Below the pieces are notes generated by a model. The model saw only the letters and a list, made by a program, of their open reading frames with translations. It was not told where the DNA came from and ran no database searches. Made by a program: the position numbers and the translations under genes. From Clostridia bacterium (GTDB taxonomy: Bacteria; Bacillota; Clostridia; RGIG6154), in assembly GCA_017410375.1 (NCBI GenBank), contig JAFQQW010000024.1:1-64000 (forward strand): a stretch of 64,000 bases of DNA. Reading direction: 5' to 3'. Each line of letters opens with the position of its first letter. The stretch's first letter is position 1. This document shows, piece after piece, positions 1 to 64,000 of the stretch.

Positions 1-240
1 AAAAGGGAATGTAAAAAAAGTCCGGATCGCAAAAACGCGAGTATAAAGGCGAACAAAGTTTGTGCAAACTCACGAGAAAGACACGAAATGAAGAAAACAC
101 GCAAAATTTTGCGCGTTTTCTTTTGATAAATGCGTTTTTGCTATGAACAAACTTCGCCTCTCGACGTACCTTTGTACGCCTTCGGGTAACCCCAAACCGC
201 GATGCAACGCGGTTTGGTCTCAGTTTGTCCATTCCAAACA
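1..240. repeat. Non-coding hairpin-rich stretch, possible dispersed repeat
   Basis: No gene is visible here. The stretch is a string of inverted repeats: arms near 100-123 (GAAAACACGC with GCGCGTTTTC), arms near 194-219 (CCAAACCGCG with CGCGGTTTGG), and shorter ones around 55-75. It contains the 10-mer GAACAAACTT at about 144, which recurs at the edge of the hairpin element inside dpaA (6451-6460). This hints at one family of small non-coding repeats. The relationship is inferred from short matches only. Confidence 0.35.
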
Positions 241-256
241 TTTTTTCCTATTCCCT

Positions 257-287
257 AAAAAAGGGCTGTAATAAATTTACAGCCCCT
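257..287 (-). terminator. Rho-independent terminator of the flavoprotein operon
   Basis: A 9-bp stem (GGGCTGTAA at 263-271 with TTACAGCCC at 277-285) is followed on the minus strand by a run of six T. It lies just past the stop codon at 303. Confidence 0.8.
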
Positions 288-302
288 TTTCCGTTTTTTA
301 TA

Positions 303-2522
303 TTATGCATATAATCTTGCTTCGTAAACACCGACAAATTTCTGACCGTTGGTTTTTAAGAATTCAACCTTTACTGCATCGGTTTCAACGCCTTCCAAAT
401 CAAGTGCGTTATAACGTTGGTGGTTGTCTCTTACCTCCATTACCTGCACAAACTCGCCGTCTGCATTTTTGCAGTATACATTGTAGTCGGTTACAAGCGC
501 CTGCGCACTGCGCTCGGGACTTGTTGCAGTATTGCGGATACAAATATCCAGATCGCTGTCAAAAATGAGTACCATTTCACGAATATTCTTCTTTTCAGGA
601 AGAGATAAAGTAAACCACTCGCCTTCTACCTGCTTGGACTGCCAGATATTGGTGCCGCCATAGGGACGCGCAAAGCCGTTTATAAGGTTTTCACCGGCAA
701 ACACCGCTTCATCGGTACCTGCTTCAAAGCAAAGCGTTTTGTGCAGTCTTGACCAACTTTCTTTCATCTTGTCAAGGGTGTCAATATCAATTAACACATC
801 CGCATCATGGAACTCATGATAGCAGCAAACCACACCGGCAACTGTCTGCTCGGAGGTTGCAAAAATAATATCTTCGTTTTCTTTCATGCCGATAAACAGG
901 TTGCAGGGTTTGGAAACCTTTACATCCAGCGGAAGTGTAATCCATTGAAAACCATCTGTTTTTTGAAGTTTTATGCTCTTCTCGGTAAGCAAAACAGCAG
1001 GATTGTAATTCTCGGGTTTTGCAGGCTCGGATGCGCTATAGAAAAGCTCTGTATCCTTTTTAACGCTCATAAGGAAGCGGACGGACTGCATTTCTTTTTT
1101 AACAGGGATAGACAAAGATAAACCCTTATCCATCTGAATCTCGCCATCCTTATCCGTCATGGAAAGACCTTTAACAGACGATACGGTAACAACAGCATCT
1201 TTTGCTAAGTTTTCTTTGTCATCATATTTCTTGCCTACGATATACTGGTCGTACTTAAGGAGTGTCTGCTGTAATTCCTCCAGATGATTTTCATAAACAC
1301 CGCGGGGTGTGGTGTTGTATTTTTTACAAAGGTAAGACGCAACCGCGTTTGCCTGTCCTAAAGTTGCAAGGGTCGCCATAACGCGTGTTGTACCAAAGCC
1401 TACATGGGAAGTAGACATACATCTGCCCTCAATAAAGAGGTTTGAAATATCTTTCGAATACCCGCAACGGTACGGAATCTGATAAATACCTTTTAAGAAT
1501 ACATGCTTATTAACAGGCTCCTTAGCATAAAATCCACGGATGGCATGCAGGTCAATTGACCAGCCGCCATGTCCTACACTGTCCTCAAAATCCACCTGAT
1601 TTACAATATCGCTTTCGGTTAAGATGTGGTCACCCATAATACGTCTCGATTCACGCTTACCCATAATAGGTGCTACAAATTCCAAATCATAGTTGTCTGC
1701 ATCATATTCTCCGCTGTTTTTAATATAATCCCAGATGCCGTAAACTAAATTTCTGTGATGCTGAATGATGGTTTCGCTATCTTCTACATTATCCAGTTCA
1801 CCGTCGATTTCGTAAAACCAATGGAATCTGCCGAAATTATTTTTGGGAATCACACGGTATTTCAAAACATCGGTTTTGGTAAGGTCGGTTGCAAACTTAG
1901 GCGCTTTGTATTCAACTTTATGTCCTACATCCTTTGCAAAGAAAGCCAGGGTGCTGGGGATAACAAACTGATCGGGTTCATCGGGTGCAATACGTTCGTT
2001 AAACTCCGCTTTTCCTTCTCTGCCATAGCGGTATTCCGCGCCCGCCATATAAGCCAAGAAACCATCGCCGGTATCATCTGCAAAAAGCGGTGCTTCAAAG
2101 GCAAAAATTTTGCCTGTTGTATTCTGGTCACCGTAAGCACGGATGATTTTGCCGTCTTCCACATCTGCTTTATACACATTGGTGTTTAGGAAAAGCTCAA
2201 TATTTTCTTCGGCCAGAAGTGCATCCATCATAACGGCATCCCATATGTAACGGTTACCGTCGGGATTGCGATAAAGGTTTTCCAGCATCAACTCTTCCAT
2301 AACGCCGGTTTCTCTTGCGAAATAGTTATACTTTTGTGTGCCCGTTGCACCGGATACACAAACGGTTACCTCTGCACTACCGTTGCCACCCACATAGCCA
2401 CGGTTATTAATGAGCGCAACCTTTACGCCCATTCTTGCCGCCTGAATGGCATGTACAACACCGGGGATACCTGCGCCAACAATCACCAAGTCCTTTTGTA
2501 CGCGTACTGCATTTGCTTCCAT
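303..2522 (-). CDS. FAD-dependent oxidoreductase (FAD_oxidored family) with C-terminal discoidin-like domain
   Basis: A flavoprotein of 739 residues. An N-terminal Rossmann motif GAGIPG (residues 16-21) binds the FAD ADP moiety, and the GGNGS segment after the second strand is typical of the FAD_oxidored family (PF12831). The last 180 or so residues look like a beta-sandwich carbohydrate-binding (discoidin-like) module, an unusual addition. The start is the ATG at 2522, 8 bases after AGGAGG; the frame is open further upstream but would run into the neighbour. It is the last gene of a three-flavoprotein operon. No signal peptide is seen, so it is probably cytoplasmic. Substrate unknown. Confidence 0.8.
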   Translation of the reverse strand: MEANAVRVQKDLVIVGAGIPGVVHAIQAARMGVKVALINNRGYVGGNGSAEVTVCVSGATGTQKYNYFARETGVMEELMLENLYRNPDGNRYIWDAVMMDALLAEENIELFLNTNVYKADVEDGKIIRAYGDQNTTGKIFAFEAPLFADDTGDGFLAYMAGAEYRYGREGKAEFNERIAPDEPDQFVIPSTLAFFAKDVGHKVEYKAPKFATDLTKTDVLKYRVIPKNNFGRFHWFYEIDGELDNVEDSETIIQHHRNLVYGIWDYIKNSGEYDADNYDLEFVAPIMGKRESRRIMGDHILTESDIVNQVDFEDSVGHGGWSIDLHAIRGFYAKEPVNKHVFLKGIYQIPYRCGYSKDISNLFIEGRCMSTSHVGFGTTRVMATLATLGQANAVASYLCKKYNTTPRGVYENHLEELQQTLLKYDQYIVGKKYDDKENLAKDAVVTVSSVKGLSMTDKDGEIQMDKGLSLSIPVKKEMQSVRFLMSVKKDTELFYSASEPAKPENYNPAVLLTEKSIKLQKTDGFQWITLPLDVKVSKPCNLFIGMKENEDIIFATSEQTVAGVVCCYHEFHDADVLIDIDTLDKMKESWSRLHKTLCFEAGTDEAVFAGENLINGFARPYGGTNIWQSKQVEGEWFTLSLPEKKNIREMVLIFDSDLDICIRNTATSPERSAQALVTDYNVYCKNADGEFVQVMEVRDNHQRYNALDLEGVETDAVKVEFLKTNGQKFVGVYEARLYA

Positions 2523-2538
2523 ATTCATTTCCTCCTCT

Positions 2539-4083
2539 TTAGCTTTGCGTTTCAATCCAATGTAATGCACAACGGATGCCGTCTGCCGCGGCGGACATAA
2601 TGCCTCCTGCATACCCTGCACCTTCACCGCAAGGATATAGACCCTTACAGGAAACAGACTCTAACGTCTCCTTGTCCCGTACAATGCGTATGGGAGAGGA
2701 GCTTCGGGTTTCGGGCGCGGTAAGCACCGCATCGTCCATTGCAAAGCTTTTTAATTTTTTATCTAAATTGAATATACCGCTTTTTAATTTTTCTGTAATA
2801 CGTTCGGGCAGAAGCTTGTTCAAATCGCACTCTGCAACTCCGGGCTGATAAGTAGGCTTCACGCCCGAAAAAGATTTTGTAACATTACCTGCATAAAAAT
2901 CAGATATGCATTGTGCCGGTGCATGATAGCTTTGGCTGATGTTATATGCCGTTTGTTCTATTTTCCGTTGATATGCAACGCCTGCAAACAAGTCATCACC
3001 AAAATCACGCGCATCTACATTTACTAAAAGTGCGCTGTTGGCATTTTCACCTGCCCGGTCGGAATAGCTCATGCCATTGGTGACGATGCCACCCGATTCA
3101 CTCGCCGCCGCTACTACAAAACCACCGGGACACATACAAAAGGTGTAGCAATCATCCCAAAGCTTGTAATCTGCCGCTTTCAACGCAGGATGATTCCAAA
3201 ACGAGCCATATTGTGCTCTGTTTATGATTTCCTGCGGATGTTCAATTCTGACGCCCACCGAGAACGGCTTTTGTTCCATGTATACCCCTTTTTGGTGAAG
3301 TAGTTCAAAGGTGTCTCTCGCGCTGTGCCCGATGGCTAAAATCACACAATCTGTTTCTATCCAGTCTTTTGCAAAAACTGCCGAAATTTTGCCGTTCTGC
3401 ATTTTAAAATCGGATACCTGAGTATCAAAAAGATATGTCCCACCGAGATTCTCGATTTCAGAACGGATATTTTTCGCAATTCTTTTTAAAACATCAGTAC
3501 CGATATGCGGTTTTGCATTCCGCAAAATGTCCTCATCTGCACCAAAACGTACATATTCTTTTAAAATATGGCGGATAAAAGGCGAATGAGTGCCGGTATT
3601 TAATTTTCCGTCCGAAAACGTGCCTGCGCCGCCCTCGCCGAACTGGACGTTGGAGTTTTCGTTTAAAGTATCGCCTTTAAAAAAAGCAGCTACGGTATTT
3701 GTTCTTTCTTCCACCGCTTGTCCGCGTTCAATAATAATGGGCTTTGCTCCTGCGTGGGCAAGCGTGAGCGCCGCAAAGGTCCCTGCAGGACCCGAGCCGA
3801 TAATAACCGGTCTGCTTTCCGGTTCTTTTTTTAACTCCGGATAGGAAAATTCTGTTGTATCAAAGATTTTGGCATACTTAATGCGATGCAGAAGCATTTC
3901 CTCATTCTCTGCACCGATTAAAACCGAGCACACAAAATGTACATCCTGTTTTTTGCGTGCATCCGTTGCCTGCTTTAAAATATAAAATATATCAGTTACA
4001 ATACGATAGGTACGCCGAAAGCGCATTTCGAACTCATAATCCGACTCGCTTAATTCTCTGCGGATGCCGTCAATTTTTATCAT
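2539..4083 (-). CDS. FAD-dependent dehydrogenase, COG2509 type
   Basis: 514 residues. The N-terminal 80 or so residues form the small domain usual in COG2509 proteins; the FAD motif GSGPAGTFAA follows, then the GEGGAGTFSDGKL segment characteristic of the family, and a C-terminal CGEGAGYAGGI motif. Family members are widespread in Clostridia, and their physiological substrate is not established. The ATG at 4083 overlaps the stop of the upstream gene as ATGA, with GGAGG a few bases before, which indicates translational coupling. Middle gene of the 303-5243 operon. Confidence 0.85.
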   Translation of the reverse strand: MIKIDGIRRELSESDYEFEMRFRRTYRIVTDIFYILKQATDARKKQDVHFVCSVLIGAENEEMLLHRIKYAKIFDTTEFSYPELKKEPESRPVIIGSGPAGTFAALTLAHAGAKPIIIERGQAVEERTNTVAAFFKGDTLNENSNVQFGEGGAGTFSDGKLNTGTHSPFIRHILKEYVRFGADEDILRNAKPHIGTDVLKRIAKNIRSEIENLGGTYLFDTQVSDFKMQNGKISAVFAKDWIETDCVILAIGHSARDTFELLHQKGVYMEQKPFSVGVRIEHPQEIINRAQYGSFWNHPALKAADYKLWDDCYTFCMCPGGFVVAAASESGGIVTNGMSYSDRAGENANSALLVNVDARDFGDDLFAGVAYQRKIEQTAYNISQSYHAPAQCISDFYAGNVTKSFSGVKPTYQPGVAECDLNKLLPERITEKLKSGIFNLDKKLKSFAMDDAVLTAPETRSSSPIRIVRDKETLESVSCKGLYPCGEGAGYAGGIMSAAADGIRCALHWIETQS

Positions 4084-5243
4084 AGCGTACCTCCTGCGAT
4101 GGAGATTGCCGCCACATATGCCGATGAAAACGCCCACTGCAGATTAAATCCGCCACAATCGCCGTCCACATCAAGCACCTCGCCTGCCACATACAGTCCC
4201 TTATGCTTTTTGGATTCCATCGTATGGGCATCAAAATCCCTTGTATCAATACCGCCTGCTGTCACCTGTGCGTTGTCAAAACCGTTGGTATCGGAGATTC
4301 TAAACTCCAGACCTTTAACAACAGACGCAATTGCCTTAATTTCGTGATTGGTAAGGCTGTCAACACCTCGGCTTAAAGGCTGAACGCCTGCACGTTTTAA
4401 CACATACTGTCCGATTTTTTTATTTAATATTCCCGTAAACAGATTTTCAAGTGTCAAATGCTTTAAAGCTTTTCGCTCTGTCAGAATATCGGTAATTTCT
4501 TTAAAAGAAAGGTCGTTTTCTATATCTAATTTTAATGTTTCACCTTTTGCATCCCGGGAAACCTGTAAAACAGGCGGCCCTGATAAGCCGTAGGAGGTAA
4601 ACAGCACTTCACCGAATTCTTTTCTGTCGCCAACCGTTACAAGTGCATCGGTCTTAATGCCTTCTAATGCTTTTGTGCCTTCACATTTCAGCTGGACAAT
4701 GGCAGGCGCAAGAGGTGTGCAGACATATCCTAGATCGGTAAGCAAATTATAGCTTCCGCCGCCCGAAAGCTTATTAGAGGCTTTTCCGCCGGGACAAACC
4801 AGCACTTTTTCAAACCGCTTTTGTCCTTTGGATGTAGAAAGTAAAAACGCCCCTTTTTCTTTTTTGATGGAGTGTACTTCTGTTTCGGTCTGTGCTTCTC
4901 CGATATACAAACGAAGCATATCTAAAACCGAAGATGCCTGCAACGAACGCGGAAAGATTTTATCTCCCTCAGCGATACACAAAATGCCGATTTCACGCAA
5001 AAACTCCATCAGATTATACTGATTGAAAGTTTCCAGAGCAAACTCTGCAAAAGCGATATTCCCGTGATACCGGGAAAGGTTTAGCTCCATATTGCTTAAA
5101 TTGCATCTGCCGTTTCCGGTAGCAAGCAGTTTTTTCCCAACTCTCGTTTCCCGTTCAAAAAGGGTAAACGGTACGCCGTTCTTCTTCAGCACACAGGCCG
5201 CAAACAAGCCTGCCGCACCGCCGCCAATAATTGCAACCGACAT
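4080..5243 (-). CDS. BaiN/RdsA-like NAD(P)/FAD-dependent oxidoreductase (HI0933 family)
   Basis: 387 residues with the Rossmann motif GGGAAGLFAA near the N-terminus, the family signature GKKLLATGNGRCNLSN around residues 36-51, and a C-terminal GEVLDVDGDCGGFNLQWA segment. These identify the HI0933/YhiN flavoprotein family, whose members include the BaiN bile-acid reductase; a bile-acid role here is not shown. Start at 5243 has GGAGGTGAG 8 bases upstream. First gene of the operon with the two flavoproteins to its left. Confidence 0.88.
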   Translation of the reverse strand: MSVAIIGGGAAGLFAACVLKKNGVPFTLFERETRVGKKLLATGNGRCNLSNMELNLSRYHGNIAFAEFALETFNQYNLMEFLREIGILCIAEGDKIFPRSLQASSVLDMLRLYIGEAQTETEVHSIKKEKGAFLLSTSKGQKRFEKVLVCPGGKASNKLSGGGSYNLLTDLGYVCTPLAPAIVQLKCEGTKALEGIKTDALVTVGDRKEFGEVLFTSYGLSGPPVLQVSRDAKGETLKLDIENDLSFKEITDILTERKALKHLTLENLFTGILNKKIGQYVLKRAGVQPLSRGVDSLTNHEIKAIASVVKGLEFRISDTNGFDNAQVTAGGIDTRDFDAHTMESKKHKGLYVAGEVLDVDGDCGGFNLQWAFSSAYVAAISIAGGTL

Positions 5244-5320
5244 TTTCTTCTCACCTCCGTAACTGTATTGTATCATATTTCTATATAAAAGAACATGGAC
5301 TTTTGTTTGGTATTGTATTT

Positions 5321-6193
5321 TTATAAATCCAGCTTTGCGCGGATGCTTTTCATATATTCACTCGGTGACTGACCGGCGTATTTTTTAAAGAATCTGCAAA
5401 AATAATGAATAGAATTAAAACCCAGTTTCTCTGAAATTTCTGTTTCTGAAAAGGATTCTTTGCGAAGCATGGCTTTTGCTTCTTTGATTTTCAGACGATG
5501 AATATACTCTAAAACAGTTTGTCCGTATTCATTTTTAAAGCTTCTGCAAAGAGACGTTTTGTTGGTGCTGAAAATAAAACATAGATTATCTAAAGCAAGC
5601 TTTTCGTTATAATGCTCTTCAATATACTGTTTAATTTCGGCAATTGGAATGTTCGTCTTTATTTCAAGCACTTCATCCGAAGCCGTCTGACTGTTACGCA
5701 CCAGAGAAATCAAAAGCATTTCAAGCTTCATTTTAAGCATCTGCTCTGCTCCAAAGGGTATATTTTCACGCAAATGCATTTCTTCTGTACCGGGAATGTC
5801 GTAAGGCGGTGCGAACAGAACCGTTCCCTCCTGCATTACCTCAGAAAGCATTCTCTTTTGTTCCGCCGACAAAAGTACAGGTATTCTGGAATAAGGCTCA
5901 AGTGCTTGTGCATCACACCGAAAGCCCACAATGATTACGTTTGGTGCCACACTTTCAGTACAGGACAGAGAATGCACTTCGTTGGGTCGGTGGATGATAA
6001 GCTGATTGCACGAAAGGGTTCCTTTGTAATTTTTTGAACGCACCTCAACAGAGCCCTTGTCCACAAACAAAAGCTCGCAAAAATCGTGGTAATCGTTTTT
6101 GGTATGATACCGCCCGGTAAATTCAAAATAATGCAGATTCGCAATACCTTCTACCGTAATGGCACTTTTCATACTTTTCAACTTATATTCCAT
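5321..6193 (-). CDS. AraC family transcriptional regulator
   Basis: 290 residues. The N-terminal part resembles a cupin-type sugar-sensing domain (GSVEVR, HRPNEVHSL segments). The C-terminal 100 residues contain the two AraC helix-turn-helix units, ending in GFNSIHYFCRFFKKYAGQSPSEY. The start is taken at ATG 6193; a TTG 7 codons earlier is possible, and neither has a strong ribosome binding site. This is the only AraC gene in the window on the minus strand. It has its own promoter at 6241-6269, directly next to the damaged end of dpaA. Target unknown; the flavoprotein operon downstream is a candidate. Confidence 0.85.
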   Translation of the reverse strand: MEYKLKSMKSAITVEGIANLHYFEFTGRYHTKNDYHDFCELLFVDKGSVEVRSKNYKGTLSCNQLIIHRPNEVHSLSCTESVAPNVIIVGFRCDAQALEPYSRIPVLLSAEQKRMLSEVMQEGTVLFAPPYDIPGTEEMHLRENIPFGAEQMLKMKLEMLLISLVRNSQTASDEVLEIKTNIPIAEIKQYIEEHYNEKLALDNLCFIFSTNKTSLCRSFKNEYGQTVLEYIHRLKIKEAKAMLRKESFSETEISEKLGFNSIHYFCRFFKKYAGQSPSEYMKSIRAKLDL

Positions 6194-6240
6194 CCCACAC
6201 CCACTTTTGAACAATATTATACAAACTTACTATTGTTTAA

Positions 6241-6269
6241 ATTATACCACCCTGCAGATTTCATGTCAA
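6241..6269 (-). promoter_or_regulatory. Sigma-A type promoter for the AraC gene at 5321-6193
   Basis: TTGACA (6269-6264) and TATAAT (6246-6241) are separated by 17 bases on the minus strand. Both hexamers match consensus exactly. Confidence 0.8.
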
Positions 6270-6276
6270 CACCCAT

Positions 6277-7161
6277 TTAAAAAGCTTGTCTCAAAGACAG
6301 CACCGTAAGGCGCGAACGGTTAAGAAAAACAGTCCGGTGGACTGTTTTTTCAGTTCGTGGCGCCGCAACCAAAATTGCGCCGGCAGGAATAAGCAATTTT
6401 GTGTGTTGCAAGAGGAAAGCACACAACACTAAGTTTGTTTTTGTATGTTCGAACAAACTTGTCTCAAAGACAGCACCGTAAGGCTTAGAGGCAAGCTCCA
6501 TATAATAGGCATTTTCAGACAGAACGGATAAATCAAGTATCTGTTCGGGCACCGTGTTGAACACAACGTCTGATTTTGCGATACAATCCTGCACATCAAG
6601 CATTGAAACAGCCTGAAACCCGCAAATTTTTGCAAGCAACAGACTATCTTTATGACGTGCCGCAACTGAAACAGAAGCGCCCATAGCCTTTAAATAATCC
6701 GAAAGAATCTTACCGATTCTGCCAAATCCTACAACCAAACAGCGGGAATTCCATAGCGAAAACGGAATTTTTTCCACCGCAAGAGAAATCGCGCCCTCTG
6801 CAGTAAGATACGCGTTTTGTTGCTGAAACCCCTCATCCCTTGCGTAATCAAAAGCCCGAACGCCTTTTTGTTCCGCAAGAACACATATGGATTCAGGCAA
6901 CATACCACCTAAAAGCGTCTGTCCGCTGTACATGCAAGCCAAAATGTCACCAATATACGGTTTTTGTTTAAAAACACTATTCAGGTGTTTTCCGTCAGCT
7001 GTAGCCGGTACAGGAAGTACGATACAAGAATAGTTTTGGTAGACAGGCGTGCTGTCTCCGTCCTCTCCCCATCTGTCTGCTGTGCATCCTGCTTTTTTCA
7101 GCATTGCTTCAGTTGCCTGCATCCGTCTGTCCCCACCCGCAATCAAAAAATCCTTTACCAT
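6277..7161 (-). CDS. dpaA: Dipicolinate synthase subunit A, with rearranged C-terminus
   Basis: 294 residues. Residues 1-240 match DpaA/SpoVFA: N-terminal substrate domain, then an NAD(P)-binding motif GFGRIGKIL and the ASKP motif near the end. With DpaB it makes dipicolinic acid for spores. After GAVFETS the usual LPGKxAPxTAG ending is missing; instead the frame runs through a 173-bp duplication and hairpin element (6285-6484) and encodes an unrelated basic tail. Removing the duplication would still give a truncated protein. dpaB, normally next, is absent. The start has GGAGG upstream. Probably non-functional or functionally altered. Confidence 0.7.
   Translation of the reverse strand: MVKDFLIAGGDRRMQATEAMLKKAGCTADRWGEDGDSTPVYQNYSCIVLPVPATADGKHLNSVFKQKPYIGDILACMYSGQTLLGGMLPESICVLAEQKGVRAFDYARDEGFQQQNAYLTAEGAISLAVEKIPFSLWNSRCLVVGFGRIGKILSDYLKAMGASVSVAARHKDSLLLAKICGFQAVSMLDVQDCIAKSDVVFNTVPEQILDLSVLSENAYYMELASKPYGAVFETSLFEHTKTNLVLCAFLLQHTKLLIPAGAILVAAPRTEKTVHRTVFLNRSRLTVLSLRQAF
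6285..6484. repeat. 27-bp direct repeat flanking a 146-bp hairpin element inside dpaA
   Basis: The same 27 bases occur at 6285-6311 and 6458-6484. Between them lie several inverted repeats: CAGTCC/GGACTG at about 6329-6344, CAAAATTGC/GCAATTTTG around 6371-6405, and AAGTTTGTT/AACAAACTT at 6431-6460. The layout suggests a small non-coding element that inserted with duplication of the target, or a tandem duplication. The target lies in the dpaA 3' end. Confidence 0.7.
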
Positions 7162-7210
7162 TTTCCGGCCTCCCTCTCTATAAACTATGCTCCGGCATTA
7201 AAATGGGTGA

Positions 7211-7237
7211 AAAAAAGAACCGCCAAGCGGTTCTTTA
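7211..7237 (-). terminator. Terminator after serS
   Basis: A 10-bp stem AAAGAACCGC/GCGGTTCTTT with a 3-base loop (7214-7236) is followed on the minus strand by a T run, directly past the serS stop at 7244. Confidence 0.85.
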
Positions 7238-7243
7238 TAATTT

Positions 7244-8533
7244 TTAGTTTTTAGGAACGATTTTGTCTTTTCCGCCCATGTACATACGAAGGGCTTCAGG
7301 AATCAGAACAGAACCGTCTGCCTGCAGATTGTTTTCCAAGAAAGCAATGAGCATTCTCGGCGGTGCAACTACGGTGTTATTGAGTGTATGCGCAAAATAT
7401 TTATTACCACCTTCACCTGCGACCTTGATACCCAATCTTCTCGCCTGCGCATCACCTAAGTTAGAGCAGGAACCAACTTCAAAGTATTTCTGCTGACGTG
7501 GAGACCATGCTTCAACGTCGATAGATTTAACTTTAAGGTCTGCCAGGTCACCGGAACAGCATTCCAAAGTACGAACCGGAATATCTAAAGTGCGGAAGAA
7601 ATCAACTGTATTGTTCCAGAGCACATCAAAATATTTCGGGCTTTCTTCCGGCTTACAAACCACAATCATTTCCTGCTTTTCGAACTGATGGATTCTGTAT
7701 ACGCCACGTTCTTCGATACCGTGTGCGCCCTTTTCCTTACGGAAGCAGGGAGAATAAGAGGTTAAGCATTTGGGAAGTTCCGCTTCAGGTGTGAAAGTAT
7801 TGATAAATTTACCAATCATGGAATGTTCACTGGTACCGATTAAATAGAGATCCTCTCCCTCAATCTTATACATCATCGCATCCATTTCTTCAAAGCTCAT
7901 AACGCCTTCTACCACACTTCTGCGAATCATATAAGGCGGAATGCAATAGGTAAAGCCTCTATCAATCATAAAATCTCTTGCATAAGAAAGAATTGCAGAA
8001 TGTAATCTTGCAATATCACCCATCAGATAATAAAAACCGTTACCTGCAACAGAACCTGCGGCGTCTAAGTCAATACCGTCAAAGGTTTTCATGATATCGG
8101 TGTGATACGGCACTTCAAAATCGGGTGTAACCGGTTCGCCAAAACGTTCCACTTCAACATTTTTGCTATCGTCCTCGCCAATCGGAACGGAGGGGTCGAT
8201 GATGTTCGGAATCATCATCATGATTTCTTTTACTTTTGCAGAAAGCTCACCTTCTAATTTTTCACATTCAGCAAGTCTTGCAGAATATTCGGACACCTTT
8301 GCCTTTTCAGCTTCAGCTTCTTCTTTTTTGCCCTGCGCCATGAAGTTACCGATATTCTTGGAAACCTTGTTGCGCATTGCACGCAAATTATCTGCTTCTG
8401 CTTTGTTTGCACGGTTCTGTTCATCCAAAGCGATTACTTCATCTACCAAAGGAAGCTTTTTATCCTGGAATTTTTTGCGGATATTTTCCTTTACCACTTC
8501 CGGGTTTTCTCTTAAGAATTTAATGTCTATCAT
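7244..8533 (-). CDS. serS: Seryl-tRNA synthetase
   Basis: 429 residues, the usual length. The N-terminal 110 residues form the tRNA-binding coiled coil. Class II motifs follow: FRKEKGAHG with the GVYRIHQFEK segment (motif 2) and the GSCSNLGDAQARRLGIK region leading to motif 3. It charges tRNA-Ser in the cytoplasm. GAGGTG sits 6-7 bases before the ATG at 8533. No T-box leader is visible in the short upstream gap, so tRNA-dependent attenuation is unlikely. Confidence 0.97.
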   Translation of the reverse strand: MIDIKFLRENPEVVKENIRKKFQDKKLPLVDEVIALDEQNRANKAEADNLRAMRNKVSKNIGNFMAQGKKEEAEAEKAKVSEYSARLAECEKLEGELSAKVKEIMMMIPNIIDPSVPIGEDDSKNVEVERFGEPVTPDFEVPYHTDIMKTFDGIDLDAAGSVAGNGFYYLMGDIARLHSAILSYARDFMIDRGFTYCIPPYMIRRSVVEGVMSFEEMDAMMYKIEGEDLYLIGTSEHSMIGKFINTFTPEAELPKCLTSYSPCFRKEKGAHGIEERGVYRIHQFEKQEMIVVCKPEESPKYFDVLWNNTVDFFRTLDIPVRTLECCSGDLADLKVKSIDVEAWSPRQQKYFEVGSCSNLGDAQARRLGIKVAGEGGNKYFAHTLNNTVVAPPRMLIAFLENNLQADGSVLIPEALRMYMGGKDKIVPKN

Positions 8534-8610
8534 TTCAACACCTCATTTATTCATTTCATAAAAGATATTTTAACATATTTATGAAAAAAATTCAAGTATT
8601 TCTTTAAATT

Positions 8611-9702
8611 TTAGCCAAAAACACGTTTTATTGCTTCCAGATAACCGTAGCCGTTCAAATCGTCAGGCTCTAAATAACTGCTCTCTGTCCACTCGTTCCA
8701 GCTGTTTACCGTAACCATCGGCACGTCATTTTGCTCCGCATATGCCTTTGCAAGCTTTAATGCCTGCTCAAAATTTTCAGGATTGCTTTCAGGCAGAACA
8801 GGTCCGTGGAAATTGATATATCGCGGATTGTTGTCCCACCCGATGGATACATGCGGAAAATACGGAATATGAAAATCTGATTTAATTTTGTCATACTCTT
8901 TTTCAAGGTCGGGCAAAAGTGTAGGATAGGGTTTTGTGACATTTAAAAAATGCACAAACTGATAATGTGTAAGGGACAAAAAGCCCATTTCCTCTGCCAA
9001 TGCAGGAGTTACCTCTTTTACATAGCTGTCAACACCCGAAAGATTTAAGCTGTTCGTTCCCCACTTGACAAACTGAAAATGCACACCCTTAAAGCCACGC
9101 TTTTTTGCTTCTTCATTTAACCAAGCCATATTTTCCTTTGCTTTTTCCAATCCCCCAAGACCAGATATGAAATTTTGCATGTCATAGATGCTGATTAAAG
9201 GCCTTTCGTTTATGCAATAGTAGTTGGGCAACGCAAAATATTTTTCAAGCCAACGCTCACCGATTTTTTTAAATTGTGTTTCCGTTACTGCGCCCTGCCA
9301 GATAACCGTACCCGTACCCGAGTTACGAATATCCCAAGTATCATTGGCGTCATGGTTTGCCCACATCAGATAAAACTTCATTTTCTGATTGTTTTTGGCT
9401 TTTAAAAAGCCGTCATTCAAACAGTTTTCCAGAAACGGGCGGTCATCATACCAGTACCAGTCATAAATAAACACATTTACGTTATGGTCAAGTGCTGCTT
9501 CAATCTGCATTTCCATTACATAAGGGTCTGCTTCATTCACATATCCCCAGAGCGGTTTTCTGTCCCAGAAATAATCGCCCTTTGGCTTACTGTTTTTCAC
9601 AGACTGCCATTCACCGATTCCCTCCTGCCAGAAAATGCGACTGCGGGGCTCATCCCCCGTGTATGCAGGCCAAATATATGCCGCAACATCTATGTTTTGC
9701 AT
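8611..9702 (-). CDS. Glycoside hydrolase family 99-like / WbsX domain protein
   Basis: 363 residues. The protein begins with a YIWPAYTGDEPR segment and continues with VFIYDWYWYDDRPFLENCL, MWANH and TVNSWNEWTESSYLEPD, which together mark the GH99-like WbsX family (PF14307). Family members are tied to glycan processing, but specific activities are mostly unproven. No signal peptide is seen. It starts 3 bases after the dgoK stop codon, so it is the third gene of the aldolase-kinase operon and probably works on a sugar feeding that pathway. Confidence 0.8.
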   Translation of the reverse strand: MQNIDVAAYIWPAYTGDEPRSRIFWQEGIGEWQSVKNSKPKGDYFWDRKPLWGYVNEADPYVMEMQIEAALDHNVNVFIYDWYWYDDRPFLENCLNDGFLKAKNNQKMKFYLMWANHDANDTWDIRNSGTGTVIWQGAVTETQFKKIGERWLEKYFALPNYYCINERPLISIYDMQNFISGLGGLEKAKENMAWLNEEAKKRGFKGVHFQFVKWGTNSLNLSGVDSYVKEVTPALAEEMGFLSLTHYQFVHFLNVTKPYPTLLPDLEKEYDKIKSDFHIPYFPHVSIGWDNNPRYINFHGPVLPESNPENFEQALKLAKAYAEQNDVPMVTVNSWNEWTESSYLEPDDLNGYGYLEAIKRVFG

Positions 9703-9705
9703 ATA

Positions 9706-10644
9706 TTATTTCTCCCCTTCGTAAATTTTTATAATTCCTTTTGCGGTACAGGAAGAAACATCATTTTCGGAAAGTACCACAAGTTTTTTATCACAGCGCC
9801 TGTTTAAAATCAGAGCCATCGCTTCTTTAATTTGTGCTTTACCGCCAAGCACAATCGTTTCTGTATCCGCTTTATTAATTTCAACGAGTTCATCATGCAA
9901 AACAACACCAATAAAAAAGCTATACGTCTGCTTTGCAGTGCACCCATAAATATTTTTTAGGATTCTTGTTTTAAACAACGCTTTATTGACCCCTGCATTT
10001 TCACAGCAGTCATACCCTTTAAGCAGATATTCTGCATCTGTTTCAGAGATGGTTAAGTCCACCGCATCCTTTAAAATGGTGTTTTGCGAGAGGGATGCAA
10101 TCATTTCGCCTGTCAGCATGGTGGAAAAATCAACGATTCTTCCCTGTGCATCGGTTTGGATGACTTTGGAATGGGATCCGGGCAGGATATAAATGCATTT
10201 GCCGTAATCAGGATTTATGATGCCCATCAGCTCTACCTCTTCCCCACGCATCATATCTGTGTCTCTGAAATCCGTGGCATCGGTTTTTACACCGCGGACA
10301 AACACAAACGGAACAGACGAAATTTCGGAGATAACCGTTTCGAACATACTGTCATGCAATTCTGTAAGTCCCGCAGGCGTTTGGATATGGTCAAGCTTAC
10401 AAAGTCCGAATTCAGACGTAATCATGCCGGATGCCAGAATGCGCGTAATATCAGCTTCTGAAAGTGCGTGCTTTGTAAGCAAAGATTCTATCGCACCTTT
10501 CAGTTCTTTTTCCAAAAGACCCGGTTGTTCCATATTTGCACGGGCGCCCACACCGAGCTTTATTGTATCTTTCAATTGCATATCCTGCACAAGGCTGATT
10601 CTTGTCGTGGTTGTGCCGCCGTCTACCGTGATGTAATTTCTCAT
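9706..10644 (-). CDS. dgoK: 2-dehydro-3-deoxygalactonokinase
   Basis: 312 residues, matching the DgoK family. The N-terminal phosphate-binding segment DGGTTTTRISLV and the ILPGSHSK segment near residue 155 are characteristic. It phosphorylates 2-oxo-3-deoxygalactonate to the 6-phosphate, the substrate of the aldolase encoded just upstream. The start ATG overlaps that gene's stop as ATGA (10641-10644), showing coupling. A galactonate dehydratase is not present in the window, so the source of the keto acid is unknown; uronate breakdown is an alternative to galactonate. Confidence 0.88.
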   Translation of the reverse strand: MRNYITVDGGTTTTRISLVQDMQLKDTIKLGVGARANMEQPGLLEKELKGAIESLLTKHALSEADITRILASGMITSEFGLCKLDHIQTPAGLTELHDSMFETVISEISSVPFVFVRGVKTDATDFRDTDMMRGEEVELMGIINPDYGKCIYILPGSHSKVIQTDAQGRIVDFSTMLTGEMIASLSQNTILKDAVDLTISETDAEYLLKGYDCCENAGVNKALFKTRILKNIYGCTAKQTYSFFIGVVLHDELVEINKADTETIVLGGKAQIKEAMALILNRRCDKKLVVLSENDVSSCTAKGIIKIYEGEK

Positions 10645-11291
10645 ACCCCGACCGCCTTTACAAATTTTTCTGCCAGAGCGGTAATGCCTTCAAAATCATC
10701 ACCATCAATGCATTGCTTATTCACAATTGAAGCACCAATACCAAAGCCCGAAGCACCTGCTTTCAAATAGGTTTTAATGTTTCCTTCGTCCACACCGCCC
10801 ACTGCAAGCATTTTGATGTGTGAAAGCGGTGCTTTGACAGCCTTTAAATAGGAAGGTCCCAAATCAGATACCGGAAACAGCTTCACAAAGTCTGCGCCCG
10901 CTATATGTGCCGACTGAATTTCGGTAGGCGTCAATGCACCGGGCATAGAAACCAGTCCCAATTCTCTTGTTTTCCGAATAACCGACGCATTGGCATCCGG
11001 AGAAATAATGAACAATCCGCCGGCATTTTTTGTCAATTCCACCTGTTTTTCACTAAGGACGGTGCCTGCACCGATAAACATTCTTCCTTCAAAATGTGAT
11101 GCCAGCATTTTAATATTTTCGGCAGTTTCTTCGTCTGGAACAATGCCTCTGGCATCGTATGTAACTTCAAGCAGGCGAATGCCGCCTTTATACATTGCTT
11201 CTGCAAGGGGTATCAGCTTTTCTTTTTGTACACCCCGGACAATAACAACCAATTTTTCACGCTCAACAGCCTCAATTACTTTATTACGCAT
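10641..11291 (-). CDS. eda: KDPG/KDPGal-type aldolase (2-keto-3-deoxy-6-phosphogluconate aldolase family)
   Basis: 216 residues, a class I TIM-barrel aldolase. EVTYDA near residue 43, GAGTV near 77 and the Schiff-base lysine in FVKLFP near 135 fit the Eda/DgoA family. It splits 2-keto-3-deoxy-6-phosphosugar acids to pyruvate and glyceraldehyde 3-phosphate. Coupling to dgoK suggests the galacto epimer as substrate; the symbol dgoA would then be equally apt. A consensus promoter lies 30 bases upstream (11322-11350). Confidence 0.88.
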   Translation of the reverse strand: MRNKVIEAVEREKLVVIVRGVQKEKLIPLAEAMYKGGIRLLEVTYDARGIVPDEETAENIKMLASHFEGRMFIGAGTVLSEKQVELTKNAGGLFIISPDANASVIRKTRELGLVSMPGALTPTEIQSAHIAGADFVKLFPVSDLGPSYLKAVKAPLSHIKMLAVGGVDEGNIKTYLKAGASGFGIGASIVNKQCIDGDDFEGITALAEKFVKAVGV

Positions 11292-11321
11292 ACTTTCACC
11301 TTTCCTTTGCTGTTTTGTTTA

Positions 11322-11350
11322 AGTATAACATTTTAATTGCATACTGTCAA
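11322..11350 (-). promoter_or_regulatory. Promoter of the eda-dgoK-GH99-like operon
   Basis: TTGACA (11350-11345) and TATACT (11327-11322) with 17-base spacing. It lies downstream of the ncRNA terminator, so the operon does not need read-through from the ncRNA. Confidence 0.8.
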
Positions 11351-11374
11351 GAAATTCAGCTTTTCATAAGACTT

Positions 11375-11408
11375 AAAAAAGAAAAAAGCGACCGCCATAT
11401 ACGGTCGC
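11375..11408 (-). terminator. Terminator of the structured ncRNA
   Basis: A 7-bp stem GCGACCG/CGGTCGC (11402-11408 with 11388-11394) followed on the minus strand by TTTTTTCTTTTTT. The plus-strand direction has no T run. Confidence 0.88.
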
Positions 11409-11541
11409 CCAAAAAGGGAGTGTTTGAAATGAAAAACTTCATTGTAAAAGTGATTCCGGCAAGCACCCGCAGGGGGCAGTTCTGATTCAGAACTAAAGAT
11501 TTGAGGAGTAATGCGAACACTTGCCGTAATTCCTTCTACAC
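11375..11541 (-). ncRNA. Structured non-coding RNA, possible 6S RNA
   Basis: A TATAAT box (11552-11547) precedes a 165-base transcript that ends in a clear terminator. Pairing seen by eye: a closing stem GAGTGT/ACACTC (11543-11538 with 11423-11418); an internal bubble whose 3' side holds a small hairpin (AATGAA/TTCATT); then an unbroken 14-pair stem (11526-11513 with 11470-11457, including G-U pairs); then an apical region with hairpin AGTTCT/AGAACT. A long rod with a central bubble and a 3'-side hairpin is the shape of bacterial 6S RNA, the regulator that mimics an open promoter. It is at the short end of the 6S size range, and a leader regulating eda is a less likely alternative. Confidence 0.5.
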
Positions 11542-11546
11542 TCTTT

Positions 11547-11552
11547 ATTATA
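11547..11552 (-). promoter_or_regulatory. -10 box of the ncRNA gene
   Basis: Consensus TATAAT about 7 bases before the inferred transcript start. No clear -35 hexamer at 17 bases; TCGACA is 21 bases upstream. Confidence 0.5.
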
Positions 11553-11600
11553 CATATCAATATGTAAATACCTTGTCGAAAATGTGAAATTTCTTTGAAA

Positions 11601-12473
11601 TTATTCTTTTTCTTTTTTCGACAGCATTAAAATAGCAATCAAAATCATACCAATACCAAGGTAATTCAACGGCTCATCATATAGAAAAAAGCCGAAAAAC
11701 GCCGCGGTAACAGGCTCAATACAAGCAAGCACCGCCGCTTTAGAGGCATTCACATATTTTAAGCCAATTGTGTAAAACGCAAAAGGTGCAACCGCCGTTA
11801 TAAATCCAAACAAAAACACAACACCCGAAAGCTCCAGCAACTTTTCGGAGGCAGAAATGACTTCGATTATGCCAGGCAGATCTCCGATGCAAAAGGATAC
11901 TACCGATGCAAATAAAAACGTATAACATGTAACCGTAAGCCCGCTGTTTTTCTGCAATGCAAAAGTACCGAAAATACTATAGGAGGCATAAAAAACGCCA
12001 CTCAGTATACCAAGTAAAATGCCAATGAACGAGGTTTTAGTGTCCCCGCTCAACCCCGCAATGCAGGCACATCCCAAAAAAGCAATAACAGCTGCAACGG
12101 CTTTTTTTACAGTCAGTTTTTCTTTCAAAAACAGTACCGAAAAAATCATAACCCAGACGGGCGACATATACAGCAATACCGCCGCAACCGAAACTGATGT
12201 CATATCAATAGCGGATAAATACAAAGCGGACATACCGCCTACCGAAACTGCACCGCAAAGGATTAGCATGGGTAATTCTTTAAAAGATATTTTCAAGCTT
12301 TTTGGACTGAAGATTCCTGTAAAAACCCATAAAACAAGTGCAGCAGACCCAATTCTGAGTGCAGTACACTGTAGGGCTGAAAAACCAAAGGATTGTACCA
12401 ACTTTAAAAACACGCCCATACTGCCCCAAAGCAAGCCCGAGAGCACAATCAGAAGCACGCCAAATTTTTTCAC
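11601..12473 (-). CDS. EamA family (drug/metabolite) transporter
   Basis: 290 residues in about ten hydrophobic segments, arranged as two EamA repeats. The first begins with LSGLLWGSMGVF; the second includes GILSGVFYASYSIFG. It is a membrane permease of the DMT superfamily, substrate unknown. The start is taken as GTG 12473, which overlaps the nth stop codon as GTGA and has AGAAGG 9 bases upstream; a TTG 8 codons earlier is less likely. It is probably cotranscribed with nth. Confidence 0.85.
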   Translation of the reverse strand: MKKFGVLLIVLSGLLWGSMGVFLKLVQSFGFSALQCTALRIGSAALVLWVFTGIFSPKSLKISFKELPMLILCGAVSVGGMSALYLSAIDMTSVSVAAVLLYMSPVWVMIFSVLFLKEKLTVKKAVAAVIAFLGCACIAGLSGDTKTSFIGILLGILSGVFYASYSIFGTFALQKNSGLTVTCYTFLFASVVSFCIGDLPGIIEVISASEKLLELSGVVFLFGFITAVAPFAFYTIGLKYVNASKAAVLACIEPVTAAFFGFFLYDEPLNYLGIGMILIAILMLSKKEKE

Positions 12474-13105
12474 TTTTTCAAGCCTTCTTTCTTGCAAATG
12501 TCATTTAAAACACAAGTGTCACAATTTGCTTTTCGCGCTGTACAGCACGCTCTGCCGTGGTGTACAAGTCTGTGGCAGAAATTCATTTGTTCCTGCTCGG
12601 GCAGAATCTTCTTTAAATCCTGTTCAATTTTAACCGGGTCGCTGTTTTTAGTCAGTCCCATGCGGTTTGCAAGACGTGTACAATGAGTATCTACAACCAC
12701 AGCCGGCTTACCGAATGCTTCGCCAAGCACTAAATTTGCGGTTTTTCTTCCAACGCCTGCCAAAGTCAGAAGTGCTTCCATGGTATCGGGCACTTCACCG
12801 TGAAAATCCCGAATCAGCGTTTCACAGCAAGCCTTTAAATTTTTCGCTTTATTTTTATAAAGTCCTAAAGATTTAATCATTTCTTCAATCTCCGGAACAG
12901 TTGCGTTTGCAAAATCGTAAACAGTTTTGTATTTTTTATAAAGCTCTTTGGTTACAATGTTAACCCGCTCGTCAGTACACTGTGCCGAAAGCTGAGTGGA
13001 TATTAAAAGCTGCAGAGGATTTTCCGTTGTTAAGGTGCATTCTGCATCCGGGTACTCCGCTTTAAGCCGCGCAATCAACTCTGCAACATATTCTTTTTTT
13101 GTCAT
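12470..13105 (-). CDS. nth: Endonuclease III
   Basis: 211 residues, the normal length. The helix-hairpin-helix motif LAGVGRKTANLVLG is followed by the catalytic aspartate region VVVDTHCTRLANR. The [4Fe-4S] ligands are C-x6-C-x2-C-x5-C near the C-terminus. It removes oxidised pyrimidines in base excision repair. Start 13105 has GGAAAGGAG upstream; the open frame extends further but without a ribosome binding site. Confidence 0.96.
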   Translation of the reverse strand: MTKKEYVAELIARLKAEYPDAECTLTTENPLQLLISTQLSAQCTDERVNIVTKELYKKYKTVYDFANATVPEIEEMIKSLGLYKNKAKNLKACCETLIRDFHGEVPDTMEALLTLAGVGRKTANLVLGEAFGKPAVVVDTHCTRLANRMGLTKNSDPVKIEQDLKKILPEQEQMNFCHRLVHHGRACCTARKANCDTCVLNDICKKEGLKK

Positions 13106-13158
13106 GGAAATCTCTCCTTTCCAAAAACAAAGTATACCACATTTCCGGTCAAAAGTAA

Positions 13159-13198
13159 AGACTAAAAGAAGCACTTTTATAAGTGCTTCTTTTAGTCT
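13159..13198. terminator. Strong hairpin between spo0A and nth
   Basis: A perfect 18-bp stem with loop TTAT (13159-13176 with 13181-13198). It follows the spo0A stop at 13224. The T-rich flank on the minus strand is weak, but the stem itself ends in A/T-rich arms in both directions. Confidence 0.7.
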
Positions 13199-13223
13199 TC
13201 TGTTCATTCATTGTATGGTATGC

Positions 13224-13973
13224 TTACGCAGTACCTTTAAGCTCAATGCGCAAATTGTCCGCAATCATAGCAATGAACTCAGAATTGGTGGGTTTTCCCT
13301 TGCCCGAGGCGATGGTATACCCGAAATAATGATTTAAAGTATCCGGTTCGCCCCGGTCCCAGGCAACCTCAATGGCGTGCCGGATAGCGCGTTCCACTCT
13401 GGAGGGTGTGGTGTTATGATTTTTCGCTACGGTAGGATACAGCATTTTTGTAATGGAATTTATAATTTCAATATCGTTGACGGTCATGATAATGGAGTCG
13501 CGTAAATAGCGGTAACCCTTAATGTGCGCCGGAACTCCCACATCGTGAATAATTTTGGTTACCATCGCCTCCAAATCAGGTTTCATAGACTGTAACACCT
13601 TTCTGCTTTCCCGCTTTACCGCACTTCTGGTTTTATCCAGAATCACCTGCGGACTTACGGGCTTAACTGCATAATATGCCGCACCACTCTCGAAAATACG
13701 TGCCACAAGAATATCCGAAACAGGTGCTGACAGCACCACAAATTCGGGACGTTTCATGTAGCTGTTTTCCATAACCCCAATTGCATCGCATTTGGGTAAA
13801 AACAAATCCAGAACAGCCGCATCCGCTTTAAAGTTGTTGATGGCTTCGACAGCTGCCTCACCGTCCGAAACCACCGCCATGACCTTTACATCAGCCGCTT
13901 TATCCATAAATTCCTTTAACCGCATGCCATATTCCGCATCCGAAAACGCCAGCACAATCTTTAGTTTTTCCAT
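13224..13973 (-). CDS. spo0A: Sporulation master regulator Spo0A
   Basis: 249 residues. The C-terminal DNA-binding domain is unmistakable ([31 protein letters not shown]). The receiver domain keeps the phosphorylation site Asp56 (VLDLFLP) and the lysine of YAVKP, but the acidic pair at positions 10-11, normally Asp-Asp, is Phe-Ser, followed by Asp12. GAAAGGAG precedes the ATG at 13973. Its usual neighbour spoIVB lies 37 kb away in the same orientation. Confidence 0.97.
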
Positions 13974-14002
13974 TTTTCTTTTCTCTCCTTTCTTTTGATT
14001 CG

Positions 14003-14031
14003 ACTTTACCATATTTTTCCATTTATGTCAA
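14003..14031 (-). promoter_or_regulatory. Sigma-A type promoter of spo0A
   Basis: TTGACA (14031-14026), 17 bases, TAAAGT (14008-14003), about 30 bases before the start codon. Confidence 0.7.
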
Positions 14032-14188
14032 TAATTTCCAAAATATTTGAAGTTTAGATTCCGTTTACGACAGCAAACACCCCTATTCATGCGGTTTTTC
14101 CGTCGGGAAATAATTTATTGCAAAAACGGTATTCCTGTGATATAATCATTTTTGTAATCAGCATTATTTAACTGTAAGGAGAAAAAGC

Positions 14189-15076
14189 ATGGAAAAAAGA
14201 ACTTTTATTTTAGACACCGACTGGTGGACAGACTGTGACGACATTGTGGCGGTCCGCTTGCTTTGTAATCTGCACAAAGCAGAGAAAATTAACTTTAAAG
14301 GTATTTGCATCAACACACGCATGGAGCACTCTGTATCTTCCCTTTCTGCGTTTTTGGTAAATGAAGACTTAGATTTACCCATCGGTATATCAAAAGCGCC
14401 CATTACACCCGATATGGATGAACCGCTTAAATACCAATACTTCATGAAAGATTTTCCGCATAAGCTCCAAAACGATGATTGTTTGGACGGCGTTTCTTTT
14501 TACAGAAAAATGCTGGCTGAATCTGAAACACAAATAGAAATTATCGAAATCGGTTTTCAAAACATTTTAGCCGATTTGCTGGATAGTCAGCCTGACCAAT
14601 ACTCCCCCTTAACCGGCATGGAACTGGTTAAGCAAAAGGTAAAAAAGCTCTGGGCGATGGCAGGCAAATGGGACGAAAACCCCGGCAGGGAATACAATTT
14701 CTACTGCTGTGCCGAGTCCAAAAAAGCAGGTGCTTATATGTGTGACAACTGGCCTACTCCCATTGCATTTTTGGGCTTTGAGGTTGGTTGGGAAGTTATC
14801 TCCGGTTCAAAACTTGAACCTTCGGATTTCTTAAAAAAATGTATGGTGGTACACGGTTCTCCCAATGGCAGACATTCCTGGGATCCCATGACCGCCCTCT
14901 ATGCTTACATCGGAGATGCGGAAAAAGCCGGCTACAAAGAAGTGTTTGGCAAAGCAACCGTAAATCCCACAGATGGCTCCAACACATTTGTCGAAGACCA
15001 AAACGGTCCCCACAGCTATGTCATTCCACTCTTTGACAAAGCCTACTATGCAAATCAGATTGATGATTTACTGTAA
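14189..15076 (+). CDS. Nucleoside hydrolase-like protein
   Basis: 295 residues. The N-terminal motif DTDWWTDCDD (residues 9-18) matches the DTDxGxDD calcium-binding signature of inosine-uridine-type nucleoside hydrolases (PF01156), although the glycine is replaced. Such enzymes cleave N-glycosidic bonds of ribonucleosides; the substrate here is uncertain because the rest of the sequence is divergent. TAAGGAG precedes the start. It stands alone on the plus strand and shares a terminator with the operon to its right. It is the first gene of the accessory block beyond spo0A. Confidence 0.75.
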   Translation: MEKRTFILDTDWWTDCDDIVAVRLLCNLHKAEKINFKGICINTRMEHSVSSLSAFLVNEDLDLPIGISKAPITPDMDEPLKYQYFMKDFPHKLQNDDCLDGVSFYRKMLAESETQIEIIEIGFQNILADLLDSQPDQYSPLTGMELVKQKVKKLWAMAGKWDENPGREYNFYCCAESKKAGAYMCDNWPTPIAFLGFEVGWEVISGSKLEPSDFLKKCMVVHGSPNGRHSWDPMTALYAYIGDAEKAGYKEVFGKATVNPTDGSNTFVEDQNGPHSYVIPLFDKAYYANQIDDLL

Positions 15077-15077
15077 A

Positions 15078-15105
15078 AAATAAGTTCCCGGTCGGGAACT
15101 TATTT
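15078..15105. terminator. Bidirectional terminator
   Basis: Stem AAATAAGTTCCC/GGGAACTTATTT with loop GGTC, flanked by A and T runs, between two convergent genes. Confidence 0.88.
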
Positions 15106-15107
15106 TT

Positions 15108-16790
15108 TTATGCTTGAATGTGCTTGTAAACATCTTCAATAAAGTCAAGATAGCTTTGTGCGTTTTGGGGCATACGGTCAAAACGGATTGTGCCGAAGTG
15201 CTTTTCTGCGAGTTGTTTGGTTTCAGCTTTACCAATCTTTTTTTCTAAAAGAGACAAAAGACGAATATCGTTAAGTGCCTCTGCAAAAAGCTTTTGGCGT
15301 ATCGACTGATACGCTGTTCCATCCATTGCAGGGTATACAAAATAAGAAGTGCCTGCCAGTGCGAAACCTCCCGAAGGATTTAAGGCAGGGTTAAACAGAT
15401 ACTGACTCTGAATTCCGTAATAATTGTTATATCCCCAATGTAAAAATCCTTTGATAGCAAAATAATACAGATGCATGCCCATTACGCGGTTTCTTTCTCT
15501 TTGAAGCGGAATGATGCGGTTTGCTTTTCCGCCGTTAACATCTCCGCCGATATAATATGCCCATAAATTTTTGCATTTACCGATAAAATCATGCACATGG
15601 CTCGTACCGGCAATCGGCATATCGCAAAGCCCCTGTTCGTAAAACGCCACACAACTCATGGCGTCGCTCACCAAGTAGCCTTTAAGCATATCTATAACAC
15701 TTTGCCGTGCCGCTTTGTAGCTTTCAATATTTCCGTAATTCGGCTCATCCGAAATGTGAAACATCACTCTGTTGGTTAACTTTTCTCGTTCAAAGAAAGC
15801 TTTGACTGCTGTTAAATACTGTTTCAAAAACGCATGATACTTCTTCCCTGTTGCTTTGGTGTGCCACCCGAACATTTTCTTTTCTTTTCCGTTTTCGGTG
15901 ACAATAATTTTCGGTGCCGCTGCAGCACCCCACTGGGTAAACAGATGTACATGCTCAAAATAACGAATGCCTGCTTTTTTACAGATATCTATAAACCGTT
16001 TCATTAAGCTGAAATCGAATGAATAGTTCGAACCGCTTTTTATAATCTGCACCAGCTGTACGGTCATCCGTTCTCCGCCGGGCGGTGTATCAAGCGGTGG
16101 TGTAAATGCAGGCAAAAGAATCATATTCATGCCGTTTCGTGCTGCCTTTTCCACATAGTCTTTCATAATTTCAAAATACCGATCTGAAAAAACGGGTACA
16201 TTATATGTATCTGCCAAACAATCATGATGAAACCAGTTTGTATACATCAGTTTTTGTACGGGAAGCTTATCAACAAGCACCTCCACCGCAATTTTATCTT
16301 CCCCCACCTTCTCGTTTCTTATATCGTACAAAGCGAGCTTAATTTCATATTCCCCTGCCTTTAATGGCTTTTGAAATTCGTTTACACAAAACCATAACGC
16401 CTGCCAGCTGTCGTCATAGGCACGAAGAGAAACAGATTCTCCTTTTTCCGTATACATTTCCTGCTTTCCTGCATCCAAAAAACAAACCAAAACCGGATTT
16501 GTTTTTTTGGGAAGCAGAATATCGGGATACAACCCTGTTGGCATATCGGTATCCACCAAAGAGGTATTTAAAACAGGTACACAGTTTTGATAATACAGCG
16601 TAACAGGCAGTACCGAATCAACACGAATAAAGAAATCGGTGCTGTGACAACTGTTGTCAGTTATTTTGAAAGCCAACTGGAAATTAATGGCTTGGTTTTT
16701 ACACATATAAAAGCGCCTCATTTGCTTGTCTGTCGGTTCCTTGTCCGGGAAAATCGCAGTCAGACTACTGAATATGCCGGTTTCAATCAT
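15108..16790 (-). CDS. DUF4091 domain protein (GH123-like)
   Basis: 560 residues. An N-terminal beta-rich part is followed by a TIM-barrel-like part with the HISDEPNYGN segment, an acidic Asp-Glu pair typical of DUF4091/GH123 beta-N-acetylgalactosaminidase-like proteins (PF13320). The C-terminal segment IKGFLHWGYNNYY also fits. No signal peptide is seen. Its ATG overlaps the nagA stop as ATGA, so it is the third gene of the nagB-nagA operon. Release of an amino sugar is a reasonable inference. Confidence 0.8.
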   Translation of the reverse strand: MIETGIFSSLTAIFPDKEPTDKQMRRFYMCKNQAINFQLAFKITDNSCHSTDFFIRVDSVLPVTLYYQNCVPVLNTSLVDTDMPTGLYPDILLPKKTNPVLVCFLDAGKQEMYTEKGESVSLRAYDDSWQALWFCVNEFQKPLKAGEYEIKLALYDIRNEKVGEDKIAVEVLVDKLPVQKLMYTNWFHHDCLADTYNVPVFSDRYFEIMKDYVEKAARNGMNMILLPAFTPPLDTPPGGERMTVQLVQIIKSGSNYSFDFSLMKRFIDICKKAGIRYFEHVHLFTQWGAAAAPKIIVTENGKEKKMFGWHTKATGKKYHAFLKQYLTAVKAFFEREKLTNRVMFHISDEPNYGNIESYKAARQSVIDMLKGYLVSDAMSCVAFYEQGLCDMPIAGTSHVHDFIGKCKNLWAYYIGGDVNGGKANRIIPLQRERNRVMGMHLYYFAIKGFLHWGYNNYYGIQSQYLFNPALNPSGGFALAGTSYFVYPAMDGTAYQSIRQKLFAEALNDIRLLSLLEKKIGKAETKQLAEKHFGTIRFDRMPQNAQSYLDFIEDVYKHIQA

Positions 16791-17947
16791 AGTATTGTTT
16801 CTCCTTTCAACAGCACCTGCTGCACCATAAAATTCTTGTCCAGAAGAACCATATCGGCATCATAACCTTTTTTTATCTCGCCTTTATTATGAATGCCTAA
16901 AATTTTGGCAGGTGTTTTAGTCAGCATTTTAACAGCCACAGGTAAACTGATGCCGTAATAATTCACTGCACGTTCCAAAAGCATATCTGCAGTTACAATG
17001 CTTCCTGCAAAGGATGACCGGTCCGGAAGCTTTGCAACGCCATCTTCAATAATGATGCGGTTTTCGGGCATCTTTTCTCCCAAAAAGCTTTCGGTTACGT
17101 CGGTCCCTGCCGGACAAAGTGCATCGGTGACAAAAGCAACCTTATCAACGCCTTTTATTTTAAGTGCCAGCGCTATAGCTTCTTTTGCAACATGCTTGCC
17201 GTCTGCAATCAGCTCAACAGAAACTCTGTCATCTAAGTATGCCGCCTCGATAACACCGGCTTTAACCTCCTGCCCGATTTTTCGGATGCTCGGCGTTGCA
17301 CTATACAGATGCGTGATATGCGAAAATCCCATATTGAATGCCGATAAAGCTGTTTCACAAGTTGCATCACTATGTCCGACCGAAAGCCAAACGCCATTTT
17401 CAATCATTCTTTTACAAAAATAGTCCATGCCTGCAAGTTCCGGTGCGGCGGTTATGCGTTTGATAATCCCTCTGCCCTGTTCTATAAGCATATCTGTTTC
17501 CCATTGCTCCGGCGCATGCAACAGATGTGCCTTATGCGCCCCCCTCTGATTGACCGAGATAAACGGACCTTCTAAGTGAACACCGTAAAAATTAGGACAT
17601 TGGGATGCGTATTTTTTATAAGTCTGCAAAAGCTTCAAGACATCGGTAAAGGGCGCAGAGACCGTGGTGGGCAACATAGTTGTTGTCCCTTTTTGCAGAT
17701 GTGTCCGCGAAATGGTTTCAAAAGCCGTTTCCGTGCAATCCATAAAATCATATCCACCGCCACCATGCAGATGTATATCAATAAATCCCGGTAAAACATA
17801 TAGACCCGAGGCATCTATTACACTGCAATTTTCGGGAACCTCACCCTTAAAATCTGTATTTTCTATAATACCGTCCTTTAAAAGGATATCTTTCTTTTCA
17901 ATTTTATCTCCGATAACAAGTCCGTTTTTTATAAGTATATATTTCAT
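16787..17947 (-). CDS. nagA: N-acetylglucosamine-6-phosphate deacetylase
   Basis: 386 residues. The metal site GFIDIHLHGGGGYDFMD, the HLEGPFI segment, GHSDATC and the late VTDALCPAG (catalytic Asp) are all present. It converts GlcNAc-6-P to glucosamine-6-P and acetate. The start ATG 17947 lies 1 base past the nagB stop codon; no separate ribosome binding site is visible, so re-initiation after nagB is likely. Confidence 0.95.
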   Translation of the reverse strand: MKYILIKNGLVIGDKIEKKDILLKDGIIENTDFKGEVPENCSVIDASGLYVLPGFIDIHLHGGGGYDFMDCTETAFETISRTHLQKGTTTMLPTTVSAPFTDVLKLLQTYKKYASQCPNFYGVHLEGPFISVNQRGAHKAHLLHAPEQWETDMLIEQGRGIIKRITAAPELAGMDYFCKRMIENGVWLSVGHSDATCETALSAFNMGFSHITHLYSATPSIRKIGQEVKAGVIEAAYLDDRVSVELIADGKHVAKEAIALALKIKGVDKVAFVTDALCPAGTDVTESFLGEKMPENRIIIEDGVAKLPDRSSFAGSIVTADMLLERAVNYYGISLPVAVKMLTKTPAKILGIHNKGEIKKGYDADMVLLDKNFMVQQVLLKGETIL

Positions 17948-17948
17948 A

Positions 17949-18797
17949 TTATTTGTTGTACACCCGAATTTCAGGAACAGGAGAAGCAAGTGCGACTTCC
18001 GTTGCATAAAGCATCGCATCCGGATGATTCTGAAACAGCGAACAAGGCACCTTTGCAGTAACTTCACCATGCAAAACCTTGCGAAGTGCTCCGGCATTCC
18101 AATCGCGGGGCATACACATACGCACTTTTTTTGCCATAAACATTTCTTTCATACCCACAGTAATGCAGTATCTCGGGATTGCATTCAAATCACCCCCACA
18201 ATTCATAAAAGAATTGATGGTACGCGTTTCCCGTGAAACCTCTAAAACTCTTGTGGGACGGCTTAAAAACTCCTCGTTGCTAAACGGTTCATCCCCGTAT
18301 GGCGGTTCGTTAAAGGCATAATGACCGTTGATACCGATACCGCCGAACACCATATCCAGCTTTCCGTATTTTTCGATTATCTCCAAGACCTTGTCGGGAT
18401 TGTGCGGATCGGGAAAATATCGGTTTTCGTGAAGAACATTTAATTCTTCATCAATCTTCGAGTAAAATATACGATTCATACCTCCTCGGAAGGACAACGG
18501 GTCATTTTCATCTATGTATTCCTTATCATCGGTTAAATACTCGTCCATATTGATAAAAACACAGCTTCTTAGGCTTACTCTGTACTTGTTTACAAGATAT
18601 ACAAGTCGGCTGTATGGACCGATAGGTCCGTAAGGCACGACCATAACAGTCATCTCCCCTTTTTTATTGTTTTCGTCAATGGTTTCAAGCACTTCAATGG
18701 CAACCTTCCAGTACATATCCACCTCGGTATCGCAAACGTTTAACCGGATGTTGCTTCCTTTTCCCAAATCTTCCCTATTAATTCTGTTAATATCCAT
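17949..18797 (-). CDS. nagB: Glucosamine-6-phosphate deaminase family protein
   Basis: 282 residues. Segments FINMDEYL, FGGIGINGHYAFNEPP and the SRETR stretch match the NagB/SugarP isomerase family. It converts glucosamine-6-P to fructose-6-P and ammonia, the step after NagA. It carries insertions relative to the shortest NagB proteins, so a related amino-sugar phosphate could be the true substrate. First gene of the nagB-nagA-DUF4091 operon; it diverges from the AraC gene at 18933. Confidence 0.88.
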   Translation of the reverse strand: MDINRINREDLGKGSNIRLNVCDTEVDMYWKVAIEVLETIDENNKKGEMTVMVVPYGPIGPYSRLVYLVNKYRVSLRSCVFINMDEYLTDDKEYIDENDPLSFRGGMNRIFYSKIDEELNVLHENRYFPDPHNPDKVLEIIEKYGKLDMVFGGIGINGHYAFNEPPYGDEPFSNEEFLSRPTRVLEVSRETRTINSFMNCGGDLNAIPRYCITVGMKEMFMAKKVRMCMPRDWNAGALRKVLHGEVTAKVPCSLFQNHPDAMLYATEVALASPVPEIRVYNK

Positions 18798-18885
18798 AAG
18801 TTTTACGCCTCCTTTTTTTAATTATAAAATAGTGCTTTAAAAAAGTATATATCATCTGTTGCTGAAAATTAGCACTTTTCTGCTA

Positions 18886-18914
18886 TTGACATCCTCGCGC
18901 CTCTCATGTAAAAT
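18886..18914 (+). promoter_or_regulatory. Promoter of the AraC gene at 18933
   Basis: TTGACA (18886-18891), 17 bases, TAAAAT (18909-18914). The expected start of transcription falls at the ribosome binding site, giving a very short leader. Confidence 0.75.
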
Positions 18915-18932
18915 GTGTATGAGGTGGTTCAA

Positions 18933-19754
18933 ATGCAAGCATTCAGTTCTGAAAGGGTTTCGGACAAATACCTGCTTTTAAACAGCTGCGGAATGCAGGA
19001 CATATACGGATATGATGCAGGAAGTTTACGCGTAAACGGCAGAAGAGATTATCATCTTTTGTATATTGCCGAAGGTATGTGTTTTGTTCGTATCAACGGT
19101 GAAACACATAAGGCCCCAAAAGGCTCTGTGATTATATATCCGCCGGGGCAACGTCAGGAATATTTTTTTAAAAAAGAACATCCGTCCAAATCCTATTATA
19201 TGCATTTTACAGGAAGCGCCTGCTCTGAAATTCTTACAGATTTAGGGTTGACAAACCCTATTTATTACACCGCAGGAAGTCTCGGTATCGTCAATCTTTA
19301 CGACACGCTCATTGCAGAATTTTATGTAAAGGACGACTATTCAGAATACGCATGTCACAGCATTCTTTTACAATTGCTTACCACGATCGCAAGAGTCGTC
19401 AAAGAAAATGTGCCTGAAAAAACAGCTGCAAGAACACAGATTCAGGAAATTTGTAAGCACATTTACGCTTCTGCACGGCAAAACAAATCCATTGCGGATT
19501 ACGCGAAAATATGTAATTTAAGCGAAAGCCGTTTTTCACATCTGTTCCACGAAATCACAGGCACAAGCCCTAAGCAGTATATCTTAAATGCTAAAATTGA
19601 AATTGCCAAGGAGCTTCTGAAAAATACCGAGCTTTCTGTCGCGCAAGTCGGCGAACAAATCGGTTTTTCGGATCAGAATTATTTCAGTCGTATTTTCAAG
19701 AAAAATGTTTTTCTGTCCCCTTCCGCCTATCGGCTTGTACAAAAAAAAGATTAA
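18933..19754 (+). CDS. AraC family transcriptional regulator
   Basis: 273 residues: N-terminal cupin sensing domain (YHLLYIAEG, PPGQRQEYFF) and C-terminal double helix-turn-helix ending GFSDQNYFSRIFKKNVFLSPSAY. The start ATG 18933 follows GAGGTGG by 6 bases; an in-frame GTG at 18915 overlaps the promoter and is rejected. Divergent from nagB-nagA-DUF4091, it is the likely regulator of that operon. Confidence 0.9.
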   Translation: MQAFSSERVSDKYLLLNSCGMQDIYGYDAGSLRVNGRRDYHLLYIAEGMCFVRINGETHKAPKGSVIIYPPGQRQEYFFKKEHPSKSYYMHFTGSACSEILTDLGLTNPIYYTAGSLGIVNLYDTLIAEFYVKDDYSEYACHSILLQLLTTIARVVKENVPEKTAARTQIQEICKHIYASARQNKSIADYAKICNLSESRFSHLFHEITGTSPKQYILNAKIEIAKELLKNTELSVAQVGEQIGFSDQNYFSRIFKKNVFLSPSAYRLVQKKD

Positions 19755-19775
19755 GTCTTGCGACTTAATCTTTTT
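19748..19775. terminator. Bidirectional terminator
   Basis: Stem GATTAAGTC/GACTTAATC, loop TTGC, with A run before and T run after. It overlaps the AraC stop codon and serves the convergent transporter gene too. Confidence 0.88.
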
Positions 19776-19780
19776 TAGCC

Positions 19781-20632
19781 TTATATGTTAAGCAGTATAA
19801 CCGATAAAACGCCACAGGCAAAGCCCCAGAGCTGTGCTTTGGTCAGGTGTTCTCTATAAATCAGTTTCGACACAAAAAATGTGATCACAATACCCCCTGC
19901 CGAAATAATCGGAAACATCAAAGATACAGGGAAATTTTTGCTGTTTAGCAGCATAACCAGCATATTGACAATGCCGTTTGCAATACCGCCTGCCAGAGCC
20001 ATCCACCAGCCGTTTTGGGCAAAGCTTTTCCAATCTGACCGTTCGGTTACAAATGACCAGCTACAAAGTGTAAGCACTACAATTGCAAGAGCGATAATCA
20101 TAAACTCGTTTTCAAAAACGTTTCCGTATACCACCTGATGCATCTTCTGCGTGGTAGAGCACATGCCGTTTCCGACAAGTGCCAAAAAAGCATAGATAAA
20201 CCATTTAAAAGAAATAGTGGTATCTGCCGCTTTTTTATTAATTAAAAAAAGAGAAACAACCAAAAGCAACAGTCCGGGAATCAGACCGATGCTGACGGGG
20301 TCGTTCAAAAAAACAAGACCGTAAACAGTTGGAATCATCAGTGAATACGATACCATTAAAGCCGTTAAGGACAAGGGTCCGCAAGACACCGCAAGGGTTG
20401 AAAAAACATTTGCGGCTGCAAAAGACACTGCAAAACCCAGCGCATAAGGGAAAACGCCCGATTCCCATCGAAAGCCTTCGCTTAAAGCTACAAAAAAGAG
20501 CATCGCCACAAAGCTTAACAATGCTGCGTAAAAAATCGAGCCTTTTCCGTTTGTTTTATCCGAAAAAGCTTTTCTTGCAACATTCTGGATTGCTACACCC
20601 AGGACAACTATCGTTAAATAAAATGCATTCAT
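19781..20632 (-). CDS. EamA/DMT family membrane transporter
   Basis: 283 residues, about ten transmembrane segments, rich in hydrophobic runs such as LIPGLLLLVVSLFLI. The C-terminal FACGVLSVILLNI is typical of EamA permeases. Substrate unknown. Start 20632 has AGGAGGG 6 bases upstream. It diverges from a PocR-AraC regulator, which probably controls it, so it may import or export the ligand of that sensor. Confidence 0.82.
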   Translation of the reverse strand: MNAFYLTIVVLGVAIQNVARKAFSDKTNGKGSIFYAALLSFVAMLFFVALSEGFRWESGVFPYALGFAVSFAAANVFSTLAVSCGPLSLTALMVSYSLMIPTVYGLVFLNDPVSIGLIPGLLLLVVSLFLINKKAADTTISFKWFIYAFLALVGNGMCSTTQKMHQVVYGNVFENEFMIIALAIVVLTLCSWSFVTERSDWKSFAQNGWWMALAGGIANGIVNMLVMLLNSKNFPVSLMFPIISAGGIVITFFVSKLIYREHLTKAQLWGFACGVLSVILLNI

Positions 20633-20698
20633 AACTTCCCTCCTGCTTCTATTATACATAACTTCTCTTTATTTGCAATAAAAAATTTTCCCGTAATA

Positions 20699-20727
20699 TT
20701 GCACTTTCTTCCCAAACGTGGTATGAT
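20699..20727 (+). promoter_or_regulatory. Promoter of the PocR-AraC gene at 20748
   Basis: TTGCAC (20699-20704), 17 bases, TATGAT (20722-20727). Confidence 0.65.
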
Positions 20728-20747
20728 AAGACAAACGAGGTGATCGG

Positions 20748-21548
20748 ATGCACATCCAGTATAACATTCCAAAATTAGAGCAGATTATAAAAGATTTATC
20801 AGTTCTTACCGGAATCAGCATTTCATTTTTGGATGCCGACGGCAATCGCATTTGTAAAAGTATCAGCGAAAAAACTGATTTTTGTGAGCAAATTCAAGAA
20901 AGTAATAAAGATGCTTGCGCCTGCTCGGATCAAAGTATTATTGAGCGATGCAAAAAGAGTCTGCAGTTTGAAAGTCACATCTGCCATGCAGGACTGTGGG
21001 ACGGTGCTATGCCCATTACCAAAAATGGTGTTGTTGCAGGTTTTGTATTGTTAGGTCGCATCCGTGCAACCAACTCCCCTTCTGTCCCCATTTGCAACGA
21101 CGGTAACGCTCTTCTTTATCAGGATATCCCCTGTCTGCAGGATTCCCAGATAGAGAGCTTTAAGGCGCTTTTGCCCGATATCTTATTTGAAAGCGCCATC
21201 ACCTTTGCTAAAAACTCCCTTGCAGATGAAGCAAAGGAATACATCACAAAAAATTTAGATTCCGATCTGAATCTAAAAGTATTATGCAGCGCACTAAACG
21301 TTTCCAAAAACAGCTTGTATCGGGTATTCCGTGAAGCTTTTGGAACAACAATCAACGAATACATTGTATTCGTTCGATTGCAAAAAGCAAAAGAGCTTTT
21401 AAAAAATTCATCTTTGCCAATATATCTGATTTGCGAAAAAGTCGGTATTCCGAACTACACCTACTTTTGTAAACTGTTTAAAAAACAGACCGGTCTTACG
21501 CCCACAGAATATAAAAAGATTTATTTTTCAAATAAAAAAACGCCCTAG
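20748..21548 (+). CDS. AraC family regulator with PocR sensory domain
   Basis: 266 residues. Residues 1-115 or so form a PocR ligand-binding domain (PF10114): a cysteine-rich stretch with CEQIQESNKDACACSD, then ICHAGLWDGAMPI and VAGFVLLGRI. The C-terminus carries the AraC helix-turn-helix pair (GIPNYTYFCKLFKKQTGLTPTEY). PocR domains are known from propanediol-utilisation regulation and are thought to bind small hydrocarbons or polyols. GAGGTGATC precedes the ATG. Divergent from the EamA transporter. Confidence 0.88.
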   Translation: MHIQYNIPKLEQIIKDLSVLTGISISFLDADGNRICKSISEKTDFCEQIQESNKDACACSDQSIIERCKKSLQFESHICHAGLWDGAMPITKNGVVAGFVLLGRIRATNSPSVPICNDGNALLYQDIPCLQDSQIESFKALLPDILFESAITFAKNSLADEAKEYITKNLDSDLNLKVLCSALNVSKNSLYRVFREAFGTTINEYIVFVRLQKAKELLKNSSLPIYLICEKVGIPNYTYFCKLFKKQTGLTPTEYKKIYFSNKKTP

Positions 21549-21558
21549 GCGTTTTTTT
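21535..21558. terminator. Bidirectional terminator
   Basis: Stem AAAAAACGCC/GGCGTTTTTT around a CTA loop; the stop codon of the PocR-AraC gene falls in the hairpin. Confidence 0.88.
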
Positions 21559-22714
21559 AATTTAATGCTGAAATCAGTTTTTCAGCTTCATGCTTTACTT
21601 CCTCTTCTGTCCAGTCGGGGCTGATATGTACTATTACCGCACGAGAAAGGTAATCTAAGCTTTTAGGACACATATCCTCCGAATAAGAAAAATTCTTGTT
21701 GACTTCCATCTTAAAGGGATCCATCAAAGGATGTGCCGCACCCCTTCTCATTTTGATTGCCGCCCAGTCATTGTAAACATGCTTACCCATATTAGCAGGA
21801 ATTCCCAAGCCGGCTTTTTCTGCATATTTTTTTGTTTCTTCCGCTGTCTTAAATCGCAGGAACAAAACCTGACCGCTATCTCCGTCCGGGTCGTTTACGG
21901 GCACAAAATCAAAATACGGTTTTAAATATTCCCGCATCAAAGCATTATTTTTCCTAAGGTCTGCCACAATACCATCAAGGCGCTTTAACTGCTCTCTTAA
22001 AATAGCAGCAGTAATTTCGTTGGTTCGAAACTCAGAACCGCAAAAAGGCTGTTCGGAAAAACCGTTCATCTGGTCGCCAAAGTATGCCACCGCACTGCTG
22101 TCGTGATAAATAAGCGCTTTTTCAAAAATTTCTTTGCTGTTGGTAAGCAATGCGCCGCCTTCGCCTGCGCTGATAATTTTGAAATAGTTAAACGAAAACG
22201 CACCTGCATCACCGATTGCACCCAGCATTTTCCCTTCAAAGGAAGTACCTGCAGCCTGGCAAGCATCCTCCAAAACTTTTAAATTGTGCTTTTTTGCAAC
22301 ATCCATTATGGCTTTCATATTGCAGGGATGTCCCTGCATATGAACCGGAACAATCGCCTTTGTTCTTTCATTGATTTTGTTTTCCACATCCAACGGGTCT
22401 AACATCAAAGACTCGTCAATTTCTGCAATAACAGGCATTGCGCCTGCGGAAACCACTGCAATCGCAGTTGCGATATAGGTATAAGCCGGAACAATTACCT
22501 CATCCCCGGGCCCGATACCCATACCGATTAAAGCAGAGGTCAGTGCTGCCATACCTGAGGTCATCAGTACTGCGTGTTCGGTGTTGAATTTTTCACGCAT
22601 TTCTTTTTCGCAATTTGCGGTTTCCTGCAAAGCACCGCTGTTCACTTTAAACAGTTGCTTAGAATTTATAACTCTTGCGACCGCATCAATTTCTTCCTGT
22701 CCGATTCTATACAT
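21557..22714 (-). CDS. DegT/DnrJ/EryC1/StrS family aminotransferase
   Basis: 385 residues, fold type I PLP enzyme. GMAALTSAL binds the cofactor phosphate, VLEDACQAAG holds the aspartate that contacts the pyridine nitrogen, and Lys179 in SFNYFKIISAGEGG is the Schiff-base lysine. Members aminate keto sugars or cyclitols. Its ATG follows the ceramidase-like gene's stop codon directly, so both are in one operon. A role in amino-sugar or aminocyclitol turnover is inferred; biosynthesis seems less likely in this catabolic context. Confidence 0.88.
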   Translation of the reverse strand: MYRIGQEEIDAVARVINSKQLFKVNSGALQETANCEKEMREKFNTEHAVLMTSGMAALTSALIGMGIGPGDEVIVPAYTYIATAIAVVSAGAMPVIAEIDESLMLDPLDVENKINERTKAIVPVHMQGHPCNMKAIMDVAKKHNLKVLEDACQAAGTSFEGKMLGAIGDAGAFSFNYFKIISAGEGGALLTNSKEIFEKALIYHDSSAVAYFGDQMNGFSEQPFCGSEFRTNEITAAILREQLKRLDGIVADLRKNNALMREYLKPYFDFVPVNDPDGDSGQVLFLRFKTAEETKKYAEKAGLGIPANMGKHVYNDWAAIKMRRGAAHPLMDPFKMEVNKNFSYSEDMCPKSLDYLSRAVIVHISPDWTEEEVKHEAEKLISALN

Positions 22715-24025
22715 TTATGCGCCCTCTCTTTCTAATTTCCCAAGATTTTCTACAGTTGCCTTGATATAACGGAAATCCGCATCATCCGTAAACCGCTGTA
22801 TATTACAGTTTATAAAATATCCTACTTCATAGCCACCACGGCAAAGCTCACTCTGGGTCGGAAAATACCCCTTGGTTCCATTTGCATTCGACATCAGATA
22901 AACGGTTAAATCCGGAACAGCATGATCAATGCGAAGGCCAATTTCGGAAAACATTTCAAAGGGTGATGCCACAAATGCAACATTACCGATTCTTAAAATC
23001 TTTTGCGGAATTTCTCTTTCCTGCTGCTGCACATAGTTTTCTTCGTAGGACTTTTTCACTTCCTGATAATGATTATTGGTTAAAGCTGTAAGATTTATGG
23101 CTTCTTGTCCTTTTATTTCTTCACATTTTTCACATGCCCATTCATAGCTTTCACGCGGTTGCAAGGGTAAAGACACCATGCCGTCAAAAAAGGAAACAGA
23201 GCCTTCTTTATATGTATCAATGGAATCGTAAATCCGAAGTGCATCCTTTGCCGCAACGGCACCCAATTCTTCCACATAAGTGATGTCACCTACAGTCTTA
23301 CCGTTAGAAAGCCTGGGACCCGAATCACCAATGGTTCCGTTAAAAAATGCTGTTAACCCGCCGCTCTTTTGTTCTAAGGTATCGGTCATAACACCTGACC
23401 AGTCACGCGTAATTTCCTTGTTCTTGCCTGCCGCCGTACCATGACAACCATAAGCGATAATATTTCCCTTTACATTCCCTTCAGGAGTTTTGAAAGACAG
23501 AACCGTCATATTTAAGTTTACAGGTCCCCAGGAACTTTGACCCAATGTCACGGTATTGTTCATGGTTCGCTCTCTGCGGTTTACGGCAACCTTGCTTTCA
23601 CCACTTGCAACGCCCATAAGCACAGGCTCTGCGTTGTTTACTGCCTCTACCGCCGCTTTCACCACGCCCGGAATAAAGATGTTTTCTGCATATTCTGTAT
23701 CGAGACCGCCCCAGCCGATTTCACCACCACTTAAACACGGGCCAGAATGGGTGTGTGTTGCAGAAAGAATGATGTTCTCTTTTAAGAATCCCGTTTCTTT
23801 GCTGATTTTCTCAAAAATTTCTTCGCAAATTGTCTCCTTGATTGCACAAACGGTTGCCGAAATAAACAATGCTTTCAAATCACCCGATGTAAAAGCATAC
23901 GCCGTAACTGTCAGGTCATCATGCTTGGATTCGGAATGCCAGTCAGGACAGTAACCATAAAGGCATCCACCGATTTCTGGACTGATTATTTCGCGCGCTG
24001 TGCCAAGATAAAGCTGTTTCTTCAT
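22715..24025 (-). CDS. Neutral/alkaline ceramidase N-terminal-domain protein
   Basis: 436 residues. ATHTHSGP (residues 89-95) and the later GCHGTA and FNGTIGDSGPR segments match the ceramidase-type zinc amidase fold (PF04734). It lacks a signal peptide and the C-terminal domain of true ceramidases, so it is more likely a cytoplasmic hydrolase acting on another amide or ester. Start 24025 follows AAAGGAGG. First gene of the operon with the DegT aminotransferase, divergent from the AraC gene at 24164. Confidence 0.8.
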   Translation of the reverse strand: MKKQLYLGTAREIISPEIGGCLYGYCPDWHSESKHDDLTVTAYAFTSGDLKALFISATVCAIKETICEEIFEKISKETGFLKENIILSATHTHSGPCLSGGEIGWGGLDTEYAENIFIPGVVKAAVEAVNNAEPVLMGVASGESKVAVNRRERTMNNTVTLGQSSWGPVNLNMTVLSFKTPEGNVKGNIIAYGCHGTAAGKNKEITRDWSGVMTDTLEQKSGGLTAFFNGTIGDSGPRLSNGKTVGDITYVEELGAVAAKDALRIYDSIDTYKEGSVSFFDGMVSLPLQPRESYEWACEKCEEIKGQEAINLTALTNNHYQEVKKSYEENYVQQQEREIPQKILRIGNVAFVASPFEMFSEIGLRIDHAVPDLTVYLMSNANGTKGYFPTQSELCRGGYEVGYFINCNIQRFTDDADFRYIKATVENLGKLEREGA

Positions 24026-24118
24026 AAAAATGCCTCCTTTGTCTTTATTGTACAATGCAAAGCAGATTTTTACAATCCTAATCCTTGCTGAAAAATTCGC
24101 AAAAATTCACTTTTTTTC

Positions 24119-24146
24119 TTGACATACAATTTAAGTATGCTATAAT
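24119..24146 (+). promoter_or_regulatory. Promoter of the AraC gene at 24164
   Basis: TTGACA (24119-24124), 16 bases, TATAAT (24141-24146). Confidence 0.78.
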
Positions 24147-24163
24147 AATGCCGAGGTGAGAAT

Positions 24164-24976
24164 ATGCTGTACCAAACACTTTTGATGGGTGACCGTCCCT
24201 ACTATGTTGCCTGCAATTCCTTTGAAAACGGCTTTGAAGAGCACCGACATCCCGAAATTGAATTGCATTACTGTATACAGGGTGAATACATTACCAAAAT
24301 CAACAAAACCGAATACAAGGTCGCGGCAGGAGACATGGCTGTAATTGGCTCTATGACCTCACATGAGCTTCCTGCAAACCAATACGGATGCCGTGTGCTG
24401 GTTATAGAAGTGGGACCCATGCTTCTTTCGGATTATTTCGATGCCCTTTCACAAAAAACAATTTCAAATCCCATTCTGCATTTAAAGAATGACTCGTTAA
24501 CGGCACTTTTAAACGAAACCGCAAAGTTCCGGTTATCTCCTACAGATTTTTCCGAGCTTCAGATTAGAGGGAATCTTTTTAAAATATGCGGACATCTTTT
24601 GAGTGAGATTGCAAACGATCAACAAACCGACCACACCTCAAAAGCACTCCGTTCAGTGGCAAGTATTGAAACGGCACTTGAAACAATTTACACCCGATAC
24701 AGCGAAAACATTGACATAGAAACTGTTGCAACCCTTTGCGGGTACAGCAAAAGTAATTTCTGTAAAATTTTTAAAAATATTACGGGCGATACATTCCACA
24801 ATCTTTTGAACAGTCACCGGATAAAGATTGCATGTAATCTAATTTCGGAAACAACAAACTCGATAGAAGAAATTGCCTTTAAGACCGGTTTTCCCGATTC
24901 CAAATCCTTTTGTCGGGTCTTTAAAAACATAAACAATGTCTCTCCGGGACAGTACAGAAAGCAAAAAAAGAACTGA
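24164..24976 (+). CDS. AraC family transcriptional regulator
   Basis: 270 residues. The N-terminal cupin has HRHPEIELHYCIQGEY, a classic sugar-sensing AraC start; the C-terminus has the two helix-turn-helix units (CGYSKSNFCKIFKN and GFPDSKSFCRVFKN). GAGGTGAG precedes the ATG. Divergent from the ceramidase-like/aminotransferase operon, the likely target, and convergent with a glycyl radical enzyme gene. Confidence 0.9.
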   Translation: MLYQTLLMGDRPYYVACNSFENGFEEHRHPEIELHYCIQGEYITKINKTEYKVAAGDMAVIGSMTSHELPANQYGCRVLVIEVGPMLLSDYFDALSQKTISNPILHLKNDSLTALLNETAKFRLSPTDFSELQIRGNLFKICGHLLSEIANDQQTDHTSKALRSVASIETALETIYTRYSENIDIETVATLCGYSKSNFCKIFKNITGDTFHNLLNSHRIKIACNLISETTNSIEEIAFKTGFPDSKSFCRVFKNINNVSPGQYRKQKKN

Positions 24977-25005
24977 ACAGAAAAAATCCTGTTCAGTTCT
25001 TTTTT
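24970..25005. terminator. Bidirectional terminator
   Basis: Stem GAACTGAACAG/CTGTTCAGTTC with an 8-base loop and T run; it overlaps the AraC stop codon. Confidence 0.88.
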
Positions 25006-27254
25006 CATTCATAGAAATTACGACTTAACACCTCTTGTTGCCACTCGCGCGAAAGAGATGTGAATTTTGCAGAGAACCCGCACACGCGTACAATCAGATC
25101 CTGATAATTCTCAGGATGTTTTTGTGCATCCAAAAGCTGTTCTTTGGTGGTGCAATTCAGCTGCAGACTCTGTACGGCAGACTTTGCTGTTGCTCTTAAA
25201 AAGGCCTCACAGGTATCAAGATTCATTCGGTCAGAGGGCAAAATGATATTTACAACCGAGTTTGAACCAAGTGTAGACGCATCCAAAGCCGATAAGCTGT
25301 TTATCACGCTTGTTACAGACGGAATTTTTTTAAGTCGCGAGGGCGTTAACCCCTGCGAGAAAAACTCTCCGTTTCGTCTGCCATCAGGTGTTGCAAGGGT
25401 TTGTTCTGCCCAGAAACGGATTTCTGTATAAGTAAGATGCCCCATATGCACTTTTCTGCCAAAGCTTTCGCTCTGTCTTTCATAAATAGCAAAAAGGTCA
25501 TTATTAAATCGGTTTGCAAAGGTGCAGGAAATTTCACTTCCGTCCCCCCAGCCGGGGCAAAGCAAAGCTTCACGGCGCATATTCTCTTCGCCTTCCCAGT
25601 TGTTTCTGACCGCTTCAAGCATCTCTTTTAAAGTATATTTCTTGGTATCAAACACTAAGGTTTTAATGGCAAGAAGAGAATCCACAATATTCGGAAAACC
25701 GACTAAAGTATGATATTCATCATGATATTTGCCACCGCACATGGTATAATCCTTATGCTGTTGCAAACAATTTACGAGAGTGGATGAAAAAATCGGAAAT
25801 CTGTCTACCTTATGAAAAATCTGTCCCCCTTCTTTGGTTATCCATAAACGTTCGGCAACCAGCAGCTCGATATTTTCCAGAACGGTTTTGTACAATTCTT
25901 CGAAGCTTTTACAGGTATCAAACGTCTTAAAGCGCAAACCCGTCTTTTCCATTTTATCTTGTCGGTTGTGTAAGGCAAACTCAAAGGTTTTCAAAAGATT
26001 CATGTAGTTTGCGTGGTCATATTTTTCAAAATTATCCGCCATACCCCAGCAACCCGAAATGAAATAGTCGCGCGCTTCTTCTATCGTTCTGCCATTGCGA
26101 CAAACCGCAGGAATCGTCGCCTCATCATTCTGATACAAAACGGTACTGGTACCTTTAATAACCGATTTATTGATTTCATCCAGATATTCTTTCGGAGAAT
26201 CGGAAGCGAATCTGCACTTAATTTTGGGGAAAATGATTTTTTCTTCCCGGTTTGCCTGCAGAAAAAGCTTAGTGATGTCGTTGTACAACGGATTTCCGTC
26301 CTGGTCACAACCGCCCAAGGTATAGGTGTTTTCAAGCTCATGGTCGGCATATCCTGCCATCAGCATGTCATGGTCATAATGCATATCCCACAAAAGTAAA
26401 AACTTAGCCACTAAATCATAGGCAGATTCATAGGTCAGCACGCCTTTTTCCACATCCGCTTTGTAAAAGGGATATAAATCCACATCAATTCTGCCGAAGG
26501 TATTCGGGCCGATTCCCTCCAAAGAGCCAACCGCGACACGCATAAACGCAAGCACACAAAGTGCTTCATAGAAGCTCTGCGGTTTTTCCCAAGGAACACG
26601 CGATGCTGTTTCGGCAATAAGGGAAAGGTTGCTTTTGCACACTTCATTTGTTTCGTTTTCCAGCATTTTTTTAGCTTTTTCGCTAAATTTTTCCGCCATT
26701 TTCTTCAAGACAAGCATGCCGTGACAAACTGCATTCAAAAATTCGGTTTCTTCCGGTGCTTTGGCATTTTCAAGCTCTGCCTTTGCCTCTTCATATATAC
26801 CCTTTAAGCCATGCTCTAAAATCGGACGGTTGTTGAAATTATAGTGTTGTGCTGTATCATTAAAGGGTCCGCAAATAAGATACAGTCGCTCATCGCATTG
26901 TGCTTGTCTTCGTTCGTTCAATTCTTCATTTTGTTCCCAAAAAAGATGCGCATTCCGCATATATACCCATCCGTTTGCCATGGTAAAACCATGGTTTTTT
27001 GCCCATCTTGCGCCATCGGATAAAGAGGTTAAGACACCCGTTTCATAATAAAAAGGACTGTTTTTAAACACAATCGGCTCAAACTCTTCGGCTATCACAT
27101 CATACTGCAAAAGCTTCTGCTCGGTTACTGTCATATCATCTGTTGCTTTTTTGTCAAGTAAAGAAAAGCACTTTTCTGCAAAATCCTTAGAACGCTTTTC
27201 ATCTCCCAACCAGTAAAACGACTTCAACTCATCGCGTAATTCCTGATAATTCAT
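25005..27254 (-). CDS. Glycyl radical enzyme, PFL-like family, without CxE motif
   Basis: 749 residues, a complete glycyl radical enzyme. The C-terminal radical loop RVCGFSAKF places the radical on Gly726; the thiyl cysteine is Cys402 in SGCWG. Two residues after this cysteine stands Gly, not the Glu found in glycerol dehydratase, choline lyase and isethionate lyase, so a different reaction is likely. No activase gene is adjacent, so activation must come from elsewhere. AAGGAG precedes the ATG. Divergent from the AraC gene at 27393. Substrate unknown. Confidence 0.9.
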   Translation of the reverse strand: MNYQELRDELKSFYWLGDEKRSKDFAEKCFSLLDKKATDDMTVTEQKLLQYDVIAEEFEPIVFKNSPFYYETGVLTSLSDGARWAKNHGFTMANGWVYMRNAHLFWEQNEELNERRQAQCDERLYLICGPFNDTAQHYNFNNRPILEHGLKGIYEEAKAELENAKAPEETEFLNAVCHGMLVLKKMAEKFSEKAKKMLENETNEVCKSNLSLIAETASRVPWEKPQSFYEALCVLAFMRVAVGSLEGIGPNTFGRIDVDLYPFYKADVEKGVLTYESAYDLVAKFLLLWDMHYDHDMLMAGYADHELENTYTLGGCDQDGNPLYNDITKLFLQANREEKIIFPKIKCRFASDSPKEYLDEINKSVIKGTSTVLYQNDEATIPAVCRNGRTIEEARDYFISGCWGMADNFEKYDHANYMNLLKTFEFALHNRQDKMEKTGLRFKTFDTCKSFEELYKTVLENIELLVAERLWITKEGGQIFHKVDRFPIFSSTLVNCLQQHKDYTMCGGKYHDEYHTLVGFPNIVDSLLAIKTLVFDTKKYTLKEMLEAVRNNWEGEENMRREALLCPGWGDGSEISCTFANRFNNDLFAIYERQSESFGRKVHMGHLTYTEIRFWAEQTLATPDGRRNGEFFSQGLTPSRLKKIPSVTSVINSLSALDASTLGSNSVVNIILPSDRMNLDTCEAFLRATAKSAVQSLQLNCTTKEQLLDAQKHPENYQDLIVRVCGFSAKFTSLSREWQQEVLSRNFYE

Positions 27255-27274
27255 GCAATCATCTCCTTGTATTC

Positions 27275-27304
27275 ATTATACAGTTTCCCTTACCAACTTT
27301 GCAA
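27275..27304 (-). promoter_or_regulatory. Promoter of the glycyl radical enzyme gene at 25005-27254
   Basis: TTGCAA (27304-27299), 18 bases, TATAAT (27280-27275) on the minus strand. Confidence 0.6.
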
Positions 27305-27342
27305 TGGAATAAAAAGAAATTTGTAAAATACGGAAATTTTTA

Positions 27343-27371
27343 TTGACAGCATTTAAAATTGATGCTACCAT
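27343..27371 (+). promoter_or_regulatory. Promoter of the AraC gene at 27393
   Basis: TTGACA (27343-27348), 17 bases, TACCAT (27366-27371). Confidence 0.6.
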
Positions 27372-27392
27372 AAAATCAAGGAGGCGTTTTTT

Positions 27393-28127
27393 ATGAATTT
27401 TCCGAAATTCAGGGTAAAAGATGTTTTGGGTGTTGTACGTTATATACCAACCACAAAGCAATGGCGTTCTGCCAACCTGCACCACATTGTCGGTATTAAG
27501 CTTAAAGGAAAGGCGCTTCACACCCTTAAAAATGACGAATTTATGTTAACCCAAAACTGCGTTTATTTTTTCAATCAAAAAGATGTATACCATGTTAAAG
27601 TATTAGAGCCAAGCGAAGCTTTTTCCATTCATTTTACAACTTTCGAGGACATTGAAACAGACAGTTTTTGCATTCCCCTTTCTGCGCCCGATACATTTGT
27701 GTCTGTTTTGCAAAAAGCGGAAACGGCACAAAAGAACGGAGAAGAACTACTGCTTGTTTCGCTATTATATCAATTTTTAGCAGAGCTTGAATCGGTGCAC
27801 CGGAAAAAATATTTTCCAAAAGATAAGCGCATGACAGATGCTAAAAGCTATATAGATACGCATTTTACCGACTGTGATTGCCTGGAAAAAGCGATTGAAA
27901 ACAGCCAAATCACTGCGCGACGTTTTGGCGAACTCTTCCGTGTCAATTTCGGTACAACACCCAACCGTTACATCACCTTTAAACGGATTGAATATGCCAA
28001 AAGCCTGCTTTTGACCAAAACCGTTTCGGTAAGCGATGTTGCAACCCTTTGCGGATACTCAGACATTTATTATTTCAGTAAGGTCTTTAAAAAAGAAACA
28101 GGGGTTTCGCCGATTAAATGGAACTAA
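27393..28127 (+). CDS. AraC family transcriptional regulator
   Basis: 244 residues. The N-terminal domain is short and cupin-like; the C-terminal helix-turn-helix pair ends CGYSDIYYFSKVFKKETGVSPIKW. AAGGAGG precedes the ATG. It diverges from the GRE gene at 25005-27254 with 138 bases between, and is its likely regulator. Confidence 0.9.
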   Translation: MNFPKFRVKDVLGVVRYIPTTKQWRSANLHHIVGIKLKGKALHTLKNDEFMLTQNCVYFFNQKDVYHVKVLEPSEAFSIHFTTFEDIETDSFCIPLSAPDTFVSVLQKAETAQKNGEELLLVSLLYQFLAELESVHRKKYFPKDKRMTDAKSYIDTHFTDCDCLEKAIENSQITARRFGELFRVNFGTTPNRYITFKRIEYAKSLLLTKTVSVSDVATLCGYSDIYYFSKVFKKETGVSPIKWN

Positions 28128-28143
28128 GTATTCCGTGTGTTCG

Positions 28144-28172
28144 TTGACAAATAGCGCCTTTTATGTTATAGT
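28144..28172 (+). promoter_or_regulatory. Promoter of the transporter operon at 28196
   Basis: TTGACA (28144-28149), 17 bases, TATAGT (28167-28172). Confidence 0.72.
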
Positions 28173-28195
28173 AAATGAAAAGAGAGGCGACCTGA

Positions 28196-29242
28196 ATGAA
28201 ACAAGACCAAAAACTTGCTTTTATATACACACTGTTACATTTTTTAGTCGATTTTACCACTATTTTTCTGGTTTGCAAGGTATTAACCGGTCCGATTGTG
28301 GGATTAGCAAACCATTCCTTTGTATTTATTATATATAACCTCGTGGCATTTGCAGGACAGCTACCTATCGGTATCCTTTTGGATTTCCTGCAAAAGAACA
28401 GGCTTGTGGCAGCGGCCGGCTGTGCGCTTTCGGGCATTGCGTTCCCGCTATCCTTTGTTTTTCCGTGGCTTGCCTGCTTTATAGGTGCTTTGGGAAACGG
28501 TGCATTTCATATTGGTGCCGGTGCTGACATTTTGAAGATGAGTATGCCAAAAGCCGGGCTTTCAGGCATTTTTGTAAGCAGTGGCGCGCTTGGTGTGTGG
28601 CTTGCATACAAAGCCTCCGGCACATTTTTTCTTTATTTCTGTCCCTTTGTGATGTTTTTAGCTACTGCTTACCTTTTGCTTTCAAAAAACCTCGGGTCGG
28701 ACAGAAAATTTGCGAAGATATATTTTACAAATCCAAAGCCCCTTGTTATAACCGCAGTTTTGTGTTTTAGTCTGACAATCATAATTCGCTCTTTTTTGGG
28801 TATGGTGATGTCTTTTTCATGGAAGGCAGTTCCGTATCTGTCTTTGCTGTCTGTTTTGGCTGTATTTGGCGGAAAAGCAGTGGGCGGCCTTCTTGGAGAC
28901 GGACTCGGCTATACAAGGACCGCTGTTTTGTCCCTTGGCATTTCTTTTGTTACGTTCCTTTTCGCCTTTGAATTCCCCTTTATGGGTATTCTTGCCATTT
29001 TTTGCTTTAACATGACCATGCCGTTAACCCTTACAGCGATTGCCGGACTTTGCAGACAAAAATACGGGTTTGCGTTCGGACTTACCACCTTCGCGTTGGC
29101 GTTAGGCTTTATTCCGGTTGTTTTCGGAGCAGGCAATTTTTTCGGTATGCCTATGTTACTTCTTTGTGTAGGACTTTCATTGTTTCTTCTCGTTTTTGGC
29201 TACTTGCTTTTGGACAAAATGCAAGGAGTTGCTAAAAAATGA
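28196..29242 (+). CDS. MFS-like membrane transporter
   Basis: 348 residues, about ten to eleven transmembrane segments. GILLDFLQKNRLVAAAG resembles the conserved loop between helices 2 and 3 of major facilitator proteins, but the length is short for that family, so the assignment is tentative. GAGAGGCGA precedes the ATG. It is followed without gap by a small membrane protein gene (ATGA overlap), so the two products may work together. Substrate unknown. Confidence 0.65.
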   Translation: MKQDQKLAFIYTLLHFLVDFTTIFLVCKVLTGPIVGLANHSFVFIIYNLVAFAGQLPIGILLDFLQKNRLVAAAGCALSGIAFPLSFVFPWLACFIGALGNGAFHIGAGADILKMSMPKAGLSGIFVSSGALGVWLAYKASGTFFLYFCPFVMFLATAYLLLSKNLGSDRKFAKIYFTNPKPLVITAVLCFSLTIIIRSFLGMVMSFSWKAVPYLSLLSVLAVFGGKAVGGLLGDGLGYTRTAVLSLGISFVTFLFAFEFPFMGILAIFCFNMTMPLTLTAIAGLCRQKYGFAFGLTTFALALGFIPVVFGAGNFFGMPMLLLCVGLSLFLLVFGYLLLDKMQGVAKK

Positions 29243-29586
29243 TATGGATACTGCATATATTGCTTTTCAATTTAACAATTGTTCTTTTAACCGAGCTGAC
29301 TCTTGGCTTTTTTCTGGGTGCAACATCACTTAAAAAACTGCTCACACTTGCTCTGGCTAATATCATAACCAATCCCGTTGTTGTATTGTCATCGCTTTCT
29401 CTGACGCTTTTTTTAAGTACATTTCACCCCATTGGTCTTTTGATTTTAGAGCTTCTTGCTTTTCTTACAGAAGGGTTTATATTTTCAAAGTGTCATGTTT
29501 CTAATACTAAAAATCCGTATATTATTTCACTCCTTCTAAATGTTGCCTCATTTGGAATTGGTGAAATTATAAATATTATCTTTTAA
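29239..29586 (+). CDS. Small four-helix membrane protein of unknown function
   Basis: 115 residues with about four predicted transmembrane segments and few charged residues. I do not recognise the family. Its start overlaps the stop of the transporter gene as ATGA (29239-29242), so it is translationally coupled to it. An accessory subunit of that transporter is possible but unproven. Confidence 0.6.
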   Translation: MIWILHILLFNLTIVLLTELTLGFFLGATSLKKLLTLALANIITNPVVVLSSLSLTLFLSTFHPIGLLILELLAFLTEGFIFSKCHVSNTKNPYIISLLLNVASFGIGEIINIIF

Positions 29587-29602
29587 AAAGGAAGGACAAA
29601 AA

Positions 29603-30184
29603 ATGAAGAAAACAGTATTACTTTTAGTTTTAGTTACTCTGCTTATTTCAGGGAATGTTATAAACATTCTGGCAGATGCAGTAGCCTATGATATGGATCC
29701 TGCCGGCTACTATGTATATGTCCTGACCCCTGACGGTGGCTTGAATATGCGAAGCGGTCCGGGCACCAATTATAACAAGGTGTTGGAATCCCCCATCCCT
29801 GACTATGAAAAGCTTTATATTGAATATACCTCAGGCAACTGGGGCTATACCTCTTATAATGGCACCCATGGTTGGGTTGCTCTGGTGCAGACAACCACCA
29901 CACCTCCTGCTCCCCAGCCTGCGCCGCAACAACCGGTTGAAGCACCTGTAACAAAACCAGCTGAACCTACGACGCCCGATGAACCGGACGAGGTTATGCC
30001 GATAGCAGAACCGGAAACAGAACAACAGCAAAACGTTTCCGAAACCGCTGAGCCTGCCGGTGCAACAGAAAATATGCAATCTCCCCTTATGGGACAAATT
30101 CTTTTGATTGCCATCCTGGTTCTTCTGGTTGTAATCATTGCAATTTTGCTTATCATTATCATCAATATGAAATCCAAAAAATAA
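29603..30184 (+). CDS. Exported SH3-domain protein with C-terminal membrane anchor
   Basis: 193 residues. An N-terminal signal peptide (residues 1-24) is followed by one bacterial SH3 domain (DGGLNMRSGPGTNYNKV through HGWVALV, about 45-95), a proline- and glutamate-rich linker (100-150), and a final transmembrane segment with a KSKK tail. Bacterial SH3 domains often bind cell wall peptides. AAGGAAGG precedes the ATG. Third gene on this strand; its link to the transporter is by position only. Confidence 0.75.
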   Translation: MKKTVLLLVLVTLLISGNVINILADAVAYDMDPAGYYVYVLTPDGGLNMRSGPGTNYNKVLESPIPDYEKLYIEYTSGNWGYTSYNGTHGWVALVQTTTTPPAPQPAPQQPVEAPVTKPAEPTTPDEPDEVMPIAEPETEQQQNVSETAEPAGATENMQSPLMGQILLIAILVLLVVIIAILLIIIINMKSKK

Positions 30185-30190
30185 ATTAGA

Positions 30191-30219
30191 AAAGACACCT
30201 TACGGTGTCTTTTTTTTGT
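30191..30219. terminator. Bidirectional terminator
   Basis: Stem AAAGACACC/GGTGTCTTT with loop TTAC and an eight-T run, between convergent genes. Confidence 0.9.
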
Positions 30220-32320
30220 GCTCTATTCTGAAATATATGTTGCCGGTTATCTGTTCGCCCAAAAGATACTTTCCGTACTTTGCATCCTCCACAAGCTTAA
30301 ATCTTGTGTCAAAAATCGGTGTCGCATTCGCATCATTTAAACAAACCATAGCGTCGCAATCCTTTTCGCTGAAAAGTCTGACCGTTGCATCCTTTAATCC
30401 TCCGATGGAAATGCTTCTTCGGAATCTTGCATTTACAGGCGGTGCTTCACGGCAGGAAATTACGCCATCTTTCTGTTCCACATAAACGCGACATTCTCTG
30501 TGTTCGCTTCGTGAAAAACGATAGGTAGAAAATCCGTCCTTGATTTCAGTTTCCATTCCGCACAAAATCGGCGCACCTAATGGAAATTTAAAGCATGTCT
30601 CGGTTGTGGTATCTGGGTTATATGCCGAGAAAATCCATGCATTATCGCTTTTGGATATTGTCATAGCAGGAGGCTTTGGAGAAGAAGGCTTTAGGTTGAA
30701 TTTTATGCTGTGACCAAAGGTTCCCCATGCCTGTTGTAGCGCAGACGGTACATCCGACACATCCACTTTAATCAGATTTTTAAAGTTGCTTACCGCCTCT
30801 AATTTTTGGGCTGTACCGTACAAAATCACACCAATACCTTTGTTCCCGAATTCAGCAAGCTTTTCAGCAACCGCACTGTTCAAGGGAACAGGTGTTATAA
30901 GTGTAGAGTTTTTATATAAATCTGTATCGTGATTTAAAAAGGAATCCGTAGAGGTTACACAACAAAGGGGAAAACCGTTATTTATTGCCGCCGATACAAA
31001 ACGGTCGCCTTCGTTCATTTCCTTTAAAAGATTCTCATCTTCTGCCGTTGTAAATTCACGCATGGGATAGACCCAAACTAATGGTGCAATCGAATCGGGG
31101 GCATCCTTTTCAGCTTTTAAAATGTGCGGCAAGGGTTCATTTACACAGCAATCCGGCATATCGCCATAGGAATTGTCAATGGATAAAATATTGAATTTGT
31201 TTGCAGTTTCAATTGTCCCCTCTTTTGTAATTCTGGAGATTGCCATGGGCAGATAAATGTCATACGGCATTCCATCGTAGCGATCATACCAGGGAGAATT
31301 CACCCACCAGGGGTCATGCAAATAGTACCGGAACGGAAAGCTTTCGTTCGGAAGCTCACAGATTCTTGTCATGTGCCCCATGATTTCAAGGCCAAAATCA
31401 TCGTTTAATGCCGCCCATGGTGAGTTAGGCGGTGCAGTAATATTGAGGTCAGCATTGTAAATATCGTAAAGCGGAACGCCATCACTGGCATAATCTATAC
31501 CAACTGAATTATTTGTACCTCTCGTTTCCAACGGAATGTCGCAAGCATCCCGAAACAGCTTCCAGAATGCAAATACCTTTTCTTTGGTAGCCTGCAATTT
31601 TTCAGGATAATAAGTTTTCCCGTCAAAGATTTTACCCGTTTTCTTCCAGGGGTCTGCACTAAAGCCTAAGCCGTTTGACAGCCACAGATAATCAAAACCC
31701 ATATCCTTTAAAAAGCAATTGGACTGCATTCCGAGAAATGTCCCAAAAGGCGTGCCTTGCGGAATGCCGTTCGGGTATGCTGCATAGTGAAAATTGTCTG
31801 CATTTAAGGTTGCGGTCGCATCCACAAACCCGAGTCTATCCACCGCGGATGCACCTAAACATTCTTTGTGACGATTATATTTAAAATCAGACACAGCAAA
31901 TTCGGGACCGATATCAAAGGTTTCTCCCACACGGACTGTGGCATTCGGAAAAGCTTTGCGCCCCTCCTCCTTAAAGGAGGAAATAATTGTTTTTAAAATT
32001 CCATAGGTCATTTTTGGCGGATTTTTGATGTAATCCACCTTCCGTTCATGCAAAGAGGTTTCAAGGGGTGTATCTTGATCCTGATACGGCAGATTCGCAG
32101 TACCCATAAATTGGCACCACTCAAAGGGCGCATTTAAATCACCTGCATAATCTAAAATTTCACTACCGTCACCCACCCACAGCATAATGGAAATGATTTC
32201 TCTGTTTTTAAGGAGCGGTCTCCATTGCTCGAATACACCTGCGCACACTTTACGGATGAAAGCTTTGTCCGTCTGTTTAAAGGGTTTTAAGCTTATTTCA
32301 AGAGTTACATTTTTAAACAT
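30200..32320 (-). CDS. Large protein of unknown family, isomerase operon partner
   Basis: About 706 residues and no recognised domain. It has many aromatic and acidic residues and stretches such as YLHDPWWVNSPWYDRYDGMPYD and TRGTNNSVGIDY, suggesting a carbohydrate-active TIM-barrel protein, but no catalytic motif can be named. It has no signal peptide. ATG 32320 has AAGGTG 6 bases upstream; a GTG at 32329 overlaps the isomerase stop (GTGA) and is an alternative. Coupling to the isomerase gene points to a shared sugar pathway. Confidence 0.7.
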   Translation of the reverse strand: MFKNVTLEISLKPFKQTDKAFIRKVCAGVFEQWRPLLKNREIISIMLWVGDGSEILDYAGDLNAPFEWCQFMGTANLPYQDQDTPLETSLHERKVDYIKNPPKMTYGILKTIISSFKEEGRKAFPNATVRVGETFDIGPEFAVSDFKYNRHKECLGASAVDRLGFVDATATLNADNFHYAAYPNGIPQGTPFGTFLGMQSNCFLKDMGFDYLWLSNGLGFSADPWKKTGKIFDGKTYYPEKLQATKEKVFAFWKLFRDACDIPLETRGTNNSVGIDYASDGVPLYDIYNADLNITAPPNSPWAALNDDFGLEIMGHMTRICELPNESFPFRYYLHDPWWVNSPWYDRYDGMPYDIYLPMAISRITKEGTIETANKFNILSIDNSYGDMPDCCVNEPLPHILKAEKDAPDSIAPLVWVYPMREFTTAEDENLLKEMNEGDRFVSAAINNGFPLCCVTSTDSFLNHDTDLYKNSTLITPVPLNSAVAEKLAEFGNKGIGVILYGTAQKLEAVSNFKNLIKVDVSDVPSALQQAWGTFGHSIKFNLKPSSPKPPAMTISKSDNAWIFSAYNPDTTTETCFKFPLGAPILCGMETEIKDGFSTYRFSRSEHRECRVYVEQKDGVISCREAPPVNARFRRSISIGGLKDATVRLFSEKDCDAMVCLNDANATPIFDTRFKLVEDAKYGKYLLGEQITGNIYFRIEHKKKTP

Positions 32321-32325
32321 ATTCT

Positions 32326-33753
32326 TCACCTTACTTCAACCAATTCTATACCGCTGATTTTTGCAAATTTTCGTAAAGTTTCCATATGATGGCCGATACC
32401 TAGTGCCAGATGATGTGTAGGCCCTGCCTCGCACCAACGGGATAAAAACGTACCAATCGGACAATTAAAGCTTACACGGGTATTGGTGTTGCCGGTTTGC
32501 GGAATTTCGCCCGGTAAAGATTCGCCCTCTGCCGCAATCATACGGAATTTACCATTTCTGTCAAGAGAAATGCTCAGGAGCGTAACAGGACCTGATTGAA
32601 TGGAAAATTCCACACCGATACCGCTGCCTGACTTTCCATGGTATTTTTTTAATTTCCGAAGTCTTGGCTTGCCTTCTGCGATAGCCGTATTGTGCGGACC
32701 GTCATGCCCGATTAAAACCACATCACTTTCGGTATCAAAGGGATGAATTTCGGCAAAGGAACCGCCACCGCCAATGTTTTTCATAATCAGCATTGCCGCT
32801 GCGGTTTTAAGGTCGGCCTCGCCCGCTAAAGGAACGCCTGACGAGGTAAGAAGAGTGTTTCCGATAATTAAGTTTGCGGCAATTTGTTCGTAAGGGTTTC
32901 CGGGTTCACTCTTGTAGTAGTACGCAAGGGCAGAAAGCTTATTTGTATTCACCAGTTTTTTAAGCGCAACAGCTTGTCTTGCAGAAAATGCAAAGTCTTC
33001 TTTTTGAACATAATCGGTCAACGGGTCCACGGACGGGTCGCAAATTTCAAAAATACTTTTGATTTCTTCAATCTGTTCATCAATTTCCGATTCGGTTGCC
33101 GCCTCTGAAAGTTTAACAAGCTCGCACATTTCAAGCATTTTCACATGTGCGCCAAAGGTTGCGGTAAATGCTGTAGGATCGGTGTGCATATCATACATAC
33201 CCTCGTAAGTGTGTCCTAAATAGCCAATGGTTTCATACTTAAAGCCTGCCATGGCAACTGCCGCAAGCACCCACCCTTTTACCTGTTCTTTAATATATTC
33301 TTCCTGCGAAGAAGAAGCCACTATGCACGGCGGAATGTCTCTGCCCATTCTCTCATAAACCCCTGCAATTTCAGGCATAGCACAAACATCGTCGTTTGCA
33401 AGTTGCATGTAAGTGGTTGTATGAGAGTAGTCCAAATGTGTCAGAGGTTGAATACCCACAAGTACCTGCGGAATATCCAGATATCTTGCAAAGGGTGCGC
33501 AAACTGCAGAGGGTACATAGGTAGAAAGCAGAACAAACAATAAGTCCGCATCCTCTTTTTTTAGTGCCCTTACCGCATCAAATGCCCCTTCTGCACAATC
33601 AATGTAACCTATGTCCACCACCTCGCATACACGCGCATCTAAATATTTTTTAAAATGCGTTGTCTTTTGCATCAGTTCTTCTTTCAAACCCTCAAACTGC
33701 TGAAAATAGATATAATGACCTAAAGAAACAACTGCAATCTTTGCTTTTTTCAT
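32326..33753 (-). CDS. L-arabinose/L-fucose isomerase family protein
   Basis: 475 residues. Metal and catalytic positions of the AraA-type fold are visible: a Glu in PLAGEADLKTA, a Glu in FAEIHPFD, a His in GHDGPHN, and a His in GPTHHLALGIGHH near the C-terminus. Members interconvert aldoses and ketoses with Mn2+. Sequence is divergent from classical AraA, so the sugar is unknown. AGGAGG precedes the ATG. First gene of a two-gene operon, divergent from the AraC gene at 33899. Confidence 0.82.
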   Translation of the reverse strand: MKKAKIAVVSLGHYIYFQQFEGLKEELMQKTTHFKKYLDARVCEVVDIGYIDCAEGAFDAVRALKKEDADLLFVLLSTYVPSAVCAPFARYLDIPQVLVGIQPLTHLDYSHTTTYMQLANDDVCAMPEIAGVYERMGRDIPPCIVASSSQEEYIKEQVKGWVLAAVAMAGFKYETIGYLGHTYEGMYDMHTDPTAFTATFGAHVKMLEMCELVKLSEAATESEIDEQIEEIKSIFEICDPSVDPLTDYVQKEDFAFSARQAVALKKLVNTNKLSALAYYYKSEPGNPYEQIAANLIIGNTLLTSSGVPLAGEADLKTAAAMLIMKNIGGGGSFAEIHPFDTESDVVLIGHDGPHNTAIAEGKPRLRKLKKYHGKSGSGIGVEFSIQSGPVTLLSISLDRNGKFRMIAAEGESLPGEIPQTGNTNTRVSFNCPIGTFLSRWCEAGPTHHLALGIGHHMETLRKFAKISGIELVEVR

Positions 33754-33851
33754 ACCACATACCTCCTAGTTTATATTCGTATGTTAGCACAAAACGCAAC
33801 AAGAATCAATGGAATTTCATGATGTTTATAGCACAATATGTCCATCATTTA

Positions 33852-33880
33852 TTGACATTTGTTTCGCGTTTTGCTACAAT
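33852..33880 (+). promoter_or_regulatory. Promoter of the AraC gene at 33899
   Basis: TTGACA (33852-33857), 17 bases, TACAAT (33875-33880). Confidence 0.75.
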
Positions 33881-33898
33881 GAGAACGGGGGTGAAATT

Positions 33899-34693
33899 AT
33901 GAAAAGCACGGAAAATTTTTATTTTGACATCAAACGAATCAATGTTGCACATGAATTTGTGCTCAATCAAAAAGATAAATGCGAATATTTAAACAGTCGA
34001 AAGTTTTATGGTGTTATTTACGCCCTTTCCGGAGAAGCGGAATACCGTTTTTCAGACGGCAATCGTCTTACAATCAGAGAAGGCGAAGTCCTTCTGCTCT
34101 CACCAAAAGCTACGTACGCCATTGTCACCACAAAACCTTTTAAACATTTCACCGTCAATTTTGAACTGCATATATCTACTTCCAATCTTTCTTTTTTTAC
34201 AGATGATTTTTGTTTGTTGCACACCGAAAACAGCGAATGGTATCGCCACACCTTTAAAGAACTGGTTACCCACTGGCAAAACAGAAAATCAAGTTATGAA
34301 ATGCGTGCAACGGCATCCCTTTATCATCTTCTAGCGTTCTTGTGTACGGAAATTCATGAACAAAAATACAACACCGCCTCACACTTAAGACTCCGCCCCG
34401 TAAAAGAATACATTGAGCAGAACTTTAACCGTAATATTTCTCTTAATCTGCTTGCAAATTACGCCAGCATGAGCACAACCCATTTCAGACGCGAATGGAC
34501 AAAAATATATGGCACATCACCCCTGCAATACAGAGATACTTTACGTTTAAGCTATGCCAAAGAATATCTTTTAACCGGCTATTATTCGGTAACCGAGGTG
34601 GCAGAAAAATGCGGATTTGAGGATACAAACTACTTTATCCGTTTTTTCAAAAAACACACAGGAATTACACCAAAACTCTTCAGCAAACTATAA
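33899..34693 (+). CDS. AraC family transcriptional regulator
   Basis: 264 residues. N-terminal cupin (YALSGEAEYRF, REGEVLLLSP) and C-terminal helix-turn-helix pair ending CGFEDTNYFIRFFKKHTGITPKLF. GGGGGTG precedes the ATG at 33899; the frame is open 30 codons further upstream, but that stretch overlaps the promoter and is rejected. Divergent from the isomerase operon, the likely target. Confidence 0.9.
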   Translation: MKSTENFYFDIKRINVAHEFVLNQKDKCEYLNSRKFYGVIYALSGEAEYRFSDGNRLTIREGEVLLLSPKATYAIVTTKPFKHFTVNFELHISTSNLSFFTDDFCLLHTENSEWYRHTFKELVTHWQNRKSSYEMRATASLYHLLAFLCTEIHEQKYNTASHLRLRPVKEYIEQNFNRNISLNLLANYASMSTTHFRREWTKIYGTSPLQYRDTLRLSYAKEYLLTGYYSVTEVAEKCGFEDTNYFIRFFKKHTGITPKLFSKL

Positions 34694-34719
34694 AAATCCG
34701 TCCGTTTGGGCGGATTTTT
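34692..34719. terminator. Bidirectional terminator
   Basis: Stem AAAAATCCGTCC/GGGCGGATTTTT with loop GTTT. Confidence 0.9.
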
Positions 34720-35984
34720 TATGCCAGATTATCCTGAATGTCCTTTACCCGAATTTCGCGAAGCGGTTTGTTTTGCTTTACAGAAAGCGCCGCTGCAACA
34801 CCTGCCGCTTCCCCGATGCCCATACATATCGGCATCGCACGGAAATTAGAGTGCGCCATATGTGTTCCCGAAATATTTCTGCCCGAAAGCAACAGTCCGT
34901 CTGTTTCAACCGGAACTAAGCATCCGTAGGGAATGGTATAGCCATTCTTCTGGTTAAAATGATCCTGGCATCCGGTTTTATCAAGTCCTGCACCTGTGAT
35001 GTTATGCACATCGAAATTAAAATGTGCGTCATAAACCACCGCATCGGGATGCTGTATCGCTTCTAAAATTTCTTGTTCTGTAATGGTTTTTATCCCTTTA
35101 AAATGACGGGTTTCACGCACACCCATCAAAGATGCACTGCCGACAACATAGCAGTTTTCATAGCCGGGCACATATTCTCTTAAGAAATTAACAATCTCGG
35201 GCATTTGCTTACGACACACAATTTCTGCGTACGTAAGGCTTTCTGCACTTGTTCCGTCAATATCTGTTACGTTGGTCATATTGCAGGTTACAATGCCGGG
35301 AATTGTGGATTTGTAGAGCAATACATGTCCTGCAGGTGCAGGCAATTTTTCTTTCGCAAGTGCTTGCAACTCCCCTTTTTCAGTATGCACAAGAGTTTCA
35401 AAGGAACGCGGGAAAACAGCCCTTTCCATATCCACACCGCCCACCTTGAACATCAGGGTCGCCGGCTGCATTTTATGGTCTGTTTCTCTGCCTAAAATAT
35501 ACTCCGCACCACATTTATATGCCACATCACCGTCACCGGTCGCATCCACAACCGCCTTTGCATAAAATGCCGAAAAACCGTCCTTGTTCAAACATACAAC
35601 ACCTTTTAAGCATTTGCCTTCCATGATTACATCACAAACGGTTGTGTACAGTAATATGTCCACATCGGCTTCTTCCAGCATTTCGATATAGGTTAAAGTT
35701 AAATATTCAGGGTCAATAACGATGGTTTTTACACCTTGCTCAAAAAGATTCTTTTGAGCTGCTCTTTCTAAAGTCTCGTGATACAGACGGTTGCCCACGT
35801 TTCCGGTAAAATGGCTCATCATACCGGCTGTGGAAATACCGCCGACTCTGCCACAGCTTTCAATCAGCAAGGTTTTTGCTCCACACCTGCCTGCCATAAC
35901 AGCCGCCGCAATTCCCGCAGGTCCCGAGCCTGCCACAATCACATCATAAGTTTTTTCATTCTGAATTTTAACTTCATACTGCAT
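34719..35984 (-). CDS. FAD-dependent oxidoreductase (FAD_oxidored family)
   Basis: 421 residues. The FAD-binding GSGPAGIAAAVMAGRCG near the N-terminus, CGRVGGISTAGMM, DATGDGDVAY and the C-terminal SGRNISGTHMAHSNFR segment place it in the same family as the gene at 303-2522, without that protein's extra C-terminal domain. Such proteins often sit in polysaccharide loci, and their reactions are mostly unknown. ATG 35984 follows AGGAGG by 8 bases. It has its own promoter. Confidence 0.82.
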   Translation of the reverse strand: MQYEVKIQNEKTYDVIVAGSGPAGIAAAVMAGRCGAKTLLIESCGRVGGISTAGMMSHFTGNVGNRLYHETLERAAQKNLFEQGVKTIVIDPEYLTLTYIEMLEEADVDILLYTTVCDVIMEGKCLKGVVCLNKDGFSAFYAKAVVDATGDGDVAYKCGAEYILGRETDHKMQPATLMFKVGGVDMERAVFPRSFETLVHTEKGELQALAKEKLPAPAGHVLLYKSTIPGIVTCNMTNVTDIDGTSAESLTYAEIVCRKQMPEIVNFLREYVPGYENCYVVGSASLMGVRETRHFKGIKTITEQEILEAIQHPDAVVYDAHFNFDVHNITGAGLDKTGCQDHFNQKNGYTIPYGCLVPVETDGLLLSGRNISGTHMAHSNFRAMPICMGIGEAAGVAAALSVKQNKPLREIRVKDIQDNLA

Positions 35985-36010
35985 ATCAAACACCTCCTAG
36001 TCTATTTTTG

Positions 36011-36039
36011 ATTATAGAGGATTCATCTTAAATTGTCAA
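36011..36039 (-). promoter_or_regulatory. Promoter of the FAD-dependent oxidoreductase gene
   Basis: TTGACA (36039-36034), 17 bases, TATAAT (36016-36011). Confidence 0.8.
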
Positions 36040-36082
36040 GCAAAAAAGACATCCTCTGCCCGAGAATGCCTTTAGCACAAAA

Positions 36083-37387
36083 TTATATAACAATCGTAAC
36101 GGTTTTGGTGTTTTTATCAAAAGAAACTTTATTTTCGAAAATGGTTTTATTTTCCGTTTCTATCTCAATATCGTATTCACCGTAAAAGCCCGAAAACCGA
36201 ACCGTTCCTTCAACGGTATTTTGCAAAACAGAAGTGTTCCATTCCCGTTTAATCAAATTTTCTAACGCGTAGTAAGATTTCTTTTTACGCACATTTTCGT
36301 CAATCAGACAGCCCCTGCAGTTGCCCTCGCTTTCCCAGGCATCACCGTCTTTGGGATTCCAGTAGACAATGCCCTGCATATTCGGAATGCTGAACCACAA
36401 TCTGTAAAGCTTATCTAAAATTTCTGCCTGTATTTCTTCGCCGACTTCCCTGCTCATATTTTCATAAACAGTCGGAATGGTGATTTCGGTAATGTACATA
36501 GGAAGATGAAGGGACGACATCTTTTGATATGTGTTGTAGATATTCTGCGGTATTGCTTCGCCTAAAAGCAGTCGCTCTTTGCAGGATTTCCCGTCAAAAA
36601 AATGGAACTGGAAGCCGATGGAATCCAGACGTATTCCTTGCTCTAAAAGCTTTTTGTTTTCGCTATAATACCTAAGCGCCTCTTTACCGTAGTTAACCTG
36701 CGTCGCTTCATTTCTTTCTAAGACACACTTGTCTGAAAAAATCTCACCTGCATTTTTAAGCATCCAGCTCACAAAATCCTCAATCGGCTCGGGAAACCAA
36801 TCCATGTTGCTCCAGCTTCCGTTTTGTTCGTAGGATTCATTCACCACATCAAATACACCAAATTTTCCGTCATACCTCTCAGCGACCGCGTGTACATATT
36901 TAAGCCACCGCTCTTTCAGAATTTTAGCATCTTTGGGTAACCAATCGGGACACCAGCGGCCGCAAAAAAGCGGTTGTCCTTTGGCTTTCATGCCGTTCTC
37001 TTCCGCAAACCGAAGTACGCGGTCAGAGGGCGGTCTTCGATAAATCTCTTCACTTCCCTCTTCAAAACGGAATTTGCCGGGCTTAGTTTCCATCACACCC
37101 CAACAAAAGGTTGTGGTCACGAAATTAAAAAGATTTGTGATTGCATCCCGATACGCCTGCTCTTTTTCGCCCATGTTTCCAAGCATCAGCACGCTTGTGC
37201 CAAAGTCAAAGGCGTGTTTTTCCTGTTTGGCATAAAGCTTTGCCCGAACAGGATTCCCGTCCTTATCCACCACACGGATTTCGAATTTTCCCTTACGATA
37301 TTTTTCGATATTTGCATCTATTTCAGGCTTTAACACCTCGAAAGATTTACGAAAATTTTCCAATGCTTCTTTCATCCTCTTCACCAC
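36083..37387 (-). CDS. Glycoside hydrolase family 10 protein (xylanase-like), cytoplasmic
   Basis: 434 residues. The GH10 acid/base glutamate lies in FDVVNES and the nucleophile in MYITEITIP; GQPLFCGRWCPDWL corresponds to the conserved strand-3 region (usually GHxLxWH), but the histidines are replaced. There is no signal peptide, so it likely acts on imported oligosaccharides. An extra beta domain forms the last 60 residues. A GTG start at 37387 is chosen because AAAGGTG lies 10 bases upstream; ATG 37375 is the alternative. Confidence 0.82.
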   Translation of the reverse strand: MVKRMKEALENFRKSFEVLKPEIDANIEKYRKGKFEIRVVDKDGNPVRAKLYAKQEKHAFDFGTSVLMLGNMGEKEQAYRDAITNLFNFVTTTFCWGVMETKPGKFRFEEGSEEIYRRPPSDRVLRFAEENGMKAKGQPLFCGRWCPDWLPKDAKILKERWLKYVHAVAERYDGKFGVFDVVNESYEQNGSWSNMDWFPEPIEDFVSWMLKNAGEIFSDKCVLERNEATQVNYGKEALRYYSENKKLLEQGIRLDSIGFQFHFFDGKSCKERLLLGEAIPQNIYNTYQKMSSLHLPMYITEITIPTVYENMSREVGEEIQAEILDKLYRLWFSIPNMQGIVYWNPKDGDAWESEGNCRGCLIDENVRKKKSYYALENLIKREWNTSVLQNTVEGTVRFSGFYGEYDIEIETENKTIFENKVSFDKNTKTVTIVI

Positions 37388-37404
37388 CCACTTATTTCAC
37401 CTTT

Positions 37405-37433
37405 ATTATAAAGATTTTAGAAATGAATGTCAA
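37405..37433 (-). promoter_or_regulatory. Promoter of the GH10 gene
   Basis: TTGACA (37433-37428), 17 bases, TATAAT (37410-37405). It overlaps the end of the activase gene. Confidence 0.8.
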
Positions 37434-38245
37434 GTATTTGAAGATGTGAACAGGTTTCTCAAATCTTCAATTTTATTTATGTCCGGCACTTTAAATTCTT
37501 CTGCTTTTTTGTCAAGTGCAGAATATTTATGTGTTCCCATGGCATGATATGGAAGCAATTCGATTTTCTCAGGATATCCGTTTACATCAAAAAAAGCTTT
37601 GACAGTTTTCATTTCTTCTTCCGTATCATTTACACCGGGAATAATCGGAATTCTGACCCAAACCGAAGCTTTTGCTTTTAAAAGTCCCGAAAGATTTTCT
37701 AAAATCCGTTCATTCCCTGTGCCTGTGTATTCTTCATGGATTTTAGACTCCATGGCCTTAATGTCATACAAAAAAACATCGGTATATGGCAGTATCTTTT
37801 CAAAATATGTCCACGGGACATGTCCTGCGGTATCAACCGCTGTATGTATTCCGTTTTCTTTGCATTTTTTGAGAATTTCAGCCAAAAAATCAATCTGCAG
37901 CATGCATTCTCCGCCCGAAAGTGTAACGCCACCGCCTGAATTTTCGTAAAAAGGTTTATCTTTTATTACCTCTTCCAACACTTCATCGACACGATATTCT
38001 TTCCCGCAGATTTCCTTTGCATCGTTTAAACAGAAAAAGTTTGCATCAGCTATTGTTAAATCTTTGCATCTGCCACAGCCTGAGCACTTATCTTTATAAA
38101 ACAGTATTTCTTTTTTGGCACTTTGGCTTTCGGGATTGTGGCACCATTTACATTTTAGATTGCAACCCTTGAAAAATACAGTTGTACGTATTCCCGGACC
38201 GTCCACAAAGGAATTCCGTTCTATGTCAAAAATCAATGCTTTCAT
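37430..38245 (-). CDS. Glycyl radical enzyme activase (radical SAM)
   Basis: 271 residues. The radical SAM cluster is C28-x3-C32-x2-C35 followed by HNPES; GGGVTLSGGE is the SAM-binding glycine motif. The inserted ferredoxin-like part carries only four cysteines (54, 57, 60 and 72), enough for one extra [4Fe-4S] cluster, while most non-PFL activases have two. It installs the radical on its partner GRE. ATG 38245 follows GAGAGG and lies 4 bases past the GRE stop codon, so the two are cotranscribed. Confidence 0.93.
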   Translation of the reverse strand: MKALIFDIERNSFVDGPGIRTTVFFKGCNLKCKWCHNPESQSAKKEILFYKDKCSGCGRCKDLTIADANFFCLNDAKEICGKEYRVDEVLEEVIKDKPFYENSGGGVTLSGGECMLQIDFLAEILKKCKENGIHTAVDTAGHVPWTYFEKILPYTDVFLYDIKAMESKIHEEYTGTGNERILENLSGLLKAKASVWVRIPIIPGVNDTEEEMKTVKAFFDVNGYPEKIELLPYHAMGTHKYSALDKKAEEFKVPDINKIEDLRNLFTSSNT

Positions 38246-38249
38246 TCCA

Positions 38250-40364
38250 TTACCTCTCGTACCGCTGAATGATAGAATCCTGTATACACGCATTTAATTT
38301 TGTGAAATAATCAGAGTATCCGGTCACTCTTACTTTAAGATGCTTATATTCATCCGGAACAGCTTTGGCGTTTAGCAATTCTTCTTTTGTTACATAATTA
38401 AGCTGGAATTGCATACCGCCTTTTTTAAGAAATGTTTCGAGCATCAAAGCAGTCTTTTCAAACACCTCATCATTTTCTAAATATGCGTAATCGAGATTAA
38501 AATTGGTAACCGTTGCGCTTGAAATTCCGTGTGGGTCAAATTTAGATATGGAATTCATCAATGCAGAAAGTCCGTTTCTGTCTTTTCCGCCGATCTGGAA
38601 AATTCCATAACTTAAAGGTGTGCCTGCATATCTACCGTCAGGCGTTGCTTTGGTATCTTCGCCAAACCATTTAAAATGAAATTGATATCCGGTATGGTCA
38701 CCCAATAACACGGGATATCCGAAGACTGTTTTTTTATCTTTGATGTACTTATAAAGTGTATCATAGAAAAGCTTTGCCACATAATTTGAAATTTCGCAGT
38801 CGTTTCCGAAAAAATCTCCTTTTTTCAAAATTTCAAATCGTAACGCTTCAAAGCCGTCCCAGTTTGCACAAAGTGCGTCCAAAAGCTCCTGCATTTTGAT
38901 TCTTTTTTCATCAAAAACAAATTGTTTTATGATGGCAAGACTGTCAATTACTGTCACATTTCCAAGAAACATAATGGTCGAGATTGCATAATCTGCACCA
39001 CCCTGTGTTGTACTTTTTCCATTTTTAATACTGCTGTTCATCAGCAAACAGCTTACATAGTTTATATCTCTGCTTCGTCCGAGGTTATACAAATCATCTA
39101 AGTGATATATTCTATCTAAATCCTTATAAAGCTGGTCTTTGAATACAGCATAAAATTCTTCAAAAGTTTTTGCGTGTACAATTTCTGCACTGCGGTCATG
39201 CAGAACGGTCTCTACCGAATGGGCAAGATTTGCGTGCGATGTGCTGGCACACATTCCGCCTAAAAGTGCAGGTTCATTGCAACCGACCAATGTGTAGTTG
39301 ATTGCTTCAGAATACGGCAATCCGCATACTTTTGTATATGCTTGTATTCTTTTATCATCATTTGTAAAAGCAATTCGCTTGTGCTTATCGTTTCGTTCGC
39401 ACTGTAGCACATATTTTAAAACTTCTGTTGGTGTATCATTTGTCCATCTGAGTGTTACCTCCGGAATATCGGTCGGAAGCTCCATCAAACTATCTACAAT
39501 GAGCTTTGACACCTCATTATAACAGTCCTTTTTATCAATATCGCGTCCGCCAATACAAAAATGAGATTGTCCGCCACGACTAAAGCCGTAAGACTCAATC
39601 GGCGTTACCGCCTGTACCATCAAAAGCAACTCCTGAATATATACTTTTGCTTCCGTTTCGGTAAGTATCCCCTTTTCAATGTCGCGGAAATAAAAGCTTG
39701 AGAGATATCTGTCTAAAGTTCCTAAGCTATCGGGAATTAAACTGAAGCACACATAAATGGCAAGCACCGCTTCATAAAAGGTTTTAGGTGCTCCGTTTGC
39801 TATGTTTAAAAGAGCACCGGAAAGCTTTTTAAGATTTTCCCGATATTCCTTTTCTTCTACGGTCTTAGAAAATTCCTCAACCAGACCCGAGCATTTCTTT
39901 ATCCACAAAATAAAGGTTTCTGCTATTTTTTTTAGGTCTTGTAAAAAAAGAATTCTGTCCGGCTCTGTATGTGACTCAATGGACTTTTCGATTTCTTTCA
40001 TTACACCGGTCATGCCGCCGGACAAAACCGTTCTGTAGTCTGCAGTACCGTGCTGCCAGTCCATAGAGGAAAGATTGTCAACCTTTTTACAGTAAAATTC
40101 ATGTAAGACTTTATCCGTATACGGATGCCCACCTCGATGGAAAATATTTCCGATAACCGAAGCATCAAAATTGAAAAAGCCTGTTAACGCTGAGTACTTT
40201 GTTATTTTCGGTTGCTGATTCAGAATAAATTCACATATTCTTTTTACATCCTTTTCGTGTTCGGGCAACAGTAAATCCATTCTGTCATAATCCGTTTTAA
40301 CCGGATTGACATACATTTGTCCGCTTAAGGTAAGCTCCGCAAGCTTTTGAATTCTTTTATCCAT
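38250..40364 (-). CDS. Glycyl radical enzyme with CxE active site
   Basis: 704 residues. Thiyl cysteine Cys362 and general-base glutamate Glu364 are in GCNEP; the radical loop RVTGYSDYF places the radical on Gly682. The Cys-x-Glu pair is the mark of GRE dehydratases and lyases (glycerol dehydratase, CutC, IslA), so an elimination on a polyol-like substrate is inferred. It is shorter than these families and the substrate is unknown. AGAGGTG precedes the ATG. Paired with the activase downstream and the divergent AraC gene at 40534. Confidence 0.93.
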   Translation of the reverse strand: MDKRIQKLAELTLSGQMYVNPVKTDYDRMDLLLPEHEKDVKRICEFILNQQPKITKYSALTGFFNFDASVIGNIFHRGGHPYTDKVLHEFYCKKVDNLSSMDWQHGTADYRTVLSGGMTGVMKEIEKSIESHTEPDRILFLQDLKKIAETFILWIKKCSGLVEEFSKTVEEKEYRENLKKLSGALLNIANGAPKTFYEAVLAIYVCFSLIPDSLGTLDRYLSSFYFRDIEKGILTETEAKVYIQELLLMVQAVTPIESYGFSRGGQSHFCIGGRDIDKKDCYNEVSKLIVDSLMELPTDIPEVTLRWTNDTPTEVLKYVLQCERNDKHKRIAFTNDDKRIQAYTKVCGLPYSEAINYTLVGCNEPALLGGMCASTSHANLAHSVETVLHDRSAEIVHAKTFEEFYAVFKDQLYKDLDRIYHLDDLYNLGRSRDINYVSCLLMNSSIKNGKSTTQGGADYAISTIMFLGNVTVIDSLAIIKQFVFDEKRIKMQELLDALCANWDGFEALRFEILKKGDFFGNDCEISNYVAKLFYDTLYKYIKDKKTVFGYPVLLGDHTGYQFHFKWFGEDTKATPDGRYAGTPLSYGIFQIGGKDRNGLSALMNSISKFDPHGISSATVTNFNLDYAYLENDEVFEKTALMLETFLKKGGMQFQLNYVTKEELLNAKAVPDEYKHLKVRVTGYSDYFTKLNACIQDSIIQRYER

Positions 40365-40470
40365 AACAAAACACCTCTTAACTTATGATATCTACCTTAT
40401 ATTAACATATTTATAAAAGAATTGTAAATACACATTATTTTCCTTTTGTCCTTTTTAAAACTTTATCTTC

Positions 40471-40499
40471 TTGACATTTTCAAGAAAATATGTTTAAAT
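40471..40499 (+). promoter_or_regulatory. Promoter of the AraC gene at 40534
   Basis: TTGACA (40471-40476), 17 bases, TTAAAT (40494-40499). Confidence 0.6.
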
Positions 40500-40533
40500 A
40501 AATTTGTAATAAGGTTATAAAAGGGGAAAACAT

Positions 40534-41340
40534 ATGTTCAACTGCGAAAGAATTTCGATTAAAGATATTGTTTACATAAATAATTTCAAAGATGAACCAC
40601 CCGGAAGCCATGCTGTTTATCCGACCGATTCTGCCTACTATTATCAGCTTTTATACAAATCAGACGGCATGGATTATGTTACATTCAACGGCAAAACCGT
40701 GTGTGAAAAGCAAGGTGATATCCGATTTTTGCCCAATCCTGCACTATTCAAACCTGCACCCGAGTATTATGTTGATTTTTGCGAGATGGGTGAATGCATC
40801 AATATAGCCTTCACCTCCGATTCCCCGCTTCCCTCTGAATTACTTGTAAAAAACTACGGCACGCATCCCGATTTTAAAATATTATTTTCAAAAATTCAGA
40901 AAATCTGGTATTACAAGCACAGCGGCTGGTATGTAAAATGTATGTCTCTGCTGTACGAGATTTTGTGCAAAATACAAACAGCTGAAACGGAATATTTGTC
41001 TTCAAACACAAACAGCATTATTACCCCTGCAACCGACTACATCGATGCGCATTTTACAGAAGTGAATATCGATTGCAGACACTTAGCAAAGCTCTGCAAT
41101 GTAAGCTACACATATATGTCCAAAATATTTGTTAAACGCTTTGGTGTTACGCCGAACAAATATATTATGATGAAAAAAATTGATTATTCCTGCGATTTAT
41201 TAAACGCTCAATGCTACTCCATCGGAAAAATAGCAGAAATGAGCGGTTTTGTAAACACCTACTATTTCAGCAGAGTGTTTAAAAAACTGATTGGTGTGTC
41301 TCCTACCCAATATGCAAAAAACTTTCATCCAAAAGCATAA
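40534..41340 (+). CDS. AraC family transcriptional regulator of a GRE cassette
   Basis: 268 residues. Divergent N-terminal sensing domain; C-terminal helix-turn-helix pair ending SGFVNTYYFSRVFKKLIGVSPTQYAK. Architecture and the linker segment before residue 150 resemble the AraC protein at 44666, suggesting two relatives in parallel cassettes. AAAGGGG precedes the ATG. Divergent from the GRE-activase pair at 37430-40364, its likely target. Confidence 0.9.
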   Translation: MFNCERISIKDIVYINNFKDEPPGSHAVYPTDSAYYYQLLYKSDGMDYVTFNGKTVCEKQGDIRFLPNPALFKPAPEYYVDFCEMGECINIAFTSDSPLPSELLVKNYGTHPDFKILFSKIQKIWYYKHSGWYVKCMSLLYEILCKIQTAETEYLSSNTNSIITPATDYIDAHFTEVNIDCRHLAKLCNVSYTYMSKIFVKRFGVTPNKYIMMKKIDYSCDLLNAQCYSIGKIAEMSGFVNTYYFSRVFKKLIGVSPTQYAKNFHPKA

Positions 41341-41352
41341 CGAAAAATATGT

Positions 41353-41383
41353 AAAAGCATCCTGCAAACAGCAGGATGCTTTT
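41353..41383. terminator. Terminator shared in sequence with the one at 45418
   Basis: Stem AAAAGCATCCTGC/GCAGGATGCTTTT with loop AAACA. The same stem core recurs at 45418-45448, also between an AraC gene and a spoIVB relic. Confidence 0.9.
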
Positions 41384-41387
41384 ACTG

Positions 41388-41441
41388 TTATTTACACACT
41401 TCTGCTCCGAGAACATATTTTCAATAAATATGCCCTATCCC
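41388..41441 (-). pseudogene. Relic of the spoIVB 3' end (short, decayed copy)
   Basis: On the minus strand it encodes GIFIENM followed by FSEQK, matching the [15 protein letters not shown] end of SpoIVB at 51077. In the best stretch 27 of 30 bases agree with the intact gene. The stop codon is out of frame. It lies between the terminator of one GRE cassette and the activase of the next. Confidence 0.75.
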
Positions 41442-41452
41442 ACAGCCCGGTG

Positions 41453-42322
41453 TCAACGAGCGGCAACAATATTTTCTGCTTTTTGTATTTCCTCTCCGCC
41501 TGGTAATTCTAAAGGCAAACGATTTTCCATATCCAATGCCTCATATTTTGAGCCTGCATAGTTATGGTATGGTAATACGCGAACCTTTGTCACATTTTCA
41601 AGGTCTTTTAAAAAATCAGCAATCAGATTCATTTGATTATCATTATAATTTGGCACATAAGGTATCCGTACCTCTATTGATTTGCTGAAAGAATCTATAT
41701 ATTTTAAATTATCTAAAATCAGTCTGTTGCTTTGTCCTGTACATTTAACATGTACATCTTCATCAATGGCTTTTATATCATATAAAAATGTATCGGTATA
41801 CGGCAACACCTTATCAATGCTTTCTTTTGCTGCAAAGCCGCATGTATCTACCGCTGTGTTAATACCTTCTTCTTTTAGACATTTTAACAGATTTGCACAA
41901 AAATCTGCCTGCATAAGACATTCTCCGCCCGAGAGTGTTACCCCTCCGCCGCTTGTTTTATAAAAGTCCTTATCCTCAAGCAATAGCGGCAAAAGTTCGT
42001 CAACGGTCATTTCTTTTCCGTAAAATTTCAGTGCTTCACCGAGACAAACACTTTCGCATTTTCCGCAAGCAACACATAAGTCTCTTTCAAAACTATGACC
42101 TTCTTGTATGATTTTGTGTGCTCCCGACGGACACACAGAAACACATTCACCGCAATCAATACACTTATTATCGTAGAACGCCAGTTGCGGTTTAAAATCA
42201 ATGCTTTCGGGGTTGTGACACCATACACATTTTAGCGGACAGCCTTTGAAAAATACCGTTGTTCTTATTCCGTCACCATCGTGTACCGCAAAACGTTTTA
42301 TATCAGAAATCATTGCTTTCAT
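41453..42322 (-). CDS. Glycyl radical enzyme activase (radical SAM, two auxiliary clusters)
   Basis: 289 residues. Radical SAM cysteines 28, 32 and 35 (CPLKCVWC); two ferredoxin motifs CIDCGECVSVCP and CVACGKCESVC give two extra [4Fe-4S] clusters; GGGVTLSGGE follows. This is the standard layout of non-PFL activases. Its ATG overlaps the GRE stop codon as ATGA (42319-42322). It is one of only two intact activases in the window and could also serve the GREs that lack one. Confidence 0.94.
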   Translation of the reverse strand: MKAMISDIKRFAVHDGDGIRTTVFFKGCPLKCVWCHNPESIDFKPQLAFYDNKCIDCGECVSVCPSGAHKIIQEGHSFERDLCVACGKCESVCLGEALKFYGKEMTVDELLPLLLEDKDFYKTSGGGVTLSGGECLMQADFCANLLKCLKEEGINTAVDTCGFAAKESIDKVLPYTDTFLYDIKAIDEDVHVKCTGQSNRLILDNLKYIDSFSKSIEVRIPYVPNYNDNQMNLIADFLKDLENVTKVRVLPYHNYAGSKYEALDMENRLPLELPGGEEIQKAENIVAAR

Positions 42323-44553
42323 TGTATATTCTCCGCTCTCAAAATATAGGCATCCTGCTCTTTTTTGCTCATATTATTCCAAAGTGTATTCCATCCGCAA
42401 ACACGCACCTGCAAATTCTGATATTTTTCAGGATTTTTTTGTGCATCACGCAAAGTGTCTATATTAAAAATATTAAACTGAATCGACTGACCGCCTTTAT
42501 TAAGATAGGTCATAAGAACAGCTTTTAGAACCTTTAATCCATCCTCGCCTTCAACTGCACTCGGATGAAGCATAACATCAACACAAAACGATTCATGATA
42601 ATCAGACGGAATAAGATTGGTTGCTGATTCTATTAAAGCCGTAATACCGTTTTTATCCATACCAACTACCGGACTTGCATTTTTAGACAATTCTTCGCCT
42701 TTTAATCTTCCGTCCGGTAAGGCACCTGTCTTTTCGCCCTGCCGTATAAAAGCACGAGCTGAATGAAAAATAGCTTTATAAACACCGCCTCTACCATTGG
42801 GCACATTATTTACTTTATCGGCAAAATAGCTTGCCATTGCACCGGCATAGGTATCAGTAAGCTTATCGGTGTTTCCGTATTTATGGTTGCTTTTTTTGAT
42901 TTTTAATCGCAAATTTTCATACCCAACCCAGTTGTTTTTAAGAACATTTGTCAATTCTTCAAGAGAAAGCTCTTTTTTGTCAAACACAAATTCTTTTACA
43001 GCCATAACACTGTCAACCGCACTGGCAAAACCACAGTTAAGCATAGCGTTATTATTGAACTTAACACCACCACCGTATCCGTCTTTGCCGTTTTTCAAAG
43101 AAGTTTCAATCGTTGCAGAGTACATAGAAGAAGGATTAACAAATGCCAAGAATCTTTCGGCATCATTAGTGATTTTCATGCTTTGCTCAATGAGATATTC
43201 CCATTGCTTTAAAAAGGCAAAATAAAAATCATCAAATGTTTTGATTTCAGATATTTCTCCAGTTTTTATGCCAACCTGTTTTTTAATTCCATCATCATAG
43301 CCATTCGTGAACACAAATTCAACCGCTTTTGCTGCATTGACATAGCCTGATGTAGAGCAAACTTCATTTGCTCTGACTCCTGTTTCATAGCATCCTCGAA
43401 TATCATAATTTATTGCTTCCTCAAACGTTGCCCCATAACCCATAACAGCTTTTATCATGGTAGGTTCACAGCAAAATACAATGCTTGCGTTTTTTCGGCG
43501 AATCATATCAAAAGCCTTATTTAAGATTTTTTCGGGTGTATTTCTATTTATCTTTAACTGTATTTTCGGATTGTATATTTCGAGCTTGTCATACACATCA
43601 AGTATTTCATAGGACAGCTCGTTGTACTTTGTGTTGCCGTTTAAATCGGTGCCACCCATATAAAAGGGCTGGCCCCAATAGTTGCCTATGGCAGACCACT
43701 GCATAAAAAAGTAAGATAAATAATTTCTTATATCCTCTTTTGTGCATTTCCCCGACTCCAGATCATTGTTATAAAATCCGTACAACGTATTATCAAGACC
43801 GTTGCCTAGAGAACGAACCTGATAACTGTCTATTGATTCAGATATTATAAAAAATATATAAATAAGCTGTAATGCCTCATAAAAACAAGTTGGATGTCCA
43901 TCACGAAGATTTTTTAAACACTCAGCTATTTGAGGTGCCTTTTCAAAGGTAAATTTGCAAGCAGTACGATACATTCTGTCAATCAAATCAATGATTGCTG
44001 TATACTGAATTTCAATGCCATCGAAAAATGCCTCGGTTTCTTCGGTCATAGTTTTTTTAATGTGCATTTTACGGTATTCTCTTGCTCTTTCACGAATGCC
44101 AACAAACCCTAATTCCATTAAAGATTTCCAGTCAGGAACAACATGATCATAGTCTGTCCATATTGTTACTGCACCTGAATTGTTAAAATCATTGGCGCGC
44201 TCAATAGTTTCGGAATTTCTTAAGGCGCGTGATTCTTCTCCCCATTTTTCAAAGGTGCTTTTATTCGCTAAACGATTGAGTGAATAAAGACCCACAAAAT
44301 AATCGTGTTCATTGATATATAACCGTTCATTTTCAAGAACATATTTAATGGCTTTTGCTCTTGCAATCGGGTGAGGTAAGCCTTCGTTCTCCCTTGAAAG
44401 CTGTTCAAGCCCTTTCAATAATTCTTCATCACAAAGACCGCTTTCTTTTATATATCCCGTTCCGTGATATGCCATACGGGCAAAAGCATCGAACGCTTTT
44501 TCAGGATCGTGATATTTTCGCTCAATAAAATATCTGTCTGCAGAATTAATCAT
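42319..44553 (-). CDS. Glycyl radical enzyme with CxE active site
   Basis: 744 residues. Cys388 and Glu390 stand in GCYET; the radical loop is RVCGWNTLW with the radical at Gly720. The loop departs from the usual RVxGYS form, with Trp-Asn after the glycine. The active-site Cys-x-Glu pair suggests a lyase or dehydratase. AAAGGTGG precedes the ATG at 44553; upstream in-frame codons lack a ribosome site. Coupled to its activase and divergent from the AraC gene at 44666. Substrate unknown. Confidence 0.92.
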   Translation of the reverse strand: MINSADRYFIERKYHDPEKAFDAFARMAYHGTGYIKESGLCDEELLKGLEQLSRENEGLPHPIARAKAIKYVLENERLYINEHDYFVGLYSLNRLANKSTFEKWGEESRALRNSETIERANDFNNSGAVTIWTDYDHVVPDWKSLMELGFVGIRERAREYRKMHIKKTMTEETEAFFDGIEIQYTAIIDLIDRMYRTACKFTFEKAPQIAECLKNLRDGHPTCFYEALQLIYIFFIISESIDSYQVRSLGNGLDNTLYGFYNNDLESGKCTKEDIRNYLSYFFMQWSAIGNYWGQPFYMGGTDLNGNTKYNELSYEILDVYDKLEIYNPKIQLKINRNTPEKILNKAFDMIRRKNASIVFCCEPTMIKAVMGYGATFEEAINYDIRGCYETGVRANEVCSTSGYVNAAKAVEFVFTNGYDDGIKKQVGIKTGEISEIKTFDDFYFAFLKQWEYLIEQSMKITNDAERFLAFVNPSSMYSATIETSLKNGKDGYGGGVKFNNNAMLNCGFASAVDSVMAVKEFVFDKKELSLEELTNVLKNNWVGYENLRLKIKKSNHKYGNTDKLTDTYAGAMASYFADKVNNVPNGRGGVYKAIFHSARAFIRQGEKTGALPDGRLKGEELSKNASPVVGMDKNGITALIESATNLIPSDYHESFCVDVMLHPSAVEGEDGLKVLKAVLMTYLNKGGQSIQFNIFNIDTLRDAQKNPEKYQNLQVRVCGWNTLWNNMSKKEQDAYILRAENIQ

Positions 44554-44621
44554 ACAATCTCCACCTTTCAAGTACATTTTAGAACAAAAAGAAAGAAAAA
44601 ACAATGAAGAAAAAGAAAAAC

Positions 44622-44650
44622 TTGACTTTTTAGAAACTAAAATATATAAT
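44622..44650 (+). promoter_or_regulatory. Promoter of the AraC gene at 44666
   Basis: TTGACT (44622-44627), 17 bases, TATAAT (44645-44650). Confidence 0.75.
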
Positions 44651-44665
44651 AAAAATGGTGATTAT

Positions 44666-45436
44666 ATGATTCATTTTATGAAACAGGATTTTATTATTGA
44701 TAAAATTGAACTTGCATGTTTGGTAAAAGCCGGAAAAGGTTCAATGATTCACAAAAACAGAGCAAGTCATGGATTGGCTCTGTTTTTAGGGGGTGAGAGA
44801 ACCTTCTGTTTTGATGAAAAAATTTTTAAGGTTACCAAAAACACAATCGTGTATTTTCCAAAAGGTTCAAACTACACAATTAAAGAAAAGGAGACTTCCG
44901 ATTGCTATGCAATCAACTTTCAAATGCCTGTTAATATGAAATTTGAGCCATTTGTATTTAAAATAAAAAATCTTAACACATATTTGGAAAGCTTTAAAAA
45001 CAGCCGAAAAATATGGAATAAAAAATCTACGGGTTATTTTTCAAAAGTTAAAGCAGAGCTTTACAACATAATTTACAATATGCAAGCAGAATATGTTATT
45101 CCATACAGCAATTCTTCCGTCATTCAGCCTGCTGTTGAGTATATCCACGAAAACTATTATAAAGAAAATATAAGTGTTGTGCATCTGGCTTCACTCTGCA
45201 ATATTAGTGTTGTGCATTTAAGGAACTGCTTTATTAAGAGTTTTGCCGTATCGCCCGTTAAATATATAAATTCACTTAAGTTAACGCGTGCAAAAGAGCT
45301 AATTGAGTCAGGAATGTATACCGTTGGCGATGTTTGCTTCTTATCCGGCTATAATGATGAAAGCTATTTTTCCCGTGAATTTAAAAAGTCTTTTAAAAAA
45401 TCACCAAAAGAATATGCAAAAGCATCCCGCAAATAG
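44666..45436 (+). CDS. AraC family transcriptional regulator of a GRE cassette
   Basis: 256 residues, lysine- and AT-rich. N-terminal cupin-like part with LFLGGERTFCFDE and YFPKGSNYTI; C-terminal helix-turn-helix pair ending SGYNDESYFSREFKKSFKKSPKEYAK. The domain layout parallels the protein at 40534. The leader is only about 10 bases with a weak GGTG site. Divergent from the GRE-activase pair at 41453-44553. Confidence 0.88.
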   Translation: MIHFMKQDFIIDKIELACLVKAGKGSMIHKNRASHGLALFLGGERTFCFDEKIFKVTKNTIVYFPKGSNYTIKEKETSDCYAINFQMPVNMKFEPFVFKIKNLNTYLESFKNSRKIWNKKSTGYFSKVKAELYNIIYNMQAEYVIPYSNSSVIQPAVEYIHENYYKENISVVHLASLCNISVVHLRNCFIKSFAVSPVKYINSLKLTRAKELIESGMYTVGDVCFLSGYNDESYFSREFKKSFKKSPKEYAKASRK

Positions 45437-45448
45437 CAGGATGCTTTT
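45418..45448. terminator. Terminator related to the one at 41353
   Basis: Stem AAAAGCATCC/GGATGCTTTT; it overlaps the AraC stop codon and directly precedes a spoIVB relic. Confidence 0.88.
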
Positions 45449-45452
45449 GTTG

Positions 45453-45584
45453 TTATTTGATTTTCTCTGCCTCACCCAACATATTCTCTATAAATATCCC
45501 ATAACCTCTCGTCGGGTCGTTGACAAAAACGTGGGTAACTGCACCTATCAGTTTGCCGTTTTGAACTAAAGGCGAACCCGACAT
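45453..45584 (-). pseudogene. Relic of the spoIVB 3' end (43 codons, in frame)
   Basis: On the minus strand it is an open 43-codon tail of SpoIVB, from the Met of the active-site motif MSGSP through [10 protein letters not shown] to a stop codon. About 11 of 131 bases differ from the intact gene at 51077; the 3'-proximal coding bases differ most and the first 75 bases almost not at all. The upstream part of the gene is absent. It separates one GRE cassette from the next. Confidence 0.88.
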
Positions 45585-45612
45585 GAGTGATGTCAATGAG
45601 GGACAACAAATT

Positions 45613-46200
45613 TTATGCCTTGGTTACAGATGTACTTGTTTTTGAGGCAATATAATCAATTATTTCATTGATTTGTCCATCTGTTTGCATTGGAATTTCA
45701 AGCGGTTGTTTTCCTAATGCCAAGTACTTATTTTCGCCAAAAGCGTGATAAGACTCTATTTCTATTCCGATAATTGATGTAAGAGTATTTGCTAGTTCAC
45801 ATATTTTGTCATAGTTTTCTTTTCTGTCATTATACCACGGAATTACAGGACAGCGAAGAATTATATCTTTTTTCAACTCATTTAGTAAAGATAAGTTTTT
45901 CTGTATCAGTATATTATTTGCTCCGGTATAAGATTTATGTAACTTTGGATTACTTTCCTTAAAATCAAACAGAAACAAATCGGTGTATTCTGCAATTTAT
46001 TTTATTTTATCGCTATCGGCAAAGCCACAGGTTTCTATAGCAGTATGCAGATTGTGTTCTTTTGCTTGACTTTCGGGATTATGACACCATTCACAACGCA
46101 GAGGACACCCTTTAAAAAGCACGGTTGTACGTATGCCCGGTCCGTCATTTACGCAAAATTTCTGAATATTGAATATTTCTCCTGAATTATGATTCTTCAT
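45613..46200 (-). pseudogene. Glycyl radical enzyme activase, internally deleted and interrupted by a stop
   Basis: Radical SAM cysteines are kept (32, 36 and 39; CPLRCEWCHNPES), but right after NPESQAKE the sequence jumps to HTAIETCGFA. The ferredoxin insert and the GGGVTLSGGE motif, about 80-90 residues, are gone. A TAA at 45997-45999 interrupts the frame after DKIK; reading continues in the same frame with a recognisable C-terminal half (DLFLFDFKES, GANN, IPWYND). It overlaps the GRE stop by 14 bases. It is very unlikely to be active. Confidence 0.88.
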
Positions 46201-48229
46201 ATTCTACTCTTTCTATAAATTCCTGCTTTGTTTTTTCTGAAAATCTGTTGAAATAATTACTATATCCACCGATACGGACAATGAGATTTTCGTGGTTCTG
46301 TGGGTTTTTAACAGCGTCTTTTAACATCTTTGAATTTAGTGAATTTACCTGCATTTGCAATCCCCCATTAAAAAGGTAAACCTTTATAAGTTCAGCAATT
46401 TCTTTTTTATTGTTTTTTACCATACTTGTGCTGAAATTTATATCCAGAGGCTGACCGCCGTAAAATGTGTGCTGAGGAAGTTTGGATGCCGACAAAATCA
46501 AAGAGGTAGGCTCTTTTTTTCTTACACTGTTTGATGCACCTGCGTTTTTGGCAAAAGGTGTACCGGAAAGTCTACCGTCAAAGCCTGCACCCCAACAATT
46601 CCCGTAACTAACATTTGCATCAAGTGTATGCAATGACGGACAAAATACTATGTTGTCGTGATTTTTGCTTCTGATTACTTTCTGAAGTATTTCCGCAATT
46701 TTTACCGCATACAAATCCGCTTCTGAATTCTGACCGAATTTGGGGCATTTAAGTATATCTTCTCTTATATTTTCATATCCGTTAAAATTATTTTTAATAG
46801 CTTCGCATAATTCAGACAGTGTATATTTTTTCTCCTGAAACACCAACTTGTCAATAGCACAAATACCATCGGAAACATTTATCATGCCCATACACTCAAC
46901 AGTTACATTATGATATTTTGCTCCGAATACTCTATCGCAATGCTTTTCTATACATCCTTTTGTTAGAATGGACACAAATGGATCAGGGTCTGTTTTTTCG
47001 CTAAACGATGCTTTAGCTTCATATGATTTCACACAAATATCAAACAAGTATTTTGTTGATTTCTCAAAGAATGCATATAACTCATCTATATTTTTAATGT
47101 TGGAAATACCGGGTACAGTAAAATCTTTATGTACAATTTTTCCGCAATTGACCGTTGCCTCCAAAACTGCAGAAACAGAAAATACGCACCCCCACATACT
47201 GTTAAACTCTTCTCCGGCCAAGCTTATTCCCATACAGCTGTTATTTGAAAATTCTTTTGCTATATCATGCGATATTCCTTTTTCTTCAAGAGCATTTATG
47301 CAGGAATTCACACCATAAAATGTGGGTTGTCCCATGGAAAACAGCTTTTCGTCAATAAGCATATTCCAAATGTTTTCAGAAATGTTCTCTGATATCTTTG
47401 CACCAAGAATAGGTCCCGGCATCGAAAATTCTTTCTGACACTCTATGATAAGTTCAGAAAGTTCGTTATATTCAGCACCGACATTCAAAAGGCAGGCACC
47501 GTCTGCATAGTTGTTCAGGAGCTGATAAAAGTTATAAAGTATTTGCTGTGCCTCTTTTTTTGTCATTCCATTTGACATGGATTTTATATAGTACGGATAT
47601 ACATATTGGTCAAATTTTCCCAGCGAAATACTGTACCATGCATTTTCAGCAAGTGGTAGCAAAAAGTGTATGATCCATATTGATTGAATTGCTTCTCTGA
47701 AATTACGAGCAGGATAAAAGGGAACCTGCAAAAGAGCATTTTTTATGATGCTTGCGTTTTTTAAATTTTCATTTTTCTCTGCCACAAATATCATTTTTTC
47801 CACAAATAATTTTGTAGATTTCAAAACATCATTCATTGCTGAAAGATATTCATTATCGGGTGAATTTTTCAACTCATTCTCTATTTTTTCCTGATATGCC
47901 GAAAGTCCGTTGTTAAGAATGTATTCATAATCCACAAGAGTATGACCTTTATCTACATTAGTTGAGCTTCCGTAGAGCCTGGGAGCGTCAATAATTTTTT
48001 TGACATCTTCATTTAGTATGCTGTCAGAAAACTGTTTGTTTTCGTAATTGTTAGTGTTATTGAATTTAAACCACCCGAAAATCTCATCATCATCCGTCAG
48101 CTCGAAAGACAGATTTTCTGTTTCCAGTCTGAATATTTCAGATGCTCTTTTTACGGGTGATAAATTGTTTAAATAGTCATAGTGTTGGTTTGTTACATAA
48201 TTGTATATAGAATAATCACATAAACTCAA
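46187..48229 (-). CDS. Glycyl radical enzyme without CxE motif
   Basis: 680 residues. The radical loop is RIGGYSNYF with Gly655; the thiyl cysteine is probably Cys332 in NSCMGISL, with Gly two residues later instead of Glu. This resembles the gene at 25005 more than the CxE enzymes. A TTG start at 48229 is inferred, with AAAGGA 11 bases upstream; no in-frame ATG lies near. Base composition is clearly AT-rich. Its own activase is broken, so it depends on another. Cotranscribed with the GRE upstream. Confidence 0.87.
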   Translation of the reverse strand: MSLCDYSIYNYVTNQHYDYLNNLSPVKRASEIFRLETENLSFELTDDDEIFGWFKFNNTNNYENKQFSDSILNEDVKKIIDAPRLYGSSTNVDKGHTLVDYEYILNNGLSAYQEKIENELKNSPDNEYLSAMNDVLKSTKLFVEKMIFVAEKNENLKNASIIKNALLQVPFYPARNFREAIQSIWIIHFLLPLAENAWYSISLGKFDQYVYPYYIKSMSNGMTKKEAQQILYNFYQLLNNYADGACLLNVGAEYNELSELIIECQKEFSMPGPILGAKISENISENIWNMLIDEKLFSMGQPTFYGVNSCINALEEKGISHDIAKEFSNNSCMGISLAGEEFNSMWGCVFSVSAVLEATVNCGKIVHKDFTVPGISNIKNIDELYAFFEKSTKYLFDICVKSYEAKASFSEKTDPDPFVSILTKGCIEKHCDRVFGAKYHNVTVECMGMINVSDGICAIDKLVFQEKKYTLSELCEAIKNNFNGYENIREDILKCPKFGQNSEADLYAVKIAEILQKVIRSKNHDNIVFCPSLHTLDANVSYGNCWGAGFDGRLSGTPFAKNAGASNSVRKKEPTSLILSASKLPQHTFYGGQPLDINFSTSMVKNNKKEIAELIKVYLFNGGLQMQVNSLNSKMLKDAVKNPQNHENLIVRIGGYSNYFNRFSEKTKQEFIERVEYEES

Positions 48230-48252
48230 TATTAAATCATTCCTTTCGTTTC

Positions 48253-50196
48253 TCAGTTCACCCGTTCGATTACAGCATCTTGTATTGTTTCGTCAAGCCT
48301 TGTAAACTGCGTACTGTAACCGCTGATTTTGACTAAAAGTTCTTTATGCTCCGACGGATTTTCTTTCGCTTTTTTCAGTAAGTGTGAATTTACTGTATTT
48401 ATTGCAATATGATACCCTCCTGCTTTAAAAAATGTTTTAATCAATGTAGCAAGTATATTTTCTTTTTCAACTTCTTTTTTATTCAAGCTAATCATAACGG
48501 GACACCCATTAGGAAAATATTGTACAGCTACATTTGCACACGATAACAAAACCTCTGTTAAAGTATCGGTGTGAGGTGTAGCACATGGCATAATACCATA
48601 TGACAACAGTTCTCCCTTTTTTCTTCCGTTAATTGTTCCGCAGTAATCTCTCTGCCATATATCAGCAGTAAACCAAAATAATGCCGGCAAAGAAACAATA
48701 TTATCGCCCAAGGGATGCTTTTGAATTACATTTCCAATAAATTCAGAGATATCCTTTGTCAGTAAATTGCTCTCATCACTGTTAGAACCGTAGTGATTTT
48801 CCAAGCCCACTATTCTGTTATATAAAGAATCATCTTCAAAATTTTTTTCGGCTTGTTCGATAAGATAATGAATAGTTGTATAATCCTCATCAAACACAAG
48901 CTTTTTTATGGTGTATAGACTGTCAATCAGGATACCGATTCCTAAAATATTTATTCCAAATAAATATTTTTCACGGTTTAACACACAACTTGCAAACGGA
49001 GATACTCTATTCATATCATAATTTGCAGTATTCTTAAATTTGGGCAGCAAAGTGTTTGCATAATAATCTGTAAAATAGTTTTTGAACGAATCAAGAAAGT
49101 CTTTGAATGAAGAGTAAATACTTTTTTCCTCCAAAAACTTATTGAATGAATCATACAAGTTAAATGCAGTTGCAACTGTGTTGGAAAATACACCTTGTGG
49201 AGTTGCTTCATAACAACCTACAATTCCGTAATTTGTTGCTGTTTCATCATCAACCCCCAACATTTTCAATCCTTCAATGATAACAGCATCGTTAAAATAC
49301 GCCGGCATACCTCCGCCTTTTAAAACAAGCTCGGTCGCTTTATCAATAATATCGGTACTTGTTGTTTTTGACACCCTTAAGGCAATGGAAGGCTGACGCA
49401 TATAAATTTGAGTCTGTGCCTCTATAAATAATGCAGTCAATTCGTTTTCAATATTACCGCCTACGGTCAACATGGTTGATTCATCACCCTCAGAAACTTT
49501 TATATAAAATGCCATTATAAGTTCTTTTGCTTCTTCAGGAGTGAGAATAGAATTCTCTATGTCTCTTTTATAATACGAATGCAGGTAAGAATCCATTCTG
49601 CCAAATGATATTGCTGCACTGCCTGCTTCTGTTTCCAGAAAACACTGAATAAACCAAACGAATTGCAAAGCCTGGCGAAAGCTTACAGGTGGATTTTCTG
49701 ATATATATTCACAATCGCTTGCAATGGTTAAAAGTCTTTCTTTGTCATCACACTGTGATGATTCGGCGGATTGCCTTGCGATTTTTGCGTATGATTTTAT
49801 GTATTCCGCAAAAGCATTTAATGTTGTTTTTATGCTACGTTTATCTGTACTTGTACAAACTTCTTTCAATTTTCCTTTGATGCCCTTTTTTAAAAAATCT
49901 TGAAAATCAGCTATAAAATGTCCTGCATTTCGGGGGGTGACAGTATTTGGTATATTTGACTGCCACCTCCAATGCCAGTTTGTCCCAACGATACATTCTT
50001 TTTCGTATATTTCAGCCGGAAAAGATTTTGCAAAATAAAGATAAAAATTACTATATAAACTCCACTTGTTTTCCTTATCAATTTCTTTATCAGAGATATA
50101 TTCCTTATAAAGATTGCAGACTAACTCCTTGTGTAACATTCTTTTTTGATCAAACATACACAAATGTTGATTTTTTAAAAAATCCAATTTATTCAC
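48253..50196 (-). CDS. Glycyl radical enzyme with CxE active site
   Basis: 647 residues. Cys328 and Glu330 (GCYEA) and the radical loop KISGYSTQF (Gly626) are present. The loop starts with Lys instead of the usual Arg. The start is taken as GTG 50196 with AGGTG 6 bases upstream; it overlaps the end of the IclR gene by 8 bases. AT-rich like its neighbours. Followed after 23 bases by a second, different GRE gene, which is unusual: the pair could act in series or as partners. Substrate unknown. Confidence 0.88.
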   Translation of the reverse strand: MNKLDFLKNQHLCMFDQKRMLHKELVCNLYKEYISDKEIDKENKWSLYSNFYLYFAKSFPAEIYEKECIVGTNWHWRWQSNIPNTVTPRNAGHFIADFQDFLKKGIKGKLKEVCTSTDKRSIKTTLNAFAEYIKSYAKIARQSAESSQCDDKERLLTIASDCEYISENPPVSFRQALQFVWFIQCFLETEAGSAAISFGRMDSYLHSYYKRDIENSILTPEEAKELIMAFYIKVSEGDESTMLTVGGNIENELTALFIEAQTQIYMRQPSIALRVSKTTSTDIIDKATELVLKGGGMPAYFNDAVIIEGLKMLGVDDETATNYGIVGCYEATPQGVFSNTVATAFNLYDSFNKFLEEKSIYSSFKDFLDSFKNYFTDYYANTLLPKFKNTANYDMNRVSPFASCVLNREKYLFGINILGIGILIDSLYTIKKLVFDEDYTTIHYLIEQAEKNFEDDSLYNRIVGLENHYGSNSDESNLLTKDISEFIGNVIQKHPLGDNIVSLPALFWFTADIWQRDYCGTINGRKKGELLSYGIMPCATPHTDTLTEVLLSCANVAVQYFPNGCPVMISLNKKEVEKENILATLIKTFFKAGGYHIAINTVNSHLLKKAKENPSEHKELLVKISGYSTQFTRLDETIQDAVIERVN

Positions 50197-50971
50197 AAAT
50201 AGCACCTGCCTTTTCTGAATTTCCTAAATTTGCCGAAACTTCATCAGCAATATTTTTTAAATGCTTAAATTTTTCCCGGATTAAAGAGTCGATACCATCA
50301 TAAAGCGTCAGGCTTGAAATACCAATAGTTGCTACTACATTTCCTGCGTAATCAAAAACAGGTACTGCAATACAAATTATGCCTTTGGCAAACTCTTCAT
50401 TATCAATAGCAAAACCTGCTTTTTTTATCTTATCAGCTTCAATAATAAAACTATCAAAATCCGTAATGGTATTTGTTGTTCTTTTGTCAACCGGAATATT
50501 AAAGTAATTCTTTATCTCATCTGTATCGGAATAGCTTAGAAGGATTTTACCGGGGGCAGAACAGTTAAGTGGGTATTCTCCACCTATACACCCATTAATT
50601 CTGACTTCCTTTGTGGAATCATAATGTAAAAGATAAAGGACGTTTCTTTCGTTTTTAACCCCAAGATAGACAGAATCACCAAGCTCATTATTTAACTGTT
50701 CTATGTAAGGAGTTGCAATTTTTGCAATGCTGTTATTATTAACATAACCTGATATAAGTGAAAAGGGACGGAGCGTTAATCTGTATTTTTTTTGAGTATT
50801 ATCACTCATATAAATCCAATTTTTCTCGAGCAAAGCTTCCAACACCCTTGAAACAGCATTTTTATTTATATTAAGAGCATTGCTAATATCAGCAATACCG
50901 ATTTCATGGTTTTTCTTTGAGAAAAATTCTATTATTTCCAAAGCGTAATCTACAGCAGGAGCTTTAGACAA
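50189..50971 (-). CDS. IclR family transcriptional regulator
   Basis: 260 residues. N-terminal winged helix-turn-helix (EIGIADISNALNINKNAVSRVLEAL), then the IclR effector domain with NCSAPGKILLSY and AKGIICIAVPVFDYAGNVVATIGIS. A TTG start at 50971 is chosen because GAGGTG sits 6 bases upstream; GTG 50980 lies inside that site. First gene of the operon with two GREs, which it probably controls. It is the only IclR protein among AraC regulators here. Confidence 0.9.
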   Translation of the reverse strand: MSKAPAVDYALEIIEFFSKKNHEIGIADISNALNINKNAVSRVLEALLEKNWIYMSDNTQKKYRLTLRPFSLISGYVNNNSIAKIATPYIEQLNNELGDSVYLGVKNERNVLYLLHYDSTKEVRINGCIGGEYPLNCSAPGKILLSYSDTDEIKNYFNIPVDKRTTNTITDFDSFIIEADKIKKAGFAIDNEEFAKGIICIAVPVFDYAGNVVATIGISSLTLYDGIDSLIREKFKHLKNIADEVSANLGNSEKAGAICE

Positions 50972-51008
50972 CTTTATCACCTCGTAATATATTTATTCTA
51001 CAATTATA

Positions 51009-51037
51009 AGTATATCACATAAAGATATATATGTCAA
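51009..51037 (-). promoter_or_regulatory. Promoter of the IclR-GRE-GRE operon
   Basis: TTGACA (51037-51032), 17 bases, TATACT (51014-51009), directly after the spoIVB terminator. Confidence 0.8.
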
Positions 51038-51041
51038 CAAA

Positions 51042-51072
51042 AATGCTCACTTATATAAAACAAGTGAGCATT
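51042..51072 (-). terminator. spoIVB terminator
   Basis: Stem AATGCTCACTT/AAGTGAGCATT (51042-51052 with 51062-51072), then TTTTTG on the minus strand, just past the spoIVB stop codon. Confidence 0.8.
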
Positions 51073-51076
51073 TATC

Positions 51077-52102
51077 TTATTTGTTTTTCTCTGCTTCAGT
51101 TAACATATTCTCAATAAATATCCCATATCCCTTGGTCGGGTCGTTGACAAAAACGTGAGTAACTGCACCTATCAGTTTGCCGTTTTGAACTAAAGGCGAA
51201 CCCGACATACCACAAACGATACCGCCGGTCTGTTTTAAAAGCGACGGGTCTGTGACCTCTAAAATCATACCTTTTGTGGTATAGAGACTGCTTTTGATGA
51301 CTTTTTTGATATTTACGGTGTAAGGCTTTACTTCATCGCCTGAGACGGTGGAATAGATAACCGCCTCCCCTTCCTGCACCTCTTGGTGTGTGGCAACGGG
51401 AATTTCCAAGCCCTCAAAACGTAAAAACTCAAAATAAGCCCCTGTTTTGCTGTTGGAAAGCATTTCACCGAGATAGCCGTTTTCGTCTGCAAAACTGCCG
51501 TTTAAAGCCCCGGCTTTGCCGTTTTTACCTTTATCCACAGATGTAACGTATGCTTTATATGCGCGCCCCCTTGCAGGTATAAGCATAAGTCCTGTTTCTG
51601 TGTCTGTAATGCCGTGTCCCAAGGCTACGGCATGATTGGTTGCAGGATCAAAGCATGTTACTGTACCGAGTCCTGCAATGGAATCTCTAACCCATATACC
51701 TGCTCTGTAAATACCGTCTTTTCCTACAGCAGGTTCTAATCGGATATTTAAGGATTCCTTGCCCCGACTGACCGAAAGCATCACTTCTGTTTTGCCCTGC
51801 AGGCAATCTGCAAACTGTTCATAGGCTGTAATATACTTACCGTCCACATGCGTGATATAGTCCCCAACCTTAAGACCTGCTTTTTTAGCAGGTTCTTTTT
51901 TACCGTCCGTGGTTTCAACGTCAGACAATTTCAGCACATGTATGCCTTTTGTATACAGCTTTACACCAATTACCTGCCCGCCTAAAACAACCGTTTTGTT
52001 TTCGACTGACGAGACCTGCTCAGCAGCCGAAACTACAAAGAGGCGGGCAACTGCTGCAGCAAGAACAGCGCAAGTAAAAATTTTAACCGACTGTTTTTTC
52101 AT
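51077..52102 (-). CDS. spoIVB: SpoIVB sporulation signalling peptidase
   Basis: 341 residues. An N-terminal membrane anchor is followed by a PDZ domain (about 65-130, AKKAGLKVGDYITHVDG) and an S55 peptidase domain with ALGHGITD (catalytic His region) and CGMSGSPL (active-site Ser, about 300). It signals from the forespore to trigger sigma-K processing. It is slightly short for the family but complete. Two relics of its last codons lie at 45453 and 41388. The usual downstream gene, spo0A, is 37 kb away. Confidence 0.95.
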   Translation of the reverse strand: MKKQSVKIFTCAVLAAAVARLFVVSAAEQVSSVENKTVVLGGQVIGVKLYTKGIHVLKLSDVETTDGKKEPAKKAGLKVGDYITHVDGKYITAYEQFADCLQGKTEVMLSVSRGKESLNIRLEPAVGKDGIYRAGIWVRDSIAGLGTVTCFDPATNHAVALGHGITDTETGLMLIPARGRAYKAYVTSVDKGKNGKAGALNGSFADENGYLGEMLSNSKTGAYFEFLRFEGLEIPVATHQEVQEGEAVIYSTVSGDEVKPYTVNIKKVIKSSLYTTKGMILEVTDPSLLKQTGGIVCGMSGSPLVQNGKLIGAVTHVFVNDPTKGYGIFIENMLTEAEKNK

Positions 52103-52165
52103 TTTCCCACCTCACGCTATTATCTTAAGCAGAGGCGCACAAAAAATGCTGAAATTTTTTACGCC

Positions 52166-52744
52166 TTAAAACAGTTTTTTGAATTTATTCCAAAGCTCAA
52201 CGCTTTTAAACTTATAAACTACTTTTGAAGAATCGGATGTAACCAGTTCGTATTCTTCTTTAGATAGCACTTTTTTCATTTTATCCCGATTGGTTTCGGT
52301 GCTTAAATCAGAAAAACAAAGAGGCGGATACATCACACACCACCAGTTTTGTCCTTTTGCGTTTCCGATTTTTATTTTTAACGCAACATACTCACCTGCA
52401 GGAAAAGTAATACCGTCATATTCCTTTGTCGGGAAGTTTTCTTCACAAAGTTCGGCTTTAACATCCGTTTTAAAGGTATGTCTGATGTCTGATTCAATTT
52501 GGGGAATATTCCGAAACACTTCTTCTAACGCTTCTGTTCTGTTTTCTGCCGACAACACTTCCCCATAATTTTTCAAAACAAAATCACGAATTTGTAATTT
52601 TTGTGCCTGATCTTCTTTAGAATCGCTGTTTGCGATTATATGCAGACGCACTATAGAATCCTTCAGACCGCCGTGCACGGTTTCTAAATGCATAACACTC
52701 AAAAAAATAACCAAAATAAAAACAGCAACCCGGACTTTCTTCAT
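52166..52744 (-). CDS. spoIIR: Stage II sporulation protein R
   Basis: 192 residues. A signal/anchor segment at the N-terminus is followed by VRLHIIANSDSKEDQAQKLQIRD, the hallmark of SpoIIR, and a C-terminal WWCVMYPPLCF segment. SpoIIR is made in the forespore under sigma-F and activates SpoIIGA in the mother cell. The cysteine in WWCVMYPPLC is conserved in the family. Confidence 0.95.
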   Translation of the reverse strand: MKKVRVAVFILVIFLSVMHLETVHGGLKDSIVRLHIIANSDSKEDQAQKLQIRDFVLKNYGEVLSAENRTEALEEVFRNIPQIESDIRHTFKTDVKAELCEENFPTKEYDGITFPAGEYVALKIKIGNAKGQNWWCVMYPPLCFSDLSTETNRDKMKKVLSKEEYELVTSDSSKVVYKFKSVELWNKFKKLF

Positions 52745-52801
52745 TTTATCACCTCAGAAAGTAGGATTGCCGTTATTTTTTACTTTTATACTATTGTATT
52801 T

Positions 52802-53665
52802 TTAAAATCTCGTTTTGGTCACTTCTGCATAGCGGACAATTTTACGCAAAGCATTTCTGGCTTTATACGCGTCCTTCATATTTTCAAAAATACCAAAAAC
52901 GGTCGGACCGCTTCCGCTCATAACCGCGTTAATAGCACCGCACTCTTTCATGATACCTTTGATTTCATTAATGATGGGATGCTTGTTTGCCGTAACCAAC
53001 TCCAGAACGTTAGAAAGTTTAGATGCAATGCACGGAATATCTTCGTTTTCAATAGCGGAAATCATCCCGCTCGTGTCCGGATGCTCTATAATTTCCATAG
53101 CATCAATTTCCCTGTACACCTCAGGCGTGCTTACACTGAAATTCGGCTTTGCCAGCACAAGAATCATGCGTGGCAGGTTTGCAATGCGTTCCAAATCACA
53201 GCCAATGCCTCTCGCAACCGCAGTGCCACCTAAAATACAGTACGGCACATCTGCACCGATTTTTTCACCGATTGCCATCAGTTTTCTTTTGCCCACATTG
53301 GTTTCGGTAAGCTTGTTCAGTGCTTTCAAAACACCTGCTGCGTTACAGCTTCCACCTGCTATTCCTGCTGCCACCGGCAGATTTTTTTTGATATGAATCT
53401 CTACCCCACACTTTTTACGGGGAAACGCCTCAAAAAAGCACTGTGCTGCCTTATAGGCGGTATTCCGGTTATCGCAAGGCACATAAAATTTATCCGATGT
53501 CAAACGAATTTCATCATGGTCATCCGTTATGGTAACGGTAACCTCATCAAACAAAGAAACCGTCTGCATAATCATTTCCACTTCATGATATCCGTCCTCG
53601 CGCACACCCAGAACATCTAACGTCAAATTGATTTTCGGATATGTGCGCACCGTCATGCTTTTCAT
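52802..53665 (-). CDS. ispE: 4-diphosphocytidyl-2-C-methyl-D-erythritol kinase
   Basis: 287 residues, a GHMP kinase of the non-mevalonate isoprenoid pathway. The N-terminal YPKINLTLDVLGVREDGYHEV is diagnostic; the ATP loop reads PVAAGIAGGSCNAAG, where most IspE proteins have GLGGGSSDAA; the C-terminal MSGSGPTVFG is intact. ATG 53665 overlaps the upstream gene's stop as ATGA and follows GGGAG by 8 bases. Last gene of the etfB-to-ispE operon. Confidence 0.96.
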   Translation of the reverse strand: MKSMTVRTYPKINLTLDVLGVREDGYHEVEMIMQTVSLFDEVTVTITDDHDEIRLTSDKFYVPCDNRNTAYKAAQCFFEAFPRKKCGVEIHIKKNLPVAAGIAGGSCNAAGVLKALNKLTETNVGKRKLMAIGEKIGADVPYCILGGTAVARGIGCDLERIANLPRMILVLAKPNFSVSTPEVYREIDAMEIIEHPDTSGMISAIENEDIPCIASKLSNVLELVTANKHPIINEIKGIMKECGAINAVMSGSGPTVFGIFENMKDAYKARNALRKIVRYAEVTKTRF

Positions 53666-54960
53666 GCTTTCAACTCCCTTAAAATGCGGTTTTTGGATTT
53701 TGTAACTTCGTAAACAGCCTTTTCTATATCCAATGTTTTATATTCACCGTTTTCATAAACAACTGCACCGTCTATCATGGTTAAGATTACATCTTTTCCG
53801 CTTCCGGCATACACCACATTGTTTAAAACATCATGTACCGGTTGCATAGAAGGTGTACTTAAATCAAGAACAATCAGGTCAGCTTTGTTACCCACCTTTA
53901 AAGCACCGCAATCGGTACGTTTTTGTGCAAGTGCACCGTTTAAGGTTGCATATTTCAAAACTTCTTTGGCAGGGGTTACGGTGGGATTGTATCTGACGCC
54001 TTTATTCAAAATAGCACAGAGCTTGATTTCTTCAAACATATCTAAATTATTATTGGAAGAACAACCGTCTGTACCTAAAGTAATGCGTATACCTTTTTCC
54101 TGCATTTTGGGAATGTCAGCAACACCGCTTGCAAGTTTTAAATTGCTTACGGGATTGTGTGCCGCAAATACACCACAGGAAGATAAGATATCCATATCCT
54201 CCTCTGACAGCCATACACAATGTGCCGCAACGGTATGATTTTCAAACATGCCCGCTTCATAAAAATAACGAACGGGAGACACACCGTATTTTGCCACACA
54301 TTCATCCACTTCCGTTTTGGTTTCACTTAAATGAATATGCACCGAACAGTTGTTTTCTTTGGCAAATTCCGCAACGGCTTTTACAATATTTTGGTTGCTG
54401 GTATACACCGCGTGTACACTTTTTTCCACCTGAATTCTGCCACCGTTTGCACCGTTAAACTTTTCAGACATTTCCATCTCTTCCAGATGATTGCGGTTTT
54501 TCTCAAAGGGTGTATCATCAAATGCCATTAAGCCGTTGGAAAGATTCACTTTAAAACCCGTATCCAAATGGGCAGACAGTACGGCATTCATGTGCCCGTA
54601 CATATCTGTTACCGAAACAGTACCTGTACGCATCATTTCCGCATCTGCCAAAACAGTGCCCCAGTAACAGTCATTATCGGTCAACTTGCCTTCAAAGGGA
54701 AAAATATGGTTATTAAGCCATTCCTGCAAATTCATATCCTCGGCATATCCGCGCAAGAGGGTCATAGGCGAATGTCCGTGCCCGTTGAACAAGCCATTCA
54801 TCAAAAGCTTATTCTTTCCGTCGTACACTCTGCCGAAATCAGATGCGTTTTGGGGCATACTTTCCCCGATATAGGTGATTTTTTCATTTTGCACACCCAC
54901 ATACATATTTTCTTTTCCGTTTAACGCATCATCTATGATGGTAATGTTTTTGAATAACAT
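53662..54960 (-). CDS. MtaD-like amidohydrolase (S-adenosylhomocysteine/methylthioadenosine deaminase family)
   Basis: 432 residues. NGHGH (His61 and His63), HIHLSE, the HCVWLS histidine and LGTDG (Asp) are the metal ligands of the TRZ/ATZ amidohydrolase family. Family members deaminate S-adenosylhomocysteine, methylthioadenosine or related purines in the cytoplasm; exact substrate is not shown. It begins 11 bases after the unknown gene at 54972 and is coupled to ispE. Confidence 0.85.
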   Translation of the reverse strand: MLFKNITIIDDALNGKENMYVGVQNEKITYIGESMPQNASDFGRVYDGKNKLLMNGLFNGHGHSPMTLLRGYAEDMNLQEWLNNHIFPFEGKLTDNDCYWGTVLADAEMMRTGTVSVTDMYGHMNAVLSAHLDTGFKVNLSNGLMAFDDTPFEKNRNHLEEMEMSEKFNGANGGRIQVEKSVHAVYTSNQNIVKAVAEFAKENNCSVHIHLSETKTEVDECVAKYGVSPVRYFYEAGMFENHTVAAHCVWLSEEDMDILSSCGVFAAHNPVSNLKLASGVADIPKMQEKGIRITLGTDGCSSNNNLDMFEEIKLCAILNKGVRYNPTVTPAKEVLKYATLNGALAQKRTDCGALKVGNKADLIVLDLSTPSMQPVHDVLNNVVYAGSGKDVILTMIDGAVVYENGEYKTLDIEKAVYEVTKSKNRILRELKA

Positions 54961-54971
54961 AAAACGCTCCT

Positions 54972-55823
54972 TTAAAATTCAAGCAAAAATATATTGCCCG
55001 CACCGTCGCCGTAATGGCAATCATCACCTATAAAATCAATCATTTCCGGCTCGTAGATATACCCCATCTCCAGCAAATTCACATATAAAATCTGCTCTTT
55101 TTTGCCGGGATCAATCACGCGGATTGCAGGTATTCTTTCCTTGTTACTTTCAAAACCCTCTGTAGAATAAATCAACCCCTTGTGGCAGGTTGCACCCTGA
55201 ATAAACTGATGATATGGACAGTCAAAATAATCCAAAATATCTTCTTTAGTTAAAACCACTTCGGGAATGTTTAATTTTTCGTCTGTTGCACCGTCAGTCA
55301 CAGCAGGAAGTCGGAATGAAAAATAGCGGGTTGTTCTTGTTTGGTCACGCATTACAAACGCGTGCAAAATATTCTTTTCGGTATCTATTACAAAGTTCCC
55401 GTAAGGTCGAAGGTCCTTTTCGGTCATCCAAAGTTCTGTGTCGGTCACAAACCCCACTCTTATTTTCTGCACAAGTGTGGTTTTAAATTCGTTGCCGTCC
55501 CTTTGCAGACGGTACACAAGACAAACACCTTCCATACGGTCTGCCTCATCCCGACAATTATTATACATATTGGTGTAAAGGAGCGGAAATTCGTCTCCAT
55601 CTTCAAAATATGTATTACTAAACATTACCGCGTTGTTGTGCGGCTTGATTTCATCACATCTGTCCAGGAAAAATTCGGAAACTTTTTCAATTTTGCCGTC
55701 TGAAAGATTTGTTGCATCATATACTACACAACGACTGCTTGCAAAAAAGTCAAACAAAAAACCATTATAAAATACGCCGTCCTGACGGCCTTTTTCCACC
55801 TGCACAAGTTTTGTAATTTTCAT
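54972..55823 (-). CDS. Conserved-looking protein of unknown function
   Basis: 283 residues. I do not recognise it. It has no signal peptide and shows repeated short beta-strand patterns with aromatic and acidic residues (for example FVIDTEKNILHAFVM and YEPEMIDFIGDDCHYGDGAG), which would fit a small beta-propeller. AAGGAAGG precedes ATG 55823. It lies between the lactate dehydrogenase and the MtaD-like gene in one operon. Confidence 0.65.
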   Translation of the reverse strand: MKITKLVQVEKGRQDGVFYNGFLFDFFASSRCVVYDATNLSDGKIEKVSEFFLDRCDEIKPHNNAVMFSNTYFEDGDEFPLLYTNMYNNCRDEADRMEGVCLVYRLQRDGNEFKTTLVQKIRVGFVTDTELWMTEKDLRPYGNFVIDTEKNILHAFVMRDQTRTTRYFSFRLPAVTDGATDEKLNIPEVVLTKEDILDYFDCPYHQFIQGATCHKGLIYSTEGFESNKERIPAIRVIDPGKKEQILYVNLLEMGYIYEPEMIDFIGDDCHYGDGAGNIFLLEF

Positions 55824-55843
55824 TTTGTATTCCTTCCTTAGAT

Positions 55844-57238
55844 TCAGCAAGTAATCTTGCCCGGATTTAATATATTCTTTTCATCAAACACCTTTTTAAT
55901 GCCCTGCATCAATGCAATCGGTGTGTTGCCGTACAAATCTTTCAGGTATTCTTTTTTAGCATAGCCGATACCATGCTCGCCGGAAACCAATCCTCCAAGT
56001 TCTTTTGCCTTTTCATACATACGGTCAAACGCAACGGTAAGCACCTTTTCCCAATCCGACTGCTCCAAAGCATCGCGGCAGATATAGATATGTAAATTTC
56101 CGTCGCCTGCATGACCAAAGCTCGGGATACGGACATTCAATTCTTCTGCAAGCTTGTGGGTAAATTTAATAAATTCATCCACTTTATTTACGGGGACAAC
56201 TACATCGCATTCGTCCATTTCGGTGGTAGATGCTTTAATTGCTTCCAAGAAAGCACCGCGCGCCGACCAAACAGCTTTTTTCCGCTCTTCGGTATCTACA
56301 ATGTACACATCCAGTGCACCGATTTCCAGACACAAATCCGCAACGCATTTCATGTCTGCTTCCACCTGCTCATCGGTATTGCCGTCAAAGGTCAGCAAGA
56401 TATAGGCATCATTTTTTGTATCAGGAAATTTTTTACCCAGATAGCTTTCGGAAAATAAAATGGTGTCGCGGGACATGTATTCAATTGCTGTGGGTGTTAC
56501 CTTGGTGCGGATAATTTTCGGGACCGCTTCAATGGCACTTTTCATATCCGGGAACGGAACCAAAAGACTTACCGAAACCTTTGGCAACGGCACAAGCTTT
56601 AATACCGCTTCTGCGATAATGCAAAGGGTACCCTCCGAGCCGATTACCAAATCCTTTAAGCTGTAGCCAGAGCTGTTTTTGGCAACCTTACCGCCCAAAA
56701 CAACAATTTCACCGTTGGGCATAACAACTGTCAATGTGCGCACGTAATCACGAGTAACTCCGTATTTTACCGCACGCATCCCGCCTGCATTCGTGGAGAT
56801 GTTTCCACCGATGGTAGCAGATTTCTCACCCGGATCAGGCGGATATAGAAAATCATTTTCCTCTGCAAAAGCCGCAAGCTCCATTAAAAGCACACCGGGC
56901 TGTACGGTAACAGTCATGTTTTCGGTATCTAACTCCAAAATTTTATTCATCTGTGTGGTTTCCAGCAAAATTCCGCCTTCCACAGGCACTGCTGCCCCTA
57001 CAAGACCGGTACCGCTTCCACGCACCGTTACAGGAATGCTTCTTTCAAAGGCGAGCTTCATAACAGCGGAAATCTCTTCGGTAGAATGCACACGAACCAA
57101 CACTTCGGGCATTTTTTCAATACTACCCAATTCATCATGAGCATAGTCGGGACTGATAGCATCTCCGTAAAGCACATTTTCTGTACCTAAAACAGCACTA
57201 AGCTTTTGAATATCTTCGGTCGTGACCTTATTATACAT
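55844..57238 (-). CDS. lctD: FAD-binding lactate/glycolate dehydrogenase, LctD-like
   Basis: 464 residues. The FAD-linked oxidase domain ([46 protein letters not shown]) and the C-terminal oxidase fold with [10 protein letters not shown] and [11 protein letters not shown] match GlcD/LctD. Next to etfA and etfB it fits the electron-confurcating lactate dehydrogenase described in Acetobacterium woodii, which couples NAD+ reduction by lactate to ferredoxin oxidation. ATG 57238 follows GGAGG and overlaps the etfA stop by 8 bases. Confidence 0.88.
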
Positions 57239-58427
57239 TTCCCTGCACCTCCTTAATCTTTGCAATCAATTGCGGTACGATTTCGTTTACATCCCCCACA
57301 ATTGCATAGTGTGCCACGTCAAATATCGGGGCGGATTTATCGCTGTTAATCGCAACAATACATTCTGAGGATTTCATACCTGCAGCAAACTGTACCGCAC
57401 CCGAAATACCAAGACAAATAATAAATTTAGCATTTACCGTTCTGCCCGATAACCCAATCTGGTGCTTTGCATCAAAGATATTGCTTTCAACCAACGGTCT
57501 GCTGCAGGCAACTACACCACCAAGCAAAGAGGCAAGCTCTTCTGCCATTTTGCGCATGCCTTCACCCGATGCACCTCTGCCGATTGCAACCACCACATCC
57601 GCTTCGGAAATATCAATGTCGGTGGGCTTGTTTTCGGAAGATAGAACTTTGATTGCAGAGATCAGTTTTTCGGATGCAATTTCCATTTTAACAATTTCAC
57701 CCGTTGCGTTTTGTGACGGTTCAGGCTCGGAAAATACTTTATAACGGGCTGTACAGAACTGCGGTCTTGTGTCAGGCGAAATAATTTGCGCCATGATGTT
57801 ACCGCCAAACGCCGGGCGGATTTGTACAAGATCGGTATTTTCTTTCATTTCAAGCACGGTGCAGTCGGCAGTAAGACCTGCTCTGCATCTTGCGGCTACT
57901 CTTGGCGCTAGCTGTCTGCCTAAATTGGTTGCACCCACAAGCACCGAGGACGGTTTGATTTTTTCAATAAAATCACAAAAAGCCGCAGTGTACGGTTCAA
58001 TTTTAAAATCTTCAAAAGCCGGGTTGTCATAAACAAACACCTTGTCTACACCGTAGTGTAAAAGCTTTTGAATACTGTTTCCTAAATTGTTGCCGATTAC
58101 AAGTGCATACACCGGATGCCCCGTAACAGTCGCAAGTTCTTTCGCTTTTCCGCAAAGCTCGTATGTAACGCGGTGAATCTTATCTCCGCAATGGTCTACA
58201 TAAACCAAAATACCGCGCCATAAGGATTTGTCTACCGAAGCTTTTACTTCTTCAACATATTCAATAACGCCGTTTCCTTTTTTAACACACATTTTGCACA
58301 TTTTGCATGCAGAGGAAATGTCTAATTTTCCATCTGTATAGGAAATCGCCGAGAAGGGACATAACGCGCAAAGTGCTTGTGCGTTTTCTCCGGTAACCAT
58401 ATTTTGATTGATAATCAGTTTTCCCAT
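57231..58427 (-). CDS. etfA: Electron transfer flavoprotein alpha subunit with N-terminal ferredoxin domain
   Basis: 398 residues. Residues 20-48 carry five cysteines (CALC, then CKMCKMC) of a [4Fe-4S] ferredoxin-like domain, found in Etf proteins linked to lactate or caffeyl-CoA metabolism. The C-terminal FAD domain shows GRGASG, the SRPLVE arginine and GLSGRTV. The N-terminal extension supports a bifurcating or confurcating role. ATG follows GGAGG; 12 bases after etfB. Confidence 0.92.
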
Positions 58428-58439
58428 TTTTCTCGCCTC

Positions 58440-59228
58440 CTATATCAGCTTTCGTCCGCGAATCAGTGAAAACAGCGCCTCGGTCTGTTCTTCTGCTGAG
58501 CCGGTAAACGCACATTTTTCCGTATTTTTCTCAGGTGGGAAAATACGTTCTACCTGGGTTGCAGAACCAGAAAGTCCGTAGTTGTCCGGATTTTTGTCTT
58601 CAAAATCGTCAAAAGAAATAAATCGAACCATATCATCGGTTACGGTTTGCTTTACTTTATAGGACGGCAGGCGCGGCGAATTGATATCGCCGTCAACAGA
58701 CAGCAGGCAAGGCATTTGAACGGCCATCTGCACATTTTTCTCGTCCAGCGATGCGGATAAGGTGATTTCATTGTTTTCAATTTTTTCAATAGACAACACA
58801 TTTGCAACATTCGGAATGTGCAAAAATTCAGCTACTTCTGCACCAACCTGTGCGGTATCACCGTCGGTGGTCTGCTTGCCGCAAAGAATCAAATCAAACT
58901 TTCCAGCCTTACGGATTCCCTGCGAAATGGTGTATGCTGTAGCAAGTACATCTGCGCCTGCAAATTTGCGGTCGCTCAAAACCGTACCACACTTAGCACC
59001 CATGCAAATGGATTCTACAATCACAGTCTTTGCCTGTGGCGGTCCCATGGTAATGGTTTCCACCGTTCCGCCATATTTTTGTGTGAGTGTTAATGCAAGC
59101 TCAATTGCATATAAATCATACGGATTCATTTTGCTTTGTACACCGTCTCTTTTCAAAACGCCGGTCACCGGATCAACCTCAACATTCGATGAGCCGGGCA
59201 CCTGCTTGATGCATACCAGAATATTCAT
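58440..59228 (-). CDS. etfB: Electron transfer flavoprotein beta subunit
   Basis: 262 residues, the normal length. CIKQVPGSSNVEVD at the N-terminus, MNPYDLYAIELALTL, CGKQTTDGDTAQVG and LPCLLSV-like MPCLLSVDGD are all family hallmarks. It forms the heterodimer with EtfA and carries electrons for LctD. GGAGG is not strong, but AGGAGGGG lies within 10 bases of the ATG. First gene of the operon that runs through ispE. Confidence 0.94.
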   Translation of the reverse strand: MNILVCIKQVPGSSNVEVDPVTGVLKRDGVQSKMNPYDLYAIELALTLTQKYGGTVETITMGPPQAKTVIVESICMGAKCGTVLSDRKFAGADVLATAYTISQGIRKAGKFDLILCGKQTTDGDTAQVGAEVAEFLHIPNVANVLSIEKIENNEITLSASLDEKNVQMAVQMPCLLSVDGDINSPRLPSYKVKQTVTDDMVRFISFDDFEDKNPDNYGLSGSATQVERIFPPEKNTEKCAFTGSAEEQTEALFSLIRGRKLI

Positions 59229-59301
59229 TTTACCCCTCCTGTTTGTTTTGCCTATCTTTCTAATTTACAGTATACCACAACTGAAAAATAAAAACAATAC
59301 A

Positions 59302-59330
59302 AAAACGCGACAAAATTGCCGCGTTTTTTT
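59302..59330 (-). terminator. Terminator after the GH16 gene
   Basis: Stem AAAACGCG/CGCGTTTT (59302-59309 with 59320-59327) followed by T-rich sequence on the minus strand. Confidence 0.75.
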
Positions 59331-59337
59331 GTATATT

Positions 59338-62300
59338 TTATTGTCTATCGAACTTTTCGATTTGTTTAAACATTGCTTCATCCGAAGCATAAGCTTTATC
59401 ACCGATGATTACAAATCTGTCGGGCACCCAGGTTACAACCTTACCCAAGCCCTCGGAAATGGCACGGACAGGTACTAAAGTTCTGTCATTTTCCACATAT
59501 GCCGGTGCGTCCAATTGTACTTCGTTGCCGTTTACATACATCTTGTCACTGTTGACCTTCAACACCACCTTGTTTCCGCTTAATTCAATCACAATTTCTT
59601 CGGTAGCATCAATATAGGAAACCGTTGCACCTAAGGATTCTGCGATAAACCGAACAGGCACCATGGTTCTGTCATTTACGGTTTTGGGGCGTACATCCGG
59701 GTTGTTTGCATCCACCGAAAGCTTTTCGCCGAAAGTCCATACATAGCGGTCATTCAGTTCTAAAATGAGCACCTCCTCGATGTTTAACATATCCACAGAC
59801 GAAATTGCCGCCGCAGAAGCACGAAGCAGACCGCCATACTCTTTGTCAATGGTAACTGTAACCTTGTCGCCTGCTTTCAAAGCTTCTTCGCCTAAAATCA
59901 TCCAGCCTGCATCTCCGGTTGTTAAATCTATGCCGGTTTCGCCCTTCTTTTCGCCGTTTACACTATAATATACATGGCAGTTTTTGCCGGTATTATCGTG
60001 TATCAGTTTAAAGAAGCGGATATGATATGTGCCGTCTGCAGGCACCTCAATTTCAAAGGATGCAGATGCCGGACCGTCTTCCTCATAGGAATAACAGGTT
60101 TTACTGTTCAGATAGCCCGCAAGAGAGCTGTTATTCCATTTTCCCTCAGATGTAAAGCCTGCGTCGTGAATGGTCTGCACATACATTTCACCCAAGGATA
60201 CATTTTTGAATTTGGTGGTATACGGAATATGTTTTTCCACCACTTCGCCACTTGTTGCATAGAAGCTCGGGTTATCCATCAGCATCCACTGTCCTGCTTT
60301 TGCGTCCGAAATAATTTCAATTTTTACATGATTGTCTTTTACCACAACGCCGGGCAGTTCAATTTTGGTCATCTTGTCTGTCTGCGGAATAGCCACTTCC
60401 ATAGTCCTGTCTCCGTCAAAGCCGGAGATTACCACTTTGGATTCGTTCTGATCGCCGGAGGACATTACATATGCCTCAAAGTTATATGTAGCATTGGGAA
60501 TATGATAAAGTCTCTGATAGGTGGTTACCTTGTAGTCCTCTTCGGAACGATGTGCCAGTACATGGTTGCCGCCTACCGCATATTCGTCATTTCTTTCCAG
60601 TAAGCTTGCATCGATACTTCCGGTTTCGCCCCAGGCAAGGGGTGTTTGCAAAGCAACCGGAGTTGTACCGAATTCGGGATTCTGATTGTACTCAAATTCA
60701 CTTGCGCCAAGCAGGTTAATATCCTTTAAAGGCATTGCATAGTAACGCACATAATCAAAGGAATTCACTTGAGGTAACAATGCTTTGTCCGCCTTTGTAT
60801 CACCGGTTTCCCAGGCAAGGGATGTAATCCACAGGAACTGCTGCGCATAATGAAGCTGTGCTTCTTCACCGTCTTTACTCCATACCAGTTCGCCATCTAC
60901 ATAAAAATTCAGGCGATTAGGCAACCATTCAAAAGCATAGATATGCTCTACACTTGTATCAAAGCCTTCCATAATCTGATTATAAAAGCCCAGCTTTGCA
61001 CCGATTGGACAGTAGTAGTTACATGCCACATACGGACGGTCGGAGTTGAATTCAAAATCAATTTCCTGGGTATGAATTTTACGGAAATCCTTTGTGTATT
61101 CACTCGCACTTCCACCATGTAACCAGAATGCAGAGTGTACACCGCCGGTCACATTCATCATACTTCCTTTAAATTCATAGTAGCCGTAACCAAACAGTTT
61201 ATTGGAAATGATACCACCACCGGTTATGGTTTCGGTACCGTTTATATTTTTATATTCAATATCATGATACATTCTGCCGTCATGGGTATAAACGTTTGCC
61301 GCTAAATTCTTGCCCCCACTCTTTTCATCCAGACGGTAATGCCAGATGTCCTGGTCAATGGGTGCATCAAATTCGTCTGCAAACAAAAGGGTGTACTTGT
61401 CATTGGGTGCACCGGCTATCTGCTTTAAGCTATCCTCCCTTGCACCATCTGCCACATACGGCTTAACAGGTGTTCTCGGGTCTACCGGAACATCCTCAGT
61501 TTTCACAACCTCCTGCACCTCGCCTGCAGCTTTCTCGGTAGGTACGATTTTAATGGCGCTACCGCGGACAATACCGACATTATTGGTAAGAATAACCGAT
61601 TCATTGCCATCACCTTTAAAATCATAAACACCCATCAGACTCCAGCCTGCTTCTGTGTTTGTGCCATATCTCTGCTTTAAGGTTAAAGCATCTGTTTTAC
61701 CATTGTGTTTTACCGTAAGGTCGATGTTGCTTATATTTTTAGTATGTGCCATTACCCAGAAATACACTTCGTAATTGCCTTCCTTAACAGAAGGTACTTT
61801 AAAGGTCATGGTTTTGCCTTCCCCTTCGGAATATATGTGACCATTACCGTCATAACCCGGAACTGCACTGGATTTTTTCCATTCACCGGTAGTTTCGGTA
61901 TACGGGATAACCGTTTCATTTGCAAAGATTTCTGTTGTAAGACCTTCCGAAAGCGCAGGTTTTGTCTCTTCGATTACAGGGGGTTCGATTTTTTCATCTT
62001 CCTTTTCAGGTGCTGCCGGTACATCGCTTACCGCATCATTGGTGGGCACAAGCTTAATGGCACCTGCACGCATAATCCCGCCGGGATGGGTTGTAGATGC
62101 CTTTTCAGCGCCGGACCCTGCAAAATCAAACACACCGCAGTCTACCCAGCCGGGTCCTGCCGTTTCACCTTCGGCAAGCTTTGCACTCAATTCTACTGCA
62201 GACACTTTTCCGTTGTGACTGATGTCTACCGTGAATTTTTTACACTCTTTCACATGTGGCATAAGCCAGTAGAATACACGATAGTTACCTGCTTTAATAT

Positions 62301-62541
62301 CTTGAATCAAATAAGTCGCGGTATCCCCTTTGTTGCCGGAATAAATATGCTGTCCGCCATCATAATTTTTTACCGCGCCGGATTCCTTCCACTCGCCTGT
62401 GGTTTCACTGACCGGAATAATAATTTCTCCCGATACTGTTTCAACAGAATAAGCATATTCTGTTGCAGCCGATGCCGCAAGCACCGAAACACTTCCGCAC
62501 AGCATGCAAAACACAAGAAGTAAGCATATTGTTTTTTTCAT
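59338..62541 (-). CDS. Secreted multi-domain GH16 glycoside hydrolase
   Basis: 1067 residues. A signal peptide (1-25) leads into two related beta-sandwich modules of about 140 residues each (both start IxPxxETTGEWK and end in GAIKxVPT), then a GH16 domain (about 380-640) with catalytic motif EIDFEFN (Glu-x-Asp-x-Glu), another beta-sandwich, a third relative of the first two modules, and a C-terminal copper-amine-oxidase N-terminal-type domain with two MVPVR/LVPVR units that may anchor to the wall. GH16 acts on beta-glucans or galactans. ATG 62541 follows GGAGG. Confidence 0.88.
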   Translation of the reverse strand: MKKTICLLLVFCMLCGSVSVLAASAATEYAYSVETVSGEIIIPVSETTGEWKESGAVKNYDGGQHIYSGNKGDTATYLIQDIKAGNYRVFYWLMPHVKECKKFTVDISHNGKVSAVELSAKLAEGETAGPGWVDCGVFDFAGSGAEKASTTHPGGIMRAGAIKLVPTNDAVSDVPAAPEKEDEKIEPPVIEETKPALSEGLTTEIFANETVIPYTETTGEWKKSSAVPGYDGNGHIYSEGEGKTMTFKVPSVKEGNYEVYFWVMAHTKNISNIDLTVKHNGKTDALTLKQRYGTNTEAGWSLMGVYDFKGDGNESVILTNNVGIVRGSAIKIVPTEKAAGEVQEVVKTEDVPVDPRTPVKPYVADGAREDSLKQIAGAPNDKYTLLFADEFDAPIDQDIWHYRLDEKSGGKNLAANVYTHDGRMYHDIEYKNINGTETITGGGIISNKLFGYGYYEFKGSMMNVTGGVHSAFWLHGGSASEYTKDFRKIHTQEIDFEFNSDRPYVACNYYCPIGAKLGFYNQIMEGFDTSVEHIYAFEWLPNRLNFYVDGELVWSKDGEEAQLHYAQQFLWITSLAWETGDTKADKALLPQVNSFDYVRYYAMPLKDINLLGASEFEYNQNPEFGTTPVALQTPLAWGETGSIDASLLERNDEYAVGGNHVLAHRSEEDYKVTTYQRLYHIPNATYNFEAYVMSSGDQNESKVVISGFDGDRTMEVAIPQTDKMTKIELPGVVVKDNHVKIEIISDAKAGQWMLMDNPSFYATSGEVVEKHIPYTTKFKNVSLGEMYVQTIHDAGFTSEGKWNNSSLAGYLNSKTCYSYEEDGPASASFEIEVPADGTYHIRFFKLIHDNTGKNCHVYYSVNGEKKGETGIDLTTGDAGWMILGEEALKAGDKVTVTIDKEYGGLLRASAAAISSVDMLNIEEVLILELNDRYVWTFGEKLSVDANNPDVRPKTVNDRTMVPVRFIAESLGATVSYIDATEEIVIELSGNKVVLKVNSDKMYVNGNEVQLDAPAYVENDRTLVPVRAISEGLGKVVTWVPDRFVIIGDKAYASDEAMFKQIEKFDRQ

Positions 62542-62664
62542 CGTTTTATCCTCCATTTGCTGTTCTTGGTTATATTGTAACACAAACAACCAAAAAACGT
62601 ATAGGATAATTTATTTTAAAAATTGTAAAATGTGGCACTTTAGCAAATTTGTGCAATAATTATA

Positions 62665-62693
62665 TTGACAGTTTTTTTCAAGCATGCTAAACT
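62665..62693 (+). promoter_or_regulatory. Promoter of the PocR-AraC gene at 62730
   Basis: TTGACA (62665-62670), 17 bases, TAAACT (62688-62693). Confidence 0.7.
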
Positions 62694-62729
62694 TAACTTA
62701 AGGAAAACACTTATAAAGGAGCGATAATT

Positions 62730-63590
62730 TTGGAAAGTATTCAAGCCATTAAAAGCTACTGTGATTATTTAAAAACCAAAGCAAACTTGTCCATTACAGT
62801 TCACTTTTTCCACTCGGACAGACAAGCAAAAGCTGTCCTTGCCCCTTTACCTATACCGCAAGTACATTTCAATCCTTATTGTACCTATTTAAAACAAGCC
62901 TGTGGTTTACACGCAAAGTGTCTGAAATGTCAGGAAAAAGCCTTAAAAAAATGTGCGGAGCATGGTGCTTTTTCCGGAGTGTGTCACGCAGGCATATTTG
63001 AGTATGTGTACCCAATAAAATACAACGGGAAGCATGTTGCAATATTAAGTGTGGGCGAATACAGAGCAATAAATTTCGATACATATCTGAAAAAGATATG
63101 TAAAGAAAACAAGCTGAACACAAAAGAGCTTTCCGAGTACAGTACCACTTTAAAAACAGAAATTCCTCCCAAAGAAGAGATTGACACTTTAATCATCCCG
63201 TTGCTTTCCATGATCAAACTGGTTACAGCCGTAACCACCGAAAGCATACCAGCCGTAAAGCAGAACTCTTTCGCCTCCGTTTTATCCTACTGCAACCGCT
63301 TTTACACAAAAAAAATCACCACAGAAATTTTAAGCAAAAAATATTTTTACAGTCGCTCATATATCGCGCGGACATTTAAAAAAGAAACCGGCATGAGTCT
63401 GCCGGAATACATCAATCATCTGCGTATTGAAAATGCCAAACAGCTTTTAAAGTCCACCAAAACGGACATTGCACAAATCGGTGCCTCTGTAGGCTTTTAC
63501 GACCCTGCTTATTTTACCAGATGCTTTACAAAAGTGGTGGGTATGACACCCAAAGAATGGCGAAAACAAAACAAAAGCAACTCGTTATAA
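62730..63590 (+). CDS. AraC family regulator with PocR sensory domain
   Basis: 286 residues. PocR domain in the first 150 residues: CTYLKQACGLHAKCLKCQ, GVCHAGIFEYVYPI and ILSVGEY. C-terminal AraC helix-turn-helix pair ending VGFYDPAYFTRCFTKVVGMTPKEW. The start is TTG 62730 with AAGGAG 8 bases upstream; no in-frame ATG is near. Divergent from the GH16 gene, its likely target. Confidence 0.87.
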   Translation: MESIQAIKSYCDYLKTKANLSITVHFFHSDRQAKAVLAPLPIPQVHFNPYCTYLKQACGLHAKCLKCQEKALKKCAEHGAFSGVCHAGIFEYVYPIKYNGKHVAILSVGEYRAINFDTYLKKICKENKLNTKELSEYSTTLKTEIPPKEEIDTLIIPLLSMIKLVTAVTTESIPAVKQNSFASVLSYCNRFYTKKITTEILSKKYFYSRSYIARTFKKETGMSLPEYINHLRIENAKQLLKSTKTDIAQIGASVGFYDPAYFTRCFTKVVGMTPKEWRKQNKSNSL

Positions 63591-63605
63591 GTTGCTTTTT
63601 GTTTT
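63573..63605. terminator. Bidirectional terminator
   Basis: Stem AAAAGCAACT/AGTTGCTTTT with a T run, overlapping the PocR-AraC stop codon. Confidence 0.85.
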
Positions 63606-64000
63606 TTATAATGCTTTGGAATATTTTACGCTTTCATCTACAGAACCTAAAATATCTTCTTCAAGACCTTCATATTCTACAGAAAGATAACCGTCATAAT
63701 TGCTGTCCTTTAAAATCTTTGCAATAGCAGGCAAATCCACCTGACCTTTGCCGATTACGGTACCCTTAAAATGCTTACCTGCAATGGAATCAAACTGCAT
63801 GTGCTCTGCGACTTCCACAACATCTTTTAAGTGCACCAGACCGATTCTACCTTTTAAATTTCCGATTGCATCCACGGGATTTTCGTCAACCAGGAAGAAA
63901 TTGCCGGTGTCTGCGTTTGAGAGCATGCACGGGGAATTTACAGCATCCAAGATTGCCTGCACCTGATAGGATTTACCTGCCGCAAGACCGTGATTTTCAA
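63606..64000 (-). CDS. Sugar phosphate isomerase/epimerase, partial (start outside window)
   Basis: The C-terminal 131 residues of a TIM-barrel protein. The frame is open to the window end and reads NHGLAAGKSYQVQAI, with the NHG metal-site segment, then NADTGNFF, HLKDV, and GYLSVEYEG near the end. These match xylose-isomerase-like sugar epimerases (PF01261). The start codon lies beyond 64000, so function and length cannot be fixed further. Confidence 0.85.
   Translation of the reverse strand, partial: ENHGLAAGKSYQVQAILDAVNSPCMLSNADTGNFFLVDENPVDAIGNLKGRIGLVHLKDVVEVAEHMQFDSIAGKHFKGTVIGKGQVDLPAIAKILKDSNYDGYLSVEYEGLEEDILGSVDESVKYSKAL

Follow-up and report, generated by a model that had tools for sequence, protein, structure and literature searches.

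A candidate small RNA with a conserved anti-start seed in a lineage of Clostridia

The locus, its relatives and its transcription signals

The window studied here – a stretch of 64,000 nucleotides of contig JAFQQW010000024.1 from a Clostridia bacterium, taken at its full length – contains a group of minus-strand features upstream of eda. A sequence scan places the whole feature on this strand, running from a TATAAT box through about 164 nt to an intrinsic terminator, and the eda-dgoK pair lies between it and a WbsX-type gene and serS. A spo0A gene (TIGR02875, 262 bits; 13224-14012, minus strand) is located 1.7 kb upstream of the RNA, and its presence suggests that the lineage may sporulate. 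The features, in the direction of transcription, are:

11583-11600, minus: upstream element TTTCAAA-N4-TTTCACA, an 11-bp direct repeat (conserved position)
11547-11552, minus: -10 box TATAAT with TATG just before it; ATATGTATAATAA is identical in the genus-mate (comparison with relatives)
11378-11541, minus: predicted small RNA of about 164 nt, with the 5′ end placed from the -10 box and the 3′ end from the terminator
11443-11541, minus: rod (computed fold)
11541-11533 with 11450-11443, minus: outer helix of the rod, GUGUAGAAG with CUUUUACA (computed fold)
11526-11512 with 11471-11457, minus: inner helix of the rod, 15 pairs (computed fold)
11498-11508, minus: loop motif CUCCUCAAAUC, anti-Shine-Dalgarno (unpaired probability)
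11412-11436, minus: seed UUUUUCAUUUCAAACACUCCCUUUU, the most conserved block (three-copy alignment)
11378-11410, minus: intrinsic terminator, with hairpin 11410-11386 and a U-rich tail (terminator scan)
11322-11350, minus: separate promoter of eda, TTGACA-17-TATACT, 11 of 12, outside the RNA (promoter scan)

The preliminary description had proposed a free-standing structured RNA with a -10 box, a rod and a terminator, followed by an operon with a promoter of its own past the terminator, and each of these elements is present. The terminator hairpin has 10 pairs, six of them G-C, and is followed by a T-rich tail; because the scan found one terminator-like site where shuffled sequences yield 1.0, it is uninformative by itself, and the weight rests on the position and conservation of the terminator. 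Since the eda promoter lies beyond the terminator, the small RNA appears independent of eda and is probably a transcript of its own, as predicted from these signals and from a genus-mate copy that has no adjacent eda.

Searching with the window RNA as DNA across six genomes of the order revealed copies in three of them, its own (G000) included. The copy in G002 (uncultured Clostridia bacterium E27__bin387, of the same genus; L038, and L096 in the class search below) aligns in two blocks of 80% and 82% (E 4.3e-9), and its ends match those of the window copy; that in G003 (Clostridia bacterium RGIG2094 from goat colon, another genus of the same family; L041) is shorter, at about 110 nt (E 2.4e-4). 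In G002 the RNA is followed by the WbsX-type gene (75% protein identity to that of the window) and serS (92%) with the eda-dgoK pair missing, and the -10 box, rod and terminator are retained even though eda is not adjacent. The G003 copy retains the seed, and a T-run accompanies its hairpin; it is flanked by a threonine synthase gene and by an RNase J gene, the latter on the opposite strand. It is divergent from the RNase J gene (L041 4366-6030), which encodes an RNA decay enzyme in Firmicutes. The three neighbourhoods are different, and the promoter element, -10 box and terminator thus appear to travel together with the RNA.

No credible copy was found in the other three genomes of the order, two of which are only 65% and 82% complete, with a seed search and the covariance model R1. 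The window and G002 copies served to build this model and so necessarily match it; it is not sensitive, since it missed the G003 copy. Its only extra matches are in G001 (E 0.11) and G004 (E 0.62 and 3.5), and on inspection by eye, with about 500 bases of surrounding sequence, none was judged to be this RNA. A sequence-only model, R2, has 34 positions of 0.86 bits each, and no result rests on it. The exact seed pattern is present in three of 391 genomes of the class, all of one family, and has no match in viral contigs.

The TATAAT box lacks a good -35 and was not scored by the promoter scan. The scan scored an alternative, TTCACA-18-CATATT (9 of 12; 11588-11559, minus strand), in which TTCACA serves as the -35, and the relatives have CATAAC and CAAAAA at the position of CATATT. 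We prefer TATAAT as the -10 because it is common to all three copies, whereas CATATT is not kept. In the three copies, TTTCACA begins 37, 37 and 38 bases upstream of this box, and the other half of the repeat, exactly 11 bases further up, reads TTTCAAA, TTTCAAA and ATTCGCA. In an ungapped comparison, the window and G002 are identical at 38 of the 60 positions upstream of the -10 box and at 16 of the next 60. A search of the window that tolerated one mismatch gave a single occurrence of the repeat, compared to 0.47 expected (38 of 100 shuffles have one); the count is therefore not significant, and the repeat draws its support from conservation in place.

Together, the poor -35 and the conserved upstream repeat, spaced at 11 bp, suggest a site for an activator of the OmpR family. 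The direct repeat also resembles a PhoP-type box; phosphate control was dropped, as the PstS model TIGR02136 matches nothing in the own genome or in G003 and has two matches in G002 (one above the cut-off). The promoter pattern as a whole gives four matches in the own genome, at three places of which one is this RNA and the others show no link to it, and two in G002, one of which is this RNA. Two copies of TGTCGAA, which we presume from the consensus to be 0A-box-like, flank the upstream element in inverted orientation (11574-11580, plus; 11617-11623, minus). Across the window the motif shows no enrichment, with six occurrences where 7.85 are expected, and it does not occur in the 80 bases upstream of TATAAT in G002 and G003.

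Fold and conserved seed

The computed fold of the segment 11376-11556 has an energy of -57.2 kcal/mol, whereas shuffled sequences average -38.1 (z -4.65, equalled by none of 200 shuffles), and z is -4.07 without the terminator. The preliminary description had a rod with a central bubble and a hairpin on the 3′ side, and gave, from folding by hand, one 14-pair helix without mismatches. The rod is recovered computationally with an asymmetric internal loop of 16 nt on its 5′ strand and 5 nt on its 3′ strand, and the helix is recovered with 15 consecutive pairs including four G-U; the small 3′-side hairpin forms but is weak. The RNA strands of the window, G002 and G003 fold at -56.2, -58.8 and -45.7 kcal/mol, compared to -47.6, -43.7 and -43.1 for their complements, and the predicted helices contain 9, 10 and 2 G-U pairs, respectively.

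The rod diverges among the copies while the seed stays. Between the window and G002, the inner 11 pairs include four that are unchanged, two with a change on one side, five with changes on both sides and none that is broken; in a control in which the 3′ strand was permuted 200,000 times, full pairing arose 10 times. This comparison was hand-aligned on the computed folds, and because it involves a single pair of sequences and a helix picked after folding, we regard the evidence for covariation as good but not overwhelming. RNAalifold on plain MAFFT alignments gives less: for two sequences -14.2 kcal/mol, where 7 of the 29 pairs carry double changes, and for three only -4.3 kcal/mol, where the covariation term counts against the structure (+1.8) and the fold differs, pairing the conserved 5′ end (GUGUAGAAG) with the seed. 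G003 forms a shorter hairpin (z -7.28, terminator included).

The seed, UUUUUCAUUUCA(U)AACACUCCCUUUU, is positioned directly before the terminator; all 25 of its positions agree among the three copies, and the G003 copy has one inserted base. Read as its complement, it spells a translation start – GGGAG, 8-9 nt, and AUG AAA AAN – or, written out, GGGAG-N8-ATGAAAAA. The CACUCCC part has a mean unpaired probability of 0.41 in the window, 0.96 in G002 and 0.88 in G003, and the UUUUUCAUUUCA half is predicted to be about half open in all three (0.52, 0.48 and 0.40). In the predicted fold of the window copy, GAGUGU near the 5′ end is able to pair with CACUCCC, an interaction that could provide a built-in lock. 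The loop motif CUCCUCAAAUC is predicted to be exposed, with mean unpaired probabilities of 0.97 in the window and 0.92 in G002, and is absent from G003. By prediction, the RNA thus has the hallmarks of C-rich anti-Shine-Dalgarno (anti-SD) small RNAs, namely an exposed C-rich motif and a promoter and terminator of its own, with the 3′ seed of the window copy half open.

We searched 391 genomes of the class with the seed pattern TTTTTCAT, ungapped and with up to three mismatches, which gave 25 matches in 24 genomes compared to four for a reversed control pattern. Two matches are this RNA, the G003 copy being missed by the ungapped pattern on account of its inserted base. All but two of the remaining 23 cover, in antisense, an ATG whose frame spans at least 165 aa, with an in-frame stop no more than 23 codons upstream; the exceptions are L103, where the ATG is internal to a longer frame whose upstream stop is 73 codons away, and L083, which has no such ATG. 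Eighteen of the 21 starts read MKK or MKN, as the search pattern itself demands, and L092 alone of the 21 passed a loose terminator test. A slightly shorter pattern matches seven loci in the species collection, of which two are known copies and five are antisense over an ATG opening 105-504 aa, with an in-frame stop 10-21 codons upstream.

Targets and competing explanations

Searches for a target shared between genomes, assessed by eye, found none with the 19-nt seed (up to three mismatches in six genomes; 12 matches listed, 10 examined besides the RNA) and none with GGGAGTGT-N2-6-ATG (three genomes; 12 listed, nine examined). The best duplexes outside the RNA are with a 357-aa frame in G002 (-31.1 kcal/mol) and a glycosidase-like frame in G000 (-25.9 kcal/mol); these energies have no shuffle control, and nothing is drawn from them.

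That no particular target emerged from the seed and SD-core searches would suit an RNA that acts as a sponge, titrating a protein or another RNA, or one that pairs with many starts indiscriminately. The seed also resembles the anti-SD of 16S rRNA, and fits generic starts better than any single gene. However, the 25 conserved positions include the complement of AUG and the U-run preceding it, which exceeds what a mimic of this kind needs, and we consider the explanation improbable. We give a similarly small chance to a broad anti-start RNA for consensus MKK/MKN starts (A-run, GGGAG, spacer, AUG AAA AAN) that would serve as a Spo0A-switched brake at the onset of sporulation; the two inverted TGTCGAA sites of the window promoter and the nearby spo0A underlie this possibility, and several of the MKK/MKN-type genes matching the seed look exported by eye.

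Somewhat less probable still is that the conserved block is the ribosome binding site and start of a tiny plus-strand open reading frame (ORF), to which the RNA would be antisense, as in a type I toxin-antitoxin or small-peptide locus. The plus strand does read GGGAG-N8/9-ATG AAA AAN in all three copies, opening ORFs of 18 aa in the window, 62 aa in G002 and 20 aa in G003 (the last by eye; in the ORF listing it is the end of a longer frame). The 62-aa ORF of the genus-mate has a hydrophobic stretch by eye, and its peptide is mildly similar to that of the window (36 of 500 shuffles are as good). The other two peptide pairs are unlike each other (500 of 500 and 219 of 500 shuffles as good), however, and the window ORF ends after 18 codons. 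Moreover, no plus-strand promoter was scored upstream in any of the three copies, in a scan that also missed the -10 box of the RNA itself, and a scored terminator and T-run are present only on the RNA's strand in the window and the genus-mate. That the 62-aa frame is open opposite the RNA in L096 is probably chance, though its product would resemble a type I toxin.

The RNA was initially put forward as a candidate 6S RNA, which it resembles in overall size and in a rod with an internal loop; its GAGUGU and ACACUC ends are also able to close on each other. This identity was rejected. None of the 13 Rfam matches with E up to 10 in the interval 11200-11800 is to the 6S model, RF00013, and at the gathering score no Rfam family matches anywhere in the 64-kb window. 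A clear 6S RNA of the genome itself lies on another contig (RF00013, G000:C16:58463-58652, L001; 75.8 bits, E 3.8e-15), and there is exactly one RF00013 match (E up to 0.001) in five of the six genomes of the order, the sixth being an 82%-complete assembly of 1.2 Mb. The 6S model is therefore effective in this lineage, and the genome already has its 6S RNA. Bacillus has two 6S RNAs, and this RNA could in principle be a second, divergent one that binds sigma-A polymerase; we regard this as very unlikely, as the G003 copy is a plain hairpin of about 110 nt with little space for the 6S central bubble, and the strongest conservation is in the 3′ linker. The preliminary description had itself named two findings that would count against it, the lack of a covariance-model match and the lack of covariation in relatives: the former applies and argues against 6S, whereas covariation, from two sequences, favours a structured RNA. 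Two weak Rfam matches rank best on the strand of the RNA, Hrs13 (E 0.0049, 21.9 bits where gathering requires 52) and suhB (E 0.12, 19.9 bits where it requires 41). Both fall far short of gathering and derive largely from the terminator and U-runs, and they were set aside.

A leader or attenuator governing eda through read-through is equally hard to sustain, for although the RNA is upstream of eda on the same strand and ends in a terminator, eda has a strong promoter of its own past that terminator, and the relatives' copies adjoin the WbsX-type gene (where TTGCAT-17-TATAAT follows the terminator by eye but is not listed by the promoter scan) or lie between the RNase J and threonine synthase genes.

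Proposed function and known systems

We favour, with fair confidence, a single joint reading in which the RNA is restricted to this lineage and acts in trans in the manner of RoxS and LhrC, repressing translation by base pairing at ribosome sites. A regulated sigma-A promoter, with its poor -35 and conserved upstream element, would make the RNA, which a response regulator may turn on. The rod would present one C-rich anti-SD motif in its loop, with a second and longer anti-start seed in the linker ahead of the terminator. This seed would base-pair across a target mRNA's Shine-Dalgarno sequence, its spacer and its AUG AAA, keeping the 30S subunit off the message so that translation stops. We infer all four steps – transcription, response-regulator activation, target pairing and repression.

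The analysis sets right an annotation as 6S RNA that was tempting, and contributes an RNA without an Rfam family from a Clostridia lineage known through metagenome assemblies. It also offers a compact example of a seed that complements the whole initiation region, from the Shine-Dalgarno sequence through the second codons, and that has been kept while the rest of the RNA was rebuilt.

UCCC motifs that bind the Shine-Dalgarno sequence are described for LhrC, RNAIII, RsaE, SprD and FsrA (PMC4132741). RoxS/RsaE, of Bacillus subtilis and Staphylococcus, is described as a Firmicute small RNA with C-rich regions, one of which pairs with the Shine-Dalgarno sequence and blocks 30S binding; its regulator, the response regulator ResD/SrrA, was traced through an 8-nt sequence conserved around -65 of the promoter (PMC4409812). 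The predicted RNA is similar in having C-rich anti-SD motifs and a conserved upstream promoter element, and TTTCACA, at its nearly fixed distance, is a candidate counterpart of the ResD/SrrA-bound element. It differs in its seed – CCCCUUUGUU in RoxS/RsaE as given there (PMC4409812), compared to CACUCCC plus the complement of AUG – and in its host lineage, here Clostridia; the Rfam scans, with a library in which the presence of the RoxS/RsaE family is unconfirmed, gave no match to that family.

In Listeria, LhrC1-5 are described as binding the ribosome site through CU-rich UCCC motifs in loops and in a linker, and their induction by the response regulator LisR as requiring an element upstream of -53 (PMC4132741). 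There are five LhrC copies per genome, each with three UCCC sites, whereas we found one copy in the own genome, with two C-rich motifs, and the window RNA has no Rfam match. On its predicted features and by comparison with Rfam, this is a new RNA of a known functional class.
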